From: Engelhardtia mirabilis
GTDB taxonomy: Bacteria > Planctomycetota > UBA1135 > GCA-002686595
Direction: 5' to 3'
DNA: 64,000 bases
NCBI GenBank assembly: GCA_007751255.1
Contig: CP036296.1
Span: 3,844,001-3,908,000 of the forward strand
The notes beneath the pieces are model-generated. The model ran no database searches, was not told where the DNA came from, and saw only the letters and a list, made by a program, of their open reading frames with translations. Made by a program: the position numbers and the translations under genes. The first letter of the stretch is position 1; each line of letters starts with the position of its first letter. Shown here piece by piece: positions 1 to 64,000 of the stretch.

Positions 1-201
1 CCGGTTGCGCCCCTGTCTTCGGCCACCGTCCGGCGAACTTGATCCCTGCATTCGCCAATCTCCGCCCAGCCGCCACAGCGGGACTCGCCGGTCCAAGGGG
101 CGGGATCGGCAACCTCAGCGCGGGGCGGCCGGGGAATCAGCCGGTCGTCCGTCGGCGTTGACACGAAGCGCCCAGGGTCTGCCGCGAAGCGCCCAGGCCC
201 C
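1..201. other. No gene recognised at window start
   Basis: No convincing gene. The open frames crossing this stretch are low-complexity high-GC shadows. The only visible structure is a 13-bp direct repeat (CGAAGCGCCCAGG at 164-176 and 185-197) just before the inverted-repeat element. Confidence 0.5.
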
Positions 202-364
202 AGTGTCCTGGATCAGGAATTCGGCGTCACTTCCCGGAGGTCCGATCGATGCTGGCCAGGCGCGCCGACGACGCGTATCCGCTGCGCTGCTCGGAGGAGG
301 CGCTGGCGACGCCAGCGGCGATCGGAGCCCGGGAAGTGACGCCGAATTCCTGATCCAGGACACT
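202..364. repeat. 163-bp element with 36-bp perfect terminal inverted repeats
   Basis: The arms at 202-237 and 329-364 are perfect reverse complements. An imperfect extension continues inward (TCCGATCG on one side, CGATCGGA on the other). The 91-bp centre encodes nothing recognisable. The right arm runs into the TAG stop codon of the epimerase gene (363-365). The first 23 bases of the arm recur at 42859-42881 with one mismatch, so this is a dispersed sequence and not a local accident. It resembles a miniature inverted-repeat element; no target-site duplication or transposase is visible, so mobility is inferred. Confidence 0.7.
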
Positions 365-1346
365 AGCGCGGAGCGCCCATTGACGCCGACAGGTCCGCGC
401 AGACGTCGTCCACCAGCCGCTCCAGGGGCGTGGCCGGCTCGAAGTGGATCGCATCGCGCAGGCGCGCCAGGCAGGGCACCCGGCGGCGCGTGTCGACGAA
501 GTCCGCCCCGAAGTCCTCGGCGTAGGGCCGCCGCTCGACCCCCACCTTGCGCCCCACCCGCTGCTGGACCAGCTCGGCGAGTTGCTCGATCGACACCTCG
601 CGCGCCGAGCCCACGTTGAACACCTTGCCGTTCGCGCGCGGCTCGCGCATCAAGCGCACCACCGCCTCGACCGTGTCGCGCACGTGGCAGAAGCAGCGCG
701 ACTGCTGGCCGTCGCCGTAGATCACCAAGGGCTCACCGGCCAGGGCGCGGGCGACCATGCGCGGCAGGACCATGCCCGAGTTCGGCCGCTGGCGCGGGCC
801 GCTGGTGTTGAAGAAGCGCACGATCCGCACCTCCAGGCCGCTGGCCTCGTGGTGCGCCAGGGCGTTGCTCTCCGCGGCGGCCTTGGAGGCCGCGTAGGAC
901 CAGCGGGGGATCTCGGGCGAGCCGTAGCCGAGCTCCTGCTCCTCGCGGTACGGCAAGCGCGGCGAGGCGCCGTAGACCTCCGAGGAGGACGCAACCAGGG
1001 TCGGACGGCCGAGCTCCGCCGCAGCCTCGAGCAGCACTTCGCTGCCACCGGCGTTGACTCGCAGGGTCTCGAGCGGCCGCTCGCAGACCCGCCGCACCCC
1101 CACTACCGCCCCCAGGTGGGCGATCAGGTCGACCTCCTCCACCAACCGGCGCACCCGCCGTCGATCCAGCACGCTGCCCTGCTCGAAGCGCAGGCGCGGA
1201 TGCCGGGCGGCCGCGCGCAGGTTCTCCACGCGACCCGTGGAGAGGTCGTCCAGGACCGTCACGGCGCCGCCCTCCGCCAGCCACCGGTCGGCGAGGTGCG
1301 ATCCGATGAAGCCCGCGCCGCCGGTGATCAGAAGGTGCTCGGTCAT
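363..1346 (-). CDS. NAD-dependent epimerase/dehydratase (extended SDR, nucleotide-sugar type)
   Basis: This 327-residue protein is an extended short-chain dehydrogenase, probably acting on a UDP- or dTDP-sugar (4-epimerase, 4,6-dehydratase or UDP-glucuronate decarboxylase type). The N-terminal Rossmann motif GGAGFIGSH is at residues 9-17. SSSEVYG and the catalytic YAASK (YxxxK) follow near residues 120-150. The stretch YGDGQQSRCFCHVRD is the substrate-domain signature of this family. The ATG at 1346 is preferred over longer frames because the Rossmann motif follows at once and a -10-like TACCCT (1356-1361) ends 9 nt upstream. The stop codon overlaps the right arm of the inverted-repeat element. 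Substrate specificity cannot be read from the sequence. Confidence 0.92.
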   Translation of the reverse strand: MTEHLLITGGAGFIGSHLADRWLAEGGAVTVLDDLSTGRVENLRAAARHPRLRFEQGSVLDRRRVRRLVEEVDLIAHLGAVVGVRRVCERPLETLRVNAGGSEVLLEAAAELGRPTLVASSSEVYGASPRLPYREEQELGYGSPEIPRWSYAASKAAAESNALAHHEASGLEVRIVRFFNTSGPRQRPNSGMVLPRMVARALAGEPLVIYGDGQQSRCFCHVRDTVEAVVRLMREPRANGKVFNVGSAREVSIEQLAELVQQRVGRKVGVERRPYAEDFGADFVDTRRRVPCLARLRDAIHFEPATPLERLVDDVCADLSASMGAPR

Positions 1347-1355
1347 GGAGTGCGA

Positions 1356-1361
1356 AGGGTA
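1356..1361 (-). promoter_or_regulatory. -10-like TACCCT, epimerase gene
   Basis: TACCCT on the minus strand ends 9 nt before the ATG at 1346, leaving room for little or no 5' leader. It is one of a recurring set in this window. Confidence 0.45.
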
Positions 1362-1425
1362 ACGAGCGCCTCGGACGTCCGAGAGGCCCGGGTCTTCCCG
1401 GCGTCCGTCACCGGGCGGCCGGGCG

Positions 1426-1431
1426 TAGACT
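1426..1431 (+). promoter_or_regulatory. -10-like TAGACT, sulfatase-like gene
   Basis: TAGACT ends 11 nt before the ATG at 1443. It supports that start and a leaderless or nearly leaderless mRNA. Confidence 0.5.
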
Positions 1432-1442
1432 GTCGGGGTCCC

Positions 1443-3980
1443 ATGCGCCATCGCCACCGCCTCCATTGCGCCGTCCTGGCGGCCGCGCTCGGCGCCGCCT
1501 GCGGGTCCGAGCGGGCGCCCTCGGCCGATCCGGGCGCTGGCCCCGCCGCCGGCTCGGCCTCGGGCTCGATCGACCTGCTCGGGGTCGGCCGCGAGGCCTG
1601 GTTCGACTTCGATGCTCGCGCGCCGGGGGAACGGGTCCTGCTGGACGCTTCGACCCTGGCCGCGTCGGACTGGCACGGGTCGGTCCGGATCGCGGCCCTC
1701 GCCACCCCGGCGGAGCTGGCGGCCTTCGAACAGGGCACGGTCATCCACCCCGACGGATCGATCGAAATGCGCGCGCCGCGTGGGGCCCTGGTCCACTTCC
1801 TGGCCCTCGACGATGTCCGGGGGCCGGCCGTGACCTCCATCGAGATCTCCGGAACGATCACCACGCAGGGCCTGACCGGGCAACTGGAAGACGGCTACGC
1901 CCGCGTGGGGATCTTCCAACTCGACACGGACACTTGGCCCGGCAGCCCGGCCGGCCTGATCCCCCACATCCTCTCCAACCACTTCGACGACCCCGAGTTC
2001 GAGAACAGCCCGCCGCCCACTCCGGTGCGACTGCGCGTGGCGCGCGATCCCCAGGCCAAGGCCATCGCCCTGGTGACCGAGTTCATCGACGAGCGGGGCA
2101 CCGGCGACGCCGCGGCGCGGTTCGAGCACCTCAGGGTCGCCTCCATGGGACCCGCCGCCCGCGCGCTCGAGGTCGCCGCCGAGGTGATCGACCCGGGGAC
2201 CAACGGAGACCGCGCGCGGCTGGCGCGCTTCGACGTCGATCTGGTCCACCGCTTCGGCTACGCACTGCCCCTCGGCGCGCGCCTCGTGCTCCCGATCGAC
2301 GACTTCGCCGGCGCCGGCTCAGTCGAGTTCTACGTGGCCGCCCTGGGGCACGAGCGGAACGCGGAGTGGACAGTCGATGTGACCTGGGCCGACGCGGGCG
2401 GCCACGAGACGCGCCTCGCGCGCAGCGCCATCGCGCTCGAAGCCGACGGGGACCCGCACACCCCGCCAGCCGGTTGGCAGCGTGTGGTCGCGTCCCTGCC
2501 GGAGGGCGCCGACGCAGGCGCGTTGATCGTCGCCGTCGAGGGAACCGGGCGGGAGGACGAGGCCTGGCCGACGGCGCCACTCGTGGCCTCACCGCGGCTG
2601 CTGCCGACCGAACCGACCGAGGACGCGCGGCCGAACGTCCTGGTGATCTCCCTCGACACCGTGCGTGCGGATCGACTGGGTTCCTACGGCGGCGATCCGC
2701 GCCTGAGCGGATCCTTCGACACCCTGGCCGAGTCGTCGGTCCTGTTCGCGGATGCCTGGTCCACCGCTCCCTACACGCTGCCGGCCCACATGAGCCTGTT
2801 CTCTGGGCAGTACCCCAGCGTCCACGGGGTGCAGCGTCCGAGCTTGCGTCGGGATCGCCAGCGCACGCCGATGCTGGCCGAGCTGCTCGCCGAGCGGGGC
2901 TATCGCACCGCCGCCTTCACCGGCGGAGCCATGCTGTTGCCCGTCTTCGGCTTCGCCGCCGGCTTCGAGCGCTACGGCGTGCTCGACCCCTGGTTCCACG
3001 AGGAGTCCGAGCGGGTTCAGGTGCTGCTGGACGCCTTCCCGGGCTTCGGGCCCCGTGCCGAAGCCGCCAGCGGCATCGGGGCCATCGAGGCCCAACTCGA
3101 CCTGTTCGAGGGCGAGCCCTGGCTGCTCTTCCTCCACACCTACGCGGCCCACGAGTTCGACCCGCCGGCCAAGCACCTGGCCGCCATCGACGCCCTCGCG
3201 GGACTCCCCGCCGACGACCCGGACATCCGGCTCTACCTGGCCAACGGCCAACCTCCGCCGCCGCCCATCCGCGAGCGGCTGATGCAGCTCTACGACGGGG
3301 GCGTGCGCCACGCCGACGAGCTGGTCGGCGTGTTGATGGAACTCCTGCGCGAACGCGGCGAGTTCGACAACACGATCGTGGTCGTGCTCTCGGACCACGG
3401 CAAGGAGATCGGCGAGCACGGCGTCGTCGGCCACGGCCACACGCTCTACGAGGAGCTGGTGGAAGTGCCGCTGCTGATCCACGCACCGGGCCTCGCGCCC
3501 GCCGTCTCGAACTCGCCGGCCCAGCTGGTCGACGTCCTGCCCAGCCTGTGCGGGCTGTTGGGGATCGGCGTTCCCGCCGGCGTGCAGGGCCGCGACCTGT
3601 TCGCCAAGAACCTGCCCGGGCGCGACCGGGGCCTGTGGGCCGAGGTCGACGGAGTCGTGACCATGCGCGCCCGGCGCGAGGGGTCGCGGAAGCTGATCGA
3701 ACGTCTGGACGAACCGGGAGTCGAGGCGTTCGACCTGGACCGCGATCCCCTCGAGCTCGATCCGGGCGCCGCCACGCCCGACGCCCTGGCGCGCCTGCAC
3801 GCCTACGCCGAGGAACTCGAGCTGGTCAGGCGGTCCCTGCCCTCCGAGGCCGGCGCCGCGAGCGCCCTGGATGCCGCCGATCGCGCGCGACTGGAAGCGC
3901 TGGGCTACATGGTCGCGGAGGACGGCAGTTTCGTACCGCCGCCGTCCTCCCAGAGTCCCGCTTCAGCGGATCGGCCCTGA
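1443..3980 (+). CDS. Sulfatase-superfamily lipoprotein with Thr at the nucleophile position
   Basis: This is an 845-residue putative lipoprotein; the basic N-terminus and hydrophobic stretch end in LGAAC (Cys20). Residues ~25-390 form a region I do not recognise. Residues ~395-760 form an alkaline-phosphatase/sulfatase superfamily domain: NVLVISLDTVRADRLGSYG (metal ligand D405), TLPAHMSLFSG around T445, and the second metal site SDHGKEIGEHG (D651, H652). Classical sulfatases carry C/S-x-P/A-S/A-R, where Cys or Ser becomes formylglycine. Here the position is Thr followed by LPAH, which is typical of phosphatase or phosphodiesterase-like relatives. Ester hydrolysis is likely, but sulfate specificity is doubtful. 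The start is set by the lipoprotein signal and TAGACT at 1426. The C-terminus ends in a low-complexity tail. Confidence 0.88.
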   Translation: MRHRHRLHCAVLAAALGAACGSERAPSADPGAGPAAGSASGSIDLLGVGREAWFDFDARAPGERVLLDASTLAASDWHGSVRIAALATPAELAAFEQGTVIHPDGSIEMRAPRGALVHFLALDDVRGPAVTSIEISGTITTQGLTGQLEDGYARVGIFQLDTDTWPGSPAGLIPHILSNHFDDPEFENSPPPTPVRLRVARDPQAKAIALVTEFIDERGTGDAAARFEHLRVASMGPAARALEVAAEVIDPGTNGDRARLARFDVDLVHRFGYALPLGARLVLPIDDFAGAGSVEFYVAALGHERNAEWTVDVTWADAGGHETRLARSAIALEADGDPHTPPAGWQRVVASLPEGADAGALIVAVEGTGREDEAWPTAPLVASPRLLPTEPTEDARPNVLVISLDTVRADRLGSYGGDPRLSGSFDTLAESSVLFADAWSTAPYTLPAHMSLFSGQYPSVHGVQRPSLRRDRQRTPMLAELLAERGYRTAAFTGGAMLLPVFGFAAGFERYGVLDPWFHEESERVQVLLDAFPGFGPRAEAASGIGAIEAQLDLFEGEPWLLFLHTYAAHEFDPPAKHLAAIDALAGLPADDPDIRLYLANGQPPPPPIRERLMQLYDGGVRHADELVGVLMELLRERGEFDNTIVVVLSDHGKEIGEHGVVGHGHTLYEELVEVPLLIHAPGLAPAVSNSPAQLVDVLPSLCGLLGIGVPAGVQGRDLFAKNLPGRDRGLWAEVDGVVTMRARREGSRKLIERLDEPGVEAFDLDRDPLELDPGAATPDALARLHAYAEELELVRRSLPSEAGAASALDAADRARLEALGYMVAEDGSFVPPPSSQSPASADRP

Positions 3981-4031
3981 GGCCTTCGATGGGTCCGCCG
4001 CCGACAAGCGCAGCGGCCGACGACGGTCGCT

Positions 4032-5261
4032 TCAGCGGCGGAAGACAGAGCCCTCGCGCCGCCGTGCGACGCGCAGCACGGCACCGTCTTCGCCTGCGCG
4101 CCAATAACCGAGCAGGTGGAACAGGTCCAGGGCCCGCAGGCGGGCAATGCGTCGGTCCACCAGCAGGCCGTCGGGCCGCTCGGGGTCGGGGCTGACTCCC
4201 GGGAGCAGCGACAGGAAGCGCTCCAGGCGCATGCCGCGCAGACCGCGTGAGAGGCGCAGCCAGAAGGGGCGGACTCGGCGGCCGATGAAGAAGCCGTCGT
4301 TGCCCTTGCCCTGGTAGAGAGGCAGGAGCACGTGGCCGCCGAAAGGTGCGCGGACCTCCCGCTCGCCCTCATGGGCCAGGAGCGCCCCACGGCGCACGGC
4401 GTCGAAGTTGGCGAAGCCGGGGGCCATGCGGAAGCGGTGGCCGTCCTGCAGGCCGTGGCGGTGCTGGACCGCGACGAAGCGCGGCAGGCCCGCGGTGACC
4501 CGCCGCAGGACCCGGCGCTGTTCGTCGAGCCAGGGCAACTGGTCCTCGTGCAGAAGGCCGGTCGCCACCAGGGTCAGCCAGACGGCGGCCTCCTGGTGGC
4601 GGTTGGTGTCGGGATGGAGGTGTTGGCCGCCCTCGACCCCCACTGCGCCGTGGCCGCGCTCGCCGAACCAGGACAACAGGGTGCCCTGGACGCTCTCTTC
4701 GAGCCCCAGGATCACCGGCATCTCGAGCTGCAAGGCGATCGCGCGATTGCCCAGCGTGTCCCCCATCAGCGCGAAGGGCGCGCCGGCCGCCGAGGTGGAG
4801 TGCAGGTCGAGCAGCAGGGTCGGGTGGGGACTGGACGCGATCTCCGCGGCGATCAGGTCCACCAGCTCGATCAGTTCGCGCTGCTCGGCGTCGCGCTCCT
4901 GGGGTGCCGTGGCGCGGGCCAGGGCCAGCCCCTCGTTGGTGAAGGCGCGGTTGAGGTCGCGCTCGATGAAACGCGTGCCCAGGGCCAGGGCCTCGAGGTT
5001 GCCGCCCAAGGCCAACAGGCGCCCGCGGGGCACCAGGGCCAGCTCCTCGAGGTTGGCGCAGACGCGCTCGAGCGCCTCGAAGCCCCCGGGCTCATTGCCG
5101 TGCATGCCGCCCACGACCACCACCAGGGGGCCCTCGCCGTCGCCGTGGCGACCGATCACGCGCCGCAGGCGCTCGGTCGCAAGGCCGATCTTGGCTGTGG
5201 CGTCGTCGCCGCGTTGTTCGCGTCCTCGGTGCAGCACTGGCTCCAGGTTACCGCCTGCCAT
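4032..5261 (-). CDS. Succinylglutamate desuccinylase/aspartoacylase (AstE/AspA)-family zinc hydrolase
   Basis: A 409-residue M14-type zinc carboxypeptidase fold. GGMHGNEPGG gives the zinc ligands H54 and E57 (HxxE). ERDLNR is the substrate-binding signature and LLLDLHSTS supplies the third zinc ligand. Members remove acyl groups from N-acyl amino acids such as N-succinylglutamate or N-acetylaspartate. The protein is longer than a minimal AstE (~320-350 aa), with the extra ~60 residues at the C-terminus unrecognised. No other arginine-succinylation genes are nearby, so the substrate is open. It is convergent with the sulfatase-like gene, with 51 bp between the stops. Confidence 0.88.
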   Translation of the reverse strand: MAGGNLEPVLHRGREQRGDDATAKIGLATERLRRVIGRHGDGEGPLVVVVGGMHGNEPGGFEALERVCANLEELALVPRGRLLALGGNLEALALGTRFIERDLNRAFTNEGLALARATAPQERDAEQRELIELVDLIAAEIASSPHPTLLLDLHSTSAAGAPFALMGDTLGNRAIALQLEMPVILGLEESVQGTLLSWFGERGHGAVGVEGGQHLHPDTNRHQEAAVWLTLVATGLLHEDQLPWLDEQRRVLRRVTAGLPRFVAVQHRHGLQDGHRFRMAPGFANFDAVRRGALLAHEGEREVRAPFGGHVLLPLYQGKGNDGFFIGRRVRPFWLRLSRGLRGMRLERFLSLLPGVSPDPERPDGLLVDRRIARLRALDLFHLLGYWRAGEDGAVLRVARRREGSVFRR

Positions 5262-5326
5262 CGACCGCTGTCGCGTCTCCGATGGAGGTCGATCTCGCGC
5301 CTATCGGACCAGACACCCGGGACCGC

Positions 5327-7252
<1,926 letters not shown>

Positions 7253-7327
7253 GCGGGGGGGGACGCCCGATCGTCAGCGGCGGCACTCGCGGCGGGGTCC
7301 GCGGGCCGCCCGGGCGAGCGTGGTCCG

Positions 7328-7333
7328 AGCATA
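7328..7333 (-). promoter_or_regulatory. -10-like TATGCT, GCS2-CBS gene
   Basis: Minus-strand TATGCT about 75 nt upstream of the ATG at 7252. It is placed divergently to the TAGGCT at 7385 that serves the sigma-factor gene. No clear -35 was identified. Confidence 0.3.
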
Positions 7334-7384
7334 GCAGCCGCCGTGCCCGCCCGGTCCCGCGCGGATCCGGGGCCGCCGAGGGTG

Positions 7385-7390
7385 TAGGCT
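7385..7390 (+). promoter_or_regulatory. -10-like TAGGCT, sigma-factor gene
   Basis: TAGGCT ends 8 nt before the ATG at 7399, predicting a leaderless mRNA. The same hexamer precedes the genes at 25751 and 38798. Confidence 0.5.
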
Positions 7391-7398
7391 CGTCGCGG

Positions 7399-7986
7399 AT
7401 GCAGCCGCCCAGGACCGACGTGCCCCCCGACGACGACGAACTCGTCGCTCGTCTGGTCGCGCACGACGGCCGGTTGCGGCTGCTGCTCGGGCACCTCATG
7501 TCGCCGGCCCTGCGCTCGCGCTTCGAGGCCGACGATCTGGCCCAGGAGGTCTGGCTCAGGCTCTTGTCCCGACCCGGTCGGGTCCCCGCGCCCGACCAAG
7601 GCCCGTCGGCCCTGTGGGCCTACGTGCGGATCGTGGCGCGCAACACGGTGATCGACGCGGTCAGAGCCCTGCGCGCGGCGCGGCGCGACGGCACCGAGCA
7701 GCGCCTGGACCGCAGCCAATGGTCCCGCCACCCGTGGGCCGAGCTGCCCGGCGCCGGCCCCGGACCGGCCACGATGGCGGCGGGCTTCGAGGCCAAAGAG
7801 CGCTTGGTGGCCGCATTCCGACTCCTGGAGCCCGAACACCGGCGCGTGATCGGACTGCGCCAATTCGAGGGGCTCGACGCCCGCGCGACGGCCGAGCGCA
7901 TGGGTCGCAGCGAAGCCGCCGTGCACTCGCTCTACCGCCGCGCGCTGGCGGCCTGGGACCTGGCGGCCCATCCGGGGCCCCCCTGA
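7399..7986 (+). CDS. ECF-type RNA polymerase sigma factor
   Basis: A 195-residue sigma-70-family factor of ECF size. Region 2 is around residues 38-100 (FEADDLAQEVWLRLL, then the -10 recognition helix AYVRIVARNTVIDAVRALR). Region 4 is around 140-185 (LEPEHRRVIGLRQFEGLDARATAERMGRSEAAVHSLYRRAL), a clear helix-turn-helix. The Ser/Thr kinase gene follows 69 bp downstream on the same strand. In Planctomycetota several ECF groups are genetically paired with such kinases in place of an anti-sigma factor, so control by phosphorylation is the natural inference. No zinc-binding anti-sigma gene is present. Confidence 0.9.
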   Translation: MQPPRTDVPPDDDELVARLVAHDGRLRLLLGHLMSPALRSRFEADDLAQEVWLRLLSRPGRVPAPDQGPSALWAYVRIVARNTVIDAVRALRAARRDGTEQRLDRSQWSRHPWAELPGAGPGPATMAAGFEAKERLVAAFRLLEPEHRRVIGLRQFEGLDARATAERMGRSEAAVHSLYRRALAAWDLAAHPGPP

Positions 7987-8040
7987 GTGGCAAGCGAGTC
8001 CGAGGTTTCTCCAGTTGGTGCGACGAATCGGCGGCCGACC

Positions 8041-8046
8041 TACGCT
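8041..8046 (+). promoter_or_regulatory. -10-like TACGCT, Ser/Thr kinase gene
   Basis: TACGCT ends 9 nt before the ATG at 8056. This favours that ATG over the in-frame GTG at 7987, which would lie upstream of the -10. Confidence 0.42.
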
Positions 8047-8055
8047 CGGGTCCAG

Positions 8056-9708
8056 ATGCACCGAGACGACGACCTTCCCCACACCGGCGCGGCCCTCGAA
8101 GACCTGCTCGACGCCTTGGTGGCCGAGTACTCCGACCGCGTCGCCGCCGGCCAACGGCCCATGCCGACCGAGTACCTGGCCCAGGTCCCGGCCGGGGCGC
8201 GACCGGGCCTCGAACGCTGCCTGCGGACCATTGACGCCGGGACCAGCACGCCGATCAACAGCACGGTCCTGCGCCCGGGCACCCAGCTCGGCCGCTATGA
8301 GCTGGTGCGCGAGATCGGCCGCGGGGGCATGGCGGTGGTCTGGCTCGGCCGCGATCCGGAGTTGCGGCGCGCGGTGGCGATCAAGGTCCTGCGCCCGGGC
8401 CTCGCCCTGGAGCAGACCCACGTGGATCGCTTCAAGCGCGAGGCCCTGGCCGTCGCCCGCCTCAAGCACCCCAACGTGGTCCAGGTCCACGAAGTCGGCG
8501 AGTCCGACGGCTTCCACTGGTTGGCCATGGAGTACGTCGAGGGCCCCAGCCTCTCGACGGTGATCGACGCCATCGACTACGAGCGGCCCCTGACGGCGCG
8601 GGACCTGGCCCTGGCCGTGGGCGCGGCGCACCTGGCCACCGGCATCGAGACCTTCGACCAGGCCGCGGGTCGCCTTCTGGCGCCGGTGGCCGAGGCGCTC
8701 CACGCCGCCCACTCGCTCGGCCTGGTCCACCGCGACGTGAAGCCCTCGAACATCCTGCTGCACCGCGACGGGCGCGCCGTGATCGCCGACTTCGGCCTGG
8801 CCAAGGCCGACGGCGAGCCGAGCCTGTCCCTGACCGGCACGACCATCGGCACGCCCCACTACATGTCGCCGGAGCAGGCGCACCTGACCACCGCTCGCGT
8901 GGACCATCGCACCGATGTCTACAGCCTGGGCGTCACGCTCTACGAACTCTTGACCGGCGAGCGTCCCTTCCAGGGCGAGAGCTTCCTGGCGGTGGTCGAG
9001 TCGATTCGCTCCCAGGTCCCCACCGGCGTGCGCAGCCGCGCGCCCCAGCGCACCAAGGACGCCGCGGCCATCTGCACCCGTTGCATGCAGCGCACGCCCG
9101 ACCAGCGCTACGACGACGCATCCTCACTGTCCGCCGACCTGCGCTACCTCGAGGCCGGTCAACGCACGATCGCCCTGGCCGTGGGCGGCGGCCCCTGGCG
9201 CGAGTTCTGCGGACACATGCAGATGGCCGGCTCGGGTCTGCCCTACGAGTACCGCTCGGCGCGCACCGTGCTCGGTTGGCCGCTGGTTCACATCATCTCC
9301 GGTCCCCGTGTCCCCGGCTCGACCAAGCGCGTCGCGCGCGGTTGGCTGGCCATGGGGCCGAAGGCGGTGGGCTTCCTGGCCGCCGGTCAAGTCGCCATCG
9401 GTGCGCTGGCCTTCGGTGGCATCGCCCTGGGCGCGATCAGCGGCGGCGGGCTCTCCTTCGGCGCGCTTGCGACCGGCGGCGTGGCCATGGGTCTGATCAC
9501 GGCCGGCGGCGTCTCGATTGGACCGATCCTGGCCATGGGCGGCATCGCCGTCGGCTGGGTCGCCTTCGGCGGCCTGGCGATCGGACACTGGGCCGGAGGT
9601 GGAACGACGATCTGCAAGCACCTGATCGACGACGAGGCCGATTGGGAGGCCTTCAGCCAAGCTCCCACGCTGGTCGCGAAGCTGGCCGAGTGGTGGACGA
9701 CCCCCTGA
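8056..9708 (+). CDS. Pkn2-type Ser/Thr protein kinase with glycine-rich hydrophobic C-terminal repeats
   Basis: A 550-residue Hanks-type kinase. The glycine loop IGRGGMAVVWLG is near residue 85, the ATP lysine AIKVL near 110, the catalytic loop HRDVKPSN near 227 and DFGLAK near 245. APE is represented by SPEQ. After the catalytic domain, a ~90-residue region repeats a hydrophobic pattern like AIGALAFGGIALGA / SFGALATGGVAMGL, probably membrane-embedded or a tightly packed solenoid. The N-terminal ~75 residues are non-catalytic. The start at 8056 fits the -10 spacing; a GTG at 7987 directly after the sigma-factor stop is the alternative and would add 23 residues. It is probably the regulator of the adjacent sigma factor. 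Confidence 0.9.
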   Translation: MHRDDDLPHTGAALEDLLDALVAEYSDRVAAGQRPMPTEYLAQVPAGARPGLERCLRTIDAGTSTPINSTVLRPGTQLGRYELVREIGRGGMAVVWLGRDPELRRAVAIKVLRPGLALEQTHVDRFKREALAVARLKHPNVVQVHEVGESDGFHWLAMEYVEGPSLSTVIDAIDYERPLTARDLALAVGAAHLATGIETFDQAAGRLLAPVAEALHAAHSLGLVHRDVKPSNILLHRDGRAVIADFGLAKADGEPSLSLTGTTIGTPHYMSPEQAHLTTARVDHRTDVYSLGVTLYELLTGERPFQGESFLAVVESIRSQVPTGVRSRAPQRTKDAAAICTRCMQRTPDQRYDDASSLSADLRYLEAGQRTIALAVGGGPWREFCGHMQMAGSGLPYEYRSARTVLGWPLVHIISGPRVPGSTKRVARGWLAMGPKAVGFLAAGQVAIGALAFGGIALGAISGGGLSFGALATGGVAMGLITAGGVSIGPILAMGGIAVGWVAFGGLAIGHWAGGGTTICKHLIDDEADWEAFSQAPTLVAKLAEWWTTP

Positions 9709-9734
9709 TGGTCGGCAAGGCCGGGCGCCAGCGG

Positions 9735-9740
9735 CATACT
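9735..9740 (+). promoter_or_regulatory. -10-like CATACT, LOG gene
   Basis: CATACT ends 9 nt before the ATG at 9750, in the 41-bp gap after the kinase gene. This suggests an independent, leaderless transcript. Confidence 0.38.
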
Positions 9741-9749
9741 CCGTGCGCC

Positions 9750-10355
9750 ATGTCCCCCACCACCGCCGCCGACCGACCGCTCTTGATCTGTGTCTACTGC
9801 GCGTCGAGCGAGAGCTCCGACGAACGCTACCGCCAGGCCGCCCACGAACTCGGCGGTCGCCTGGCCCTGGCCGGGCACCGGATCGTCTACGGCGGAGGTG
9901 CGCGGGGTTCCATGGGGGCACTGGCCAACGGCGCCCTGGCGGCCAGTGGTCAGGTGACCGGCATCATCCCCAGCTTCATGGTCGAGCTCGAGTGGGCTCA
10001 CCCGGGCCTCGCGGAGCTTCGACAGGTGGAGAACATGCGCGAGCGCAAACACCTGATGCTGCACGAGAGCGACGCCGTCGTGGCCCTGCCCGGAGGCTGC
10101 GGCACCTTCGAAGAGTTGTTCGAGGCCATGACCCTCAAGCGCCTGGGGCTCTACGCCGGTCCGATCGTGATCGTGAACACGCTGGGCTACTACGATCGCC
10201 TGATCGGCTTCCTCGAGCAGTCCGTCGAGGAGCACTTCATGCGGACCGAGCACCTGGGCCTGTGGACCGTCGTGGACGAGCCCGGCCAAGTGCTCGATGC
10301 AATCCGCGACGCGCCGCGTTGGGACGAAGCCGCCCGGGGATTCGCCCAGAGCTGA
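9750..10355 (+). CDS. LOG-family protein (TIGR00730; nucleoside 5'-monophosphate phosphoribohydrolase type)
   Basis: A 201-residue Rossmann-like protein with both signature motifs of the LOG family: GGGARGSMG near residues 48-56 and PGGCGTFEE near 114-122. Characterised members release a free base from nucleoside 5'-monophosphates, with cytokinin activation the named example; many bacterial members have no known physiological substrate. The length is typical for the family. A cytosolic enzyme is expected. Nothing in the neighbouring signalling genes explains the substrate. Confidence 0.93.
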   Translation: MSPTTAADRPLLICVYCASSESSDERYRQAAHELGGRLALAGHRIVYGGGARGSMGALANGALAASGQVTGIIPSFMVELEWAHPGLAELRQVENMRERKHLMLHESDAVVALPGGCGTFEELFEAMTLKRLGLYAGPIVIVNTLGYYDRLIGFLEQSVEEHFMRTEHLGLWTVVDEPGQVLDAIRDAPRWDEAARGFAQS

Positions 10356-10402
10356 GATCACTCCCCGGGTCGGATTCGTTTCGCCCCGGAGCGGTCGGTT
10401 GC

Positions 10403-10408
10403 TAGCTT
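10403..10408 (+). promoter_or_regulatory. -10-like TAGCTT, PP2C gene
   Basis: TAGCTT ends 7 nt before the GTG at 10416. It makes the upstream TTG at 10407 impossible as a translated start of the same transcript. Confidence 0.42.
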
Positions 10409-10415
10409 GCGCCCC

Positions 10416-11339
10416 GTGTCCAGCCTCGTCCGCTCCGATCGAGCCCCGGCGACCTCCCCGGTCGTCGTCCGTTGTGGTTCGGACGGCGCCTGCGCCGTGC
10501 TCGCGTGGAGGCCACGCCCAATCGACGACGGCTCGCCAGCGCCGGAAGAGGAGAACGAGGACGCGGCCCTGGTCCACAACGACGGGCGACGCACCGTCGT
10601 GGCCGTCGCCGACGGCGCCGGTGGCCACATCGGAGGCGCGCAAGCCTCGCGACTGGCGATCGAAGTGCTCGCAGACGCCCTGCAGCGCAGTGACGATTCC
10701 ACCGATCTGCGCCCCTTCATCCTCGACGCGTTCGAGCGCGCCAACGTCGGCATCCGCACCCTGGACGTGAACGCGGGTTCGACCCTCGCCGTGGCCGAGT
10801 TCGACGGCTCGCGGCTGCGGACTTACCACGCCGGCGACAGCGAGGTGCTGGTCGTCGGGCAGCGCGGCCGCCAGCTCTACCGCACGGTCAGCCACGGCCC
10901 CACCGCCTACGCGGTCGAAGCCGGCGTCCTGCACCCCGACGACGCCCTGCACCACGACGAGCGTCACGTGATCTCCAGCGCCCTGGGCTTCGACGAGCTG
11001 CGGATCGAGCTGGGACGCTTCGAGCGCCTGCCCGACCGTGCCACGGTGGTGGTCTCGTCGGACGGCTTGACCGACAACCTGACCACGGACGAGATCATCG
11101 CGATCGTGCGCCGTGGGCCCTTGCTCGGCGCCGCCCGCAAGCTCGTCGAGCTCGCCGCGAGTCGCATGGCCGACGCCGCAGGGGAGGGGCCGTCGAAGCC
11201 CGACGACCTGAGCCTGATCCTCTACCGGCCCCGAGCCGACCGCGAGACACTCGCGGCCGCGATCGACTCCGCTGCCCTCACCACTCCACCGTCTCCAGGT
11301 GGTTCCGCAGGTGGCGCACGGTCGGGAAGCGCTGGCTGA
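10416..11339 (+). CDS. PP2C-family protein phosphatase
   Basis: A 307-residue metal-dependent Ser/Thr phosphatase. Visible motifs are VAVADGAGGHIGG (metal ligand Asp, DGxGG), GSTLAVAEF, HAGDSEVLVV (GDS), and VVVSSDGLTDNL (SDG, metal ligand). I take GTG at 10416 as the start because of the -10 position. The last 62 bp overlap the 3' end of the convergent kinase-like gene (11278-11997). Kinase and phosphatase would act on overlapping sets of phosphoproteins; pairing by position suggests a dedicated switch. The overlap also gives antisense 3' ends. Confidence 0.9.
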   Translation: MSSLVRSDRAPATSPVVVRCGSDGACAVLAWRPRPIDDGSPAPEEENEDAALVHNDGRRTVVAVADGAGGHIGGAQASRLAIEVLADALQRSDDSTDLRPFILDAFERANVGIRTLDVNAGSTLAVAEFDGSRLRTYHAGDSEVLVVGQRGRQLYRTVSHGPTAYAVEAGVLHPDDALHHDERHVISSALGFDELRIELGRFERLPDRATVVVSSDGLTDNLTTDEIIAIVRRGPLLGAARKLVELAASRMADAAGEGPSKPDDLSLILYRPRADRETLAAAIDSAALTTPPSPGGSAGGARSGSAG

Positions 11340-11997
11340 CCAACTGCCGGCGCTGGCCGCGGACGATGTCCTTCACCACCTGCGGTTGGTGCTTGTAAGC
11401 CTTGACCCCGCCGACCAGATCGAGCAACAGGCGCGTCAGGTCGATCACGTCGTCGCGCTTGGAGGTCGCCAGGCCGTAGCCGCCCCAGTGGAACAGGTCG
11501 AGCACCTTGACCTCGAAGCGCATCCCGCGCCGCCGCACGATCACGTTCTGGTCGTGCAGGTCCCCGTGGTAGACGTCGGCCGAGTGCATGGCTTCGAGCC
11601 CGCAGGCCAGCTCGTGCAGTAGGGCCAGGGCCTCGAAGGTCCCCAGGCGCTGCTTGGGTTGCTCGGCCACGAACGCCGAGAGGATGCGCCCTTCGACCAG
11701 CTCACTGACCAGGGCGGTGATGTGTTGGCCGCGCCAACGCAGGGTCTCGGTGTGGTGGTACTGGACCACCATCGGCACGTGCCGCAGCCGCTCCAGCTTC
11801 AGGGCGTAGCGCGTGATCGCGCGGTCGCGCTCGTTGCGAGCCGGATAGAAGAGCTTCGCAGCGCGGTGGGCGCCGGTGCGCCGATCGACGACCCGATAGA
11901 CCTCGCCCTCCCAACCGCCGCCCAGGCGGTCGGCGATCACGTAGCTGTTGCCCAGCACGCGGCCAGGCTTGAGGTCGAAGCTCTCGGTAGTCGTCAT
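11278..11997 (-). CDS. Small protein kinase-like protein
   Basis: A 239-residue atypical kinase fold. A glycine loop LGGGWEGEVYR is near residues 24-34, the lysine AAKLF follows, the catalytic loop is HGDLHDQNV (Asp and Asn kept, HRD changed to HGD, as in small-molecule kinases and ABC1/RIO-like proteins), and the metal motif reads DLF where DFG is usual. It is short for a Ser/Thr kinase. It could phosphorylate a small molecule as easily as a protein. The ATG at 11997 is chosen over a longer frame because the family fold starts at once and a minus-strand GATAGT ends 13 nt upstream. It is tail-to-tail with the PP2C gene. Confidence 0.85.
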   Translation of the reverse strand: MTTTESFDLKPGRVLGNSYVIADRLGGGWEGEVYRVVDRRTGAHRAAKLFYPARNERDRAITRYALKLERLRHVPMVVQYHHTETLRWRGQHITALVSELVEGRILSAFVAEQPKQRLGTFEALALLHELACGLEAMHSADVYHGDLHDQNVIVRRRGMRFEVKVLDLFHWGGYGLATSKRDDVIDLTRLLLDLVGGVKAYKHQPQVVKDIVRGQRRQLVSQRFPTVRHLRNHLETVEW

Positions 11998-12057
11998 GAC
12001 CGTCGGGCCGACTATCGAATCCGCACGCGACGGATCGCGCAAGGAGCAAGCGCCTGC

Positions 12058-12822
12058 TCAGGGCCGACCGACGCCCGCGGTGAAGATCCTGACCGCCAGG
12101 TCCGGAGCGTCGACGCCGCGCCCGACCGCCACGGCGAGGGCGTGTTCGGTGCCCACGTCGCTGACCTCGAACTGCCAGGCCGAGGGGTCGTCACCGAGCA
12201 CGGCGTCAAATGCGACATCCACCGGCGCGCCGCACTCGACCTGGAAGGCGAAGGCGTCCAGCGGCAGGGTGATACCGGTCCCGCGCGCCTTCAGGTAGCT
12301 CTCCTTGAGGGTCCAGTAGCGGAAGAAGCGCCGGCGAAAGGCCTGCTCGTCGACCTCGCGCTCCAGGCGTCCGCGCTCGGCGGGTGCAAATTTGGCGGCG
12401 GCCAGCCGGCGCAGGTCGTTCTTGCGCCCGATCCACTCGACGTCGACGCCGATCGCCGGCACGGTCGAGACCGCCACCGCGACGAGTCCGCGGGTGTGGG
12501 ACAGATTGAAGGCCAGTCGGCGGGTGTCGGCATCCAGGCCGGGCGTCCTCGGGTCCACGTCCGGACGGCCGTGTTCGCCGACCGAGAAACGCCACTGGCG
12601 CGGCTCTACGGGCGCGTAGGCCGACAGGGCGCGGCGCACCAGGGCGTGGGCGCTGGTGTAGGTCACCTGCGGCTCCGGGCGCAGGAAGCGGTCAGCCCGG
12701 GCCCGCTCGGCGTCGTCGAGGAGGTCACGCCCGGCCAGCCCGCCCAGGGCCTCGGGGGAGCCCAGCCAGACCTCGACGGCCCGCTCCAGACGCGCCGGAT
12801 TCCCCTCGGGGAGGTCGTTCAC
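12058..12822 (-). CDS. 4'-phosphopantetheinyl transferase
   Basis: A 254-residue Sfp-type transferase that moves phosphopantetheine from CoA to carrier proteins. The two hallmark motifs are GVDVEWIGRK (GVDxE, magnesium) and FFRYWTLKESYLKARG (WxxKES). FNLSHTRGLVAVAVS supplies the CoA-contacting region. Translation probably starts at GTG 12822, only 14 nt after the stop of the ABC permease gene, so it is likely the third gene of that operon. No polyketide, peptide-synthetase or fatty-acid gene lies in the window, so its carrier protein is elsewhere. The pairing with an exporter hints at a secreted secondary metabolite, but that is weak evidence. Confidence 0.92.
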   Translation of the reverse strand: MNDLPEGNPARLERAVEVWLGSPEALGGLAGRDLLDDAERARADRFLRPEPQVTYTSAHALVRRALSAYAPVEPRQWRFSVGEHGRPDVDPRTPGLDADTRRLAFNLSHTRGLVAVAVSTVPAIGVDVEWIGRKNDLRRLAAAKFAPAERGRLEREVDEQAFRRRFFRYWTLKESYLKARGTGITLPLDAFAFQVECGAPVDVAFDAVLGDDPSAWQFEVSDVGTEHALAVAVGRGVDAPDLAVRIFTAGVGRP

Positions 12823-12836
12823 CGGTGGTCCAGCGG

Positions 12837-13913
12837 CTACTGCCAGCGGAAGCGGCTGGCTGCGATGGCGAAGCCGACCACGGCCCAGACCGCCAGGACG
12901 ACGATTTGAGAGGCGACGTCGACGAGACCGGCACCTTCGTTGACGATCGCGCGCAGCCCGTCGTTCAGGGCCGTGAGGGGCAGCAACCGGATGGCGAAGT
13001 GGGTCACCTCGGGGAAGCGCTCGTAGGAGAAGAAGACCCCCGAGAGCATCCACATGGGGAAGGTCGCGAGGTTCAGCCAGCCATTGGCGGCCTCCACGCT
13101 CGAGACCCGCGCCGCGATCATCAGGCCGATGGCTCCGAAGGACGCCGTGCCGAGCAGCGAGACCAGCGCGAAGGCCGGGACCGATCCGCGGATCACGATG
13201 TCGAACACCAGCCAGCCGAAGAGCAGCAGCAGGGCCACCTCGACCACCAGGAACAGCACCCGCGACAGGAACGTCGCCAGGATGAAGTGCCAGCGGCGCA
13301 TGGGCGTCGCGGCCAGGCGTTTGAGCTGCTTGCGCTTGCGGGCCAGGACGATCGAGTAGCCCACGCCCCACAGCGTCGACGACATCAAGGACATGCCGAT
13401 GATGCCCGGGAAGAGGAAGTCGATGTACCGGGCGCCGGGGGCGGTCAGATGGACTTCACTTGAGGGCAGCAGATCGGAGCGTCCGAGGGCGCGCTGCAGG
13501 GCGTCGTCGACGATCACGCGGGCCGCCGCGGAGGCCTCGCGGGTCGGGTCGTACTCGTAGACCAGGGCCCGCGAATCGCCCTGCGCGGCCCGCACCACCA
13601 GGTCCACCGCGCCGATCCGCAGGGCGCGTGCGGTCTCGACCTCGCCGTCCGCCACCAGGTCGATCAGGGCCTCCGTGGACCCCTCGCCGTCGATCGCGGA
13701 CAGGCCCTGGACCAACCAGGCCGGCGCCTGCGGCTCCAGACCGACGCGCGGCAGGGTGCGGCCCCGTTCGCGGAAGGCCAGGCCCAGGGCGAGGGCCAGG
13801 ATGACCGGGAACCCGAAGGCCCAGAAGACCGCACCCGGCTCGCGGATGAACTCGCGGAAGCGGGCCACGGTCAGCTCGACGACCGGGTTGGGTTGGCGCG
13901 AGGCGTCAGCCAT
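12837..13913 (-). CDS. ABC-2 type transporter permease
   Basis: A 358-residue permease. One membrane helix is near the N-terminus (AVFWAFGFPVILALALGLAF), followed by a ~130-residue extracytoplasmic loop and five C-terminal helices including FPGIIGMSLMSSTLWGVGYS and NLATFPMWMLSGVFFS. This 1+5 arrangement with a large first loop is typical of NatB/YhhJ-like ABC-2 exporters. Its start overlaps the stop of the ATPase gene by 8 bp, indicating translational coupling. The substrate is unknown. Confidence 0.9.
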   Translation of the reverse strand: MADASRQPNPVVELTVARFREFIREPGAVFWAFGFPVILALALGLAFRERGRTLPRVGLEPQAPAWLVQGLSAIDGEGSTEALIDLVADGEVETARALRIGAVDLVVRAAQGDSRALVYEYDPTREASAAARVIVDDALQRALGRSDLLPSSEVHLTAPGARYIDFLFPGIIGMSLMSSTLWGVGYSIVLARKRKQLKRLAATPMRRWHFILATFLSRVLFLVVEVALLLLFGWLVFDIVIRGSVPAFALVSLLGTASFGAIGLMIAARVSSVEAANGWLNLATFPMWMLSGVFFSYERFPEVTHFAIRLLPLTALNDGLRAIVNEGAGLVDVASQIVVLAVWAVVGFAIAASRFRWQ

Positions 13914-14832
13914 CCCTCAGGTCCTTGCCGGTGAGGTGCAGGAAGACGTCGTCCAGGGTCGCGCGGTGGGTCGCCAGCTCGAGCAGGCGCGCCCCGCTCG
14001 ACTCGATCAGCGCCAGGGCCGCGGGCAGGACCTGGGCCACGTCCTCCACCCGCAGCACGTCGTGCTCGCCGCGCCGCTCGGCCGAGCTCACGCCGGCCAG
14101 GCCGCCCAGGTCCACCGCCACATCGGTCCGCAGCCGGATCACCTGACTGGCGCCCAGGTTGGCGATCAGCCCGTCCGGGGTGCCCTCGGCGATCACTTTG
14201 CCGGCGTCCATGATCGCCAGGCGGTGGCACATCTGGGCCGCCTCCTCCATGTAGTGGGTGGTCAGGATGACCGTGCCGCCGTCGTCCAGATAGCGCCCGA
14301 TGACATCCCACAGCCGCCGCCGGGCCTGGGGGTCGAGGCCGGTGGTCGGCTCGTCCAGGAATAGCAGCTCGGGGTCGCTGACCAAGGCACAGGCCACCGC
14401 CAGGCGCTGGCGCTGCCCGCCCGAGAGGTTCGACACCCGCGTGCCGCGCTTGGGGCCCAGGTCGACGAGGTCCAGCACCTGGTCGACGGTGCGACCCTGG
14501 CGGTAGAAGCTGCGGAACAGCCGCGTGACCTCGGCCACGGTGAGCTTGTCGGCCAGCTCGGTCTCCTGCAGCGCCACGCCGATGCGCTCGCGGATCTCGT
14601 CGTCGCGGCCGGTGCCCCAGCTCAGACCCAGCACCACGACCTCGCCCGAGGTCGGCGCCTGCAGGCCTTCGAGGATCTCGACCGTGGTGGTCTTGCCCGC
14701 GCCGTTCGGGCCCAGGAGCCCGAAACACTCGCCCCGCCGCACCTCGAGGTCCACGCCGCGCACGGCTTCGACCTCGCCGAAGTGCTTCACGAGCCCCCGG
14801 ACGAGGAGGGCGCAGTCCGAATCGTCTGCCAT
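13906..14832 (-). CDS. ABC transporter ATP-binding protein (exporter, DrrA/CcmA-like)
   Basis: A 308-residue ATPase. Walker A is GPNGAGKTT near residues 38-46, the ABC signature is [10 protein letters not shown], and Walker B is LLFLDEPTTGLD, with the switch histidine in ILTTHYMEEA. The ~80-residue C-terminal extension matches the DrrA-type exporters. The start at 14832 is chosen because ABC homology begins immediately; the frame stays open upstream through a palindrome but carries no homology there. It partners the overlapping permease. Confidence 0.92.
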   Translation of the reverse strand: MADDSDCALLVRGLVKHFGEVEAVRGVDLEVRRGECFGLLGPNGAGKTTTVEILEGLQAPTSGEVVVLGLSWGTGRDDEIRERIGVALQETELADKLTVAEVTRLFRSFYRQGRTVDQVLDLVDLGPKRGTRVSNLSGGQRQRLAVACALVSDPELLFLDEPTTGLDPQARRRLWDVIGRYLDDGGTVILTTHYMEEAAQMCHRLAIMDAGKVIAEGTPDGLIANLGASQVIRLRTDVAVDLGGLAGVSSAERRGEHDVLRVEDVAQVLPAALALIESSGARLLELATHRATLDDVFLHLTGKDLRDG

Positions 14833-14908
14833 GCGCGGATGCTCGGCGGGCCGAGGGCGCACAGAGTGCCGGCCGCCTCCACGTGGCACCAGCCCCTGGC
14901 CGGGTGCA

Positions 14909-15043
14909 GTTCCGTAGGCGTTCGTACGGTGCCAGGCAGAAAACCGCCGCCTATTCGGGAGCCGATCTGCCCCCTTCGGCGGCAGATCGGCTCCCGAATA
15001 GGCGGCGGTTTTATGCCTGGCACCGTACGAACGCCTACGGAAC
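14909..15043. repeat. 135-bp near-perfect palindrome (63-bp arms)
   Basis: The arms at 14909-14971 and 14981-15043 are reverse complements at 62 of 63 positions (the single difference is G at 14939 against the expected T), separated by 9 bases. As RNA it would fold into one long rod on either strand. It lies between two divergent start codons (14832 on minus, 15128 on plus), which is the wrong place for a terminator. The GGTGCCAGGCA / TGCCTGGCACC ends look like REP/BIME-type palindromes. A mobile or RAYT-dependent origin is inferred; no second copy is in the window. Confidence 0.85.
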
Positions 15044-15127
15044 GCCACGGCAGACCAGGGACGCGTCTGGCCCCCCCGCCACGGGCACGCTACGGTTGCT
15101 GCGCGCGACCCGCGTGCACCCCTCCCC

Positions 15128-16936
<1,809 letters not shown>

Positions 16937-17000
16937 CCATCGGCCGAGCCTCGTTCCGCTCTCGAGCCGCCTCGCCCTCGTGGGCCAGGTGAACGCTCGT

Positions 17001-17006
17001 TAGAGT
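17001..17006 (+). promoter_or_regulatory. -10-like TAGAGT, DUF4011-helicase gene
   Basis: TAGAGT ends 25 nt before the ATG at 17032. A GTG at 17005 overlaps this element, so I discount it as a start. Confidence 0.38.
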
Positions 17007-17031
17007 GCCCCAGCGGCGCGACCGCCGGCCC

Positions 17032-20000
17032 ATGGACACCGAACACGACCCCGACCAGGAGCCGACGCGGGCGTCGGCCGACCCGACCCGCGGACCCGTC
17101 GAGGCCGGACCGTCACCGTCTGGGCCACGGCCCGCCGGCGGCGAGGATCCGGACAACCGGAGTTCGGGATCGAGCGCGGCAGGAGCGGAGGGTTCGGCGA
17201 ACGACGGCCCCACGAGCGGAGCGCTCGAGTTGCGTCCCCCGCCGGCGCCGGTGGTGAGGGTCGAGCTCACCGTCGCCCCGCGGGTGCACTTCGCGCTGGA
17301 GCAGAACGGGATGCCGCTGGTCCGTCGACTGCGGATCGAGCACCTCGGCGAGCGGGCCCTGCACGACGTGGTCGCCACCGTGACCCTCGGCGGCGAGCGC
17401 GCGGAACCGCTGGAGCTGCGCCTCGATCGCCTGGACCCCGGCGGCGTGTGGGAGGTCGACGACCTGGCCCTGCGCCTGGACCCCGAGCGACTGCGGGCCC
17501 AGGAGGAGCGCGAGATCACGGAGTTGCAGGTCCAGGTGCAGGCCCGGCGCGGGGTCGTCGGTGGCGCCGGCGCGCGGGTCGAGATCCTGGCCTGGAACGA
17601 ATGGCCGGGACTGGGCTTTGCGCCCGAGCTGACCGCGGCCTTCGTGCTGCCCAACCACCCGTCGCTCGACGTGGTGCTGACCCGCGCGGCGGAGCACCTC
17701 TCCGCGGCCACGGGTTCGCCCTCCCTCGACGGCTACCAGAGCGCGGGACGACAACTGGCGATCGTGGCGGCGGTGTGGGCGGCCCTGGCCGAGCGCGGCA
17801 TCGTCTATGCCGAGCCGCCGGCCAGTTTCGAGCGCGACGGACAGAAGGTCCGCCTGCCCCACCGGGTGCTCTCGGGAGGCCTGGGCACTTGCCTGGACCT
17901 GAGCCTGCTCGCTGCCGCTGCCCTCGAGCAGGCCGGTCTGCACCCACTGGTGGTGTTCCTGCGTGGGCACGCCTTGGTCGGCGTGTGGATGGGCGACGAG
18001 AGCTTCCCGGAGGCGGTCGTCGAAGATCCCTTGCGCCTTCGCAAGCGGGTGCAGATCGGTGCCATCGCGGTGCTCGAAGCCACCGGCCTGGCCCAGCGGC
18101 CGGCGTCGACCCTGGCCCAAGCGCGTGAGGCGGCGGGCCGCCGACTGGACGACCTCGAGTCCTTCGAGTGCGTGATCGACGTGCGCGCCGCGCGGCGCGT
18201 GGGGATTCGTCCCCTCGCCACGCGTATCACGGACGAGGGCGAGGTGCCGGAGGTTGGCGATCCGGTGCGCATCGCGATGGAGGCCGAGCTGTCGACCGCG
18301 GTCCGTCCGCTCGCTGCCGCGCCTGCCTTGTCGCGCCCGATCGAGGCCCCGACGACGCAGGAGCCCCAAGCCTCCGCCGACCGACGGCTCGCGAGTTGGA
18401 AGCGGCGGCTGCTCGATCTGTCCCTGCGCAATCGTCTGCTGAACTTCCGCGAGAGCAAGCGCACCGTGCCCCTGACCTGTGCCGACGTGGCCGGGCTCGA
18501 GGGCGCCCTGGCCCGCGGCGGGAGTTTCGCGCTCTTGGCCGCGGACGACCACGCGCGCACGCCGTCGTCCTCCAGCGGCGCAGCGGGCGAAGCACACCGG
18601 GCCTACCTGGCCGAGGAACTCGCGGCGGGCCGATTGCGCGTGCCCCTGGGCGCGGACGAACTCGAGAAGCGCCTGCGTGAAGTGCACCGCGGCGCGCGTC
18701 TGGCCCTGGAGGAGTCCGGCGCGGGCACCCTCTACCTGGCCCTCGGTTTCCTCGAGTGGCGCGACGCCGCGGCGCCGGAGCGGCTCCTGCGCGCGCCCCT
18801 GCTGCTGCTGCCGATGGAGCTCGAACGCCTGCCCCTGGGCCGCGGCTGGCGCCTGCGCGGAGCCGACGAGGAGCCGCGCATCAACGACAGCCTGCTCGAG
18901 AAGCTCGCCGCCGACTTCGGGCTCGATCCGGCACCCCTGGCCCGACTCACCGAGGACGACGCCGGTCTGGACGTGCCCGCCGTACTCAAGCGCTGGCGCG
19001 AGACGATCCTCGATCGCGACGGCTGGGACCTGGTCGAGGAGGCCTGGGTCGGCCTGTTCTCCTTCGCGAAGCTCGTGATGTGGCGCGACCTCGAGGCGCG
19101 GCGCGACGAGCTGCTCGAGAGTCGCTCGGTGCGCTTCCTGGTGGAGCGCCCGGATGAGGCCTTCGACGACGGCAGCGCCTTCCCGTCGCCGCGGCAGTTC
19201 GACGCGAACCAGCCGCTCGAGGACCTGTTCCTGCCCCTGGACTCGGACTCCTCGCAGATGACCGCGGTGCTCGCCGCCGCCCAGGGCCGCACGTTCGTGT
19301 TGGAGGGTCCACCGGGGACCGGCAAGAGCCAGACGATCACCAACTTGATCGCCAACGCGCTCGGTCAGGGCAAGCGCGTGCTGTTCGTGGCCGAGAAGCG
19401 GGCCGCCCTAGAGGTCGTCAGGCGACGACTCGAAGCGATCGGCCTGGGGCCCTTCTGCCTCGAGCTGCACTCGAACAAGATCGCCAAGCGCGAGGTCGTG
19501 GCGCAGCTCGGGCGCGCCTTGGACGCGGCGGCGGCAGCGGGTATCGATCCGCGGGCAGCCTTGGCCACGCCACTGGCCCGCGTACGCGACGAGTTGGCCT
19601 CCCACGCCGACGCGCTGCACGGGCGCGGGCCCCTGGGTCGCTCGCTGTTCGAGGTGCTCGGCCGACTGCTCGCGCTGGACGAGGCGCCGCGCGTCGCGAT
19701 TCGCCTGAGCGACCCGGCGGCCCTCGGCGCCGAACAGCTGCGCGATCTCGTGGCGCGGGCCGAGGACCTGGCGCGAGCCGCGGACCTGGCCGAGCCGGGC
19801 GCCGACCATCCCCTGGACGCGATCCATCGCACGGAGCTCGGTCCGGCGGCGCGGGCCGAGGTCGAGTCCGCCTGTGCGCACCTGCGCGGTCCCCTGGCGG
19901 AGCTGTGCGCAGCCGCGCGAGAGCCGTTGCAGGCCCTCGGCCTGTGGACCGACCACGGACCGGGACCGCAACCCTTCGACCCGTCGGGCGCGCAGATCGC

Positions 20001-23000
20001 GGCGGCCCTGGAGCTGGCCGAGTTGCTCGCCGCGGGGCCGGACCCGGGCGCGGCCCTCCTTTCGGAACCCGGATGGGAGGCCGCGGCGGCCAGGCTCACC
20101 GACGCGATCGGGCGCGCCGAGCAAGCCCTCGCCAGGCGTGCGAGCTTGCTAGCCCGCTGGGACGAGCGGCTCCTGGAACGCGACACGGCCGCGCTCCTGG
20201 ACCGCGTCGAGGCCATCGGTCGTCGCTCGGTTCTCACGCGCTGGTGGGTCGCGCGCGGTCTGCGCGCGGAGCTGCGTCCCCTGCGTCGGGCCAGCGAGGT
20301 TCCGGGCCTGGTCGAGCTGGCCGGGGAGTTGCGCGAAGCCCGGGCACTGCTCACCGAAGAGGCCGAACTTGCCCGCACCGAAGCCGCGCGGCTCCTCGGT
20401 ACCGGCTGGAATCGCGACGGCGAAGCCTTGCGCCTCGCGCGCTCGCGCGTCGAGCGCGCCGGTCGCCTACGCGCGATGCTGGCGGCCCTCGGCGGCGCCG
20501 ACGTGGAGCGCACCGCGCGACTGCGGACGCGCTGGTGCGAACTCGGCGGACCCCAGCGGGACCTGCTCGCCCCCGGTGAGCCCCTGGCGATTGCGTTCAC
20601 GAACCTGGCGCAACGGCGCGCAGCCTTCGAAACACCCTGGGCGGCCCTGGCCCGACTGCTCGCCATCGACGCGGCCGCCGTGCGTGGCACGCGCGACGAG
20701 TTGCCGCTCGGTCTCGGCGTGGACAGGCTGCTCGACGCCCTGCGTGACGCGGGCGCGCGCCTGCGCGATTGGTGCCTGTGGCAGGCCGCGCGGGCCGCGG
20801 CGCGCCCGACGGTCCTGGCGCCCATCGTCGAGGCCCTCGACCGCGGCCAGCTCGATCCGGTCCAGACCCCTGGCGCCTGCGAGCGCTCCCTGCTCGAGGC
20901 CTGGACCATCGCAAAGGTGGAAGCCGACGACGGCTTGCGACGCTTCCACGGAGTGGAGCACGGTGGCCGGGTGGCGCGCTTCGAGCGCCTCGATCGCGAT
21001 TGGTTGATCGCCACCCGCCAAGCCCTCGCGGCGCAACTCGCGGCCGCGATTCCGAGCGCGGGCGACGCGACCTCCCCCAACAGCGAGGTCGGCATCCTCC
21101 AGCGCGAGCTACGCAAGAAGCGCGGCCACCTGCCCGTGCGCCGACTGGTCGAGCGCCTGCCCAGGCTCCTGCCGCAGCTCGCCCCCTGCGTCCTGGCCAG
21201 TCCCCTCTCCACGGCGCAGTTCCTGGACGCCGGGCTGGCGCGCTTCGACCTGGTCGTGTTCGACGAGGCCTCGCAGATCCCGGTCTGGGACGGGGTGGGC
21301 GCCATGGCCCGCGGCCTCGCCGCGGTAGTCGTGGGCGACAGCAAGCAGCTTCCGCCGACGAGCTTCTTCAGCGTCGGCGACGACGACGAGTTCGATGCGG
21401 ACCCCGACTACGAAGAGCTCGAGAGCCTCTTGGACGAGTGCGTTGCGGCGCGCCTGCCGCGCCTACGCCTGGGCTGGCACTACCGCAGTCGCCACGAGAG
21501 CCTGATCGCCTTCTCGAACGCGCGCTACTACGAGGGCAGTCTGGAGACCTTCCCCGCGCCCGGCGGCACACGCGCTGGTTTGGGCCTGCGCTGGCACCAC
21601 GTGGCGGCGGGCGTGTACGACCGCGCCGGCACGCGCACCAATCGGATCGAAGCCGAAGCCCTGGTGGCGCGCACCGTGGAGCTGCTGGAGGCCAGCGACC
21701 CCGCCAGCGACTCGGCGCCCAGCGTCGGCATCGTGGTCTTCAGCCTGCCGCAGCAGCATCTGGTGGAGGAACTGCTCGAAGTCGCCCGCGACGGGCGCGC
21801 CGACCTGGACCCATGGTTCGACACCGCGCGCCTCGAACCGGTGCTGGTCAAGAACCTCGAGAACGTCCAGGGCGACGAGCGCGACGTGATCCTGCTCGGC
21901 GTCGGCTACGGGCCGGATCCGACGGGCCGCATGAGCATGAACCTCGGGCCGCTCAACCGCGCCGGGGGCGAGCGCCGCCTGAATGTCGCGATCACCCGCG
22001 CGCGGCGGGCGCTCGAGGTCTTCTCGAGCTTCAGCCCCGAGCGGATCGACCTGCGCCGAACGGGTGCCGCGGGGGTGCGCGACCTCAAGAGCTACCTGGA
22101 GTTCGCCAGCGGTGGGCAACTGCCCCACGGGAACGTCGAGGGCAATACGGTCCCCACCGATGGGGTCGCCGAGCGCCTGGCCGCCGCCCTGCGCGCGCGG
22201 GGTCATCGGGTCGCGCAACGGGTGGGCTGCTCGACCTTCCGCGTGGACCTCGCTGTGGCGTCGCCCGAGGACGCGGAGCGCTACGACTTGGGCCTCTTGC
22301 TCGATGGCGCTGGCTACGCCTCCGGCGCCACGGTGCGCGATCGCGACCGGCTGCGCGGACAGGTCTTGGCGGCACTGGGCTGGAACCTGGAGCGCGCTTG
22401 GAGCCTCGACGTCTGGACTGATCTCGCGGGGTTGGTGGATCGGCTCGAGTCGCGCCTGGAGAGCCTGCGCGCCGCGCCCCGTATCGATCCCGAGGTGGTC
22501 GAAGGGATGGAGCCGGATCAGGTGCGCGAGGCCGAAGCGTCGACGGGCGACTCTCCAGAGCGCGAGGATGACGGGAACTTCTCGGTCGATGCGAACGACG
22601 ACACCACGCGCATCCGTTCGGCACCTCCCGCTGGGCCGGTTCCCGAGCTGGCGCCCGAAGAACCGAAGCCAGCTCCCGGTGCAGGCACCGCGGCAATCGG
22701 CGACTACGTCCCAGCGAAGCTGCGCTCGCGGGTCTCGCGCTCCGAGCACTTTTACGCAGCGAGCGAAGTGCCGCGGCTGGCGGAAGCCCTGGGCCAGGTG
22801 CTCGAGGCCGAGGCTCCGGTGCACTTCGAGCTGGCCGCACGACGCGTGGCCACCGCCTGGGGCGTCAAGCGCGTCACCCGGCGCGTGCTCGAGCACCTGA
22901 CCGGTGCCCTCGCGGCCCTACCGCGCACGCCAGTCGAGCTGCACGGTTTCCTGTGGACCGATGTCGATGCGCCGGCCGAGTGGACCGGCTTTCGTGGCTC

Positions 23001-23247
23001 ACCCCCGGGGAGCGCGGCCCGCGAGGCCGACGAGTTGCCGCTCGAGGAAGTCGCCTGCGCCGCGGCCCACGCCCTGGCTCAGAACGTCTCCCTACCGGTG
23101 TCCGACCTGCTGCGCGAGACGGCCCAGCTGTTCGGCTTCACGCGCCTGGGCTCCGTGGTCGAGGCGCGCATGTTGGCGGGGGTCGAGCTGCTCGAAAGCC
23201 GTGCCGGCTGTCGACTCGAGGACGGCCGCGCGTACCTGCCGGATTGA
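17032..23247 (+). CDS. DUF4011 / SF1 helicase / nuclease-like / DUF3320 giant protein, candidate defence gene
   Basis: A 2071-residue multidomain protein. Residues ~1-70 are disordered. A transglutaminase-like segment at ~200-330 has Cys287 (GTCLDLSLLA) and His313 (RGHALVGVW). DUF4011 begins near ~455 (WKRRLLDLSLRNRLLNFRES). The SF1/UPF1-like helicase has Walker A GPPGTGKS at 759-766, DEASQIP near 1410, GDSKQLPP, and NVAITRARRALEVF near 1655. A Vsr/MTES_1575-like nuclease fold is at ~1720-1815 (D1739, D1758, then RDRDRLRGQVL and LGWNLERAWS). A DUF3320 winged-helix region fills ~1905-2071. In this nuclease family the motif normally reads (I/V)ECDG; here it is LLLDG, so Leu1756 replaces the usual Glu and cleavage may be lost. 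DUF4011-helicase-nuclease proteins have been reported as single-gene antiphage systems (Hhe class). It stands alone with its own promoter. Confidence 0.88.
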   Translation: MDTEHDPDQEPTRASADPTRGPVEAGPSPSGPRPAGGEDPDNRSSGSSAAGAEGSANDGPTSGALELRPPPAPVVRVELTVAPRVHFALEQNGMPLVRRLRIEHLGERALHDVVATVTLGGERAEPLELRLDRLDPGGVWEVDDLALRLDPERLRAQEEREITELQVQVQARRGVVGGAGARVEILAWNEWPGLGFAPELTAAFVLPNHPSLDVVLTRAAEHLSAATGSPSLDGYQSAGRQLAIVAAVWAALAERGIVYAEPPASFERDGQKVRLPHRVLSGGLGTCLDLSLLAAAALEQAGLHPLVVFLRGHALVGVWMGDESFPEAVVEDPLRLRKRVQIGAIAVLEATGLAQRPASTLAQAREAAGRRLDDLESFECVIDVRAARRVGIRPLATRITDEGEVPEVGDPVRIAMEAELSTAVRPLAAAPALSRPIEAPTTQEPQASADRRLASWKRRLLDLSLRNRLLNFRESKRTVPLTCADVAGLEGALARGGSFALLAADDHARTPSSSSGAAGEAHRAYLAEELAAGRLRVPLGADELEKRLREVHRGARLALEESGAGTLYLALGFLEWRDAAAPERLLRAPLLLLPMELERLPLGRGWRLRGADEEPRINDSLLEKLAADFGLDPAPLARLTEDDAGLDVPAVLKRWRETILDRDGWDLVEEAWVGLFSFAKLVMWRDLEARRDELLESRSVRFLVERPDEAFDDGSAFPSPRQFDANQPLEDLFLPLDSDSSQMTAVLAAAQGRTFVLEGPPGTGKSQTITNLIANALGQGKRVLFVAEKRAALEVVRRRLEAIGLGPFCLELHSNKIAKREVVAQLGRALDAAAAAGIDPRAALATPLARVRDELASHADALHGRGPLGRSLFEVLGRLLALDEAPRVAIRLSDPAALGAEQLRDLVARAEDLARAADLAEPGADHPLDAIHRTELGPAARAEVESACAHLRGPLAELCAAAREPLQALGLWTDHGPGPQPFDPSGAQIAAALELAELLAAGPDPGAALLSEPGWEAAAARLTDAIGRAEQALARRASLLARWDERLLERDTAALLDRVEAIGRRSVLTRWWVARGLRAELRPLRRASEVPGLVELAGELREARALLTEEAELARTEAARLLGTGWNRDGEALRLARSRVERAGRLRAMLAALGGADVERTARLRTRWCELGGPQRDLLAPGEPLAIAFTNLAQRRAAFETPWAALARLLAIDAAAVRGTRDELPLGLGVDRLLDALRDAGARLRDWCLWQAARAAARPTVLAPIVEALDRGQLDPVQTPGACERSLLEAWTIAKVEADDGLRRFHGVEHGGRVARFERLDRDWLIATRQALAAQLAAAIPSAGDATSPNSEVGILQRELRKKRGHLPVRRLVERLPRLLPQLAPCVLASPLSTAQFLDAGLARFDLVVFDEASQIPVWDGVGAMARGLAAVVVGDSKQLPPTSFFSVGDDDEFDADPDYEELESLLDECVAARLPRLRLGWHYRSRHESLIAFSNARYYEGSLETFPAPGGTRAGLGLRWHHVAAGVYDRAGTRTNRIEAEALVARTVELLEASDPASDSAPSVGIVVFSLPQQHLVEELLEVARDGRADLDPWFDTARLEPVLVKNLENVQGDERDVILLGVGYGPDPTGRMSMNLGPLNRAGGERRLNVAITRARRALEVFSSFSPERIDLRRTGAAGVRDLKSYLEFASGGQLPHGNVEGNTVPTDGVAERLAAALRARGHRVAQRVGCSTFRVDLAVASPEDAERYDLGLLLDGAGYASGATVRDRDRLRGQVLAALGWNLERAWSLDVWTDLAGLVDRLESRLESLRAAPRIDPEVVEGMEPDQVREAEASTGDSPEREDDGNFSVDANDDTTRIRSAPPAGPVPELAPEEPKPAPGAGTAAIGDYVPAKLRSRVSRSEHFYAASEVPRLAEALGQVLEAEAPVHFELAARRVATAWGVKRVTRRVLEHLTGALAALPRTPVELHGFLWTDVDAPAEWTGFRGSPPGSAAREADELPLEEVACAAAHALAQNVSLPVSDLLRETAQLFGFTRLGSVVEARMLAGVELLESRAGCRLEDGRAYLPD

Positions 23248-23260
23248 GCGGCGCGTGCCG

Positions 23261-23276
23261 TCGGGCGCTCGCCCGA
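23261..23276. terminator. Short hairpin between convergent helicase and histidine-kinase genes
   Basis: TCGGGC-GCTC-GCCCGA, a 6-bp GC stem with a 4-base loop, 14 bp after the helicase stop. There is no T-tract, so an intrinsic terminator function is only a guess. Confidence 0.35.
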
Positions 23277-23327
23277 GCCGCAGCAGTCACACTCCCGCCC
23301 GAGGACGACGCAATCCGCAATGTGTCG

Positions 23328-25583
23328 TCAGCGCGCGGGAGACTGCCGCAGATCGCCGCTCGGACCCGCGGTGCTCGGTTCCCGGTGGCCGCTGAGGGCG
23401 AGCTCCTCGATGGCCTTGCGCAGGGCTTCGAAGTCGATCGGCTTGGCCAGGTGCCGATTCATCCCGACCTCGAAGCAGCGCTCCACGTCCTCGCGCAAGG
23501 CGTTGGCCGTGACCGCGAAGATCGGCGTGCTTTCGCTCCCGCGTTCGAGCTCGCGGATTCGCAGGGTCGCCTCCATGCCGTCCATGTGCGGCATCTGGAT
23601 GTCCATCAGGATCAGGTCGAAGCGACCAGGGGCCCAGGCGCGCACGGCCTCGAGCCCGTCCTCGGCCACGACCACCTGATGACCCCAGCGCCGCAGGTGC
23701 AAGAGGGCCAACTTGCGGTTGACCGGATGGTCTTCGACCAAGAGCACCCGCCGCGGCCGACCCGAGACCGGCGCGGGCTCGCACTCGCGACCGAGTCCGG
23801 GGACCTGCTCCAGCCGCAGCAGGTGGTCGAGTTCGCGGGGCAACAGTGGCAGTCGGATCCTGGGCCGCTGGGCCAGCTCCGACGGCACCCCGAAGTTCCG
23901 CGAGGGGCCCACGACGAGCACCGTGTGCTCACGCACCTCCTCGGGCATCTGATCCAGACGCGTCGCCGCGAACTCGACATCGACCAAGACCGCGTCGCAG
24001 GCCGCGTTGGGCTCCCGAACGAGGTCGACCAGAGTCGCACCGGCTCGCAGCACGACGTCGGAACGGTGGGCGTAGGACGCCTCGTCGGCTGCGAGCACCG
24101 CAATGCGGCGGCCGCTCAACGCTCCAGCGGAGCTCTCGGAATCCAGCGCCGGGGCAATCGCCAGTCGCACGCGGAACACGCTGCCGTAGCCGAGCGCACT
24201 GGTGACCGAGATGTCGCCACCCATGGCCCTGGCCAGCTCTCGCGAGAGCGAGAGACCGACCCCCTTGCCGGCCTGGCGACGCACACTCGCCCCATCGACC
24301 TGGAAGTAGGCTCCGAAGACGTCACCGAGTTGCTCGTAGGGAATGCCGCAACCCGTATCACGGATGGCGATCTCGATCACTCGCTCGTCGTCGCCCGCAC
24401 GGCGCACGTTGATGACGATTTCCCCCACGTCGGTGAACTTGATCGCGTTGCCGATCAAGTGGGTCAGGATTTGACCGAAGCGCAGGCGATCGCCGTGGAC
24501 GATGCGAGGCAGGTCGGGAGCCAAGCTCGCCGTGAGGGCCAAGCCCTTCAGGTCGGCCTTGCGCGCCTCGCCGCGCAGGATCGTCCCCAGCCGCTCCTCG
24601 AGCTCGAAGGGCTCGTCGTCCAACTGCAGGTTGCCGGCTTCGATCTTGGACAGATCGATCAGGTCGTTGAGGCAGTGCAGCAGCGACTCGGCCGAGCCGC
24701 GGACCGTCCCGAGCAGGTCCGTGAGCTCGGGATCCGGAGAGCGCTCGAGCGCCAGGTCGACGCCCCCCAGGATCCCGGCCAACGGCGTGCGCACGTCGTG
24801 GCTCAGGTTCGCCAGGAACGCGCTGCGCACGTACAGAGCCTCCTCGGCGCGGTTCTTCTCCCGCAACAGGTCCTGCGACGACTGCGCCAGGTCGCGCACC
24901 AGCGTGCGACTCACGTGCACCGCGTCGCGCAGGCGCTGGCGGATGCGCTCGGCCGTGCGGGCCACGATCGCCACGTAGAGGAAAGCCACGTAGGTCGCCA
25001 GGATCTTGGCCCAGGCCAAGCGCCAGTCGATCATTCCCCCGTGGGCCAACTGGGACAGCTCCAGGGTCACAACCACGACGATCGGCGCGGCGTGCAGAGC
25101 GATCAGGCAGCGCCGCACGGACTGAAAGGACTGATCGATCGCCCGCACGAAGACCAACGGCACCAGCAGGCTGAGTTCGTCGCCGCCCAGGTGCACGATG
25201 TACGCGAAGAGCGGCACGTCGAGGATCAGGAACAGGTCCCCCAGGTGCAGGCTCCCCGTGCGCCCGAAGTAGCGGCGCAGGACCCACCAGGACGCGATCG
25301 AGTAGGGCCACGCCAGGAGCAGGAAGTCGAGTCCGGCCCGAGCCGCCGGGGCGTCCTCCACGAGCAGGTTGTGGACCGCCAGGAGCGCCGCGGCCACGGT
25401 CATGCCCATCAAGCGCAGGCGCGGAACCGTGTGGGCGTGGTAGCGCTGTTCGCGGACGCGCTTGGCCTGGGCGGCTTGCTCGAGATCCAGGTACAGCGTT
25501 CCCCGCCCCACCGCCTCCGACGTGGATTCGGAGGCGTACGAGATTTCGGTCGCGGAGTCGAGATTGGGAGCGGGAGACACCAT
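23328..25583 (-). CDS. Membrane hybrid sensor histidine kinase with two receiver-like domains
   Basis: A 751-residue protein. About six hydrophobic helices occupy ~50-225 without a recognisable periplasmic ligand domain. HisKA carries phospho-His262 in LSHDVRTP. HATPase_c has NAIKFT near 380, DTGCGIP and GKGVGLSLSREL. A degenerate receiver-like region is at ~490-600, followed by a canonical receiver at ~615-735 with phospho-Asp661 in LILMDIQMPHMDG. Autophosphorylation and intramolecular phosphorelay are expected; no HPt protein or output regulator is adjacent. The GAGGAGG ribosome-binding site at 25594-25600, 10 nt from the ATG, fixes the start and contrasts with the leaderless genes around it. 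Confidence 0.92.
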   Translation of the reverse strand: MVSPAPNLDSATEISYASESTSEAVGRGTLYLDLEQAAQAKRVREQRYHAHTVPRLRLMGMTVAAALLAVHNLLVEDAPAARAGLDFLLLAWPYSIASWWVLRRYFGRTGSLHLGDLFLILDVPLFAYIVHLGGDELSLLVPLVFVRAIDQSFQSVRRCLIALHAAPIVVVVTLELSQLAHGGMIDWRLAWAKILATYVAFLYVAIVARTAERIRQRLRDAVHVSRTLVRDLAQSSQDLLREKNRAEEALYVRSAFLANLSHDVRTPLAGILGGVDLALERSPDPELTDLLGTVRGSAESLLHCLNDLIDLSKIEAGNLQLDDEPFELEERLGTILRGEARKADLKGLALTASLAPDLPRIVHGDRLRFGQILTHLIGNAIKFTDVGEIVINVRRAGDDERVIEIAIRDTGCGIPYEQLGDVFGAYFQVDGASVRRQAGKGVGLSLSRELARAMGGDISVTSALGYGSVFRVRLAIAPALDSESSAGALSGRRIAVLAADEASYAHRSDVVLRAGATLVDLVREPNAACDAVLVDVEFAATRLDQMPEEVREHTVLVVGPSRNFGVPSELAQRPRIRLPLLPRELDHLLRLEQVPGLGRECEPAPVSGRPRRVLLVEDHPVNRKLALLHLRRWGHQVVVAEDGLEAVRAWAPGRFDLILMDIQMPHMDGMEATLRIRELERGSESTPIFAVTANALREDVERCFEVGMNRHLAKPIDFEALRKAIEELALSGHREPSTAGPSGDLRQSPAR

Positions 25584-25593
25584 GGCCTGGGAA

Positions 25594-25600
25594 CCTCCTC
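25594..25600 (-). promoter_or_regulatory. Strong Shine-Dalgarno GAGGAGG
   Basis: Minus-strand GAGGAGG, 10 nt from the ATG at 25583. It is one of the few clear ribosome-binding sites in the window. Confidence 0.6.
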
Positions 25601-25737
25601 AGGATCGGCGTCCCGAAGCCGCGGGCTCGGACGGGCCGCCGGGGGACTGTCGAATATCTCGGCTCCGGAACACCGATTCAGTGATCGGGAGTGCAAATCC
25701 CGAGCACCCCTTCTCTGGAGCTGCGGCGGCTCCGCCG

Positions 25738-25743
25738 TAGGCT
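25738..25743 (+). promoter_or_regulatory. -10-like TAGGCT, sugar isomerase operon
   Basis: TAGGCT ends 7 nt before the ATG at 25751, predicting a leaderless mRNA. Two small inverted repeats lie upstream (CCGAT/ATCGG at 25673-25688 and CGGGA/TCCCG at 25686-25702) and could be regulator sites. Confidence 0.5.
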
Positions 25744-25750
25744 CTGCGCC

Positions 25751-26602
25751 ATGCAAGTCCACCGATCCCGCACCAGCGCCCTGGGTGTCTGTTCATGGTC
25801 CTTGCGCGCGGGCGCCGAGAGCGAGCTAGCGGCCGTGGTGGAGGCCGTCGGCGTCAGCCAAGTGCAGATGGCGCTCGATCCCCTGCGTCGCGGCGCCTGG
25901 TCCGCCGAGCGCTTGGTCGCTTCCCTGGAGTCGGTCGACGCCACTGTGCGCTCAGGGATGATGGGTACGGAGGGCGAGGACTATTCGACCCTGGAGACGA
26001 TCCGGCGCACGGGCGGGTTGGTCCCCGATCAGCATTGGCCTGCGAACCTGGCGGCCGCCCGCGGCAACGCCCGGGTGGCGCGGGAGCTCGGCCTGGAACT
26101 GGTCAGTCTGCACGCGGGTTTCCTGCCCGAGAAGCGCGGCGACGCCCTGCGCGCCCGGGTCCTCGACCGTCTGCGGCAGGTCGCCGACGTGTTCGGCGAA
26201 CAAGGCGTGCGCCTGGCCCTCGAGACCGGCCAGGAATCCGCCGCGACCCTGCTCGACGTCTTGGCGGAGCTCGACCATCCGGGGGTGGGCATCAACTTCG
26301 ACCCCGCCAACATGCTGCTCTACGGCATGGGCGAGCCCGTGGCCGCCCTGCGCGCGCTCCTGCCCCACGTGCTGCAGGTCCACGTCAAGGACGCGAGGTC
26401 CTCGCAGGTTCCCGGCGATTGGGGTCAGGAGGTCCCCGTTGGCACGGGCGAGGTCGATTGGACCGCCTTCTTCGCGGTCCTCGCGGCCGCGGGCTTCGGT
26501 GGTGACCTGATGATCGAGCGCGAGGCCGGCGATGACAGGCCCGGCGACATGCGCCTGGCCGCGGACCTGGTGCGACGCCACTGGCCGGCCGCGCGAGCTT
26601 GA
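25751..26602 (+). CDS. Sugar phosphate isomerase/epimerase-type TIM-barrel protein
   Basis: A 283-residue AP-endonuclease-2/xylose-isomerase-like TIM barrel. Metal-site motifs are visible: LVSLHAGFLPEK, RLALETGQE (metal Glu), GINFDPANMLLYG, VLQVHVKDAR and DLMIEREAG (second metal Glu). It has no signal peptide, so it is cytoplasmic. The Gfo/Idh gene follows 4 nt downstream, so the two are co-transcribed. Such pairs oxidise and rearrange sugars or inositols, or cleave 3-keto-glycosides. The exact reaction is not readable. The first ATG after TAGGCT is taken as the start; a longer frame from 25691 would begin upstream of the -10. Confidence 0.9.
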   Translation: MQVHRSRTSALGVCSWSLRAGAESELAAVVEAVGVSQVQMALDPLRRGAWSAERLVASLESVDATVRSGMMGTEGEDYSTLETIRRTGGLVPDQHWPANLAAARGNARVARELGLELVSLHAGFLPEKRGDALRARVLDRLRQVADVFGEQGVRLALETGQESAATLLDVLAELDHPGVGINFDPANMLLYGMGEPVAALRALLPHVLQVHVKDARSSQVPGDWGQEVPVGTGEVDWTAFFAVLAAAGFGGDLMIEREAGDDRPGDMRLAADLVRRHWPAARA

Positions 26603-26606
26603 ACCC

Positions 26607-27650
26607 ATGACGACTCCCACCAAACGCCCGATTCGTACCGGGGTCATCGGCCTGGGCTTCATGGGTCGCACGCACCTGGCGGCCTACGCCTCAGCCCACG
26701 GCGCGGGCCATCCCAACGAGCTGGTCGCCGTGGCCGATCGGAACGCGGACCGCCGCGCCGGAAAGCTGTCCGGGGGCGGCAACATCGATACGGGAGCCGC
26801 TGACTTCGATCCGGCCCTCGTGCGCGCTTACGAGCTGCCCGGGTCGCTCCTGGACGACGAGTCGGTGGAGCTGGTCAGCATCTGCACCCCCACCGAGACC
26901 CACGTGGACCTGGCCATCGCGGCGCTCGCGGCCGGCAAGCACGTGCTGGTCGAGAAACCCCTGGCCCTGGCCAGTTCCGAGGTCGAGCGCCTGGTCGCAG
27001 CCGCCCGCGAGGCCGCGACCCTCTGCATGCCGGCCATGTGTATTCGCTTCTGGCCTGGCTGGTCGTGGTTGACCGAGCGGGTTCGCGACGGACGCTACGG
27101 CGCGCTGCTCGGGCTCGACATCCAGCGCCTCGGCTCACGACCGTCCTGGAGCCCCGGCTTCTACTCGGATCCCGCGCGCTCGGGCGGCGCCCTGTTCGAC
27201 CTGCACGTGCACGACGTCGACTTCGTCGTGCAGTTGCTCGGCCGGCCCGTGGGTGTTGCGGCCAGCGGTGGCTACGACCACGTCTCGGCCCTCTACCGCT
27301 TCGCGCCTGGCGCGGACGGCCGCCCCGCGCCCCGCGTCGCGATCGGCGGGGGTTGGGACCAACCGCCGGGCTTCCCCTTCGAGATGTCCTTCCGCGCCGT
27401 GTTCGAAGGCGCGACCGCGGAGTACAGCCTGCGCGAAGCGGCCCCCTTGCGCGTCTTCATCGAGGATCGCGCCGAGCCGATCGAACTCGCGCCGCACACG
27501 GGCTACGAGCTGCAGGTGCGCGCGCTGCTGGACGCCATCGCCGGCGGCGCCGAGCGTCCGCCGGTGCAAGTCGCCGAGGCCCTCGAGGTCGCCCGCGTGC
27601 TCGAGCAACTGACAGCGGAACTCGGGCTGGATGCGCCCGGCGCGAGCTGA
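26607..27650 (+). CDS. Gfo/Idh/MocA-family oxidoreductase (cytoplasmic)
   Basis: A 347-residue NAD(P)-dependent sugar dehydrogenase. The Rossmann motif GVIGLGFMGRTH is near residues 12-23, SICTPTETHVDLAIAALAAGKHVLVEKPLAL contains the EKP catalytic lysine, and GGALFDLHVHDVDFVVQLLG holds the substrate-binding residues. It starts 4 nt after the isomerase stop and has no signal peptide. Together they form a two-gene cytoplasmic sugar-oxidation unit, mirrored by the Tat-exported pair at 33193-35546. Confidence 0.92.
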   Translation: MTTPTKRPIRTGVIGLGFMGRTHLAAYASAHGAGHPNELVAVADRNADRRAGKLSGGGNIDTGAADFDPALVRAYELPGSLLDDESVELVSICTPTETHVDLAIAALAAGKHVLVEKPLALASSEVERLVAAAREAATLCMPAMCIRFWPGWSWLTERVRDGRYGALLGLDIQRLGSRPSWSPGFYSDPARSGGALFDLHVHDVDFVVQLLGRPVGVAASGGYDHVSALYRFAPGADGRPAPRVAIGGGWDQPPGFPFEMSFRAVFEGATAEYSLREAAPLRVFIEDRAEPIELAPHTGYELQVRALLDAIAGGAERPPVQVAEALEVARVLEQLTAELGLDAPGAS

Positions 27651-27659
27651 GTCCCGCCA

Positions 27660-27728
27660 GTCCCGATGAGCGGCTACCGCCCGTCCCGATGAGCGACCAC
27701 CGCCCGTCCCGATGAGCGACCGAAGCGT
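27660..27728. repeat. Three direct copies of a ~23-bp repeat
   Basis: Units at 27660-27682, 27683-27705 and 27706-27728 (the last diverges after its first 15 bases), each beginning GTCCCGATGAGCG. They sit directly after the Gfo/Idh stop codon without spacers. Confidence 0.7.
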
Positions 27729-28050
27729 GTCGGTGCCGGCATGGAAGTGATCACCTCGAGCGCGATCACGGCGTTGATCTCGGCGTTGATCTCGTTGTGC
27801 ACGAACACGGCCACGACCGCTGGGGAGTTGCTTTCCATACCCGTCCGCGACGGTCTCTCCCCCTGATGCAAGGGGCCGTCGCGTGGTCATCAACGCAGCA
27901 CCCGCGACTCCCGTTCACCCCACGAACGGATTTTCGGGCTGCCCCCCATCTCTTCCTCGACCGCGCCGTCAGGGCGGCGGGGATCCGAGCGACGCGCCGG
28001 CCGAGCGGCCGCGCTCCGGCGACATCGCCCGGCGCGCGGCCCGGACCGAC
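27729..28050. other. Gene-free stretch between convergent genes
   Basis: No credible coding frame. It holds a repeated CGGCGTTGATCTC (27769-27792 region), the hairpin at 27847-27882, and GC-rich sequence running into the convergent gene. Nothing else recognised. Confidence 0.5.
27847..27882. terminator. Bulged stem-loop, candidate bidirectional terminator
   Basis: GCGACGG (27847-27853) pairs with CCGTCGC (27876-27882), and CCCC (27859-27862) with GGGG (27872-27875), leaving a TCTCT bulge and an 8-9 base loop. It lies between convergent genes ending at 27650 and 28051. No T-run follows. Confidence 0.45.
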
Positions 28051-29037
28051 TCAACTCCCGAGGGCCAAGGGCGTCGCGTTGGAAGCGAAGTCGACCCCGA
28101 AAATGGAGGGTTGGATCGTGATGAAGGCGTGGTGGAGCACCAGGCCGCTCAGGCTACCGTCGGTGCCGGCGGGGACCGTGACCGAGGCTGATCCCCGTCC
28201 GCAGGGGTCGAGGACGCCGATGGTCGTCGCGTGGATGCCCGGGCTGCCGCCGTTGGCCATCAGCAGCGTGTAGGCGTCGAGCGCGAGCGGCACCGTGACG
28301 CCGTCGAGGACAAGCCCCGGAGTCGTTCCCGTCGCGCTTCCGAGCACGAGGTAGATCGAGGCGGCTCGATCGCTGCCCGCGTCGAGGTCCAGTGCCTGCT
28401 TGCCCCCGCCAGCCAGGGAGAGCGCGTCGACGTCGGTCTCGAGGGGCTCTCGATCGGTCTGAAAGTCCAACAGGACCACGTCGAGGGAGCAACTCGGCGC
28501 GGAGGCCGAGAAGCGGACCGTGGCCCCGTGCAGGTCGATCCCGTCGAGGGCTGCTGCATCCCATTCGAACGCGTGCTCGTCGCCGATCGAATCGAGTTGG
28601 GTGACGACGCTCGCCGAGATCGCGACCGGTTGACCATTGCCAGAGGTTCCCAGCAGCGTGACCGAGGAGGTATCGATCGGGCTCGCTGCGGTCTTGACCT
28701 GCAACAGGGCCGTCGCAACCACGTCTTCCGCGGGCAACGAGATCTCGATCGTCGTCGCGCTGGCGAAGCTGTAGATGTTGCCGGTCGACGTGAGGATGGC
28801 CGAGGGATCTGTCTGCAGCAGCAGGGTCGCGGCGCAACTGCCGGGCAGGTCGGCAAAATTCGGCAGGAGCGCCGCCGACGTGAAGACGTCGTACCCGTCA
28901 TAACGGGCGCCCGGCTGACCGCGATAGCTCGGGCTCAGTTGGTTGGTGAAGTCCCCGACCCCGGCGAGGGCAACCGGGGCGATCAGGGGGCAGATGACGA
29001 CGAGCCCGAGAAAGGCGCGGTACGAGGAGCTTTGCAT
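28051..29037 (-). CDS. Secreted protein of unknown function with shared C-terminal module
   Basis: A 328-residue protein with a signal peptide (FLGLVVICPLIAPVALA, cleavage near residue 25). The middle region is beta-rich and unrecognised. Residues ~205-328 form a module also seen at the C-termini of the proteins at 29054 and 62071: ETDVDALSLAGGG, then YLVLGSATGTTPGLVLDG, LALDAYTL, and a final ATVTVPAG-type strand with HAFITIQPSIFG. It starts 16 nt after the stop of the FG-GAP gene, so it is probably in the same operon. The ATG at 29037 is preferred over an upstream in-frame start because the signal peptide begins there. Confidence 0.82.
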   Translation of the reverse strand: MQSSSYRAFLGLVVICPLIAPVALAGVGDFTNQLSPSYRGQPGARYDGYDVFTSAALLPNFADLPGSCAATLLLQTDPSAILTSTGNIYSFASATTIEISLPAEDVVATALLQVKTAASPIDTSSVTLLGTSGNGQPVAISASVVTQLDSIGDEHAFEWDAAALDGIDLHGATVRFSASAPSCSLDVVLLDFQTDREPLETDVDALSLAGGGKQALDLDAGSDRAASIYLVLGSATGTTPGLVLDGVTVPLALDAYTLLMANGGSPGIHATTIGVLDPCGRGSASVTVPAGTDGSLSGLVLHHAFITIQPSIFGVDFASNATPLALGS

Positions 29038-29053
29038 GGTGCGGTGGATCAGG

Positions 29054-30733
29054 TCAGGGGAGGAGATGAAGTGAGACCGGCGCACCGACGGCGGTGATTC
29101 CGAAGTGCACGGGATCGAAGGCCAGGCTGGCCTCGTTCACGAACAAGCCCGCGAGGGCCGGATCACTGTCGGGAGCGAGCGACAAGGTCGCCCGCGCTTC
29201 CCCGAGCGCGTCCGCGATCTGGAGCGGCTGACCGATCGGCGCCGAGCCGGCGAGGCTGGCGAGGGTCAAGGCGTCGACCTCGAGCGGCAGGTTCAGGCCG
29301 TCGAGCTGCAACCCCGGCGCGCTGCCCGAAACGCCGACCAGGAAGAGCGTCGGCGCGTTGGGCGGCAGACCGCGCGCGACGAGGTCCTGCACGCCGCCCT
29401 CGACGAGAGAGAGGCTCTCCGGGCAACCCGACAAGGATTCGAGCACCGTGGAGAGCTGCAAGTCGTAGACACGACCGGCCTGTAGACCACCGAAGCCCGC
29501 GCCCGCGGACTGCTCCGCCGCGCCGACCACGAGCTCGGTTCCCTGCGCGTCGATCGCCGAGCCGAAGCCAGGTCGTTCGGCGATGCTCGGCGCGCCCAGA
29601 TGAGCGCTCGCCAGCCAGCCGCCCGCGTAGCGATCAAACACATCGACTCCACCCTCGAGCAGGCTCGAGCCGGAGTGGCGCGGGCGGCCGACGAAACAGC
29701 GCTCGCCGGCGATCGCGACCGCGGAGCCCAGAGCGTCGCCCGGCGCGTGGTCGGGGACCGCCAACTCCGCGAGCGCCGAGTCCGGGTCTCCCAGGTCGAT
29801 CCACCAGGCCGAGCCGGCTGCGGCGCCCACGGGACTGTTGCCCGCGGCTCCAACCAGCAGGTCGAGCCCGCTCACATCGACCGCGGAGCCGAAGTAGCTG
29901 CCCGCGATGGCCGCGGGACCGTGGATCGTCCGCTCGACGACCGCGGCACCCGACGGGTCGAACAGGTAGACGAGAACGGCGCCGTTGAAGGGAACCGCTT
30001 GACCGGTCCCCGGAGCTCCCGCCACGAGTCGCACGCCGTCGGTGGCCAGCGAGGACCCCAGGCGATTGGGACCCGGCGGGAGCCCTGAACCACCGAGCTT
30101 GGCCGTGAGTACCGGGACTCCGCCGACGATCGAGAATCCGTACAACGCCCCGTCGTCAGTCCCGACGAAGGAGTGACTCGGCGCCCCGGCGTAGATCGTT
30201 TCACCGACGATCGCGACCGCGCTCCCGAGGCGATCGCCCGCGAGGGCGTCGGGCGCCGTGACGGTCGCCACCAGAGGCCAGGCGCCGCCCTGACGCTCGA
30301 AGACCAGCACAGCGCCTTGGTCGACGGCCGTGCCGTCGAAGCCGGGAACCCCGATGGCCACCCGCTCGCCCTCGATCGCGACGGCCGAGCCCAGGTCGTC
30401 GATGGGCTGCCCCGTCGGCAGTTCCAGCGTGGCCTCCTCGACCCACTGACCGGCGATCCGAGCGAAGACCGTGGCCGTCCCCTCGAGGCCGCTCAGCGAA
30501 CCGGGCAGGTCGGCCCGCGGTGCTCCCACGACCAATAGCTCGCCGTCCAGGGCCAAGGCGGCTCCGAACCGGTCCGCACCATCGGTGGTGATTCCCTGCA
30601 ACTCGAGCAGGCCGCACTGCGCCCTGGCGGACCCGGCGGCGAGGGCCAGCAGCGCCGCAGCGGTGAGGATCTCGGGCAGCAAGCGGGTCAACGGACGGGT
30701 CGGGGCGGATCGGTCGTCGTTGGTCGAAGTCAT
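29054..30733 (-). CDS. Secreted FG-GAP beta-propeller protein with shared C-terminal module
   Basis: A 559-residue exported protein. The signal peptide spans LLPEILTAAALLALAAGSARA (residues ~18-38). About seven FG-GAP-like blades follow, with the pattern DRFGAALALDGELLVVGAPRA, DLGSAVAIEGERVAIGVPGFDG, DRLGSAVAIVGETIYAGAPSHS and so on. Such repeats resemble the integrin-alpha propeller and serve adhesion or ligand binding at the surface. The last ~120 residues are the module shared with 28051 and 62071 (ESLSLVEGGVQDL, FLVGVSGSAPGLQLDG, LPLEVDALTL). It is divergent from the Kelch gene across an operator-like region. Confidence 0.88.
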   Translation of the reverse strand: MTSTNDDRSAPTRPLTRLLPEILTAAALLALAAGSARAQCGLLELQGITTDGADRFGAALALDGELLVVGAPRADLPGSLSGLEGTATVFARIAGQWVEEATLELPTGQPIDDLGSAVAIEGERVAIGVPGFDGTAVDQGAVLVFERQGGAWPLVATVTAPDALAGDRLGSAVAIVGETIYAGAPSHSFVGTDDGALYGFSIVGGVPVLTAKLGGSGLPPGPNRLGSSLATDGVRLVAGAPGTGQAVPFNGAVLVYLFDPSGAAVVERTIHGPAAIAGSYFGSAVDVSGLDLLVGAAGNSPVGAAAGSAWWIDLGDPDSALAELAVPDHAPGDALGSAVAIAGERCFVGRPRHSGSSLLEGGVDVFDRYAGGWLASAHLGAPSIAERPGFGSAIDAQGTELVVGAAEQSAGAGFGGLQAGRVYDLQLSTVLESLSGCPESLSLVEGGVQDLVARGLPPNAPTLFLVGVSGSAPGLQLDGLNLPLEVDALTLASLAGSAPIGQPLQIADALGEARATLSLAPDSDPALAGLFVNEASLAFDPVHFGITAVGAPVSLHLLP

Positions 30734-30814
30734 GGATGGACGCCGCTGAGGGCTGGTTCCTGCGCTGGGCGCAGGCTCAGCCCGCGCCACTCGGCGGCCG
30801 AGCCTAGACGCCAA

Positions 30815-30831
30815 TTGAGATTGGATCTCAA
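30815..30831. promoter_or_regulatory. Operator-like palindrome 1 (TTGAGAT-N3-ATCTCAA)
   Basis: A perfect 17-bp inverted repeat centred at 30823, overlapping the candidate minus-strand -35. Its half-site matches palindrome 2, whose centre is 32 bp away. Confidence 0.6.
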
Positions 30832-30847
30832 CAATTCCAGTAGCTTC

Positions 30848-30862
30848 TGAGACGCAGTCTCA
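30848..30862. promoter_or_regulatory. Operator-like palindrome 2 (TGAGAC-N3-GTCTCA)
   Basis: A perfect 15-bp inverted repeat centred at 30855, touching the candidate plus-strand -10 CATAAT. With palindrome 1 it gives the consensus TGAGAY-N3-RTCTCA, spaced three helical turns apart, so both sites face the same side of the helix. Confidence 0.6.
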
Positions 30863-30948
30863 TAATTTCCGGGTCGTCGACCCGCCCGAAGACAACGACC
30901 GATCACCGACCGCGGGCCGCCCACGGCCCAACCCGAACCCCGAGAGCC

Positions 30949-32979
30949 ATGCCGTTCCTGCCCGCCCTCGCCCTGTGTACGACCGTCGCCCTTGCCGCCG
31001 ACGACCCGGTCTCCAACGACCCGGTCTCCAACGACCCGGTCGCCAACGGCCCGGTCGCCAACGGCCACCAAGCCTCCACGACCCTACGTCGCGGTCGACT
31101 GAGCGCTCAGTTGCCGCGCGGCGTCACCAGCTTCGGCGCGGCCACGATCGGCAACCAGCTGTTCGTGCTGGGCGGATACTTCGGCACACCGCACGACTAC
31201 CACGTCGAGTCCCAGTCGGACGTCTTCTTGCGACTGGACGGGGCCAGCGGAGCTCTCCGGCTCCTGCCCGGCATCGGACCGATCCAAGGCACCGCGCTGG
31301 TCGCCGCGGGGACCGACCTGATCCAGGTTGGCGGCACGCGGATCCTCAACCGCCGGGATCAGGCCCAGGACCTGCGCTCGACCGATGAATGCCGGGCCTT
31401 CGACACGCTCACTTCAACTTGGCGCGACCTGCCGCCCCTGCCCGAACCGCGCTCCTCCCATGACGCCGTCGCCGTCGGCCGAACCGTCTACGTCGTGGGC
31501 GGCTGGCACCTGGGCGAGGGTGGGACCGAGGACTGGGCCACGACGGGCCTGCGACTCGACCTCGACGCCGAACAGCCGGCGTGGTCGGAGTTCGCGCAGC
31601 CCTTTCGATCGCGGGGCCTGGCCCTGGCCAGCAACGGCGACGAGCTACTGGCCATCGAGGGCATGTCCGATCTCGGCGACGTGGACGGCCGAAGCTGGAT
31701 CTTCGACCTCGACGGCGAGAGCTGGTCGGAGATCGAACCCTTCCCGGGATTCTCCTTCGGTGCCTCCGCCGTCGGCGGCGCGACGGGGTTCCTGGCTTCT
31801 GGGCGCGACGGCGTCCTGCGAAGGCTCGACGCCGACTCGGCGCGCTGGATCGACGAAGGAAGGCTGTGGTTTCCGCGCTTCTTCCACCGACTGGTGACGG
31901 AGCGAGGCACCGGTGACTTGCTCGTCGTCGGCGGCATCGGCAGCGGCGGCCGCCCCACCGCGATCGAGAGGTTGAGCCAAGCCCAGGACGGACCGCCCCT
32001 GCTGACCCTGGATGTCGCCTCTCCCATGGCCGCGCGCAGCCGCCAGGCCGTGGCCGTTGTTCGCGGCGACCTGATCCTGGTGGGCGGCAACAACGGCACC
32101 GAGCAGCACGACTTCGCCTCGGAGCGCTTCGAAGCCGAGAGCTGGCGGTTCGATCCGAGCGAGGGAACCTGGCTGCGACTCGCGGACGCGCCGGCCCCCC
32201 GTCAGAGTTCTGAGCTCGTGCAACTCGATCGCGGCACCCTGGCGTTGATCGGCGGCTTCGCCCCCGATGCGGGGCCTGCACGCAGTCGCGCCGAGGTTTG
32301 GACCTTCCGCAGCTCCACGGATCGCTGGATCGACGCCTCGCCGGCACTGCCCGAACCCCGCACGCAGTTCGGGATCGCGCAGGTGGCCGACCGACTGCTG
32401 ATCGCCGGCGGCATGGACTACGACGCGCAGCGGGTCGAGCCGTTCGGTCTGCCCCTCGCGCTGCTCGAAGCCGACCTGTCTGCGGACTCGCTCGAGTTCG
32501 TGCGTCGGTCGGAATCACTGCCCGAACCGCGCCGCGCCCACGCCTGCGCCAGCCTCGGCGGCGAGCTCTACCTGGTGGGTGGCATGGGGCCGAACTTCGC
32601 GCCTGTGGACGTCTGCCGCGCCTTCGATCCCCAGGCGGGTACCTGGCGGGAGGTCGCTGCACCCGTCGCGGCCCGTATCGGCGCCAGCCTGGTCCGGATC
32701 GGCGAGCGACTGGTCCTGGTGGGCGGCAACGTTGCCGGTGGAGGCGGGCGCGCCACCTCGATCGAGGTCTACGATCCCGCGCGGGATCGGTGGACGACCC
32801 TGGCCGCCGAACTGCCCTACCGCCAGGGACACGTCCATGCCGTGGCGTTCGGTCACGAACTCCTCGTCGCCACGACACAGGAGGTCGAGGGGCGACTCCT
32901 GTATGCACTGATCGACGTCGATCGAGTCGCCGCGCCCGTTGCTCAGGTCGAAGCGAGCAGCGCGATCGAAGGGCTCTGA
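30949..32979 (+). CDS. Secreted Kelch-repeat beta-propeller protein
   Basis: A 676-residue protein with a short signal peptide (LPALALCTTVALA). An N-terminal linker has near-identical DPVSN/DPVAN/GPVAN pentapeptides, encoded by 15-bp tandem repeats. It is followed by ten or more Kelch motifs (LFVLGGYFG, VYVVGGWHL, LILVGGNNG, LYLVGGMG and LVLVGGNV, each with downstream W and F positions). Enough blades exist for two propellers. A surface binding or polysaccharide-related role is typical, but no catalytic residues can be assigned. The stop is followed by a strong hairpin. Confidence 0.88.
   Translation: MPFLPALALCTTVALAADDPVSNDPVSNDPVANGPVANGHQASTTLRRGRLSAQLPRGVTSFGAATIGNQLFVLGGYFGTPHDYHVESQSDVFLRLDGASGALRLLPGIGPIQGTALVAAGTDLIQVGGTRILNRRDQAQDLRSTDECRAFDTLTSTWRDLPPLPEPRSSHDAVAVGRTVYVVGGWHLGEGGTEDWATTGLRLDLDAEQPAWSEFAQPFRSRGLALASNGDELLAIEGMSDLGDVDGRSWIFDLDGESWSEIEPFPGFSFGASAVGGATGFLASGRDGVLRRLDADSARWIDEGRLWFPRFFHRLVTERGTGDLLVVGGIGSGGRPTAIERLSQAQDGPPLLTLDVASPMAARSRQAVAVVRGDLILVGGNNGTEQHDFASERFEAESWRFDPSEGTWLRLADAPAPRQSSELVQLDRGTLALIGGFAPDAGPARSRAEVWTFRSSTDRWIDASPALPEPRTQFGIAQVADRLLIAGGMDYDAQRVEPFGLPLALLEADLSADSLEFVRRSESLPEPRRAHACASLGGELYLVGGMGPNFAPVDVCRAFDPQAGTWREVAAPVAARIGASLVRIGERLVLVGGNVAGGGGRATSIEVYDPARDRWTTLAAELPYRQGHVHAVAFGHELLVATTQEVEGRLLYALIDVDRVAAPVAQVEASSAIEGL
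31003..31062 (+). repeat. Four 15-bp tandem repeats in the Kelch gene
   Basis: Units of the GACCCGGTCTCCAAC type at 31003, 31018, 31033 and 31048. In frame they encode DPVSN-like pentapeptides just after the signal peptide, so unit gain or loss would change linker length without a frameshift. Confidence 0.75.
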
Positions 32980-33010
32980 TCCCGGCGCGGCCTGGAGCGC
33001 ATTGGGAGTT

Positions 33011-33043
33011 CGCTTCCCGCCGAGTTCGACTCGGCGGGAAGCG
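33011..33043. terminator. 15-bp perfect hairpin between convergent genes
   Basis: CGCTTCCCGCCGAGT (33011-33025) and its exact complement at 33029-33043, with a 3-base loop. It lies 31 bp after the Kelch stop, ahead of the convergent isomerase-like gene. Probably a bidirectional terminator; no T-tract. Confidence 0.6.
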
Positions 33044-33058
33044 CCGACCACGCATCTC

Positions 33059-33166
33059 GAGTCGCATTTCGAGTCGCATTTCGAGTCGCATTTCGAGTCG
33101 CAGCAAGAGTCGCAGCGCGAGTCGCAGCGCGAGTCGCAGCGCGAGTCGCAGCGCGAGTCGCAGCGC
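33059..33166. repeat. Nine tandem copies of a 12-bp repeat
   Basis: Three units of GAGTCGCATTTC (33059-33094), one hybrid ending CAGCAA (33095-33106), then five units of GAGTCGCAGCGC (33107-33166), with no spacers. The array fills the gap between the Kelch stop and the stop of the convergent isomerase-like gene (33193), just after the terminator hairpin. The block order shows two rounds of unit expansion. Confidence 0.9.
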
Positions 33167-33192
33167 GGTGGCGCACGCGGCCCCGCCGACTC

Positions 33193-34149
33193 TCAGCGCC
33201 CCAGCACGTCGTCCATGCGTGCGAGGATCTCCGCCAGGCGCGCGGCGTCGCCGCCGCCCACCTCGGCCGAGGCCCAGTGCTCGCCGCCGATGCCCCACTC
33301 GACGCTGTCCAGGGCCGCCATGGTGGTCTCCCAACCCACGTCGCCCGCGCCGATGGCGCAGTCGAAGCCGGCCCAGATGCCCTCGCTGTTCTGCTTGGCG
33401 CGGCTGTAGTCCTTGATGTCGATCTTCTTGATGCGCGCACCCAGGGCGTGGACCCAGTGGTCGGGCCAGGCCGAGCGCACCAGGTTGCCCAGGTCCAGGT
33501 ACCAACCCACGTGGCGGCTCTCGAAGCCGTCCACGTAGCGCGCCGCTTCGAGGGGACTGAGCAGGAAGTTGTTCCAGACGTTCTCGAAGGCGATCGTGAC
33601 GCCCAGCTCCTTGGCCAGGGGCACGACCCGCTCGATCTCCGCCACCGAGCGCTCGTAGGCTTGGTCGTAGCGAATCTGCGCGTTGACCACGGCCGGCACC
33701 AGCAGCACCGTCGACGCGCCGAAGGCCTTGGCGTCGTGCAGGGCCGTCTCCAGGCCCTTGCGACCGGCGGCGCGCACCGCGCGGTCGGCGTCGCCCAGGG
33801 TCTTGGTCCAGTGCACCGAGTCGACCACGCCGGGCACGCGCAGACCCGTGGCCTCGATCGCGGCCAGGACCTGGTCGCGGTCCAGGTCGGAAGGGCTGTC
33901 GAGCTCGACGCCGTCGTAGCCCAGGTCGCGCAGGATCTGGAACTTCTCGCCGATCGTCTCGCCGACGCCGACCATGCCGATCTTGCACGAGCGCTTGATG
34001 CCGCGCAGCCGGCCGCGGTTCTCCGCCGCCAGGCGCGCGGCGAGCCCACCCAGGGCACCGGGCCCATCCTGGCCCGCGGCAGCCGCTCCGCCCAGGGCCA
34101 GCGCGCCCAGCCCCAGCCCGAGCACCTCCCGTCGGTTGATGACGGACAT
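33193..34149 (-). CDS. Tat-exported sugar isomerase/epimerase-like TIM-barrel protein
   Basis: A 318-residue protein beginning with a twin-arginine signal (MSVINRREVLGLGLGALALGGAAAA), followed by an AP-endonuclease-2-type TIM barrel: YDGVELDSPSDLD, TVLLVPAVVNAQ, GVTIAFENVWNNF (metal Glu), VGWYLDLGNLV and IKKIDIKDYS. Its ATG overlaps the preceding stop codon by one base (TGATG), so translation is coupled. It is the third gene of a SUMF1, Gfo/Idh, isomerase operon. Tat export implies folding in the cytoplasm, with work in the periplasm or paryphoplasm. Relatives include 3-keto-glycoside lyases; this assignment is inference. Confidence 0.9.
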   Translation of the reverse strand: MSVINRREVLGLGLGALALGGAAAAGQDGPGALGGLAARLAAENRGRLRGIKRSCKIGMVGVGETIGEKFQILRDLGYDGVELDSPSDLDRDQVLAAIEATGLRVPGVVDSVHWTKTLGDADRAVRAAGRKGLETALHDAKAFGASTVLLVPAVVNAQIRYDQAYERSVAEIERVVPLAKELGVTIAFENVWNNFLLSPLEAARYVDGFESRHVGWYLDLGNLVRSAWPDHWVHALGARIKKIDIKDYSRAKQNSEGIWAGFDCAIGAGDVGWETTMAALDSVEWGIGGEHWASAEVGGGDAARLAEILARMDDVLGR

Positions 34150-35546
34150 CAGGCGAACTCGTACTTGCCGGCCTCGGGGTCGTCGCCGGCGGCGAGGTCG
34201 CCCCACTCGATCACGCCGCTCTCCATGCCGGGGGGGCCCAGGCGCTTGGTGCTGGCCAAGAGCTCGTCCCAGGTGATCGCGCGGCCCGAGTAGGCCGCCT
34301 CGCGGCCCATGATCGCCAACAGGTTGCTGGTGGTCATCCAGTCACCGTCGTTCATGGGCGTGCCGGCGCGGATCGACGCGAAGAGCTCGTCGTGCTCCTG
34401 CTGGTACATGTCGTTGCCCTCGCCCTCGTACTCCCAGCGCCAGTTCCCGGGACCGACGATCTCGTGGTACGGGGTCCAGTTCTCGATCGTCGCGCGCCCG
34501 GCGCTGCCGTAGAGGAAGTCGTTGTTCTCGCCGTAGCTGTTCGGCCACTGGCGCGCGAGCATGAACGCGCGCCTGCCGCCGGAGTACTCGTAGACCACGC
34601 CGAAGTGGTCGAAGGTGTTGCCCTTCTGGGGACCGCTGCGGGTCTGGCAGCCGCCGATGGCAATCGCGCGCTCGGGCGGCTCGTCGCCGAAGGCCCAGGA
34701 CTGCTTGTCGATCGAGTGGATCGCCTGCTCGACGATGTGGTCGCCCGACAGCCACGAGAAGTGGTGCCAGTTGCGCAGCTGCCACTCCGTGTCGCTCCAA
34801 CCCTCCTCGCGGTTGCGGTTACCGAGCACGCCCGTGTAGTAGTTCGTGTACATGGCCTGCACGTCGCCGATCGCGCCGGCGTGGATGCGCTCGAAGGTCG
34901 CGCGGTGCATCGCGTTGTAGCGCCAACAGAAGCCGGACACGAGCGACAGGCCCTTGGTCCGCGCGACCTCGCAGGCGGCGCGCACCTGGTGAATGCCGGG
35001 CACGTCCACGGCCATGGGCTTCTCGCAGAACACGTGCACGCCGCGCTCCACGGCGTAGGTCAGGTGCGCGGGCCGGAAGGCCGGCACGGACGTCAGCAGG
35101 ACCACGTCCACGCCGGAGTCGATCACCTGCTTGAAGGCCTCGAAGCCCACGAAGCGCCGCTCGGGCGCCACGTCCATGCGCGCGGCGTGGCCCTCCTCGG
35201 CCAGGGCCGTCTCGAGGTAGCTGCGGCTGCCCTCGAGGCGGTCCTCGAAGGCGTCGCCCATGGCCCACAGCACGACGCTGCCGTCCTCGGCGTGCAGGGC
35301 TTGCCAGGCCGCGCCGGTGCCCCGCCCGCCGCAACCGATCAGGCCGATCTTGAGCGTCGGCAGGTCCGCAGGCTGCTCGGCCGTCGCGCCCTGCTCCTGG
35401 GCCCGGGCCAAGCCGCCCAGGGCCAGGGGCGTGGCGAGCGCCGCCGCGCCCTTGAGCAGGGAACGCCGCGACGGACCGTAGACCGCCCAACCGGGTTCAC
35501 GCAGGTGCTCGGGGTTCGCGCCGTGGGGATGCAGGGGGTCGCTCAT
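34149..35546 (-). CDS. Tat-exported Gfo/Idh/MocA-family oxidoreductase
   Basis: A 465-residue dehydrogenase with a twin-arginine signal (SRRSLLKGAAALATPLALGGLA, residues ~26-47). The Rossmann motif IGLIGCGGRGTGA follows, with the catalytic GVHVFCEKPMAVD and a long C-terminal substrate domain (RNWHHFSWLSGDHIVEQAIHSID). Exported planctomycete members typically bind NAD(P) tightly and oxidise glycosides. The start overlaps the SUMF1 stop by 4 bp (ATGA). It forms a pair with the exported TIM-barrel protein. Confidence 0.93.
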   Translation of the reverse strand: MSDPLHPHGANPEHLREPGWAVYGPSRRSLLKGAAALATPLALGGLARAQEQGATAEQPADLPTLKIGLIGCGGRGTGAAWQALHAEDGSVVLWAMGDAFEDRLEGSRSYLETALAEEGHAARMDVAPERRFVGFEAFKQVIDSGVDVVLLTSVPAFRPAHLTYAVERGVHVFCEKPMAVDVPGIHQVRAACEVARTKGLSLVSGFCWRYNAMHRATFERIHAGAIGDVQAMYTNYYTGVLGNRNREEGWSDTEWQLRNWHHFSWLSGDHIVEQAIHSIDKQSWAFGDEPPERAIAIGGCQTRSGPQKGNTFDHFGVVYEYSGGRRAFMLARQWPNSYGENNDFLYGSAGRATIENWTPYHEIVGPGNWRWEYEGEGNDMYQQEHDELFASIRAGTPMNDGDWMTTSNLLAIMGREAAYSGRAITWDELLASTKRLGPPGMESGVIEWGDLAAGDDPEAGKYEFA

Positions 35547-36484
35547 GGGCGGGAGGTTCCGGTGGAGTCCTGGGGGGTGTCAGTGGGAGTCTGCGCGTCG
35601 CTCGCAGGGTCGTCCGCCGGGGGCGGCGACTCGCACACGACGCGAAATCCGGCGAAGGGACCGTCGGCCAACCACCACACGCTCTTGGGCAGGTTGGGGT
35701 CGCTGCGGTTCCAGGCCGAAGTCGGGGTCTTGGCGGCCATCACCGCCAGGTCGGCAGCGCGGTCGAGGTAGGCGCCGCCCATCAACTGTCCGGCGCCGTC
35801 CTCGGTCTCGACCCACTCGGCCACGTTGCCGTGGACGTCGTAGAGGCCGAAGCCGTTGGGCGCCAGGCCCGCCACCGGATGGGTCTTGCGGCGGGCGTTG
35901 TCCTTGAACCAGGCCACGGCCTCGAGGCCCTCGGCCGAGGAGCCGTGGTGCCAGGGACCGCGCGCACCGCCCAGGGCCGCGTGGGTCCACTCGCCGGCGG
36001 TGGGCAAGCGCCACTTGCGGCCGGTGTGGAGCGTCAGCCACTCGCAGAAGCCCCGCGCCGCCCGCAGGGAGACCGACCCCACCGGGTAGCCGTCGTGGCC
36101 GAAGCCGCGGTCCGCGGTGATGTAGGGCTTGGTCGGCCGGGACATGGCGTCCACGCCTTCGGGCAGCTCCGCCTCGAGCTGCTCGAAGACGAAGGCGTCG
36201 AACATGTCCCAGGTGACCTCGGTGGCGGAGATCCAGAAGGCGGGCTCCTCGCCCCGGGCCTCACCGGCCGGAGCAGGATTCGCGATCGGCACCATGGCGA
36301 GGTCCACGGTCGTGCCCGGTATCCTCGTCGCGAAGCCGCCCCCGGCGCCGTCCATCGGCGCCTGTCCAGCGATGGCAACACCCAGGAGCCCCATGCCCAC
36401 CAACCCGATCGACCCCGCGACCAACCGACGAAACGCCCGCCAGGGCCACAGAACGGGGCGAGTCGACAGTGTCGAGGGCGGCAT
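35543..36484 (-). CDS. SUMF1/FGE-fold protein (formylglycine-generating-enzyme superfamily)
   Basis: A 313-residue protein with an N-terminal signal anchor (RAFRRLVAGSIGLVGMGLLGVAIAG). The SUMF1 domain is recognised by ATEVTWDMFDAF, RAARGFCEWLTLHTGRKWRLPTAGEWTHAA, GLYDVHGNVAEW and PFAGFRVVCE. True formylglycine-generating enzymes need a pair of active-site cysteines near the C-terminus. I see only isolated cysteines, so sulfatase activation is unlikely; a binding or structural role, or another oxidase reaction, is more plausible. It is first in an operon with the exported Gfo/Idh and TIM-barrel genes. Its ATG shares two bases with the start codon of the divergent ApbE-fusion gene. Confidence 0.87.
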   Translation of the reverse strand: MPPSTLSTRPVLWPWRAFRRLVAGSIGLVGMGLLGVAIAGQAPMDGAGGGFATRIPGTTVDLAMVPIANPAPAGEARGEEPAFWISATEVTWDMFDAFVFEQLEAELPEGVDAMSRPTKPYITADRGFGHDGYPVGSVSLRAARGFCEWLTLHTGRKWRLPTAGEWTHAALGGARGPWHHGSSAEGLEAVAWFKDNARRKTHPVAGLAPNGFGLYDVHGNVAEWVETEDGAGQLMGGAYLDRAADLAVMAAKTPTSAWNRSDPNLPKSVWWLADGPFAGFRVVCESPPPADDPASDAQTPTDTPQDSTGTSRP

Positions 36485-38762
36485 GGATAGGGCGATCGCG
36501 TTGGGGCGAGCGGTTCTGACGGGCCTGGTGGCGCTGGCGGCGACCGGGTCGGTCGCGTGTAGCTCGGCGGCCCAGGTCGAAGCCGTGGATCGGACCGTCG
36601 GAGCGGGTCAGTTGGAGCAGTTCGAGTATAGGCGCCTGGCCATGGGCTGCGAGGCGCGGCTGTTGCTGTGGTCGGCGAGCGAGGGTCAGGCCCGGGCCGC
36701 CGCCCGAGCGGCCTTCGCACGCCTGACCGAGCTGGACCGCAGCCTGTCGGACTACAAGCCGACCGGACCGGTGGCCGAGGTCGCGGCAGGGGCCGGCGCC
36801 GCGGTCGCCACCGACGAGACGCTGATCGCCTGCCTGATCGCCTCCACGAGCGTGGCCGCGGCCTCACAGGGCGCCTTCGATCCCACGGCCGCGCCGGTGA
36901 CCCACCTGTGGCGCGAAGCTCGCCACACGGACACGCTTCCCACCGCCGCTGACGTCGACGCGGCCGCCGCACTCGTCGACTGGACCCGCCTGGCCATCGA
37001 CCCCGAGGCCGGCACGGTCGCACTCGCAAGCCCGGGCATGAGCCTCGACCTCGGTGGCGTGGCGAAGGGCTTCGCAGCCGAGGAGTTGCTCGAGGTCCTG
37101 ACCGAACTGGGCCACCCCCGGGCCCTGGTCGACCTCGGCGGCGATCTGGCCCTGGGGGACGCGCCCCCCGAGCGCGCGGGCTGGCGCGTCCTGGCCGGGG
37201 TCGGTGAGGGCGCGCGAGTGCTCGAGCTGACCCAAGCTTGCGTGGCCACCTCCGGCGCCACCGAACAGTTCATCGAGGCCGACGGCCGCCACCTCTCGCA
37301 CATCGTCGACCCGCGCAGCGGATGGCCGGTGACCCACGGCCGGATCGTGACCGCCGTGGTCCAGCGCGCCGCCGGTCGTCCTGCCGGCGCTTGGTCCGAC
37401 GCCCTGGCCTCGGCCGCCAGCGTGCTCTCGGTTCCCGCGGCCGAGCGGCTGGTCGCCGGGTTCGAAGGCGCGATGCTCGCCGTCCAGCACGAGGGCACCC
37501 GCCCCCTGTTCGACGGCGAGTCCCTGGCCGGTTGGACCACCACCGGCGGGCGCTATGACGGGGAGGCCCAGTGGACCGTCGAGGACGGCGAGTTGGTGGG
37601 GCGCACGGGCGCTGGCGGCGAGGGCGGGCTGATCTACACCGACGAGCTGTTCACCGCCTGCGAGCTCGAGCTCGACGTGAAGCTCGAGTACCCCTACGAC
37701 TCCGGCATCTTCCTGCGCATGCTACCGCCGGACACGGGGCTCAAGGGCGCCCAGGTGACCCTCGATCACCGGCCCGGCGGGGAGATCGCGGGGATCTACG
37801 CCGACGGTTGGTTGGAGCACAATCCCGAGGCCGAAGCGCACTTCAAAAAGGACGAGTGGAACCACGTGCGCGTTCGCACCACCGGCTTCGACTTCCGCAT
37901 CGAAGTCTGGCTGAACGGCACCAAGGTCACCGACTACCGCTTGCCCGAGGGCACGCCGGGCTACGCGCCCCACGGGCGCATCGGCCTACAGGTGCATCCG
38001 GCGGACGCCGACGCGGCCTCGCGCTCGGTGCGCTTCCGCGACATCCGCGTGCGCTCGCTGCCGATCTTCGGCGAGGAGCTGTTCGAGGAGAACCCCAAGG
38101 CGGCCGCAGGCGTTCTGCGCCCCAAGGCGCCTGCGGCCAGCGACGGTGAATCCTCGGACGCTGGCGCCTGGCGCGACCTGCTGGCCAAGGGTCTCGACGG
38201 CCTGATGACCCGCGGCGACGGCGAGGGCTACACCGTCGAGCGCGGCGTGCTCTCGATCCCCAGCGACGGCGGCGGGGAGATTGGCACCGTCGACGACTTC
38301 CGGGACTTCCGCCTGACGGCCGAGTTCAACATCGCGCGCATGGCCAACTCCGGCCTCTACCTGCGCGCCTCGCGCGAGCCCGGCAACTCCTCCTACTCGG
38401 GCGCCGAGGTGCAGATCCTCGACGACTACAACTGGGAGACCGAGACCAACTCGACCCTGGTGGACTACCAGTTCACCGGTGGCCTCTACGGGGCCGTCGC
38501 GCCGCCGCCGCTGGAGCTGAAGGGCTACCGACCCCACGGCGAGTGGAATCGCTACGAGGTGCTCTACCGCGGCAGCCGCCTGGCCGTGGCCTTGAACGGG
38601 TTGGCCCTCTACGACGTCGACACCCTCGCCCTGGAGGTCGAGCCGCCCTTCGCGCAGCGCGCCGAGTCCGGCTTCATCGGCTTCCAGCGCTATCCCGCCG
38701 ACACGGTCGAGGACCAGGCCGCGATCCGCGTGCGCAACTTCTTCGTGCAGCCGCTGCGCTGA
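36483..38762 (+). CDS. Lipoprotein fusing ApbE (FMN transferase) to two DUF1080 domains
   Basis: A 759-residue protein. The signal ends near Cys26 (ATGSVAC, an imperfect lipobox). ApbE domain at ~45-335: YRRLAMGCEARL, DRSLSDYKP, MSLDLGGVAKGFAAEELL (core motif), LVDLGGDL and HIVDPRSGWPVTH. The first DUF1080 (3-keto-disaccharide hydrolase/LamG-like) domain starts at ~342 with LFDGESLAGW; the second runs ~560-755. ApbE enzymes attach FMN to threonine in exported electron-transfer proteins; DUF1080 proteins act on 3-keto-glycosides. I know no standard family with this fusion. It sits back-to-back with an exported Gfo/Idh operon, suggesting linked sugar oxidation and flavin chemistry outside the cytoplasm. 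A TTG at 36501 is an alternative start. Confidence 0.88.
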   Translation: MDRAIALGRAVLTGLVALAATGSVACSSAAQVEAVDRTVGAGQLEQFEYRRLAMGCEARLLLWSASEGQARAAARAAFARLTELDRSLSDYKPTGPVAEVAAGAGAAVATDETLIACLIASTSVAAASQGAFDPTAAPVTHLWREARHTDTLPTAADVDAAAALVDWTRLAIDPEAGTVALASPGMSLDLGGVAKGFAAEELLEVLTELGHPRALVDLGGDLALGDAPPERAGWRVLAGVGEGARVLELTQACVATSGATEQFIEADGRHLSHIVDPRSGWPVTHGRIVTAVVQRAAGRPAGAWSDALASAASVLSVPAAERLVAGFEGAMLAVQHEGTRPLFDGESLAGWTTTGGRYDGEAQWTVEDGELVGRTGAGGEGGLIYTDELFTACELELDVKLEYPYDSGIFLRMLPPDTGLKGAQVTLDHRPGGEIAGIYADGWLEHNPEAEAHFKKDEWNHVRVRTTGFDFRIEVWLNGTKVTDYRLPEGTPGYAPHGRIGLQVHPADADAASRSVRFRDIRVRSLPIFGEELFEENPKAAAGVLRPKAPAASDGESSDAGAWRDLLAKGLDGLMTRGDGEGYTVERGVLSIPSDGGGEIGTVDDFRDFRLTAEFNIARMANSGLYLRASREPGNSSYSGAEVQILDDYNWETETNSTLVDYQFTGGLYGAVAPPPLELKGYRPHGEWNRYEVLYRGSRLAVALNGLALYDVDTLALEVEPPFAQRAESGFIGFQRYPADTVEDQAAIRVRNFFVQPLR

Positions 38763-38780
38763 GCGGGTATCCGCGGGAGG

Positions 38781-38786
38781 TAGGCT
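38781..38786 (+). promoter_or_regulatory. -10-like TAGGCT, Rsm22-like operon
   Basis: TAGGCT ends 11 nt before the ATG at 38798, in the 35-bp gap after the ApbE-fusion gene. It separates the two transcription units. Confidence 0.48.
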
Positions 38787-38797
38787 CCCGATCCACC

Positions 38798-39874
38798 ATG
38801 ACCGACTACCTCACGATCGACTGGCGCGGGCGAGACCGCGGCCGCCTGGAGCGCATGCGGTCCCTGTTCCTGGCGCGCAGTGAGGACGGCGAGCCGGCCG
38901 CCACCGGCGACTACTGGCTGACGGACCGCGACCTCGAGCTGTACGACGCCACCTACGGCGCGCGCATCGGTTGGAAGTGGGACAGCGTCCTGGCGGAGGC
39001 GCTCGCGGCCGGACTCGGCGCGGGGAGCGCTGCCGGCGAGGCTTGGAACGTGGTCGACTGGGGCTGCGGCACCGGTATCGCGGCGCGCCGCGCCTTCGCG
39101 GCGGGCTTGATTCCGGGCGGCGCGCGGGTGTTCATGGACGACCGCTCGAGCCCCGCACGCAGCTTCGCCGCCGGGCGCCTGCGCGAGGCGTCCGCCGAGC
39201 TCGACGTGCGCACGGGTTCGCCCCCCCCGGGCGCCGCGATCGACTTGGCTTTGATCAGCCACGTGTTGAGCGAGCTCGACACGCACGGCCTGGACCAGCT
39301 CCAGGCCCTGGCCCGCCGCGCCGCGCGCGTGGTCTGGGTCGAGCCCGGGGCGCGCTCGATCGCGCGCGGACTGTCCGAGGTGCGCGAGGGTCTCCTGGCA
39401 ACCCACCTTCCCCTGGCCCCCTGCCCTCACTCCGGAGCCTGCGGAACCCTGGCCCCCGGCAACGAGGACCAGTGGTGCCACCACTTCCCGGAGCCGCCCC
39501 AGGAAGCCTTCATCGAGGGCTTCTGGGCGCGCTTCGGCCAAGAGCTCGAGATCGACCGGCGCAGCTTGGCAACGAGTTTCCTGGTGCTGATGCGCCGCGA
39601 CCTGGCACCCGAGCACGACGACGATCCGACCCGCGCACGGATCCTCGGCCGGCCGCGGATCGAGAAGGGCAAGGCCACGGCCGACGTGTGCGACGCGAGT
39701 GGCGTGACGCGCTGCGAGCTGTGGAAGCGCGACGCGCCGCGGGTCTGGCGCACCTGGAAGAAGGCCAGTCGCGCGACCCTCGACTACCGCTTCGAGCGCG
39801 AGGGCACGCGCATCCGGCGGGTGCTCTCGGGTCCCGGGGTCGACGGTTCGACCGACACGGCCGACGAGGAGTAG
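38798..39874 (+). CDS. Rsm22-like small-ribosomal-subunit methyltransferase family protein
   Basis: A 358-residue protein. The SAM-binding Rossmann motif VVDWGCGTGIAARRAF is near residues 86-101. A cysteine cluster, CPHSGAC (C209, C215) followed by WCHH (C227), is the signature of the Rsm22/METTL17 family, whose cysteines hold a metal or Fe-S centre. Eukaryotic relatives act in assembly of the mitochondrial small ribosomal subunit. In bacteria they are sporadic and uncharacterised. The C-terminal ~90 residues (from DDPTRARILGRPRIEKG) look like an RNA-binding beta-barrel. Co-transcription with the GNAT and Nudix genes downstream is likely. Confidence 0.86.
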   Translation: MTDYLTIDWRGRDRGRLERMRSLFLARSEDGEPAATGDYWLTDRDLELYDATYGARIGWKWDSVLAEALAAGLGAGSAAGEAWNVVDWGCGTGIAARRAFAAGLIPGGARVFMDDRSSPARSFAAGRLREASAELDVRTGSPPPGAAIDLALISHVLSELDTHGLDQLQALARRAARVVWVEPGARSIARGLSEVREGLLATHLPLAPCPHSGACGTLAPGNEDQWCHHFPEPPQEAFIEGFWARFGQELEIDRRSLATSFLVLMRRDLAPEHDDDPTRARILGRPRIEKGKATADVCDASGVTRCELWKRDAPRVWRTWKKASRATLDYRFEREGTRIRRVLSGPGVDGSTDTADEE

Positions 39875-39882
39875 GGACCACC

Positions 39883-40374
39883 ATGGCCGAGTCCACGATC
39901 GCCATCCGCCCCATCGCAGCCACGGACGACGCCGCCGTGGCCGGGGTGATCCGCGCGGTCATGCCCGAGTTCGGAGCGTCCGGCGACGGCTTCGCGATGA
40001 CCGATGCCGAGGTCGACACCATGTCGGTCGCCTACGGGGCCGAGCGCTGCTGCTACTTCGTGGTCGAGCTCGACGGTCGCGTGGCCGGGGGCGCCGGCGT
40101 CGCGCCCCTGGTGGGCGCGGACGGGACCGTCTGCGAGCTGCGCAAGATGTACTTCCTGCCCGAGCTGCGCGGGCGCGGCGTCGGCCGCGAGCTGCTGGCC
40201 CGCTGCCTCGAGGCGGCGCGGGAGATGGGCTTCGCGCGCTGCTACATCGAGACCTTGACGGGCATGGACGCGGCCCAACGCCTGTACCGCGCGGCGGGCT
40301 TCGAGCTCCTCGCCGGGCCACTCGGCAACACGGGCCACCACGGCTGCGACCTGCACCTGGCGCTCGAGCTGTGA
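39883..40374 (+). CDS. GNAT-family N-acetyltransferase
   Basis: A 163-residue acetyltransferase with the acetyl-CoA loop ELRGRGVGRELL and the downstream strand RCYIETLTGMDAAQRLYRAAGFE. The size is typical. It begins 8 nt after the Rsm22-like stop, and its stop overlaps the Nudix start (GTGA). The acceptor is unknown. Proximity to a ribosome-assembly-type gene would fit ribosomal-protein acetylation, but this is a guess. Confidence 0.9.
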   Translation: MAESTIAIRPIAATDDAAVAGVIRAVMPEFGASGDGFAMTDAEVDTMSVAYGAERCCYFVVELDGRVAGGAGVAPLVGADGTVCELRKMYFLPELRGRGVGRELLARCLEAAREMGFARCYIETLTGMDAAQRLYRAAGFELLAGPLGNTGHHGCDLHLALEL

Positions 40375-40964
40375 GCCCCCTGCGACCGGACTGGACCGAG
40401 ATCCTCGAGGGCTACGCGCCATCCGAGCCCGAGCCCCCGGCCGCGCCGGACCAGGCGGCGGTGGCCGCGGTGCTGCGCGACGGGACGGACTGGCCGGAGG
40501 TGCTCTTGATGCGCCGCGCCGAGCGCGAGGGCGATCGCTGGTCGGGTCAGATCTCCCTGCCCGGCGGCAAGGCCGAGGAGCTCGATGCGGACCTCGCGGC
40601 CACCGCCGTGCGCGAGACCCGGGAGGAGCTTGGCGTCGACCTGGCCGCGGGCGCTCGGCTCCTGTGCCGGATGCCGACGATCCAGGCCCGCGCCCGCGGC
40701 GGACCGGTGCCCCTGCGGGTCACGCCCTTCGCCTTTCGAGCGGCGGACCTGGGCGAGGTGATCCTCGGGGACGAGGCTTCCGAGGCCTTCTGGATGCCCC
40801 TGGGTCCCCTGGCCGCGGGCGAGTTGGACCACCGCTTCCACTACGAGGACGGCGAGCGCTCGCTCTTCTTGCCCGCCTGGAACTGGGAGCGCCGGGTGGT
40901 CTGGGGTCTGACTCACCGCATGTTGAGCGCGATGGTGGATCTGATTCGCAGCCCCGGGCCCTGA
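40371..40964 (+). CDS. Nudix hydrolase, CoA pyrophosphatase-like
   Basis: A 197-residue hydrolase. The Nudix box reads GGKAEELDADLAATAVRETREELG, shared between LPGGKAEELDADL and the REtxEE core. WSGQISLPGGK just before it is the flank typical of the CoA pyrophosphatase (NudL/YeaB) group. It starts with GTG overlapping the GNAT stop by 4 bp. Expected to hydrolyse CoA or similar pyrophosphates in the cytoplasm. Confidence 0.9.
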   Translation: MSPLRPDWTEILEGYAPSEPEPPAAPDQAAVAAVLRDGTDWPEVLLMRRAEREGDRWSGQISLPGGKAEELDADLAATAVRETREELGVDLAAGARLLCRMPTIQARARGGPVPLRVTPFAFRAADLGEVILGDEASEAFWMPLGPLAAGELDHRFHYEDGERSLFLPAWNWERRVVWGLTHRMLSAMVDLIRSPGP

Positions 40965-40970
40965 AGCGAG

Positions 40971-40999
40971 TCCGACGCGGCGAATGCCGCAATGTCGGA
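40971..40999 (+). terminator. Compound hairpin after the Nudix gene
   Basis: TCCGAC (40971-40976) pairs with GTCGGA (40994-40999), and inner GCGGC with GCCGC, with a GAAT loop and an AAT bulge. It starts 7 bp after the Nudix stop. Likely terminator of the 38798-40964 operon. Confidence 0.5.
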
Positions 41000-41070
41000 G
41001 CCCGGGATCCGAACAACCACCCACGAAACGGACCCACCTGCCGCCAGTCCCGAGACCTGCGAGGATCCCC

Positions 41071-42087
41071 ATGAAAGTCCTGACCCCCTTCGCCTTGTTG
41101 GCCGTCGCCACGGGCTCCGCCGCGGACTCCCCGCGCTTCGCCGCCGCCCAGGACCTCACGGTCGAGAAGACTCTCAGCTCGAGGGTGGAGCTCGAACTGG
41201 TGGACGGGGTGATGCGGGCGGGAGGCAGCGACGACCCGGTCCCGGACGGCTTCGAGCTCAAGATCGTGCATACCCGCTCGTTGGAGGTCACGGACCTCTA
41301 CGCGACCGTTGGCGAGGACGGGCTCCGGCGGATCGAGCGCACCTACGACGAGATCACCGGCGGCTTCGACGCGGACGTGGTCGAGGACGGCGACCCCGAG
41401 GACGAGGTCCGCGAGACCTTCGCGAGCGACTTGGCCGGCGAAGGCGTGGCCTGGACCTGGAACAGCGACGAGGAGGCCTGGGTCGCCACCTCACTCGACG
41501 AGGACGACCCCTTGGACGCGGACCTGCTCGACGCCCTGCACTTCGACTACGACGGCTTGGCCCTGCTGCCGGACCGGGAGGTCGGCGTGGGCGACACTTG
41601 GATCATCGACGCGCCACAGCTGGCGTCGATCCTGGGTCTGGGCGCCGACCTCGAGTTGGAGGCCCAGGGCAACGACTTGGCCGACGACATCGTGCCCGCC
41701 GTGATGTGCGCCACGCCGGCCCAGGCCACGGACACCCTCTCCGGTGAGGTCGTCGCGACCTACGTGGAACTCGTGGAGGATGGCGGACGGTTCGCGCGCA
41801 TCGTGCTCTCCGGCGAAGTCACCGCGAGCGGCGACGCGAGCGAACAGATGCTGCGCTACAACGACCAGCTGGACGCCGACGAGTCCCTGCAAGAGGCGCG
41901 CATCACCACTTCGATCGACCTCGAGGGTGAGCTGCTCTGGGACCTGGCTTCCGGACACATCCGATCGCTGACGCTCGAGGGCCCCATGGACCTGACCCTA
42001 GAGGCCGAGGCCGAGGAGCGGGGCATGACGATGGAGTTGGAACTCGAGTTCGAGGGCCACGGTTCCTGGTCCTGCACCGTCGAGTAG
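41071..42087 (+). CDS. Secreted acidic protein of unknown function
   Basis: A 338-residue protein with an N-terminal signal peptide (MKVLTPFALLAVATGSAA). It is strongly acidic, rich in DED, EDGDPED and DEDDPLDAD clusters. No family recognised. The pattern of TWIIDAPQLAS and LSGEVVATYVELVEDGGRFARIVLSGEV suggests a beta-sandwich lipid- or ligand-binding protein like those with DUF6263-type repeats, but this is weak. The acidic surface could reflect a marine or saline habitat, or calcium binding. GAGGA lies 5 nt before the ATG and supports this start. It ends 49 bp before the convergent RNase H gene. Confidence 0.8.
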   Translation: MKVLTPFALLAVATGSAADSPRFAAAQDLTVEKTLSSRVELELVDGVMRAGGSDDPVPDGFELKIVHTRSLEVTDLYATVGEDGLRRIERTYDEITGGFDADVVEDGDPEDEVRETFASDLAGEGVAWTWNSDEEAWVATSLDEDDPLDADLLDALHFDYDGLALLPDREVGVGDTWIIDAPQLASILGLGADLELEAQGNDLADDIVPAVMCATPAQATDTLSGEVVATYVELVEDGGRFARIVLSGEVTASGDASEQMLRYNDQLDADESLQEARITTSIDLEGELLWDLASGHIRSLTLEGPMDLTLEAEAEERGMTMELELEFEGHGSWSCTVE

Positions 42088-42136
42088 GCCGGCGATCGAC
42101 GCGGGCACCCGATCGGGCCAGGTGGGCCGCCGACGC

Positions 42137-42823
42137 TCAGCCGCGCATCCAAGCCGCGGCCAGGGCGTCGGCGTACTCGTTCCAGCGGTGGCCGGTGTGG
42201 GCTTCGATCCACTGCAGCTTGACCTTCGGGCGCTCCTGCACGAGGGCCCACAACTCCTGGACCAGATCCAGGTTGGCGATCGGGCCGCCCTTGCGCTTCC
42301 AGCCTCGCGCGGCCCAGCCCGGGGCCCACTGGTTCACGGTCTGGACGCACAGGTTGCTGTCGCTGAAGACGTTCACCGGCCGATCGTCGGGCAGCATCCG
42401 GAAGGCCTCGACCAGGGCCTTGAGCTCCATGCGGTTGTTGGTCGTGTCGGGCTCATGGCCGTTGAGCTCCCCCACGACCTGGCCGCCTTCGACCCAAACC
42501 ACGCCCCAGCCACCGGGGCCGGGATTGGGCGTGCAGGACCCGTCGGTGAAGACGCCATCCTGACCGGGGTCCGCATACTGCAGCAGCACTTCCGCGGTGG
42601 TGAGCCGCGGCCCCTCGTCCATGGTCTTGACTCGGGTGCGGCGCGCGGCGCCCCCTGATCGAGCACCGCCCGAGCGCGCGCCTGCGGAACCGCCCTTGGG
42701 GGCTCCACTCTTCTTCGGCGAATGCTCGCGACAGTACTTGGGCTGCCAGCCCGGGTACTTGTCGAGGGCCGTTTGGGGCACCTCGAACGCGGCTCCACAG
42801 ACCTTGCAGCTGAAGCTCGTCAC
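42137..42823 (-). CDS. rnhA: Ribonuclease HI with N-terminal zinc-knuckle extension
   Basis: A 228-residue protein. The RNase H fold at ~88-228 has all catalytic acids: FTDGSC (Asp), MELKAL (Glu), FSDSNL (Asp) and NEYADALA (Asp). It would cut the RNA strand of RNA:DNA hybrids. The N-terminus adds a CxxC...CxxH zinc knuckle (C6, C9, C31, H34) and a Gly/Ser/Arg-rich linker, which are absent from standard RNase HI (~155 aa) and probably help nucleic-acid binding. The start is GTG at 42823, 7 nt downstream of a minus-strand TAGATT. Confidence 0.92.
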   Translation of the reverse strand: MTSFSCKVCGAAFEVPQTALDKYPGWQPKYCREHSPKKSGAPKGGSAGARSGGARSGGAARRTRVKTMDEGPRLTTAEVLLQYADPGQDGVFTDGSCTPNPGPGGWGVVWVEGGQVVGELNGHEPDTTNNRMELKALVEAFRMLPDDRPVNVFSDSNLCVQTVNQWAPGWAARGWKRKGGPIANLDLVQELWALVQERPKVKLQWIEAHTGHRWNEYADALAAAWMRG

Positions 42824-42830
42824 CCGGGGG

Positions 42831-42836
42831 AATCTA
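42831..42836 (-). promoter_or_regulatory. -10-like TAGATT, RNase H gene
   Basis: Minus-strand TAGATT ends 7 nt before the GTG start at 42823, predicting a leaderless message. Confidence 0.48.
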
Positions 42837-42858
42837 ACTCTGGCGACGAGGCCGTCCT

Positions 42859-42881
42859 AGTGTCCTGGATCAGGAGTTCGG
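42859..42881. repeat. Solo copy of the 202-364 element terminus
   Basis: AGTGTCCTGGATCAGGAGTT and the next three bases match the outer 23 bp of the terminal repeat at 202-224 with one mismatch (G for A). There is no partner arm nearby. It lies between the divergent RNase H and SDR genes, 9 bp upstream of the TACACT -10. Confidence 0.65.
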
Positions 42882-42890
42882 GAGGCTGCG

Positions 42891-42896
42891 TACACT
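42891..42896 (+). promoter_or_regulatory. -10-like TACACT, SDR gene
   Basis: TACACT ends 6 nt before the ATG at 42903, the closest spacing in the set, so the mRNA should be leaderless. The repeat terminus at 42859-42881 occupies the spacer and -35 region. Confidence 0.45.
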
Positions 42897-42902
42897 CGCG
42901 GC

Positions 42903-43652
42903 ATGTCTGAGAACTTCGCGATCGTGACCGGGACCTCCCGCGGTCTGGGACTGGCCGTGGCCGGCGAGCTGCTGAGCCGCGGATGGACCGTGCTGGGCGT
43001 CGCTCGCAGCGCAGCCCCGTCGCAGCTCGCCGGCGCCGAGGGTTACTCCCACGCGGCTGTGGACCTCGCGGACTCCGCCGCCGTCGAAGCTGTCCTCGGA
43101 CCGGTCACCGAGTCGAGCAGTCTCGCCGGACACGGCCGCATCGCCCTGGTGAACAACGCCGGCCTGCTCGACATCGCGCCGATCCACAAGCTCGACCTGG
43201 CCGCGACCGGGCGCAGCCTGGCCGTCAACGCCGCCGTGCCCGCCTGGCTCGCCGGACGCGTTCTAGCGGGCGCTGCGACGAGCGCACGGGTCCGCATCGT
43301 CGACGTCTCGAGCGGCGCGGCCACCTCCGCCTACCCGGGTTGGGGTGCCTACTGCGCGAGCAAGGCCGCCCTGCGGATGTTCGGCCAGGTCCTCGCGCTG
43401 GAGCACGAGGAGCTCGACGAACACCGCGGCCTCGACGTGGGCCTCGTCTCCTACTCCCCGGGCGTCGTCGACACGACGATGCAGGGCCAGATCCGCACCG
43501 CGGCCCTGGAGGACTTCCCCCGACGCGCGCGCTTCGAGGCCCTGCACGCGGACGGGGAATTGGTGGACGCTGCCCTGCCGGCGCGTGAGATCGCCGAGCT
43601 GCTCGAGGCCGATCGGCCGCCCCTGTGGCAGGAGCGCCGCTTCGGCGCCTGA
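42903..43652 (+). CDS. Short-chain dehydrogenase/reductase (sepiapterin-reductase-like)
   Basis: A 249-residue classical SDR: cofactor motif TGTSRGLGLAV at 9-19, NNAG near 83, catalytic Ser in VSSGAAT and YCASK (YxxxK) near 148-152. The ending PGVVDTTMQGQIR resembles the sepiapterin reductase and benzil reductase group. NADPH use is likely from the TxxSRG motif. No pterin or cofactor genes are nearby, so the substrate is unknown. Confidence 0.9.
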   Translation: MSENFAIVTGTSRGLGLAVAGELLSRGWTVLGVARSAAPSQLAGAEGYSHAAVDLADSAAVEAVLGPVTESSSLAGHGRIALVNNAGLLDIAPIHKLDLAATGRSLAVNAAVPAWLAGRVLAGAATSARVRIVDVSSGAATSAYPGWGAYCASKAALRMFGQVLALEHEELDEHRGLDVGLVSYSPGVVDTTMQGQIRTAALEDFPRRARFEALHADGELVDAALPAREIAELLEADRPPLWQERRFGA

Positions 43653-43675
43653 GGCGAACCGGCCAACCGCCGGGC

Positions 43676-44671
43676 TCAGCGCAGGCTGACTCGGCAGATG
43701 ACCGGCTCGCGGCCCTGCCCCAAGGTCAAGTGCTCGACCCGTCGATCGAGGACCAGCAGGCCGTCGCCCACCAGCACGTGGTCCACCGCGAGCTCGAGCC
43801 CCGGCAGGAAGCGATCGTCGCTCCACGAGGTCTTGCGCCCGAAGCCCATGCGTGAGTCGGTCAGCTCACCCAGCGACAGCAGCCGCTGGTAGGCGGGGGC
43901 ATAGAGCGTCGCGTTGAGCTTGGCGAGCACGACCGTGTTCGGCGATCGGGCCGCGCGGGTCCCGAGCAGCTCCACCAGCTCGGCGCGCTGGTCCACCCCT
44001 TGCTCGCTGAGCGGACGCGGCATGCGCGCCGCCAGGACCGTGACCGGTGTACCCGCCAGGTCGACCTCGAGCTCGAACAGTCGACCCAACTCACCCGCCG
44101 AGTAGCCGCTGGTGGGCAGGCGCGACAGGAACACGTTGCCGCGGGTGTCCGCGGTCCAGTCCGCCTCCGCAGGCCAGACATGGCGGTCGATGAAGCCATG
44201 GGCCTCGAGCTCGCCGAGCTGCCCCAGGGCCAGCTGATCGACCTGGGTCAAGAACAGCAGGTCGGGTCGCTGCTCCGCGGCCATGTCCTCGGCTTCGATC
44301 CAGTCCAGGAAGGGCCGCTGATCCTCGGCGCCGGCCTCGAGGGTCACCATGGCGACCGTCAGCGGCTGACCGGCGGCGGCCACCGTGCCCCGTGGGACCG
44401 AGAGCGCCAGCTCGGGACCCAGATGGAAGAACCCCAGGGCCAGCAGCAGCAGGGACGGCACCCAGTTCTGCAGGACCGACGCCACCCCGCCCAGGGCGAT
44501 GCAGGCCCAGCCCAGGTGCCAGCGGTAGTCCGCCGCCGCCTCGCCGCTCCAGTGCAGGCTCCCGGAGCGTGTCCAAAGGGTGACCACGATGACGACGATG
44601 GTCACCGCCCAGGTCAGCGGGCGCCGGGCCCGCGCGGTGGCGCGGCGCAATTGGGATTCGGTCTGGGCCAA
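43676..44671 (-). CDS. Membrane-anchored EEP-fold protein with degenerate active site
   Basis: A 331-residue protein. Three hydrophobic helices fill the first ~100 residues (LTWAVTIVVIVVTLW, LGWACIALGGVASVL, LLLLALGFF). An endonuclease/exonuclease/phosphatase domain follows (PDLLFLTQVDQLAL, TRGNVFLSRLP, VTVLAARMPRPLS, AVDHVLVGDGLLV). Key positions are altered: the usual GDFN is AKLN, the first-strand Glu is Gln, and the C-terminal SDHxP is GREP. It may be catalytically dead or changed in function. Translation seems to begin at TTG 44671; a minus-strand TAGAGT lies at 44725-44730. It is convergent with the SDR gene, 23 bp apart. Confidence 0.78.
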   Translation of the reverse strand: MAQTESQLRRATARARRPLTWAVTIVVIVVTLWTRSGSLHWSGEAAADYRWHLGWACIALGGVASVLQNWVPSLLLLALGFFHLGPELALSVPRGTVAAAGQPLTVAMVTLEAGAEDQRPFLDWIEAEDMAAEQRPDLLFLTQVDQLALGQLGELEAHGFIDRHVWPAEADWTADTRGNVFLSRLPTSGYSAGELGRLFELEVDLAGTPVTVLAARMPRPLSEQGVDQRAELVELLGTRAARSPNTVVLAKLNATLYAPAYQRLLSLGELTDSRMGFGRKTSWSDDRFLPGLELAVDHVLVGDGLLVLDRRVEHLTLGQGREPVICRVSLR

Positions 44672-44809
44672 GGGGAGTGGAGCGGTTGTCGCGGCCTTCG
44701 GGGAGCTGAGGCCGCGGCCCTGCGACTCTAACCGGCGCGAGCCCCGGCCGGGTGCCAGAGTCCCGACCCCGCGCAGCGCACGTCGCCCACAGGACCGCCG
44801 CCGCGGCGA

Positions 44810-45715
44810 CTAGCCTCGATCGAAGACCGACCGCGCCGCCCGATAGGTGCCCTCGTGGGCCGCCAGGGTCGGCTCGAGGGGATCGGCGTAGCCGCCGCCG
44901 AGGGTCGCGACCACGGCGGCACCCTCCGCACGACAGCGTTCGAAGACCAGCGCGTCCCGCGCGGCCAGGCCGTCGAGGGTCAAGGCCAGTCGTCCCAGCC
45001 GGTCCTCCGCCAGCGGGTCCACGCCGGCTTGATAGAGCACGAGTTGCGGTCGCGCCCCGTCGAACACGCGATCGAGGGCGGCTTCGACCAGCTCCAGGTA
45101 CTCCTGGTCGCCCGTACCGTCGGCCAGGCCCAGGTCCAGGTCGCTCGTCTGCTTGCGGCTCGGGAAGTTGCGCGCGCCGTGGACCGAGAGGGTGAACACG
45201 CGCTCGTCGCCCGCGCACAGGGTCGCGGTGCCGTCGCCCTGGTGGACGTCAAGGTCCACCACCGCCACGCGCTCCACCGCCCGCTCGTCGAGCAGCGTGC
45301 GGGCCGTCACCGCCAGGTCGTTGAACACGCAGTAGCCCGAACCGAAGTCGCGGTGGGCATGGTGCGTGCCCCCCGCCAGGTTGCCGGCGAAGCCCTCGTC
45401 GAGGGCTACCCGCGCCGCGGCCAGGGTCCCGCCGACGCTGCCCAGGGTTCGATCCACGAGCGCGGGCGACCAGGGGAAGCCGATGCGCCGCACCGCCTCG
45501 CGCGAGAGGTTGCCGGCGATGAAGGCCCGCACGTAGGCCGGGTCGTGCACCGCGCCGATGCGATCGAGGGGCGCCGCCGGGGCGCGGACGAGCTCACTCG
45601 CGCGCAGCACCCCGGCTTCGACCAACCGCTCCCGCAAGCGGCGGTACTTCGACATGGGGAACCGATGCCCAGCGGGCAGGGGCACCTCGAGGTGGTCTGT
45701 GCTGAAGACGCGCAC
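44810..45715 (-). CDS. Histone deacetylase-family (acetylpolyamine amidohydrolase-like) protein
   Basis: A 301-residue zinc deacetylase: LAGGTHHAHRDFGSGYCVFND (catalytic His pair), VVDLDVHQGDGTA (zinc ligands Asp, His), and VLYQAGVDPLAED (zinc Asp), with ATLGGGY near the C-terminus. Bacterial relatives deacetylate acetylpolyamines, acetoin-pathway proteins or small N-acetyl amides. It is the third gene of an amidase, permease, deacetylase operon, so a small imported amide is a plausible substrate. Confidence 0.92.
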   Translation of the reverse strand: MRVFSTDHLEVPLPAGHRFPMSKYRRLRERLVEAGVLRASELVRAPAAPLDRIGAVHDPAYVRAFIAGNLSREAVRRIGFPWSPALVDRTLGSVGGTLAAARVALDEGFAGNLAGGTHHAHRDFGSGYCVFNDLAVTARTLLDERAVERVAVVDLDVHQGDGTATLCAGDERVFTLSVHGARNFPSRKQTSDLDLGLADGTGDQEYLELVEAALDRVFDGARPQLVLYQAGVDPLAEDRLGRLALTLDGLAARDALVFERCRAEGAAVVATLGGGYADPLEPTLAAHEGTYRAARSVFDRG

Positions 45716-45742
45716 GGGAAGGGCGGGGCGCTGGGGCGCGAG

Positions 45743-47161
45743 TCAGGCCGACGCCGGGCGGAAGGGTCGCCAAGCCAGGTAGACGAGTCCGCCGAGCCCG
45801 ACAGCCACCAGGCCCACCACGACCCGCAGGCCCGGGGTGGCGAACAGGTTGCCCGCGACGACGGCGATCGCCGCCAGCAGGTAGCCGAACGGTGCGAGAC
45901 GAGCCCAGCTGGAGCCGAGACCGACGAAGTCGGGGTGCACGCGCCGCAGCCGCAACAGGGCCGCGGCGGCCAGGGCATGGAAGATCCACTCGGCGAAGAC
46001 CACCGAACCCGTGAGGGTGTCCAGGTCCATGGCGCCCTCCGCGGGCGGACCGAGCCAGGCCTCTTGCTCGCTCCACAGCAGGTAGCCGCAGGCCACGGCA
46101 CCCTGGGTCACCAGGGCCAGGACCGGCGCGGCCGTGCGCGCGTGGAGCTTGCCGTAGGCGCGGAAGAACAACCCCGCGCGGGCCATGGCCACGTAGATGC
46201 CCGGCGTGAGCAGCACCGTCACGGCGCAGACCCCGAGGGCCGAGACCGCCATCGCCGCCTGGAGCGCGCCGCGACCGCCTTCGCCCATGACTCGCTCCGC
46301 CAGGGCCGCGGCGAAGTCGCCGCGACTGCCCAAGCCCTCCAGCCCGAAGGCGCGCAGGAAGCCGAGGTTGACCACCAGGTAGAGCGCCACCGCGCCGACC
46401 ACGCCGCCGAGGATCGCCCGGGGCAGGACGCGCCGCGGATCGCGCACGCGGTCGGCCGCGTAGCACAGGTTCTGCCAACCGCCGTAGGAGAAGAACACCG
46501 GCAGGGCCGCGCCGACCAGCCCCAGGGCGATGGCGGCCAGCCCGACCGGCTCGGCCGGGACCGAATCGACGGGCAGCGCCGCCTCGCTCCCCTGGCCACC
46601 GAGGCCGAAGCCGACCGCGACACCGGCCGCACCCAGGGCGGCGATGGCCACGAGCTTGGCGACCATCACCACGCCGTGCACCGTCGCACCGAGGCGAATG
46701 CCCATCAGCGCCATGGTCGTCAGGCCGATCACGATCGCCAGCCCCACGGCCAGGTGGCTGACGCTGCCGACCGCCCCGACGCCCGGTACCAAGCCGTTCA
46801 GCGCCGTGGCGCAGAAGGCGGCGATGACCGCGATCGCGCCGGTCGAGACCACGCCCAGGATCGTCCAAGCGAAGAGGAACGCCGGCAGGGGACCGAAGGC
46901 CTCGCGCAGGTAGACGAACCAGCCGCCGGCGCGCGGCATGCAGGCGCCGAGCTCCGCGAAGGTGAATGCGCCGCACAAGGCCACGAGCCCGCCGAGGATC
47001 CAGGCCAGCAGGAACGTCGACTCGTCGGGCACCAACCCGGCGACGGTGCCCGGCGTGAAGAAGATGCCCACGCCGACGATGCCGCCCATGACGAGCATGG
47101 TCGCGTCGAAGGGCCCGAGGTTGCGCTCGGGCTCCGGCTCGGCTGCGTCGTCGGCGCTCAT
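45743..47161 (-). CDS. APC-superfamily amino acid/polyamine permease
   Basis: A 472-residue transporter with about 12 predicted helices. The first helix carries MLVMGGIVGVGIFFTPG, the unwound GxG substrate motif of the APC family, followed by AFTFAELGACMPRAGGWFVYLREAFG. It probably exchanges or imports amino acids or amines. The start overlaps the amidase stop by 4 bp (ATGA). Confidence 0.9.
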   Translation of the reverse strand: MSADDAAEPEPERNLGPFDATMLVMGGIVGVGIFFTPGTVAGLVPDESTFLLAWILGGLVALCGAFTFAELGACMPRAGGWFVYLREAFGPLPAFLFAWTILGVVSTGAIAVIAAFCATALNGLVPGVGAVGSVSHLAVGLAIVIGLTTMALMGIRLGATVHGVVMVAKLVAIAALGAAGVAVGFGLGGQGSEAALPVDSVPAEPVGLAAIALGLVGAALPVFFSYGGWQNLCYAADRVRDPRRVLPRAILGGVVGAVALYLVVNLGFLRAFGLEGLGSRGDFAAALAERVMGEGGRGALQAAMAVSALGVCAVTVLLTPGIYVAMARAGLFFRAYGKLHARTAAPVLALVTQGAVACGYLLWSEQEAWLGPPAEGAMDLDTLTGSVVFAEWIFHALAAAALLRLRRVHPDFVGLGSSWARLAPFGYLLAAIAVVAGNLFATPGLRVVVGLVAVGLGGLVYLAWRPFRPASA

Positions 47162-48780
47162 CCGAGCTCCGGCTGCCTGCGCCAGACACCGAGGCGCTCC
47201 TCGAGTGCGCGGCCGAGCTCGGCCAAGCGACCCTCGCCCGCCAGGCGTCCCCACAGGGTCACGCCGCGCGGCTGTCCGTCCTGCTCGAAGCCGGCGCGCA
47301 GGCACAGGCAGGGGTGGCCGGTGAAGTTGGTCGCGACCAGCCACCAGCCGGAGAAGCTGGGCGTCAGCACTGCGTCCAGGTCGCCGAGGGATTGCTCCAC
47401 CTGCGTGGCGATGCGGCGGCGCAGGCGGTCTACCTGCACCATCTCGATCGCCGGCACGAACCAGGACTGTCGGAAGGAGTTGGGCCAGGCCTCCTCGTCC
47501 TGCCAGGTGAGCTGGTCGTCGAGGTTCTCGCGCGTCAGCTCCTCGAAGGCGGCGGCGGCCTCCACGTTGAGGATCGTGTAGAGCGAGGCGTAGGGCGCCT
47601 CGGGCAGCTCGTACTCGACCAGCTCGACCTCGCACTCGCGCAGGGCCGCCAGGGCGGCCGCGTCGATCAGGTCCGCGCGCTCGCCCTCGAAGGCGCGGGG
47701 GTCGTAGCCCACGCGCAGGCCCGCGACCGAGCGCGCGCCGTCGAACTCGAGCGGCATGGCGCGGGTCGACACGTCGCGCTCGTCGCTTCCTTCGATCGCC
47801 GCGAGCACCACCAGGGCGTCCTCCACGCAGCGCGTGATCGGACCGACCTTGTCGAGGGACCAACACAGGGCCATGGCGCCGGCGCGCGAGACGCGTCCGA
47901 AGGTCGGTCGCAAGCCCGTCGCACCACAGCGCATGGACGGCGAGACGATCGAGCCCAGGGTCTCGGTCCCGAGCGCGAATGAGAACAGACCCGCGGCGGT
48001 GCCCGACGCGCTCCCCGCGCTGGAGCCGCTCGAGCCGCGATCGAGCTTGAAGGGCGAGTTGGTGCGCTGGTCGAGCCAGCGATCGCCGTAGGCCAAGGCG
48101 CCCAGACTGGTCTTGGCGATCAGCACCGCCCCGGCCGCGTCCAAGCGGCGCACGACCTCCGCGTCGCGCTCGGGCACGCGCTCGGCGAAGGGCTCGGCGC
48201 CCCAGGTGGTGCGGATGCCAGCGGTGTCGAACAGGTCCTTCGCGCCCCACGGCAGCCCGTGCAGCGGACCGCGATCGACGCCCGCGGCCAGCTCGCGATC
48301 GGCGCGCTCGGCCGCGGCCACGGCGCGCTCCTCGGTGACCGTGATCACCGCCGAGAGGGCGGGGTCCAAGCGGCGGATGCGTTCGAGGTAGAGGCGAGTC
48401 AGCTCGACGCTGGAGAGCTGCCCCGTGCGCAGCCAATGCCCCTGTTCGCGACAGGAGGCGAAGGCCACGTCGACATCGGCCGCCGGCCGCTCGGGGAAGC
48501 CCCGCGCCTCGAAGCGGATGCGCTGACCGCCAGGGGGCGAGGGACGCCCGAGCCAGGGATCGAAGACCGTCGCCGGTGCCAAGCCGTTCTCGAGCGCGAC
48601 CCCGCGGCGAGCGCGCAGGCCGGCGACCTGGCGCGCCAGGCTGGCCGCCATCTGTTCGCGCTCCGCCGCCGAGAACTCGATCCCGGCCAGCTCTTCGGCC
48701 GCCGCGATGGTTCTCGGTGCGACTCGCGCCGAGTCACCGTCCTGATCCTGGGGGGGATCGACCCCACGTTTGGCCTGCAT
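47158..48780 (-). CDS. Amidase-signature-family amidase
   Basis: A 540-residue amidase with the Ser-cisSer-Lys triad: GLPWGAKDLFDTAG (Lys) and RGSSGSSAGSASGTAAGLFSFALGTET containing the serine pair. The N-terminal ~120 residues are an extension beyond the typical start. No signal peptide. Members hydrolyse amides including those of amino acids and aryl amines; this one resembles the stand-alone group, not GatA, because no gatB or gatC is present. It is first in the operon with the APC permease and deacetylase, and has its own promoter (TAGGAT at 48787). Confidence 0.9.
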   Translation of the reverse strand: MQAKRGVDPPQDQDGDSARVAPRTIAAAEELAGIEFSAAEREQMAASLARQVAGLRARRGVALENGLAPATVFDPWLGRPSPPGGQRIRFEARGFPERPAADVDVAFASCREQGHWLRTGQLSSVELTRLYLERIRRLDPALSAVITVTEERAVAAAERADRELAAGVDRGPLHGLPWGAKDLFDTAGIRTTWGAEPFAERVPERDAEVVRRLDAAGAVLIAKTSLGALAYGDRWLDQRTNSPFKLDRGSSGSSAGSASGTAAGLFSFALGTETLGSIVSPSMRCGATGLRPTFGRVSRAGAMALCWSLDKVGPITRCVEDALVVLAAIEGSDERDVSTRAMPLEFDGARSVAGLRVGYDPRAFEGERADLIDAAALAALRECEVELVEYELPEAPYASLYTILNVEAAAAFEELTRENLDDQLTWQDEEAWPNSFRQSWFVPAIEMVQVDRLRRRIATQVEQSLGDLDAVLTPSFSGWWLVATNFTGHPCLCLRAGFEQDGQPRGVTLWGRLAGEGRLAELGRALEERLGVWRRQPELG

Positions 48781-48786
48781 CGCGGC

Positions 48787-48792
48787 ATCCTA
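48787..48792 (-). promoter_or_regulatory. -10-like TAGGAT, amidase operon
   Basis: Minus-strand TAGGAT ends 6 nt before the ATG at 48780. It sits just past the terminator hairpin of the upstream glucan operon, so the two units are separated. Confidence 0.48.
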
Positions 48793-48804
48793 GCCACTGC
48801 TGGC

Positions 48805-48844
48805 GCCCCGCGGTCGATGGGACCATCGACGCCGACCGCGGGGC
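48805..48844 (-). terminator. Strong GC hairpin after the glucan phosphorylase gene
   Basis: GCCCCGCGGTC (48805-48815) pairs perfectly with GACCGCGGGGC (48834-48844); GATG/CATC pairs inside. It lies 10 bp past the phosphorylase stop on the minus strand. No T-run, which is usual at this GC content. Confidence 0.6.
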
Positions 48845-48853
48845 CCCTCAGGC

Positions 48854-51013
48854 TCAACCGCCGGCCGCGGGCCAGTAGGCCTGGCGCACGTAGTCGGCCA
48901 CCATGCGGTGGGTCGAGAACTGCCGCGGCACCTTGGTCAAGGACGCGCGCGCCCGGGCGATCCAGGCCCGCGGGAGGCCGTCCTTGTCACGTCGGTAGAA
49001 CTCAGGCGCGACCTGCTTCTCGAGCAGGCGGTACAGGTCCTCGGCGTCGGCCGCGTCCTGGGCTTCCTGGTCGTCGCGTTCCTTGCCGTCGCCGATGGCC
49101 CAGCCGTTGGTGCCGTCGTAGGACTCGGGCCACCACCCGTCGAGGATCGACAGGTTGATGCCCCCGTGCAGGGGCGGCTTCATGCCGCTGGTGCCGCTGG
49201 CCTCGTGGGGCCGGATCGGGTTGTTGAGCCACACGTCGCAGCCCGAGGTCAGCGCCCGGCCGACCTGCATGTCGTACTCCTCGATCAACGCCACCCGACC
49301 GACGAAGCGCGCATCGCGGGTGAACTCGTGGATCGTCTGGGCGTAGGCCTGGCCGGCCTTGTCGCGTGGGTGCGCCTTGCCGGCGAAGACCAGTTGGACC
49401 GGTCGCTTGGCGTGGTCGAGGATCGCGGCCAGGCGCTCGGGATCGCGGAAGATCAGCGGCGCGCGCTTGTAGGTGGCGAAGCGCCGGGCGAAGCCGATGG
49501 TCAGCACGTCGCGATCGAAGGCCTCGCTGGCGATGGCGGCCTCCACCGCGTCGGCGCCGCGCCCCATGGCCTGGCGCCGCAGGCGCGTGCGTACGAACTG
49601 GACCAGCTCCGAGCGCAGGCGCCGGCGCAGGGCCCACAGCTCCTCGTCGGGAATGTCGGCGGCGCGCGCCCAGGGGTCGTCGTCCGGGCCGGCGGCGTTC
49701 CAGTCGGGCTTCAGCCAACGCTCGTACACGTCGCCGGCCGCCGGCGAGAGCCAGGTGCGCGTGTGCACGCCGTTGGTGATGTGCCCGATCGGGACCTCTT
49801 CGACGCTCGTGGCCTGCGGGTAGACCCGGGCCCACATCTCGCGCGAGACGCGCCCGTGCAGGGCGCTGACGCCGTTCACGTGGGCCGCCGTGCGCAGGGC
49901 CAGCACGGTCATGCAGAGCTGCTCGCTGCGGTCGCCGGGCTCGACCCGCCCCATGTCCGCCAGGGACTGGGCGTCGAGGCCCAGGGGCGCGGCGGTGGGC
50001 CGCAGGTACTCCCAGACGTCCTTCGGGTCGTAGCGATCGTGGCCGGCCGGCACCGGCGTGTGGGTCGTGAAGACCGTCGAGCGCTTGACCTGCTCGAGCG
50101 CTCGCTCGAAGGACTCGCCACCCTGCATCGCGGTTCGCATGCGCTCGAGGCTCGCGAAGGCCGCGTGGCCCTCGTTCAGGTGGAAGACCGTCGGCGACTC
50201 CCCCACGGCCTCCAGAGCAAGGATCCCGCCCACACCCAACAGCACCTGTTGGCGCAGCCGCAGGTCCGGCTCGCCCTTGTAGAGGCCCTCGGTCAACTGG
50301 CGATCCTCGGGGCGATTGCCCTGGCGATCGGCGTCGAGCAGGTAGATCGGCACGCGGCCGACCTGCTGCTTCCACACGCGCACATTGACCTTGCGCCGCC
50401 CGATCGGGACCGCGATGTCCACGCCCGTATCCTCGATCGGCAGGCCTCCGAACTCGTAGCGCGGGTAGAGCACGCGCGTGGCGCCCTTGGCGTCGAACTC
50501 TTGGATGTAGTAGCCGTGCTGGTAGAGCAGACCCACGGCGACCAGCGGCACTCCCAGGTCGCTGGCCGACTTCAGGTGGTCCCCGGCCAGCACGCCCAGG
50601 CCGCCGGAATACTGCTGCAGGCTCTCGTGCACCGCGTACTCGGAGCACAGGTAGGCGACCTGCATGCGCCGCCGCGCGCCCTTGGCCTCGCGCGCGTGCC
50701 AGGTCTTCGCGCGGTAGTAGGCCGCGCGCTCGGCTTCGACCGCCTTGACCCGCGCCAGGTAGCCACGGTCGGCCTCGAGCGCGGCGAAGCGCTCGGGGTT
50801 CACGCGGCCCAGCACGCCCAGGGGCGACTGCTTGGTGGCTTCCCACTGGAGTGGGTCGATCTGAGCGAACAGGGCCTGGGCCGAGGGGGTCCAGGTCCAG
50901 AGCAGGTCGCGGGCGATGACCTCGAGGCGCGTGCGCAGGTCGTTGGTCGCTGCGGCGGACTGGCGCGCGGACTTCTTGGAGGTGCGGCCGGTGGCGCGCT
51001 TTTTGGGCGTCAT
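48854..51013 (-). CDS. glgP: Alpha-glucan phosphorylase
   Basis: A 719-residue GT35 phosphorylase of the short bacterial type: an N-terminal DUF3417 region (IARDLLWTWTPSAQALFAQID), then YLCSEYAVHESLQQYSGGLGVLAGDHLKSASDLG, FHLNEGHAAF, and the PLP/phosphate site EASGTSGMKPPLHGG with NLSILDGWW. It releases glucose 1-phosphate from glycogen, starch or maltodextrins. A Lys/Arg/Ser-rich leader of ~25 residues precedes the domain. The ATG at 51013 overlaps the MalQ stop by 4 bp. It is last in the amylase, malQ, glgP operon and the longer frame upstream is a shadow. Confidence 0.94.
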   Translation of the reverse strand: MTPKKRATGRTSKKSARQSAAATNDLRTRLEVIARDLLWTWTPSAQALFAQIDPLQWEATKQSPLGVLGRVNPERFAALEADRGYLARVKAVEAERAAYYRAKTWHAREAKGARRRMQVAYLCSEYAVHESLQQYSGGLGVLAGDHLKSASDLGVPLVAVGLLYQHGYYIQEFDAKGATRVLYPRYEFGGLPIEDTGVDIAVPIGRRKVNVRVWKQQVGRVPIYLLDADRQGNRPEDRQLTEGLYKGEPDLRLRQQVLLGVGGILALEAVGESPTVFHLNEGHAAFASLERMRTAMQGGESFERALEQVKRSTVFTTHTPVPAGHDRYDPKDVWEYLRPTAAPLGLDAQSLADMGRVEPGDRSEQLCMTVLALRTAAHVNGVSALHGRVSREMWARVYPQATSVEEVPIGHITNGVHTRTWLSPAAGDVYERWLKPDWNAAGPDDDPWARAADIPDEELWALRRRLRSELVQFVRTRLRRQAMGRGADAVEAAIASEAFDRDVLTIGFARRFATYKRAPLIFRDPERLAAILDHAKRPVQLVFAGKAHPRDKAGQAYAQTIHEFTRDARFVGRVALIEEYDMQVGRALTSGCDVWLNNPIRPHEASGTSGMKPPLHGGINLSILDGWWPESYDGTNGWAIGDGKERDDQEAQDAADAEDLYRLLEKQVAPEFYRRDKDGLPRAWIARARASLTKVPRQFSTHRMVADYVRQAYWPAAGG

Positions 51014-52491
51014 ACGGAGAGGCGGCTGGTGACGTCGAGGAGGGCTTGAAAGCGGCGCGCGAGGGTAGCGTTGAGCTGCGCGGCGTCCACGCGCCAGCGC
51101 CAGTTCCCCCGCGGGACCCCGGGTGTGTTGAGGCGAGCGTCGGATCCCAGTCCGAGCAGGTCCTGCAGCGGTGCGATGACCGTGTTCGCCGGCGAAGCGG
51201 CAAGGGCGGCGATCAGGCGCCAGTGAACCTGTTCGCCGACGGGCGTGCGCTGCGGAAGGCCGAGGTACGCGAGCGCGCGCTGGCGCGCATCGCCGCGCAG
51301 CTTGCGCCAGCTCCCCACCAGGGTGTCGTTGTCGTGGGTCCCGGTGTAAGCCACCGAGTTGGCCGGGTAGGCGTGGGGTCGGTCGTAGTCGCCTGGTCCG
51401 CCAAAGCCGTTCTGGAGGATTCGCATGCCCGGCAAGCCGAAGTGATCTCGCAGGGCGCGCACCGGCGGCGTGACCACGCCCAGGTCCTCGGCCACCAGGG
51501 GCAGCTCCCCGCGATCGTCGAGCACGTGCTGCAGGATCGCCTTGCCGGGGGTGCGGCCCCACTTGCCGTGGCGCGCCGTGCGCGCCGAGGCCGGGACCTC
51601 CCAGGCATGGTGAAAGCCGATGAAGTGGTCGACGCGCAGGGCGTCGAAGCGCGCGAGCAGCGATCCGAAGCGGCGTCGCCACCAGTCGTAGTTCTCGGCG
51701 CCGTGGCGCGACCAGCGGTAGTGCGGGTGGCCCCACAGTTGGCCGTCGTCGGAATAGCTGTCCGGTGGCGACCCGGACAGCAGCCGCGGTGCGCCCTGGG
51801 CGTCGAGGCGAAAGAGATCCGGGCGGCCGGACACGTCGGACGACTCGGCGCCCACGAAGATCGGCAGGTCGCCCATCAGGCGCACGGCGCTCTTGCGGGC
51901 CGCGGCACGCAGCTCGCGCCACTGGCGGTCGAGTTCGAACTGCACGAAGGCGGCGATGTCGGCCTGGGATCCATCGATGGCGCCGGTGCTGAACCGCAAC
52001 CAATCGTCGAGCCAGTCGCCCTCGCGCTCGCGAAAGCCGCGGTAGGCCGCGGTCGAGGCGCCGCGGCGACGGCGCCAACGCTCGTGGGCCAGTGCGAACA
52101 GGGGCTGCTTGAGCTTGGCCGCGGTCGCGAACTGGGCGGGGCCGGAGCCCAGGGCCTTGGGCGCGGCGACGTCGCGGCGCTCCAGGAGTCCGCGCTCGAC
52201 CAGGCGATCGAGGCACAGGTAGCCGGGCTCGATGGCAAAGGAAGACGTCGACGAGTAGGGCGAGTCGCCCTCGCCCAGGGGACCGATCGGCAGCATCTGC
52301 CACCAGCCGGCGCCGGCACTCGCGAGCCACTGCACGAAGGACTCCGCGGGTGCGCCGAGCGAGCCGACCCCATGACGTCCGGGCAGGCTGGCCAGGGGCA
52401 AGAGCACACCGGCCGACCGCTCGGCGAAGACCGCCGGCGAAGACTGGGAAGCGGGCGCGGATGCCGCCCGGGTGCGCGGGGTGCGAATCAC
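51010..52491 (-). CDS. malQ: 4-alpha-glucanotransferase (amylomaltase, GH77)
   Basis: A 493-residue GH77 enzyme: GVLLPLASLPGRHGVGSLG, MLPIGPLGEGDSPYSSTSSFA, RLMGDLPIFVG, FDALRVDHFIGFHHAWEVP (catalytic Asp in RVDHF), LVAEDLGVVTPPV (catalytic Glu in AEDLG), and GTHDNDTLVGSW. It transfers glucan segments between maltodextrins and frees glucose. I start it at GTG 52491, which overlaps the amylase stop as GTGA, the coupling pattern used throughout this region; an ATG at 52521 would add 10 residues and a 34-bp overlap. Confidence 0.94.
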   Translation of the reverse strand: MIRTPRTRAASAPASQSSPAVFAERSAGVLLPLASLPGRHGVGSLGAPAESFVQWLASAGAGWWQMLPIGPLGEGDSPYSSTSSFAIEPGYLCLDRLVERGLLERRDVAAPKALGSGPAQFATAAKLKQPLFALAHERWRRRRGASTAAYRGFREREGDWLDDWLRFSTGAIDGSQADIAAFVQFELDRQWRELRAAARKSAVRLMGDLPIFVGAESSDVSGRPDLFRLDAQGAPRLLSGSPPDSYSDDGQLWGHPHYRWSRHGAENYDWWRRRFGSLLARFDALRVDHFIGFHHAWEVPASARTARHGKWGRTPGKAILQHVLDDRGELPLVAEDLGVVTPPVRALRDHFGLPGMRILQNGFGGPGDYDRPHAYPANSVAYTGTHDNDTLVGSWRKLRGDARQRALAYLGLPQRTPVGEQVHWRLIAALAASPANTVIAPLQDLLGLGSDARLNTPGVPRGNWRWRVDAAQLNATLARRFQALLDVTSRLSV

Positions 52492-54902
52492 TCGGACGCC
52501 GCTCGTTCGACAGTGGCCCACAGTCGTCCGCCCACAGCGGGAACGCGCGCGGAGCCGCGACGGTCGTCGCTGGCGTCGCCCCAGATCGACTCTAAGTCGT
52601 TCGCGTCGTCACCCAGGAGGGCGGCCAGGTCCAGGTTCACGGCGCGACCCGAGGCGTTCAACGCCACCACCACCCGCTCCCCGTCCAGGCGCCGCTCGAA
52701 GACCCACAGGTCCCGCTCGTCGTCGGCCAACAGGGTGCGGAAGTCCCCCACCCGCAGGGCCGCGTGGTCGCGGCGCAGGGCGATGATCCCGCGGTAGTGG
52801 GCCAGGTGCTCCTCGTCCACGTGGTTCTCGCGGCGCCCCTCGTAGGGCTCGAGGTCCTTCCAGAGCATCGGCTTGCGGTTGGTCGGGTCGTCGGCGCCCC
52901 ACATGCCGACTTCGTCGCCGTAGTACACCATCGGCGCGCCGACGTAGGTCATCTGCAACAGGGCCACCAGCCGCGCGCGGCGGTACTCCAGCCTGCCCGG
53001 TCGCGCACCGTCGTAGTCGGCGCCGTCCTGGGGCCGGTTCTCGCCGTCGTACTCGCGATCGGGGTTGGCCAGCATCGACACCAGGCGGTCCGTGTCGTGG
53101 CTGTCGACCAGGTTCTGGAGCACGTAGGTGACCTCGCTCGGGTAGGCCAGGCGCAGCTCGGCCAAGGTCCGATCCAGCTCGGTCGGTCCGATCTTGAGCT
53201 CGTCGTCGCCGATCCAGTGGATCGCGGCGCGGGCGAAGGGGTAGTTCATCACCGCGTCGAAGTGACGCCCGTCGAGCCAGGCGTCCGCGCGCTGCCAGAT
53301 CTCGCCGGTGATGTAGGCGTCGGGGTTGATCGACTTGACCAGCTCGCGCCAGTCGGCCCAGAAGGGCATGGCGATCTCGTTGGGCACGTCCAGACGCCAA
53401 CCGTCGATACCGTCGCTCGGATCCCCGTCGCCGTCGGGGTCCATCCAGCGGCGCGTGATGTCGTGGATGTGTTGCACGACTTCGGCGCTGGCCAGTCCCG
53501 TGGGTGACTTCGCGAATACGGGCAGCTCGCCGTAGCCCGCCCAGCCGGCGTAGTCGAAGGGCTCGAAGGAGCGGATCTCGAACCAGTCGGCGAAGGGCGA
53601 CAGGGCCCCGCGCTCGCGCACGTCGCGGAAGGCCGGATGGGCGGTGCCCACATGGTTGAAGACGCCGTCGACGATCACACGCATGCCGCGCGCCTTGGCG
53701 GCGGCGAGGAAGTCCAGGAACAGGCGGTCGGAGGGCGTCCAGGTCCAAGTCGACGGGTCGAGCAGGTCCTCGACCGCCTCAGCTCTGGCGTAGTCGCCCG
53801 GCTCGCCGAAGTGCTCGTCGATGTGGACGAAGCTGGTGGCGTTGTACTTGTGCGGCGTCGAGGCCTGGAAGACCGGGTTGAAGTAGATCGCGTTGACGCC
53901 GAGCTGCTCCAGGTAGTCGAGCTTCTCGATCAAGCCCTGCAGGTCGCCGCCGTAGAGCCTCTGGAACACCGCGAACTGCCAGAAGGTCTGGCCCCCTCGC
54001 GTCTCCCAGGGGCTGGTCTCGAACCACTCCGAGCGCCACGGACGCACCGGATCCGGGTCGTTCGCCTCCGAGCCGTTGCGGAAGCGGTCGGGCATGATCT
54101 GGTACCAGATCGCGTGCTTGGCCCAGTCGGGCGTGTCCACGGCGATCAGCTGGTCCGGGTCGACGCGGTAGACCCGGGGCGCGGCCGCGCGCAGCTCGCC
54201 GTCGGTGAGCACGAAGGTGTACTCGAGGCCCGCGACGCCGAGCTCGAAGCTGGCCTCCCAGTGGTCGAAGCGGTCGGATCGCAGCACCCGCGTCATGGGC
54301 AGCGCGGAGCGTCCGCGCGCGCACCACTGCACACCCTCGACGTCGCGCGCCAGGGTCTTGAGCCGCACCAGCGCCCGGCCGTCGCCCTGGACCTGGAGGA
54401 ACTCGACGGCGCCCGGGTCGTGCTGCAGGCCGAGCACCTCGATGCGCCCGTCGCCGGTGCGCGCGCCGCTCGCGTCGAGTCCCGCGAGGGCTCCGAGTCG
54501 CAAGACCGAGTTCGTGCCCCCGTGGCCGTCGTCGTCGCCCTCCGGGTTGTCGGGGTCGCGCAGGTACTCGGTGCCCTCGACCAGGAACTTGTACTCGTAG
54601 CTTCCCGACGGGATCTCGATCGCCGCACGCCAGCGACCGTTGCCGCCCCGCGACATGGGATTGGCCGCGGCGTTCCACCCGTTGAAGTCGCCGACCACGG
54701 CCACGCGCGCGGCCTGGCGATCGAGCCCGAAGACGAACTCACAACGCCAACGCCCTGGCCCCGCGGGCTCGGCGCGGACGGAGGGCGGCAGGTCCCCGAC
54801 GTCCATGTCGACGGGAATCTCGAGCGGCGTGGCGGGGGGCCAATCGTCGACTGCGACGCAGGACGAGGCCAGCACCGCGGCGATCAGGAGCATCGGAGTC
54901 AT
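52488..54902 (-). CDS. GH13 alpha-amylase-family lipoprotein with CBM48-type N-terminus
   Basis: An 804-residue protein. A short signal ends at Cys15 (LASSC). A CBM48/isoamylase-N-like domain follows at ~50-150 (RVAVVGDFNGWN, SYEYKFLVEG), then a second beta domain, then a GH13 barrel at ~285-720 with all four conserved regions: DGVFNHVG, GWRLDVPNE (nucleophile Asp), TGEIW (acid/base Glu) and VDSHDTDR. The layout resembles neopullulanase/cyclomaltodextrinase enzymes. As a lipoprotein it would trim oligosaccharides outside the cytoplasm before import. The start at 54902 follows minus-strand TAGACT (54932-54937), excluding the upstream ATG at 54947. Confidence 0.92.
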   Translation of the reverse strand: MTPMLLIAAVLASSCVAVDDWPPATPLEIPVDMDVGDLPPSVRAEPAGPGRWRCEFVFGLDRQAARVAVVGDFNGWNAAANPMSRGGNGRWRAAIEIPSGSYEYKFLVEGTEYLRDPDNPEGDDDGHGGTNSVLRLGALAGLDASGARTGDGRIEVLGLQHDPGAVEFLQVQGDGRALVRLKTLARDVEGVQWCARGRSALPMTRVLRSDRFDHWEASFELGVAGLEYTFVLTDGELRAAAPRVYRVDPDQLIAVDTPDWAKHAIWYQIMPDRFRNGSEANDPDPVRPWRSEWFETSPWETRGGQTFWQFAVFQRLYGGDLQGLIEKLDYLEQLGVNAIYFNPVFQASTPHKYNATSFVHIDEHFGEPGDYARAEAVEDLLDPSTWTWTPSDRLFLDFLAAAKARGMRVIVDGVFNHVGTAHPAFRDVRERGALSPFADWFEIRSFEPFDYAGWAGYGELPVFAKSPTGLASAEVVQHIHDITRRWMDPDGDGDPSDGIDGWRLDVPNEIAMPFWADWRELVKSINPDAYITGEIWQRADAWLDGRHFDAVMNYPFARAAIHWIGDDELKIGPTELDRTLAELRLAYPSEVTYVLQNLVDSHDTDRLVSMLANPDREYDGENRPQDGADYDGARPGRLEYRRARLVALLQMTYVGAPMVYYGDEVGMWGADDPTNRKPMLWKDLEPYEGRRENHVDEEHLAHYRGIIALRRDHAALRVGDFRTLLADDERDLWVFERRLDGERVVVALNASGRAVNLDLAALLGDDANDLESIWGDASDDRRGSARVPAVGGRLWATVERAASE

Positions 54903-54929
54903 GCGTCGGGATCGAGGCGAAGGGGCGTG

Positions 54930-54938
54930 GTAGTCTAC
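54930..54938. promoter_or_regulatory. Shared palindromic -10 (GTAGTCTAC) of divergent glucan operons
   Basis: Read on plus it gives TAGTCT (54931-54936) for the transporter operon; on minus it gives TAGACT (54937-54932) for the amylase operon. One 9-bp near-palindrome can therefore serve both directions, 29 nt before the amylase ATG and 40 nt before the transporter TTG. Confidence 0.5.
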
Positions 54939-54976
54939 GCCGCCCATCCGCCACCTCCGCGCTCCCGCTCCCACAC

Positions 54977-57460
54977 TTGACCGCGTCGACCTCCGACGGA
55001 CCCGCTCTGCAACCGGCTCAACCACAGCCGCCGGAGGTGCCCGGCCAGCGCACGACCCTTGGGCAACTATTGCGCAAGGCGCTCGGACTGGTGGCGTTGC
55101 TCGCGGTGGTCTGGGCCTTCGCCCGCGTGGGCGTGCGCGAATTCTCTCGAGATCCCCAGGGCGAGAGCGGCGGCGCGGCACCGATCACGCTGACGGTGAT
55201 GCACTGGTCCGGCGACGCGGGGCAGCGCGAGGACGACATCGTCGAGGGCGCGCTGGCCCAGTTCGAACGGCAGAACCCGGGCCTGCGGGTGCAGCGCATC
55301 AACCCCGGCGACGCGGCCAGCTTCTACACCAAGCTGCAGACGATGATGGCCGCGGGGACCCCCCCGGACGCCTTCTACATCGGTTCCGAGCGCCTGGCGG
55401 CGTTCGCCACGATGGGCCTCCTGGAGCCCTTGCAGCCCTTCGTCGACGCGGATCTGGCCGCGCTGACCCCGCCCGCCGACGCGGTCCGCCTCGACGACTA
55501 CTTCCAGGCCACGGTCGACGCCTATCGCTACGACGGCTCGATCACCGGCCGGGGTGAGCTCTACGGCATCCCCAAGGACTTCACGACTGTCGGCTTCTAC
55601 TACAACATCGACCTGTTCCGCCGCGCCGGCGTGCCGCTGCCGGCGGACGACTGGAGCTGGGACGACTACGTCGCCGCGGCCCGCGCCATCGGCGCCCTCG
55701 AGGGCTGCACCGGATCGGAGTTCGTCACCTGGCCGCCGATGCTGCGCGCCTACCTGGGCACCGAGGGCCTCGACATCGTCGGCGAGTCCTTCGACGACCT
55801 GCGCCTGGACGAGCCGGAGGTCTTCGCGGCCTTCGACCGCCTGCGCTCGTGGCGCCACGACGAGCGCGGGACCCTGACCAGCGGCAAGTCGAAGATCGCC
55901 GAGGGCTCGACCGTGTTCTTGACCGGCACGGTGGGCATGGCCGGTCCCTTCGGTCGCTGGGTGGTGCCCTCCTACCGCAACATCCCGTCGTCGGCGGAGG
56001 GCGGCTTCGACTGGGACTTCGCTCCCTTGCCGCGCGGCACGCGCCTGCCCGACATGCCCCAGAGCAACACCGTGCTCTCGGCGGCCTGGGCCATGTCGAG
56101 CCGCGCCGAGCACCCGCAAGAGACGTGGAAGTTGATCCGCGCCCTGGTCAGCCCCGAGACCCAGGCGCAGCTCTCGCGGCTGGGCCTGGCGGTGCCGACC
56201 CTGCGCGAGGTGGCACGCAGCGACGCCTTCATCGATCCCACCGCGCCCCCTCGCAACGACCAGGCCTTCCTCGACGCCGCCCTGGTCGCGTCGGTCCAGG
56301 CCTGGCCGGCCACGTCGAAGTTCGAGCCCCTGTTCAAGTCGCGCCTGGACGCTGGCCTGAAGACCGGCAACATCCCCCTGCGCCAGGCAATCACCGAGTT
56401 CGAGAACGACTGGGCCCTGGAGAGCTCGTCGCCCCTGGCCAGCGGCGACTTCGAGCCGGTGGACTGGGTCCTGTGGCGCAACCTGGCCGCCCTCGGCGTG
56501 GTCGCCCTGTTGGCCTCGGTGGCCTTCGTCGTGGTCCGCGGCCGCGGCGCGAGCTTCACCCGCGCCGAGGAGCGCGCCGGCCTGGCCCTGGTGTCGCCCT
56601 GGCTGGTCGGCTTCGCGATCTTCATGGCCTTCCCGATCGGCCTGTCGCTGGTGCTGTCCTTCTCCCGTTGGAACGGCGCGTCGTCCCTCGCGAGCGCGCA
56701 ATGGGTCGGCCTGGGCAACTACGCCCAGCTGATCGGGCACGACGACCGCTTCCTGACCAGCCTGCGGGTGACCGCCTTCTACGTGCTCTTGGCGGTGCCC
56801 CTGGGCCAGGCCTTCGCCCTCGCCGCGGCCCTGTTGATGAACGTGCCCTCGCGCGCCATCGGCTTCTTCCGCGCGGCCTGGTACCTGCCCAGCGTGCTGG
56901 CCGGGGTCGGCGTCTCGGTCCTCTGGCGCTGGGTCTTCGACGGCGATGCCGGTCTCTTGAACACGGTCCTGGCGCCGGTCTTGGCCCTCGTGGGCCTGAC
57001 CCCGCCCGATTGGTTCGGCCGCGACGCCGGCACCTTCGGCCCGCCCGCCTTCGCCCTGCAGAGCCTGTGGATGGTGGGCGGATCGATGATGATCTACCTG
57101 GCGGGCCTGAAGGGCATCCCCCAGGACCTCTACGAGGCGGCGGCGATCGACGGGGCCAAGGGCTGGCGACGCTTCCGCTCGGTGACCCTGCCGATGCTCA
57201 GCCCGGTGATCTTCTTCAACGGGATCATGGCCATCATCGGGTCCTTCCAGGTCTTCACCCAGGCCTTCGTGATGACCGGCGGCGGGCCCGGGGACCTGAC
57301 GCGCTTCTACGTGCTCTACGTCTACAACCAGGCCTTCGAGTTCTACGAGATGGGCTACGCCTCGGCCCTGGCCTGGATGCTGCTGGTGGTGGTGTTGGTC
57401 CTGACCGTGGCGGTCATGTGGGGCTCGAAGCGCTTCGTGCACTACGAGGGCATGTCTTGA
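54977..57460 (+). CDS. Maltodextrin ABC importer: solute-binding protein fused to MalF-type permease
   Basis: An 827-residue fusion. An N-terminal helix (ALGLVALLAVVWAFARVGV, ~31-50) anchors a CUT1-type binding domain at ~60-480 (TLTVMHWSGDAGQREDDIVEGALAQFERQNPGL, LYGIPKDFTTVGFYYNIDLF, GTVGMAGPFGRWV). After another helix near 500, a six-helix MalF-like permease fills ~520-827, with the EAA loop YEAAAIDGAKGWRRFRSVTLP that contacts the ATPase. In most maltose systems these are separate polypeptides; tethering fixes binding-protein stoichiometry. The start appears to be TTG 54977. A downstream TTG at 55072 remains possible because no ribosome-binding site is clear. The stop overlaps the next start (TTGA). 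Confidence 0.88.
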   Translation: MTASTSDGPALQPAQPQPPEVPGQRTTLGQLLRKALGLVALLAVVWAFARVGVREFSRDPQGESGGAAPITLTVMHWSGDAGQREDDIVEGALAQFERQNPGLRVQRINPGDAASFYTKLQTMMAAGTPPDAFYIGSERLAAFATMGLLEPLQPFVDADLAALTPPADAVRLDDYFQATVDAYRYDGSITGRGELYGIPKDFTTVGFYYNIDLFRRAGVPLPADDWSWDDYVAAARAIGALEGCTGSEFVTWPPMLRAYLGTEGLDIVGESFDDLRLDEPEVFAAFDRLRSWRHDERGTLTSGKSKIAEGSTVFLTGTVGMAGPFGRWVVPSYRNIPSSAEGGFDWDFAPLPRGTRLPDMPQSNTVLSAAWAMSSRAEHPQETWKLIRALVSPETQAQLSRLGLAVPTLREVARSDAFIDPTAPPRNDQAFLDAALVASVQAWPATSKFEPLFKSRLDAGLKTGNIPLRQAITEFENDWALESSSPLASGDFEPVDWVLWRNLAALGVVALLASVAFVVVRGRGASFTRAEERAGLALVSPWLVGFAIFMAFPIGLSLVLSFSRWNGASSLASAQWVGLGNYAQLIGHDDRFLTSLRVTAFYVLLAVPLGQAFALAAALLMNVPSRAIGFFRAAWYLPSVLAGVGVSVLWRWVFDGDAGLLNTVLAPVLALVGLTPPDWFGRDAGTFGPPAFALQSLWMVGGSMMIYLAGLKGIPQDLYEAAAIDGAKGWRRFRSVTLPMLSPVIFFNGIMAIIGSFQVFTQAFVMTGGGPGDLTRFYVLYVYNQAFEFYEMGYASALAWMLLVVVLVLTVAVMWGSKRFVHYEGMS
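55058..55078. promoter_or_regulatory. LacI-type palindrome inside the start of the transporter gene
   Basis: CTTGGGCAAC-T-ATTGCGCAAG, 21 bp, with arms CTTGnGCAA and TTGCnCAAG. The right arm is identical to that of the palindrome at 59597. At codons ~28-34 of the fusion gene it could act as a roadblock or auxiliary operator. Confidence 0.5.
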
Positions 57461-58314
57461 ATCGAGCCAGCCGCTGGGTCTACGTGCCGCTGGTCCTCGG
57501 CGCGGTGGCGATGCTCTTCCCCCTGTGGTGGATGGTCGCCCTGAGCCTCGAGACGGCCGAGCGCGCCGGCGCCGCGACGGTCGGTGCCGGGGGCATGGTC
57601 CTGTGGCCCGACGACGCCCAGTGGAGCAACTACCCGGAGGCCCTGGCCCAGGTGGGCAGTGAGCGCTGGACCGGATTCCTGGACGCCATGGCGAACTCGA
57701 TCGTGGTCACGGTGGTCACCGTGGTCGCCACGATCCTCTCGTCGAGCCTGGTCGGCTTCGGCTTCGCGCGCATGCGCTTCCGCGGGCGCGGGCCCCTGTT
57801 CACGCTGATGCTGGCGACGATGATGCTGCCGCCCCAGGTGACCATGATCCCCCTGTTCCTGCTCTTCCGCGGGCTGGGATGGGTCGACAGCCTGCTGCCC
57901 TTGATCGTCCCGGCCTTCTTCGGGAACGCCTTCTTCATCTTCATGTTCCGGCAATTCATCGCCCAGATCCCCGAGGCCCTGTTCGAGGCCGCGCGGATCG
58001 ACGGCTGCAGCGTGCTCGGCCTGTGGTGGCGGATCCTCTTGCCGATGTGTATGCCGGTGGTCGCGATCACGGCGGTGTTCACCTTCATCTTCGTGTGGAA
58101 CGACTTCATGTCGCCGCTGATCTATCTGCACAGCGACGACCAGGCGACCCTGGCCGTGGCCCTGAACGCCTTCCGCAACCAGTACGGCGGCCTGGAAGCC
58201 GTGCACTACCTGATGGCAGTCAGCGTCGTGACGATGCTGCCTTGCATCCTCCTGTTCTTCGTCGCCCAGAAGCAGCTCGTGGACGGGCTCGGCAAGGGCG
58301 CAGTCAAAGGCTGA
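57457..58314 (+). CDS. MalG-type ABC sugar permease
   Basis: A 285-residue CUT1-family permease with six helices and the EAA motif [50 protein letters not shown] is a typical MalG/UgpE sequence. It begins at TTG, overlapping the upstream stop by 4 bp, and its stop is 4 bp from the ATPase start. It pairs with the MalF-like half of the fusion protein to form the channel. Confidence 0.92.
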
Positions 58315-58318
58315 TCCG

Positions 58319-59443
58319 ATGGCAACGGTCGAATTGAAGGGCATCGGCAAGGTCTACGAGGGCGGCGTCCGCGCGGTGCAGGACGTCAACCTGGCCGTGG
58401 CCGATGGCGAGTTCGTGGTGCTGGTCGGGCCCTCGGGCTGCGGCAAGAGCACGACCCTGCGGATGGTGGCCGGGCTGGAGGAGATCACCGAGGGCAGCCT
58501 GACCATCGACGGGCGCCTGGTGAACGACGTCCCGCCGCGGGACCGGGACATCGCCATGGTGTTCCAGAACTACGCGCTCTACCCGCACATGTCCGTGCGC
58601 CAGAACCTGTCCTTCGGGCTCGAGCGGCGGCGCAGCTACGGCAGCGCCATCCGGCGCCTGGTGGACTCCGGCTATCGGGCCAAGGCGCGCGGCGAGGACG
58701 GCGAGATCGCCGCGCGGGTGGCGGACGCGGCCCAGACCCTCGGGATCACGCCGTACCTCGATCGCAAGCCCAGGGCCCTCTCCGGCGGTCAACGCCAGCG
58801 GGTCGCCGTCGGGCGTGCCCTGGTCCGCGACCCCAAGGTGTTCCTGTTCGACGAGCCCCTGTCGAACCTGGACGCCAAGCTGCGGATGGAGACGCGCACC
58901 GAGCTCAAGGCGCTGCACCGTCAGACCCGCGCCACGATGATGTACGTGACCCACGACCAGGAGGAGGCCATGACCCTCGGCGACCGCCTGGTGGTGATGA
59001 AGGACGGCGTGGTGCAGCAGTGCGCCGATCCGGTGACGATCTACGAGCGCCCCGCGAACCGCTTCGTGGCGAGCTTCGTGGGAACGCCGACGATGAACTT
59101 CATCGAGGGCGAGGTCCGCGGCGACACCTTCCGGGCCCCTTCGGTGGAGCTTCGCATGGACCCCACGGGGCCAAGGGTCAGCGGCCCGGTGGTGCTCGGG
59201 ATCCGCCCGGACCGACTGCGTCCGGCGGGGGCCGGAACGGGTCGCCTGCGGGCGCAACTGCGGGTGCTCGAGCACCTGGGCGACCGCGTCGACCTGGCCC
59301 TGATGCTGGACTGCGGGACGCCCCTGGTCTGCCGCACGGCCCCGGGGGCCCACCTGCGCGAGGGCGAGCCGATCGACCTGGACCTGGATCCGGCCGACCT
59401 GCACTTCTTCGCCGCGGACGAGCAGGGTCTGCGGCTCGCCTGA
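58319..59443 (+). CDS. Sugar ABC transporter ATPase (UgpC/MsmK/MalK-like)
   Basis: A 374-residue ATPase: Walker [10 protein letters not shown] near 39-47, Q-loop [12 protein letters not shown], signature [10 protein letters not shown], Walker [13 protein letters not shown], switch His in [14 protein letters not shown], and a C-terminal TOBE/OB domain (~245-374) for regulation. A ~30-residue insertion ([19 protein letters not shown]) follows the Q-loop and is longer than usual. It powers the importer encoded upstream. Confidence 0.94.
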
Positions 59444-59485
59444 GATTCGATCGACGCCTCCCGCCGCGACTTCCAATCCGCATTT

Positions 59486-59509
59486 GCCGGGCGGGGCGCT
59501 CCGTCCGGC
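59486..59509 (+). terminator. Hairpin after the ABC transporter operon
   Basis: GCCGGGCGG (59486-59494) pairs with CCGTCCGGC (59501-59509), with one G-U pair and a 6-base loop, 42 bp after the ATPase stop. Confidence 0.45.
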
Positions 59510-59596
59510 ACAACGGGCGTCGGATCAATTTTCTCTTCCGACTCTCAGGCGATCGTCGCGGAGCTCGAGTGGTGTGGCCAAGGGCCCTGTCAATTG

Positions 59597-59616
59597 CTTG
59601 CCCAACGTTGCGCAAG
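59597..59616. promoter_or_regulatory. LacI-type operator candidate upstream of the secreted amylase
   Basis: CTTGCCCAACGTTGCGCAAG, 20 bp, is palindromic at 9 of 10 pairs with a central CG, the hallmark of LacI-family sites such as those of MalR- and GalR-type regulators. A sister site lies at 55058. No LacI-type gene is in the window. Confidence 0.58.
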
Positions 59617-59678
59617 CTCGCCCGACGCTCCAACCCCTCTGCGGCGCCCTCCCCCGTACCTGGACGGCCCTGAGCTGC

Positions 59679-59695
59679 CAGTTGGCGAACAACTG
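59679..59695. promoter_or_regulatory. Second palindrome, CAGTTG-N5-CAACTG
   Basis: A perfect 17-bp inverted repeat between the LacI-type palindrome and the amylase start. It could be a second regulator site; the 62 bp between its left end and that of the first palindrome gives no clear helical phasing. Confidence 0.4.
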
Positions 59696-59813
59696 TTCCG
59701 CCCGTGCGCGCCCCTTGCGGTGGGGTAAATTTGTGACTCAGCCGGGTCCCCTCGGTGGCTCCCCCCAGACACCACCGCCCCCACCCGCCCGCCCACACCC
59801 CGGAGAACTGCCC

Positions 59814-61994
59814 ATGGCGCCCCGCCGAGCGATCCTCGCCGCCCTGATCGCCCTCAGCTCAACGCCCCTCGTCGCCCACCCGCAACTGTCCACCGCAGCC
59901 CCCCAGCTCGAGCGGACCGGCTTCCACTACGTGGCGATCTTCGTCGGCAACTACACGCCGCAGCTCTCGATCAGTCTGGCCGACGTGGGCGATCCGAATG
60001 CGGATCTGTACCTGCGCAAGAACCAGAAGCCGACCCTGAAGGACTGGGACCTGCGTTCGGCCAACCCGCACACGAGCGACGAGCGCATCCGCCTGAACGC
60101 CGACTCTCCCACGCCCATCTCGACCGGGGTCTGGTGGATCGGGATCCACGGACCGACGAACGTGCAATACGACCTGAGCTGGTCCACCAAGGGAGTGCCT
60201 TCCAAGCAGCCGGGGCTCGGCTCGATCCCCTACGCCCCGGCCCACGGCCAACCGGGCGGCGTCACCTTCCGTGTCTGGGCGCCCTTCGCCGACTCGGTCA
60301 ACCTGGCCGGCGACTTCACCGGTTGGTCGGGTGCCCTGGCGCCCATGGGTAACGAGGGCGACGGTTACTTCTCGCTCGACGTGCGGAACCTGACCGTCGG
60401 AGCCCAGTACAAGTACGTCATCAAGAATGGCGCGCAGACCCTGTGGAAGACGGATCCGCGCTCCAAGCAGGTGACCAACTCGATCGGCAACTCGGTCGTG
60501 GTCGAGCCCAAGACCTTCGCCTGGACCGACACCGACTACCAGACCCCCGCCTGGAACGACCTGGTCATCTACGAGCTGCACGTCGGCACGTTCAATGACA
60601 CCGTCGGTGGTCCCGTCGGGACCTTCGACAGCGCGATCCAGCGCCTCGACCTCTTGGCCGAACTCGGCGTCAACGCCGTCGAGCTGCTGCCGGTGAACGA
60701 GTTCGCGGGAGACTCCTCCTGGGGCTACAACCTGGCCTTCCCCTGGGCGGTGGAGTCCGCCTACGGCTCGATCGACGGCCTGCTGCGGTTCGTCGACGAG
60801 GCCCACCAGCGCGGCATCGCCGTCCTGATGGACGTGCTCTACAACCACTGGGGCCCCTCCGACCTGGACCTGTGGAAGTTCGACGGCTGGTCCCAGGGTG
60901 GTTGGGGCGGGATCTACTTCTACAACTCGATTCAGGCCCAGACGCCCTGGGGCGACACGCGCCCGGACTTCGGTCGGCCCGAGGTGCGTCAGTACATCCG
61001 TGACAACGTGATGTACTGGCTCGAGGACTGCCGCGTGGACGGCTTCCGCTTCGACTCGGTGCTGAACATCCGCACCGGGCCCCTGGGCGACATCCCCGAG
61101 GGCTGGTCGCTCTTGCAGTGGATCAACGACGAGATCAACGCCAGCCAGCCCTGGAAGATCAACATCGCCGAGGACTTGCAGGGCAACCCCTGGATCACCA
61201 AGACCACCGGTGAGGGCGGCGCGGGATTCGACAGCCAGTGGGACGCGGGCTTCGTGCACCCGATCCGCGACGCGCTGATCACACCCAACGACTCTGACCG
61301 CAACATGTGGTCGGTCCGCGACGCGATCCAGAACAACTACAACGGCTCCGCCTTCCAGCGCGTGGTCTACACCGAGTCCCACGACGAGGTGGCCAACGGC
61401 AAGGCGCGCGTCCCCGAGGAGATCTGGCCCGGCAACGCGTCGAGCTGGTATTCGAAGAAGCGCTCGACCCTCGGCGGCGCCCTGGTGATGACTGCGCCGG
61501 GTGTCCCGATGCTGTTCCAGGGCCAGGAGCTGCTCGAGGACGGCTACTTCCAGGACTCCGACCCGGTGGACTGGACCAAGCTGGCCACCTTCGGCGGGAT
61601 CCGCCAGCTCTACGCCGACCTGATCACCCTGCGCCGCGACGGCCTGGACAACACCGCGGGCCTCAAGGGGCCCAACACGAACGTCCACCACGTGGATGAC
61701 AACAACAAGGTCGTGGCCTTCCACCGCTGGGACCAGGGCGGGCCCGGGGACGACGTGATCGTCGTCGCCAACTTCGCCAACACGACTTGGTCCCAGGGGC
61801 AGAATTACCGCATCGGGGTGCCGCGCGCCGGCACCTGGTACGTGCGCTTCAACAGCGACTGGTCCGGCTACGACGCATCCTTCGGCAACCACCCGACCGT
61901 GGACGTGAACGCCGATTCGATCCCCTGGGACGGGATGCCCTACAGCATCTCGCTCTCCTTCGCCCCGTACACCTGCGTGATCCTCTCGCAGTGA
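59814..61994 (+). CDS. Secreted GH13 alpha-glucan-active enzyme (amylase/branching-type)
   Basis: A 726-residue exported protein: signal peptide (AILAALIALSSTPLVA), a PPC-like beta domain at ~35-125 that may bind polymer, a CBM48 domain at ~140-235 (GGVTFRVWAPFADSVNLAGDFTGW), a GH13 barrel at ~250-610, and a C-terminal beta domain. Conserved regions: MDVLYNHWGP, VDGFRFDSVLN (nucleophile Asp), NIAEDL (acid/base Glu) and TESHDEVANG. The sequence around the barrel (GGAGFDSQWDAGFVHPIRD, GVPMLFQGQE) is that of branching-enzyme-like GH13 proteins, so hydrolysis or transglycosylation are both possible. GGAGA 8 nt upstream fixes the ATG. Confidence 0.92.
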   Translation: MAPRRAILAALIALSSTPLVAHPQLSTAAPQLERTGFHYVAIFVGNYTPQLSISLADVGDPNADLYLRKNQKPTLKDWDLRSANPHTSDERIRLNADSPTPISTGVWWIGIHGPTNVQYDLSWSTKGVPSKQPGLGSIPYAPAHGQPGGVTFRVWAPFADSVNLAGDFTGWSGALAPMGNEGDGYFSLDVRNLTVGAQYKYVIKNGAQTLWKTDPRSKQVTNSIGNSVVVEPKTFAWTDTDYQTPAWNDLVIYELHVGTFNDTVGGPVGTFDSAIQRLDLLAELGVNAVELLPVNEFAGDSSWGYNLAFPWAVESAYGSIDGLLRFVDEAHQRGIAVLMDVLYNHWGPSDLDLWKFDGWSQGGWGGIYFYNSIQAQTPWGDTRPDFGRPEVRQYIRDNVMYWLEDCRVDGFRFDSVLNIRTGPLGDIPEGWSLLQWINDEINASQPWKINIAEDLQGNPWITKTTGEGGAGFDSQWDAGFVHPIRDALITPNDSDRNMWSVRDAIQNNYNGSAFQRVVYTESHDEVANGKARVPEEIWPGNASSWYSKKRSTLGGALVMTAPGVPMLFQGQELLEDGYFQDSDPVDWTKLATFGGIRQLYADLITLRRDGLDNTAGLKGPNTNVHHVDDNNKVVAFHRWDQGGPGDDVIVVANFANTTWSQGQNYRIGVPRAGTWYVRFNSDWSGYDASFGNHPTVDVNADSIPWDGMPYSISLSFAPYTCVILSQ

Positions 61995-62070
61995 CCTCCG
62001 CGGACCTGCGCGCTTCGGCCGATTGCGCGCGGATCCACTCCTCTCTTCCGCAACCCAAGTCCTGCCCGAC

Positions 62071-63195
62071 ATGAATACTCTTCGCACCGCCAGCTTCACC
62101 CTGGCCGGTCTCGCGCTCGCCTCCGTGGCCAACGCCCAGACCTTCGAGACCATCGCCACCGAGTCCTTCGACTACGCCGACCTCAGCGGCATCGACGGCC
62201 AGGTCGGCGGCTTCGGCTGGTTCCAGCAGTGGTATGCCGGCGGCGCCGGCTACGTGACCGTGCCCGGCCTCGACGCCGCCGGCGGCGCGGCGCTCACCGA
62301 CGGCAACAACGTCGGTGCCTACCGCAGCCCGAAGACCGGCCCCTGGACCCAGACCGTGGCCCCCGGCTTCAACTTCGGCGCCGACTCGGGCTACTCCATG
62401 TGGGTCAGCTTCACGGCCCAGCGCGCGCCGGGTTCGGACAGCCAGTACGGCGGTCTCTCCCTGCACACCTCCTTCGTGGGTGAGAAGCTGTTCATCGGCA
62501 GCCCCTTCGCCTCGGGCGAGTGGGGCCTCGCGGTCCCCGGCTGCTGCGACTTCCGCGTGACCGGCAGCGACGTCACCGTCCCGACCCGCATCGTGGTCAA
62601 GATCGACTACCTGGTCGGCGACGAGCGCGTGCAGCTCTGGCTGGATCCGGGCGTCGACCACCCCACCACCACCGCCGACCTCGACATCATCGCCACCAAC
62701 CACGACTGGAACGAGATCCGCCTGCAGTCGGGTGAAGGCCCGACCGCCAACGGTTGGCTCTGGGACGACATCGTGATCGAGTGCGAGGACTGCACGCCGC
62801 CGGATCTCGTGACCGACGTGGACGCCATCTCCGTGGCCACCGGCGGCGCCCAGACGATGACCCTCTACGCCGGCCAGGAGAACGAGGGCGACCTCTACAT
62901 CCTGGTGGGTTCCCTGTCGGGCACCTCGCCCGGTATCCCGATCGGTCCGGGCGTCCTGCCCCTGAACCTCGACGCGTACCTCAACGCCACGCTCAGCGCG
63001 CCGGCCGGCGTCGGCCTGACCAACTCGAGCAACTTCCTCAACGGTGACGGCAGCGAGAACGCAACCCTGACGGTTCCCGCCGGCCTCGGCGTGCTCGCCG
63101 GTCTGACCGCCAACCACGCCTACGTCGTGCTCGACCTCGGCACCTTCGGCATCAGCAAGGTCAGCAGCGCCGCGTCGCTGACCTTCAACCCGTGA
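62071..63195 (+). CDS. Secreted LamG-like protein with shared C-terminal module
   Basis: A 374-residue protein with a signal peptide (FTLAGLALASVANA). A concanavalin/LamG-like sandwich at ~25-245 starts with TIATESFDYADLSGIDGQ and contains MWVSFTAQRAPGSDSQYGGLSLH and LFIGSPFASGEWGL. Residues ~250-374 are the module shared with the proteins at 28051 and 29054 (TDVDAISVATGGAQTMTLYAG, YILVGSLSGTSPGIPIG, LNLDAYL, LTVPAGLGVLAGLTANHAYVVLDLGTFGIS). The next gene is a paralogue of its N-terminal domain. No catalytic residues recognised; carbohydrate binding is plausible given the neighbouring amylase. Confidence 0.87.
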   Translation: MNTLRTASFTLAGLALASVANAQTFETIATESFDYADLSGIDGQVGGFGWFQQWYAGGAGYVTVPGLDAAGGAALTDGNNVGAYRSPKTGPWTQTVAPGFNFGADSGYSMWVSFTAQRAPGSDSQYGGLSLHTSFVGEKLFIGSPFASGEWGLAVPGCCDFRVTGSDVTVPTRIVVKIDYLVGDERVQLWLDPGVDHPTTTADLDIIATNHDWNEIRLQSGEGPTANGWLWDDIVIECEDCTPPDLVTDVDAISVATGGAQTMTLYAGQENEGDLYILVGSLSGTSPGIPIGPGVLPLNLDAYLNATLSAPAGVGLTNSSNFLNGDGSENATLTVPAGLGVLAGLTANHAYVVLDLGTFGISKVSSAASLTFNP

Positions 63196-63238
63196 TCCGC
63201 TAGCGGAGCGCCCAGAGCGCCTCGCTCCGAGCGCCTCG

Positions 63239-63272
63239 GGGCGGCTCCGACCCTCGCAGGTCGGGGCCGCCC
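63239..63272 (+). terminator. 14-bp stem hairpin after the LamG-like gene
   Basis: GGGCGGCTCCGACC (63239-63252) pairs with GGTCGGGGCCGCCC (63259-63272), 13 Watson-Crick pairs plus one G-U, with a 6-base loop, 43 bp past the stop. Confidence 0.6.
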
Positions 63273-63396
63273 TCGGGCGACCTCGGGAACGCAATGGGCC
63301 CGTCGACCCTCGCTCGCCCACCAAGCTCACGACCCGGCGTGTGGCCAAGCCCGCCGCGGTCGACCCCTTCGACATCCGTGAACTCGATCCAACCAT

Positions 63397-64000
63397 GAAC
63401 ACCTCGCTCGAGCGCTGCCTCCTCGTGGCGGCCAGCGCGGCCCTCTGCGCCGGCGCTGCCCAGGCCCAGGCAGGCACCTACCGCACCATCTGCGAAGAGT
63501 CCTTCGACCTGGCCCCCGGCACCAACCTCGGCCAGACCGGGTCCGGCAGCGGCTGGGAAGCCGCCTGGTACTCCGGACCGACGGACACCAACGCCCTGAT
63601 CATCCCGGGCTCGCCCGGAGTCACGATCGGCGACGCGGTCGGCAACATCGCGTACATGAGCAACTCCCTGAACGACGGCGGTAACTACCGCCGCATCTCG
63701 GGGACGGGCTTCGAGAACATCACCGACGCGATGTTCGGCTCCGCCACGGGTCCGCTGTTCGGCAAGGACGACACGACTCTGTGGGTCACCTTCGACGCCC
63801 AGAAGATCCCGGGCGGCGACGACGCCTACGGCGGACTCTCGTTCTTCATCTTCCTGGACCCCAACGGCGTGGGTGAGTACCTGTTCATGGGCAGCCCGTT
63901 CCTGTTCGACGACTGGGGTCTGGACACCCCCACCGGGGCTCCCGGCGCGTCGACCATCGGGCAGGGCAACATCGACCAGCCCAGCCACATGGTCTACCGG
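63397..64000 (+). CDS. Secreted LamG-like protein, partial (cut by window end)
   Basis: An open frame from the ATG at 63397 to the window edge, 201 residues visible. It has a signal peptide (CLLVAASAALCAGAAQA), then the same sandwich domain as the protein at 62071: TICEESFDLAPGTNLGQ, LWVTFDAQKIPGGDDAYGGLSFF, and EYLFMGSPFLFDDWGL. The shared positions (F-A-Q-x-x-P-G-x-D, YGGLS, GSPF, WGL) mark it as a paralogue and so a tandem duplication. Whether it also ends in the shared C-terminal module lies outside the window. Confidence 0.85.

Follow-up and report, generated by a model that had tools for sequence, protein, structure and literature searches.

An ApbE–DUF1080 Fusion Protein and a Recurring ApbE–Gfo/Idh Gene Cluster in Planctomycetota

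The Fusion Protein and Its Neighbors

The window, by which we mean the entire stretch of 64,000 nucleotides analyzed from Engelhardtia mirabilis, codes for a protein in which an ApbE FMN-transferase domain is followed by two PF06439 domains (3-keto-disaccharide hydrolase, DUF1080; Table 1). The reading frame begins with an ATG at 36483 and ends at 38762 without internal stop codons. The ApbE match (PF02424, residues 54–326) scores 182.5 bits against a Pfam cut-off of 25.6, and both motifs cited by the first-pass annotation for a complete domain, DLGGVAKGF and HIVDPRSGWPV, are found. The two DUF1080 domains that this annotation placed behind ApbE could also be confirmed. In Pfam the two PF06439 stretches total 208.7 bits (cut-off 26.8), and scored separately in the genome search they reach 124 and 91.8 bits, each above the same cut-off.

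The N-terminus looks signal-like by eye and contains GSVAC, which we take to fit the PROSITE lipobox pattern. The annotated lipoprotein signal stands to the extent that this pentapeptide is present, but the lipobox cysteine is absent from fused relatives (L054, L055, L057, and L059) whose N-termini are also signal-like by eye, and we regard the predicted lipoprotein label as weak. A scan of positions 36250–36700 for promoters and terminators found none. Since the genome is assembled in 2 contigs and ApbE and DUF1080 share one open frame at 10 loci in 10 genomes, we can exclude an assembly artefact as the source of the fusion, which had been considered at the outset.

Table 1. Features in the window discussed in the text
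Feature	Position	Strand	Remarks
ApbE–DUF1080–DUF1080 fusion protein	36483..38762	+	759 aa; signal-like N-terminus, possible lipobox GSVAC
ApbE FMN-transferase domain	36642..37460	+	S257/H273/D306 triad; aromatic Y91; D189/K195 of DLGGVAKG
First PF06439 (3-keto-disaccharide hydrolase/DUF1080) domain	37497..38054	+	Pfam
Second PF06439 domain	38169..38756	+	genome profile search
FGE/SUMF1-fold protein	35543..36484	-	most constant partner of this ApbE type; without FGE CxxxxC
Gfo/Idh/MocA oxidoreductase	34149..35546	-	twin-arginine motif SRRSLLKG
Xylose-isomerase-like TIM barrel (AP_endonuc_2)	33193..34206	-	twin-arginine motif NRREVLG
Second TIM barrel	25685..26602	+	without twin-arginine motif; first gene of TIM–Gfo pair
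Second Gfo/Idh	26607..27650	+	without twin-arginine motif; candidate 3-keto-sugar reductase

The divergent Gfo/Idh–TIM barrel operon that had been noticed beside the fusion gene is present, and its first gene codes for the FGE/SUMF1-fold protein, with a true start that probably lies inside the listed ORF. We can eliminate the possibility that this gene codes for a true formylglycine enzyme, since the cysteine pair that we assume to mark FGE catalysis is missing; none of 83 linked FGE-like proteins contains a formylglycine-type Cys pair after the GG-Y/W stretch. Twin-arginine motifs divide the oxidoreductases and the TIM barrels of the related loci into two sets. Away from TIM5, 114 of the 116 strong Gfo matches carry one, versus 0 of 13 adjoining TIM5, as do 23/23 TIM proteins versus 1/13 TIM5 proteins. 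The TIM–Gfo pair of the type found at 25685..27650 recurs by 12 other ApbE loci.

The ApbE Active Site and the Spread of the Fusion

The first-pass annotation had raised the prospect of a nonfunctional ApbE domain; by alignment, the triad is present and the active-site residues appear intact. S257, H273, and D306, together with S310, were assigned to the catalytic Ser-His-Asp and the metal-site Asp/Thr-Ser, with residue roles as given in passages of PMC12052999 and PMC4767422. Among 106 related ApbE sequences the Ser, His, and Asp of the triad are kept in 104, 106, and 106, respectively, and the triad is intact in all ten fused proteins. The NCBIfam equivalog PRK10461 scores 72.1 bits where 498 are required, which, since this model is narrow, only says that the protein is not that orthologue. 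A reading as an FAD pyrophosphatase (Ftp-type) is less likely; the window protein has the Tyr that contacts the flavin ring, a contact given for FAD-binding Ftps in a passage of PMC4767422. Position 91 is Tyr in 73 of the 106 relatives, His in 1, and Phe in 1; Trp replaces the flavin-contact Tyr in the other 31.

The fusions, 10 loci in 10 genomes, belong to three families. A single old fusion event is plausible, because all ten lie inside one ApbE group of 15. At one related locus (L061) the FGE–Gfo–TIM genes and the DUF1080 protein are kept and the ApbE part is missing, and at another (L062) the DUF1080 protein carries a shrunken ApbE part that has lost the active-site motifs; both genomes contain ApbE genes elsewhere. 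At L081 a double DUF1080 is fused to ThuA. A pattern-based contig scan returned 7 loci, each matching the ApbE part only, and a plasmid search gave 80 partial matches with none covering 80%.

A Conserved Cluster around This ApbE Type

The suggestion that a Gfo/Idh–SUMF1 operon travels with ApbE proved correct for two of its members. At 59 of the 64 close loci and 25 of the 39 loci from the wider phylum, an FGE/SUMF1-like gene is encoded divergently no more than 1.1 kb from this ApbE type, and at 59/64 and 27/39 there is a Gfo/Idh gene at a distance of up to 6 kb; the wider-phylum loci without the former number 14, and those without the latter 12. For the TIM barrel the suggestion holds only in part (20/64 close and 9/39 wider loci). 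DUF1080 was found near at least 14/64 close and at least 6/39 wider loci, counts that are lower bounds because the flanks of most loci extend only about 7 kb; it is not a core partner of this ApbE type. In the genome of E. mirabilis itself, 3 of the 6 ApbE genes have a Gfo/Idh gene no farther than 3 kb away, a result reached by 4 of 100,000 random placements.

A second layout, found at 14 loci, has ApbE flanked by two Gfo/Idh genes together with a membrane CxxCH protein. No further conserved neighbor family occurs in more than 9 of 68 loci, as judged from ORF clusters mostly clear of assigned genes and within flanks that contig ends cut short. Beyond the phylum, the loci examined were L047 (Acidobacteria) and L048–L052 (Halanaerobium, Erysipelotrichaceae, and Lachnospiraceae), where no FGE-like or Gfo/Idh profile match was obtained; the Planctomycetaceae locus L046 likewise gave no match to either profile.

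Search for the Flavinylated Substrate

With profiles and motifs for known ApbE substrates, we looked for the protein that receives FMN. The flavinylation motif D-x-x-[ST]-G-A-[ST] is not conserved in any partner family: strict matches number 0/93 in FGE-like proteins, 1/184 in Gfo proteins, 0/27 and 0/18 in TIM barrels, and 0/65 and 0/60 in DUF1080 stretches. The sole Gfo protein with the strict motif (L093) has it in its last residues. The loose form [ST]GA[ST] occurs in 13 Gfo, 5 TIM, and 1 DUF1080 stretches at scattered positions. Five other single ORFs, at 5 of 108 loci, match the strict motif. Two have a Pfam assignment (trypsin-like and beta-helix), and with no Pfam family in common the five were rejected as a common substrate. 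We could also eliminate the TSGAT of the fusion protein as a flavinylation site, since by alignment it is the ApbE active-site TSG motif.

In the E. mirabilis genome, all FMN_bind and DUF3570 matches adjoin other ApbE genes, and DUF2271 has no match. No conserved family of transmembrane electron carriers was found in the layout of the window; the membrane CxxCH protein belongs to the second layout only. These orphan ApbE enzymes form a well-defined group whose substrate cannot be predicted from the known motif.

The first-pass annotation had coupled sugar oxidation to flavin-dependent electron transfer. This search did not bear the coupling out: the partners lack a conserved motif, FMN_bind and DUF3570 lie elsewhere, DUF2271 is absent, and no further neighbor family emerged. 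Since no motif is conserved and L061 and L062 keep DUF1080 without a full ApbE, the idea is only plausible for this cluster; the second layout, with its two Gfo/Idh genes and membrane CxxCH protein, favors it.

Possible Functions of the Cluster

Exported Gfo/Idh dehydrogenases are common among planctomycetes, and the link to ApbE in two layouts offers a testable answer to the question as to how they dispose of electrons. We tentatively propose that the cluster may be a module, conserved in Planctomycetota, in which exported enzymes oxidize sugars and an ApbE-loaded FMN carrier takes up the electrons. The proposal builds on the domains, the active-site residues, the linkage, the fusion in ten genomes, and the split between proteins with and without twin-arginine motifs, all read from sequence; from these we infer the C3 chemistry, the compartments, the electron route, and the carrier. 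The Tat-exported Gfo/Idh would oxidize a glycoside outside the cytoplasm, probably at C3, and the DUF1080 domains together with the exported TIM barrel would cleave or hydrate the 3-keto product. Passages of PMC9007349 tie DUF1080 proteins to hydrolysis of 3-ketotrehalose and propose periplasmic hydrolysis of 3'-ketolactose; since those passages also report DUF1080 in an endo-xanthanase/lichenase, 3-keto chemistry is not certain. The cleavage products would be imported, and the TIM–Gfo pair without export signals would feed the keto sugar back into metabolism. The exported dehydrogenase would require an electron acceptor, because a reduction inside cannot offset, within a single compartment, an oxidation that takes place outside. 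The ApbE domain, as an active FMN transferase, would place FMN on a carrier that passes electrons to the membrane, and its tether to DUF1080 would combine flavin loading and 3-keto cleavage within one exported protein.

The cluster might instead serve a redox-neutral 3-keto-glycoside pathway of oxidation, elimination, hydration, and re-reduction, in which the exported Gfo/Idh keeps its NAD(P) bound and a co-regulated ApbE modifies a respiratory protein encoded elsewhere. The solved structures matched by the Gfo/Idh sequences include aldose–aldose oxidoreductase and glucose–fructose oxidoreductase, enzymes that hold their NADP, and the L061 operon exists without a fused ApbE. The Gfo–TIM–TIM–Gfo set of the window also matches in kind LgdA/B1/B2/C as presented in passages of PMC7676230. 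Nevertheless, we consider this explanation doubtful: the ApbE–Gfo/Idh linkage recurs phylum-wide in two layouts, and the other three ApbE genes of this genome lie about 3 kb or less from a classical substrate gene (one putative, by reading), which would make a distant substrate exceptional. The FGE–ApbE gene order, for its part, may reflect shared regulation only.

It is somewhat unlikely that the orphan ApbE, which in some cases is fused to domains for 3-keto-glycoside cleavage, attaches FMN to a non-canonical site of the FGE-like or Gfo/Idh protein of the Tat-exported module and thereby sets up an NAD-to-FMN relay through which sugars are oxidized outside the cytoplasm; such a relay would be a new flavinylation system in Planctomycetota. 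The broader explanation, also unlikely and rated lower, adds DUF1080 to these candidate targets and calls for a new class of flavoprotein. It draws on the intact triad of the orphan ApbE type, on the constancy of the FGE-like neighbor, and on a protein, described in a passage of PMC8238504, in which ApbE is joined to its own substrate domain DUF2271. It also draws on a PG-x-[ST] tail at the C-terminus of Gfo, enriched in linked proteins (58/72 and 27/34 versus 10/74 others). This tail was dropped as the main flavinylation target since the window Gfo lacks the tail Thr, as do L054, L107, and others; it may simply mark a subfamily. Inspection of consensus lines by eye revealed no Ser or Thr common to all Gfo subgroups.

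Finally, a functionally neutral fusion, in which stop loss merged adjacent genes into domains without a working connection, is quite improbable, for although ApbE and double DUF1080 stand apart in many genomes and the ApbE part is gone or shrunken in L061 and L062, each of the ten fused loci in three families retains the catalytic triad, and in L064, L065, L068, and L105 an unfused double DUF1080 is also found in the vicinity of ApbE and of these same genes.

Comparison with Known Systems

The fusion protein shares with known FAD:protein FMN transferases (PF02424; Treponema pallidum Ftp, Vibrio cholerae ApbE) the full domain, Ser-His-Asp, DLGG-AKG, the metal-site Asp and Thr/Ser, and, by eye, a signal-like N-terminus. 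It differs by the fusion to two DUF1080 domains and by a cluster in which no canonical substrate or motif was found. The tandem PF06439-like domains resemble PDB 4jqt, aligned over residues 4–374 of a 423-residue query, whereas the 431-residue chain of this structure is too short for an ApbE domain.

In the literature searched, no description of this ApbE–FGE–Gfo/Idh cluster was found. The cluster may be regarded as a variant of the flavinylation-associated gene clusters that Meheust et al. described in 2021 (PMC8238504): according to passages of that paper, ApbE there also sits inside a conserved gene cluster, whereas the genes that accompany it in the present case are of the Gfo/Idh, FGE-like, and TIM-barrel types. 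The terms "Planctomycet", "Gfo", and "formylglycine" each have 0 occurrences in its main text.

The exported-type Gfo/Idh and TIM-barrel proteins, together with the TIM–Gfo pair that lacks export signals, are similar to known 3-keto-glycoside pathways. The levoglucosan system LgdA–LgdB1–LgdB2–LgdC, as outlined in passages of PMC7676230, likewise comprises a dehydrogenase, two sugar-isomerase-like proteins, and a Gfo/Idh reductase; the present set departs from it by the twin-arginine motifs on some of its members and by the additional DUF1080, ApbE, and FGE-like proteins. Passages of PMC9007349 describe glycoside 3-oxidation outside the cytoplasm and a proposed DUF1080 cleavage for Caulobacter LacABC with a DUF1080 protein, but LacABC is a membrane-bound dehydrogenase, where the planctomycete cluster has an exported-type Gfo/Idh and ApbE.

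Fusion Protein and Its Spread

The gene at the centre of this work encodes 759 residues in one intact frame, so that the ApbE domain and the two DUF1080 domains do belong to a single protein, as the first-pass annotation had claimed. A genome search returned six ApbE genes in the own genome (G000), where the fusion gene is the sole frame in which two PF06439 matches exceed the cut-off. In alignments with solved ApbE structures and 106 related sequences, the window ApbE retains the Ser-His-Asp catalytic triad (S257, H273, D306), S310 at the metal site and the DLGG-AKG stretch, with residue roles taken from sections of PMC12052999 and PMC4767422. The lipoprotein signal assigned in the same annotation is weak: the N-terminus looks like a putative signal peptide, but no lipobox was seen in fused relatives at loci L054, L055, L057 and L059.

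Features in the window and at other fetched loci (L numbers)
Feature	Location	Strand	Remarks
ApbE-DUF1080-DUF1080 fusion gene	window 36483-38762	+	
ApbE domain	residues 54-326	+	Pfam
Two PF06439 (DUF1080, 3-keto-disaccharide hydrolase) domains	fusion protein	+	Pfam
FGE-like gene	window 35543-36484	-	
Gfo/Idh gene	window 34149-35546	-	
TIM-barrel gene, first family	window 33193-34206	-	
FGE-like/fusion ORF overlap	window 36482-36485		CATG
Kelch-repeat protein	window 30949-32979		adjoins operon
FG-GAP protein	window 29054-30691		adjoins operon
Second TIM-Gfo pair	window 25685-27650		also near 12 other ApbE loci
Reduced ApbE with DUF1080	L062:3136-4851		
CxxCH membrane family (cluster c3)	L080:4687-5484		one CxxCH; several hydrophobic stretches by eye
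ThuA-double DUF1080 protein	L081:9229-11217		ThuA domain N-terminal
Gfo/Idh with strict motif	L093, 2824-4080		DPETGAT in final residues
L164	own genome G000:C1:325700-340500		ApbE tail to tail with twin-arginine Gfo/Idh gene
L165	own genome G000:C1:2010000-2025000		Gfo/Idh, signal-less ApbE, Gfo/Idh, then two large sulfatases, membrane CxxCH protein

We searched 199 related genomes (98 matching at E <= 1e-40) and 392 genomes across the phylum (105 matching at E <= 1e-38). Together these searches gave 10 loci where a single open frame encodes both ApbE and DUF1080 (G000, G040, G023, G016, G172, G335, G323, G375, G235 and G217), spread over families f1, f27 and f47; G019 (L056) is a likely eleventh, truncated by a contig end. 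A tree of 125 ApbE domains places every one of the 10 fused sequences inside one group of 15 (SH-aLRT 94), the remaining five rows of which were scored unfused, one of them (L108) being truncated by a contig end. The fused/unfused label requires four changes on this tree, where branching order within the group is unresolved, and is compatible with one origin. We regard the fusion as genuine and probably ancient.

Conserved Neighbourhood

The larger finding is the conserved neighbourhood of this ApbE type. An FGE/SUMF1-fold gene lies directly upstream on the opposite strand. Partner profiles were trained on a first set of loci and then run over all, and neighbours were counted at those fetched ApbE loci whose upstream flank reached 900 nt or more (L127, L128, L150 and L202, with shorter flanks, were set aside). 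The suspected co-travel of Gfo/Idh and SUMF1 genes with ApbE was borne out, with an FGE-like gene within 1.1 kb at 59 of 64 related-genome and 25 of 39 phylum-wide loci, and Gfo/Idh within 6 kb at 59/64 and 27/39; the TIM barrel, named as part of the same operon, follows only partially (20/64 and 9/39 within the same distance). DUF1080 occurs within 15 kb at no fewer than 14/64 and 6/39 loci, which are lower bounds because the fetched flanks mostly span about 7 kb or end with the contig. These counts are not independent draws, since the 40 phylum-wide loci were chosen by hand from a pool of 105 matching genomes, some of the counted loci had served to train the profiles, and the genomes are related. 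The own genome contains 41 FGE-type matches; by rough estimate, chance would therefore place such a neighbour at no more than a few percent of loci. After leaving out clusters that mostly overlap assigned genes, no further ORF cluster was common to more than 9 of 68 loci.

Taken at their longest, the ORFs of the FGE-like and fusion genes overlap, so that no promoter would fit between their ATGs. The real start of the FGE-like gene probably lies further inside its ORF. The adjoining Kelch-repeat and FG-GAP proteins are apparently unrelated.

A twin-arginine motif is present in 114 of 116 strong Gfo/Idh matches not adjoining the second TIM family and in all 23 first-family TIM proteins; on the window Gfo/Idh, Pfam TAT_signal scores just below the cut-off (19.5 vs 22.7). 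For the second TIM-Gfo pair, the motif occurs in 0/13 Gfo and 1/13 TIM proteins.

Search for a Flavinylation Substrate

Classical ApbE substrates carry a D-x-x-[ST]-G-A-[ST] motif, according to sections of PMC12052999. This strict motif is not conserved in any partner family: FGE, TIM and DUF1080 stretches all lack it, and a single one of 184 Gfo stretches contains it. The acceptor Thr of the single Gfo/Idh hit (L093) is not kept in its relatives that share the second layout described below. Strict-motif ORFs were rejected as a common substrate: five single ORFs at 5 of 108 loci share no Pfam family.

Among the six ApbE genes of the own genome, one has an FMN_bind gene 2.8 kb away, one lies by a DUF3570 gene, and one is near P0002, which Pfam does not call and which we read from its IAGATLSA stretch as FMN_bind-like. 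The other three, the window's included, each have a Gfo/Idh gene within 3 kb, and only 4 of 100,000 random placements were as close. Among the genes listed for the third of these loci (L164), we noticed no flavin carrier.

Second Layout with a Membrane CxxCH Protein

At 14 loci, including L165, a pair of Gfo/Idh genes flanks an ApbE gene, all three on one strand, which also encodes a membrane protein with a single CxxCH; at L165 this protein lies 5.8 kb away and reaches the limit of the fetched stretch. The protein family, without a Pfam match above cut-off, occurs at these 14 Gfo-ApbE-Gfo loci and at a fifteenth, L102, which has weak ApbE matches only. The ApbE profile match starts about 50-140 nt past the preceding Gfo/Idh match, which leaves little space for a signal peptide. 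These ApbE proteins branch off separately in the tree. The alignment covers 14 of this kind, L095 replacing L165, and shows Ser and His in all, Asp in 12 and Glu in 2, and Ala for the Gly of TSG in 14/14. The DUF1080 link is selection-biased here, since 13 of the 14 loci were fetched for having DUF1080 close by, in a two-domain gene at 12 of them and a single-domain gene at L106. The ThuA-double DUF1080 fusion of L081 may fit 3-keto chemistry.

Proposed Function

We consider an exported 3-keto-glycoside module, with a dedicated ApbE loading FMN onto an electron carrier, the most likely reading. With oxidation outside the cell and reduction inside, the exported Gfo/Idh would need an acceptor; the ApbE would equip a carrier with FMN, and this carrier would receive electrons from the Gfo/Idh. 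The best support for such a route from Gfo/Idh to the membrane comes from the second layout, though it is not the window's own. Nearly as likely is a redox-neutral pathway with ApbE as a bystander. At L061, the FGE-Gfo-TIM operon faces a double DUF1080 gene with no ApbE in between, and at L062 the ApbE part is reduced to about 180 residues, its active-site motifs gone and its DUF1080 domains intact. Both loci count against a tight need for ApbE; other ApbE genes are present in both genomes.

Among the matches listed, titles and abstract openings of open-licence papers do not describe the cluster, and neither Gfo nor Planctomycet occurs in PMC11334425. PMC9007349 ties DUF1080 proteins to 3-ketotrehalose hydrolysis, proposes periplasmic 3'-ketolactose hydrolysis by DUF1080, and names an endo-xanthanase/lichenase with a DUF1080 domain. 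The levoglucosan pathway, as outlined in sections of PMC7676230, combines a dehydrogenase, two sugar-isomerase-like proteins and a Gfo/Idh reductase, the same set of enzyme kinds as in the window.
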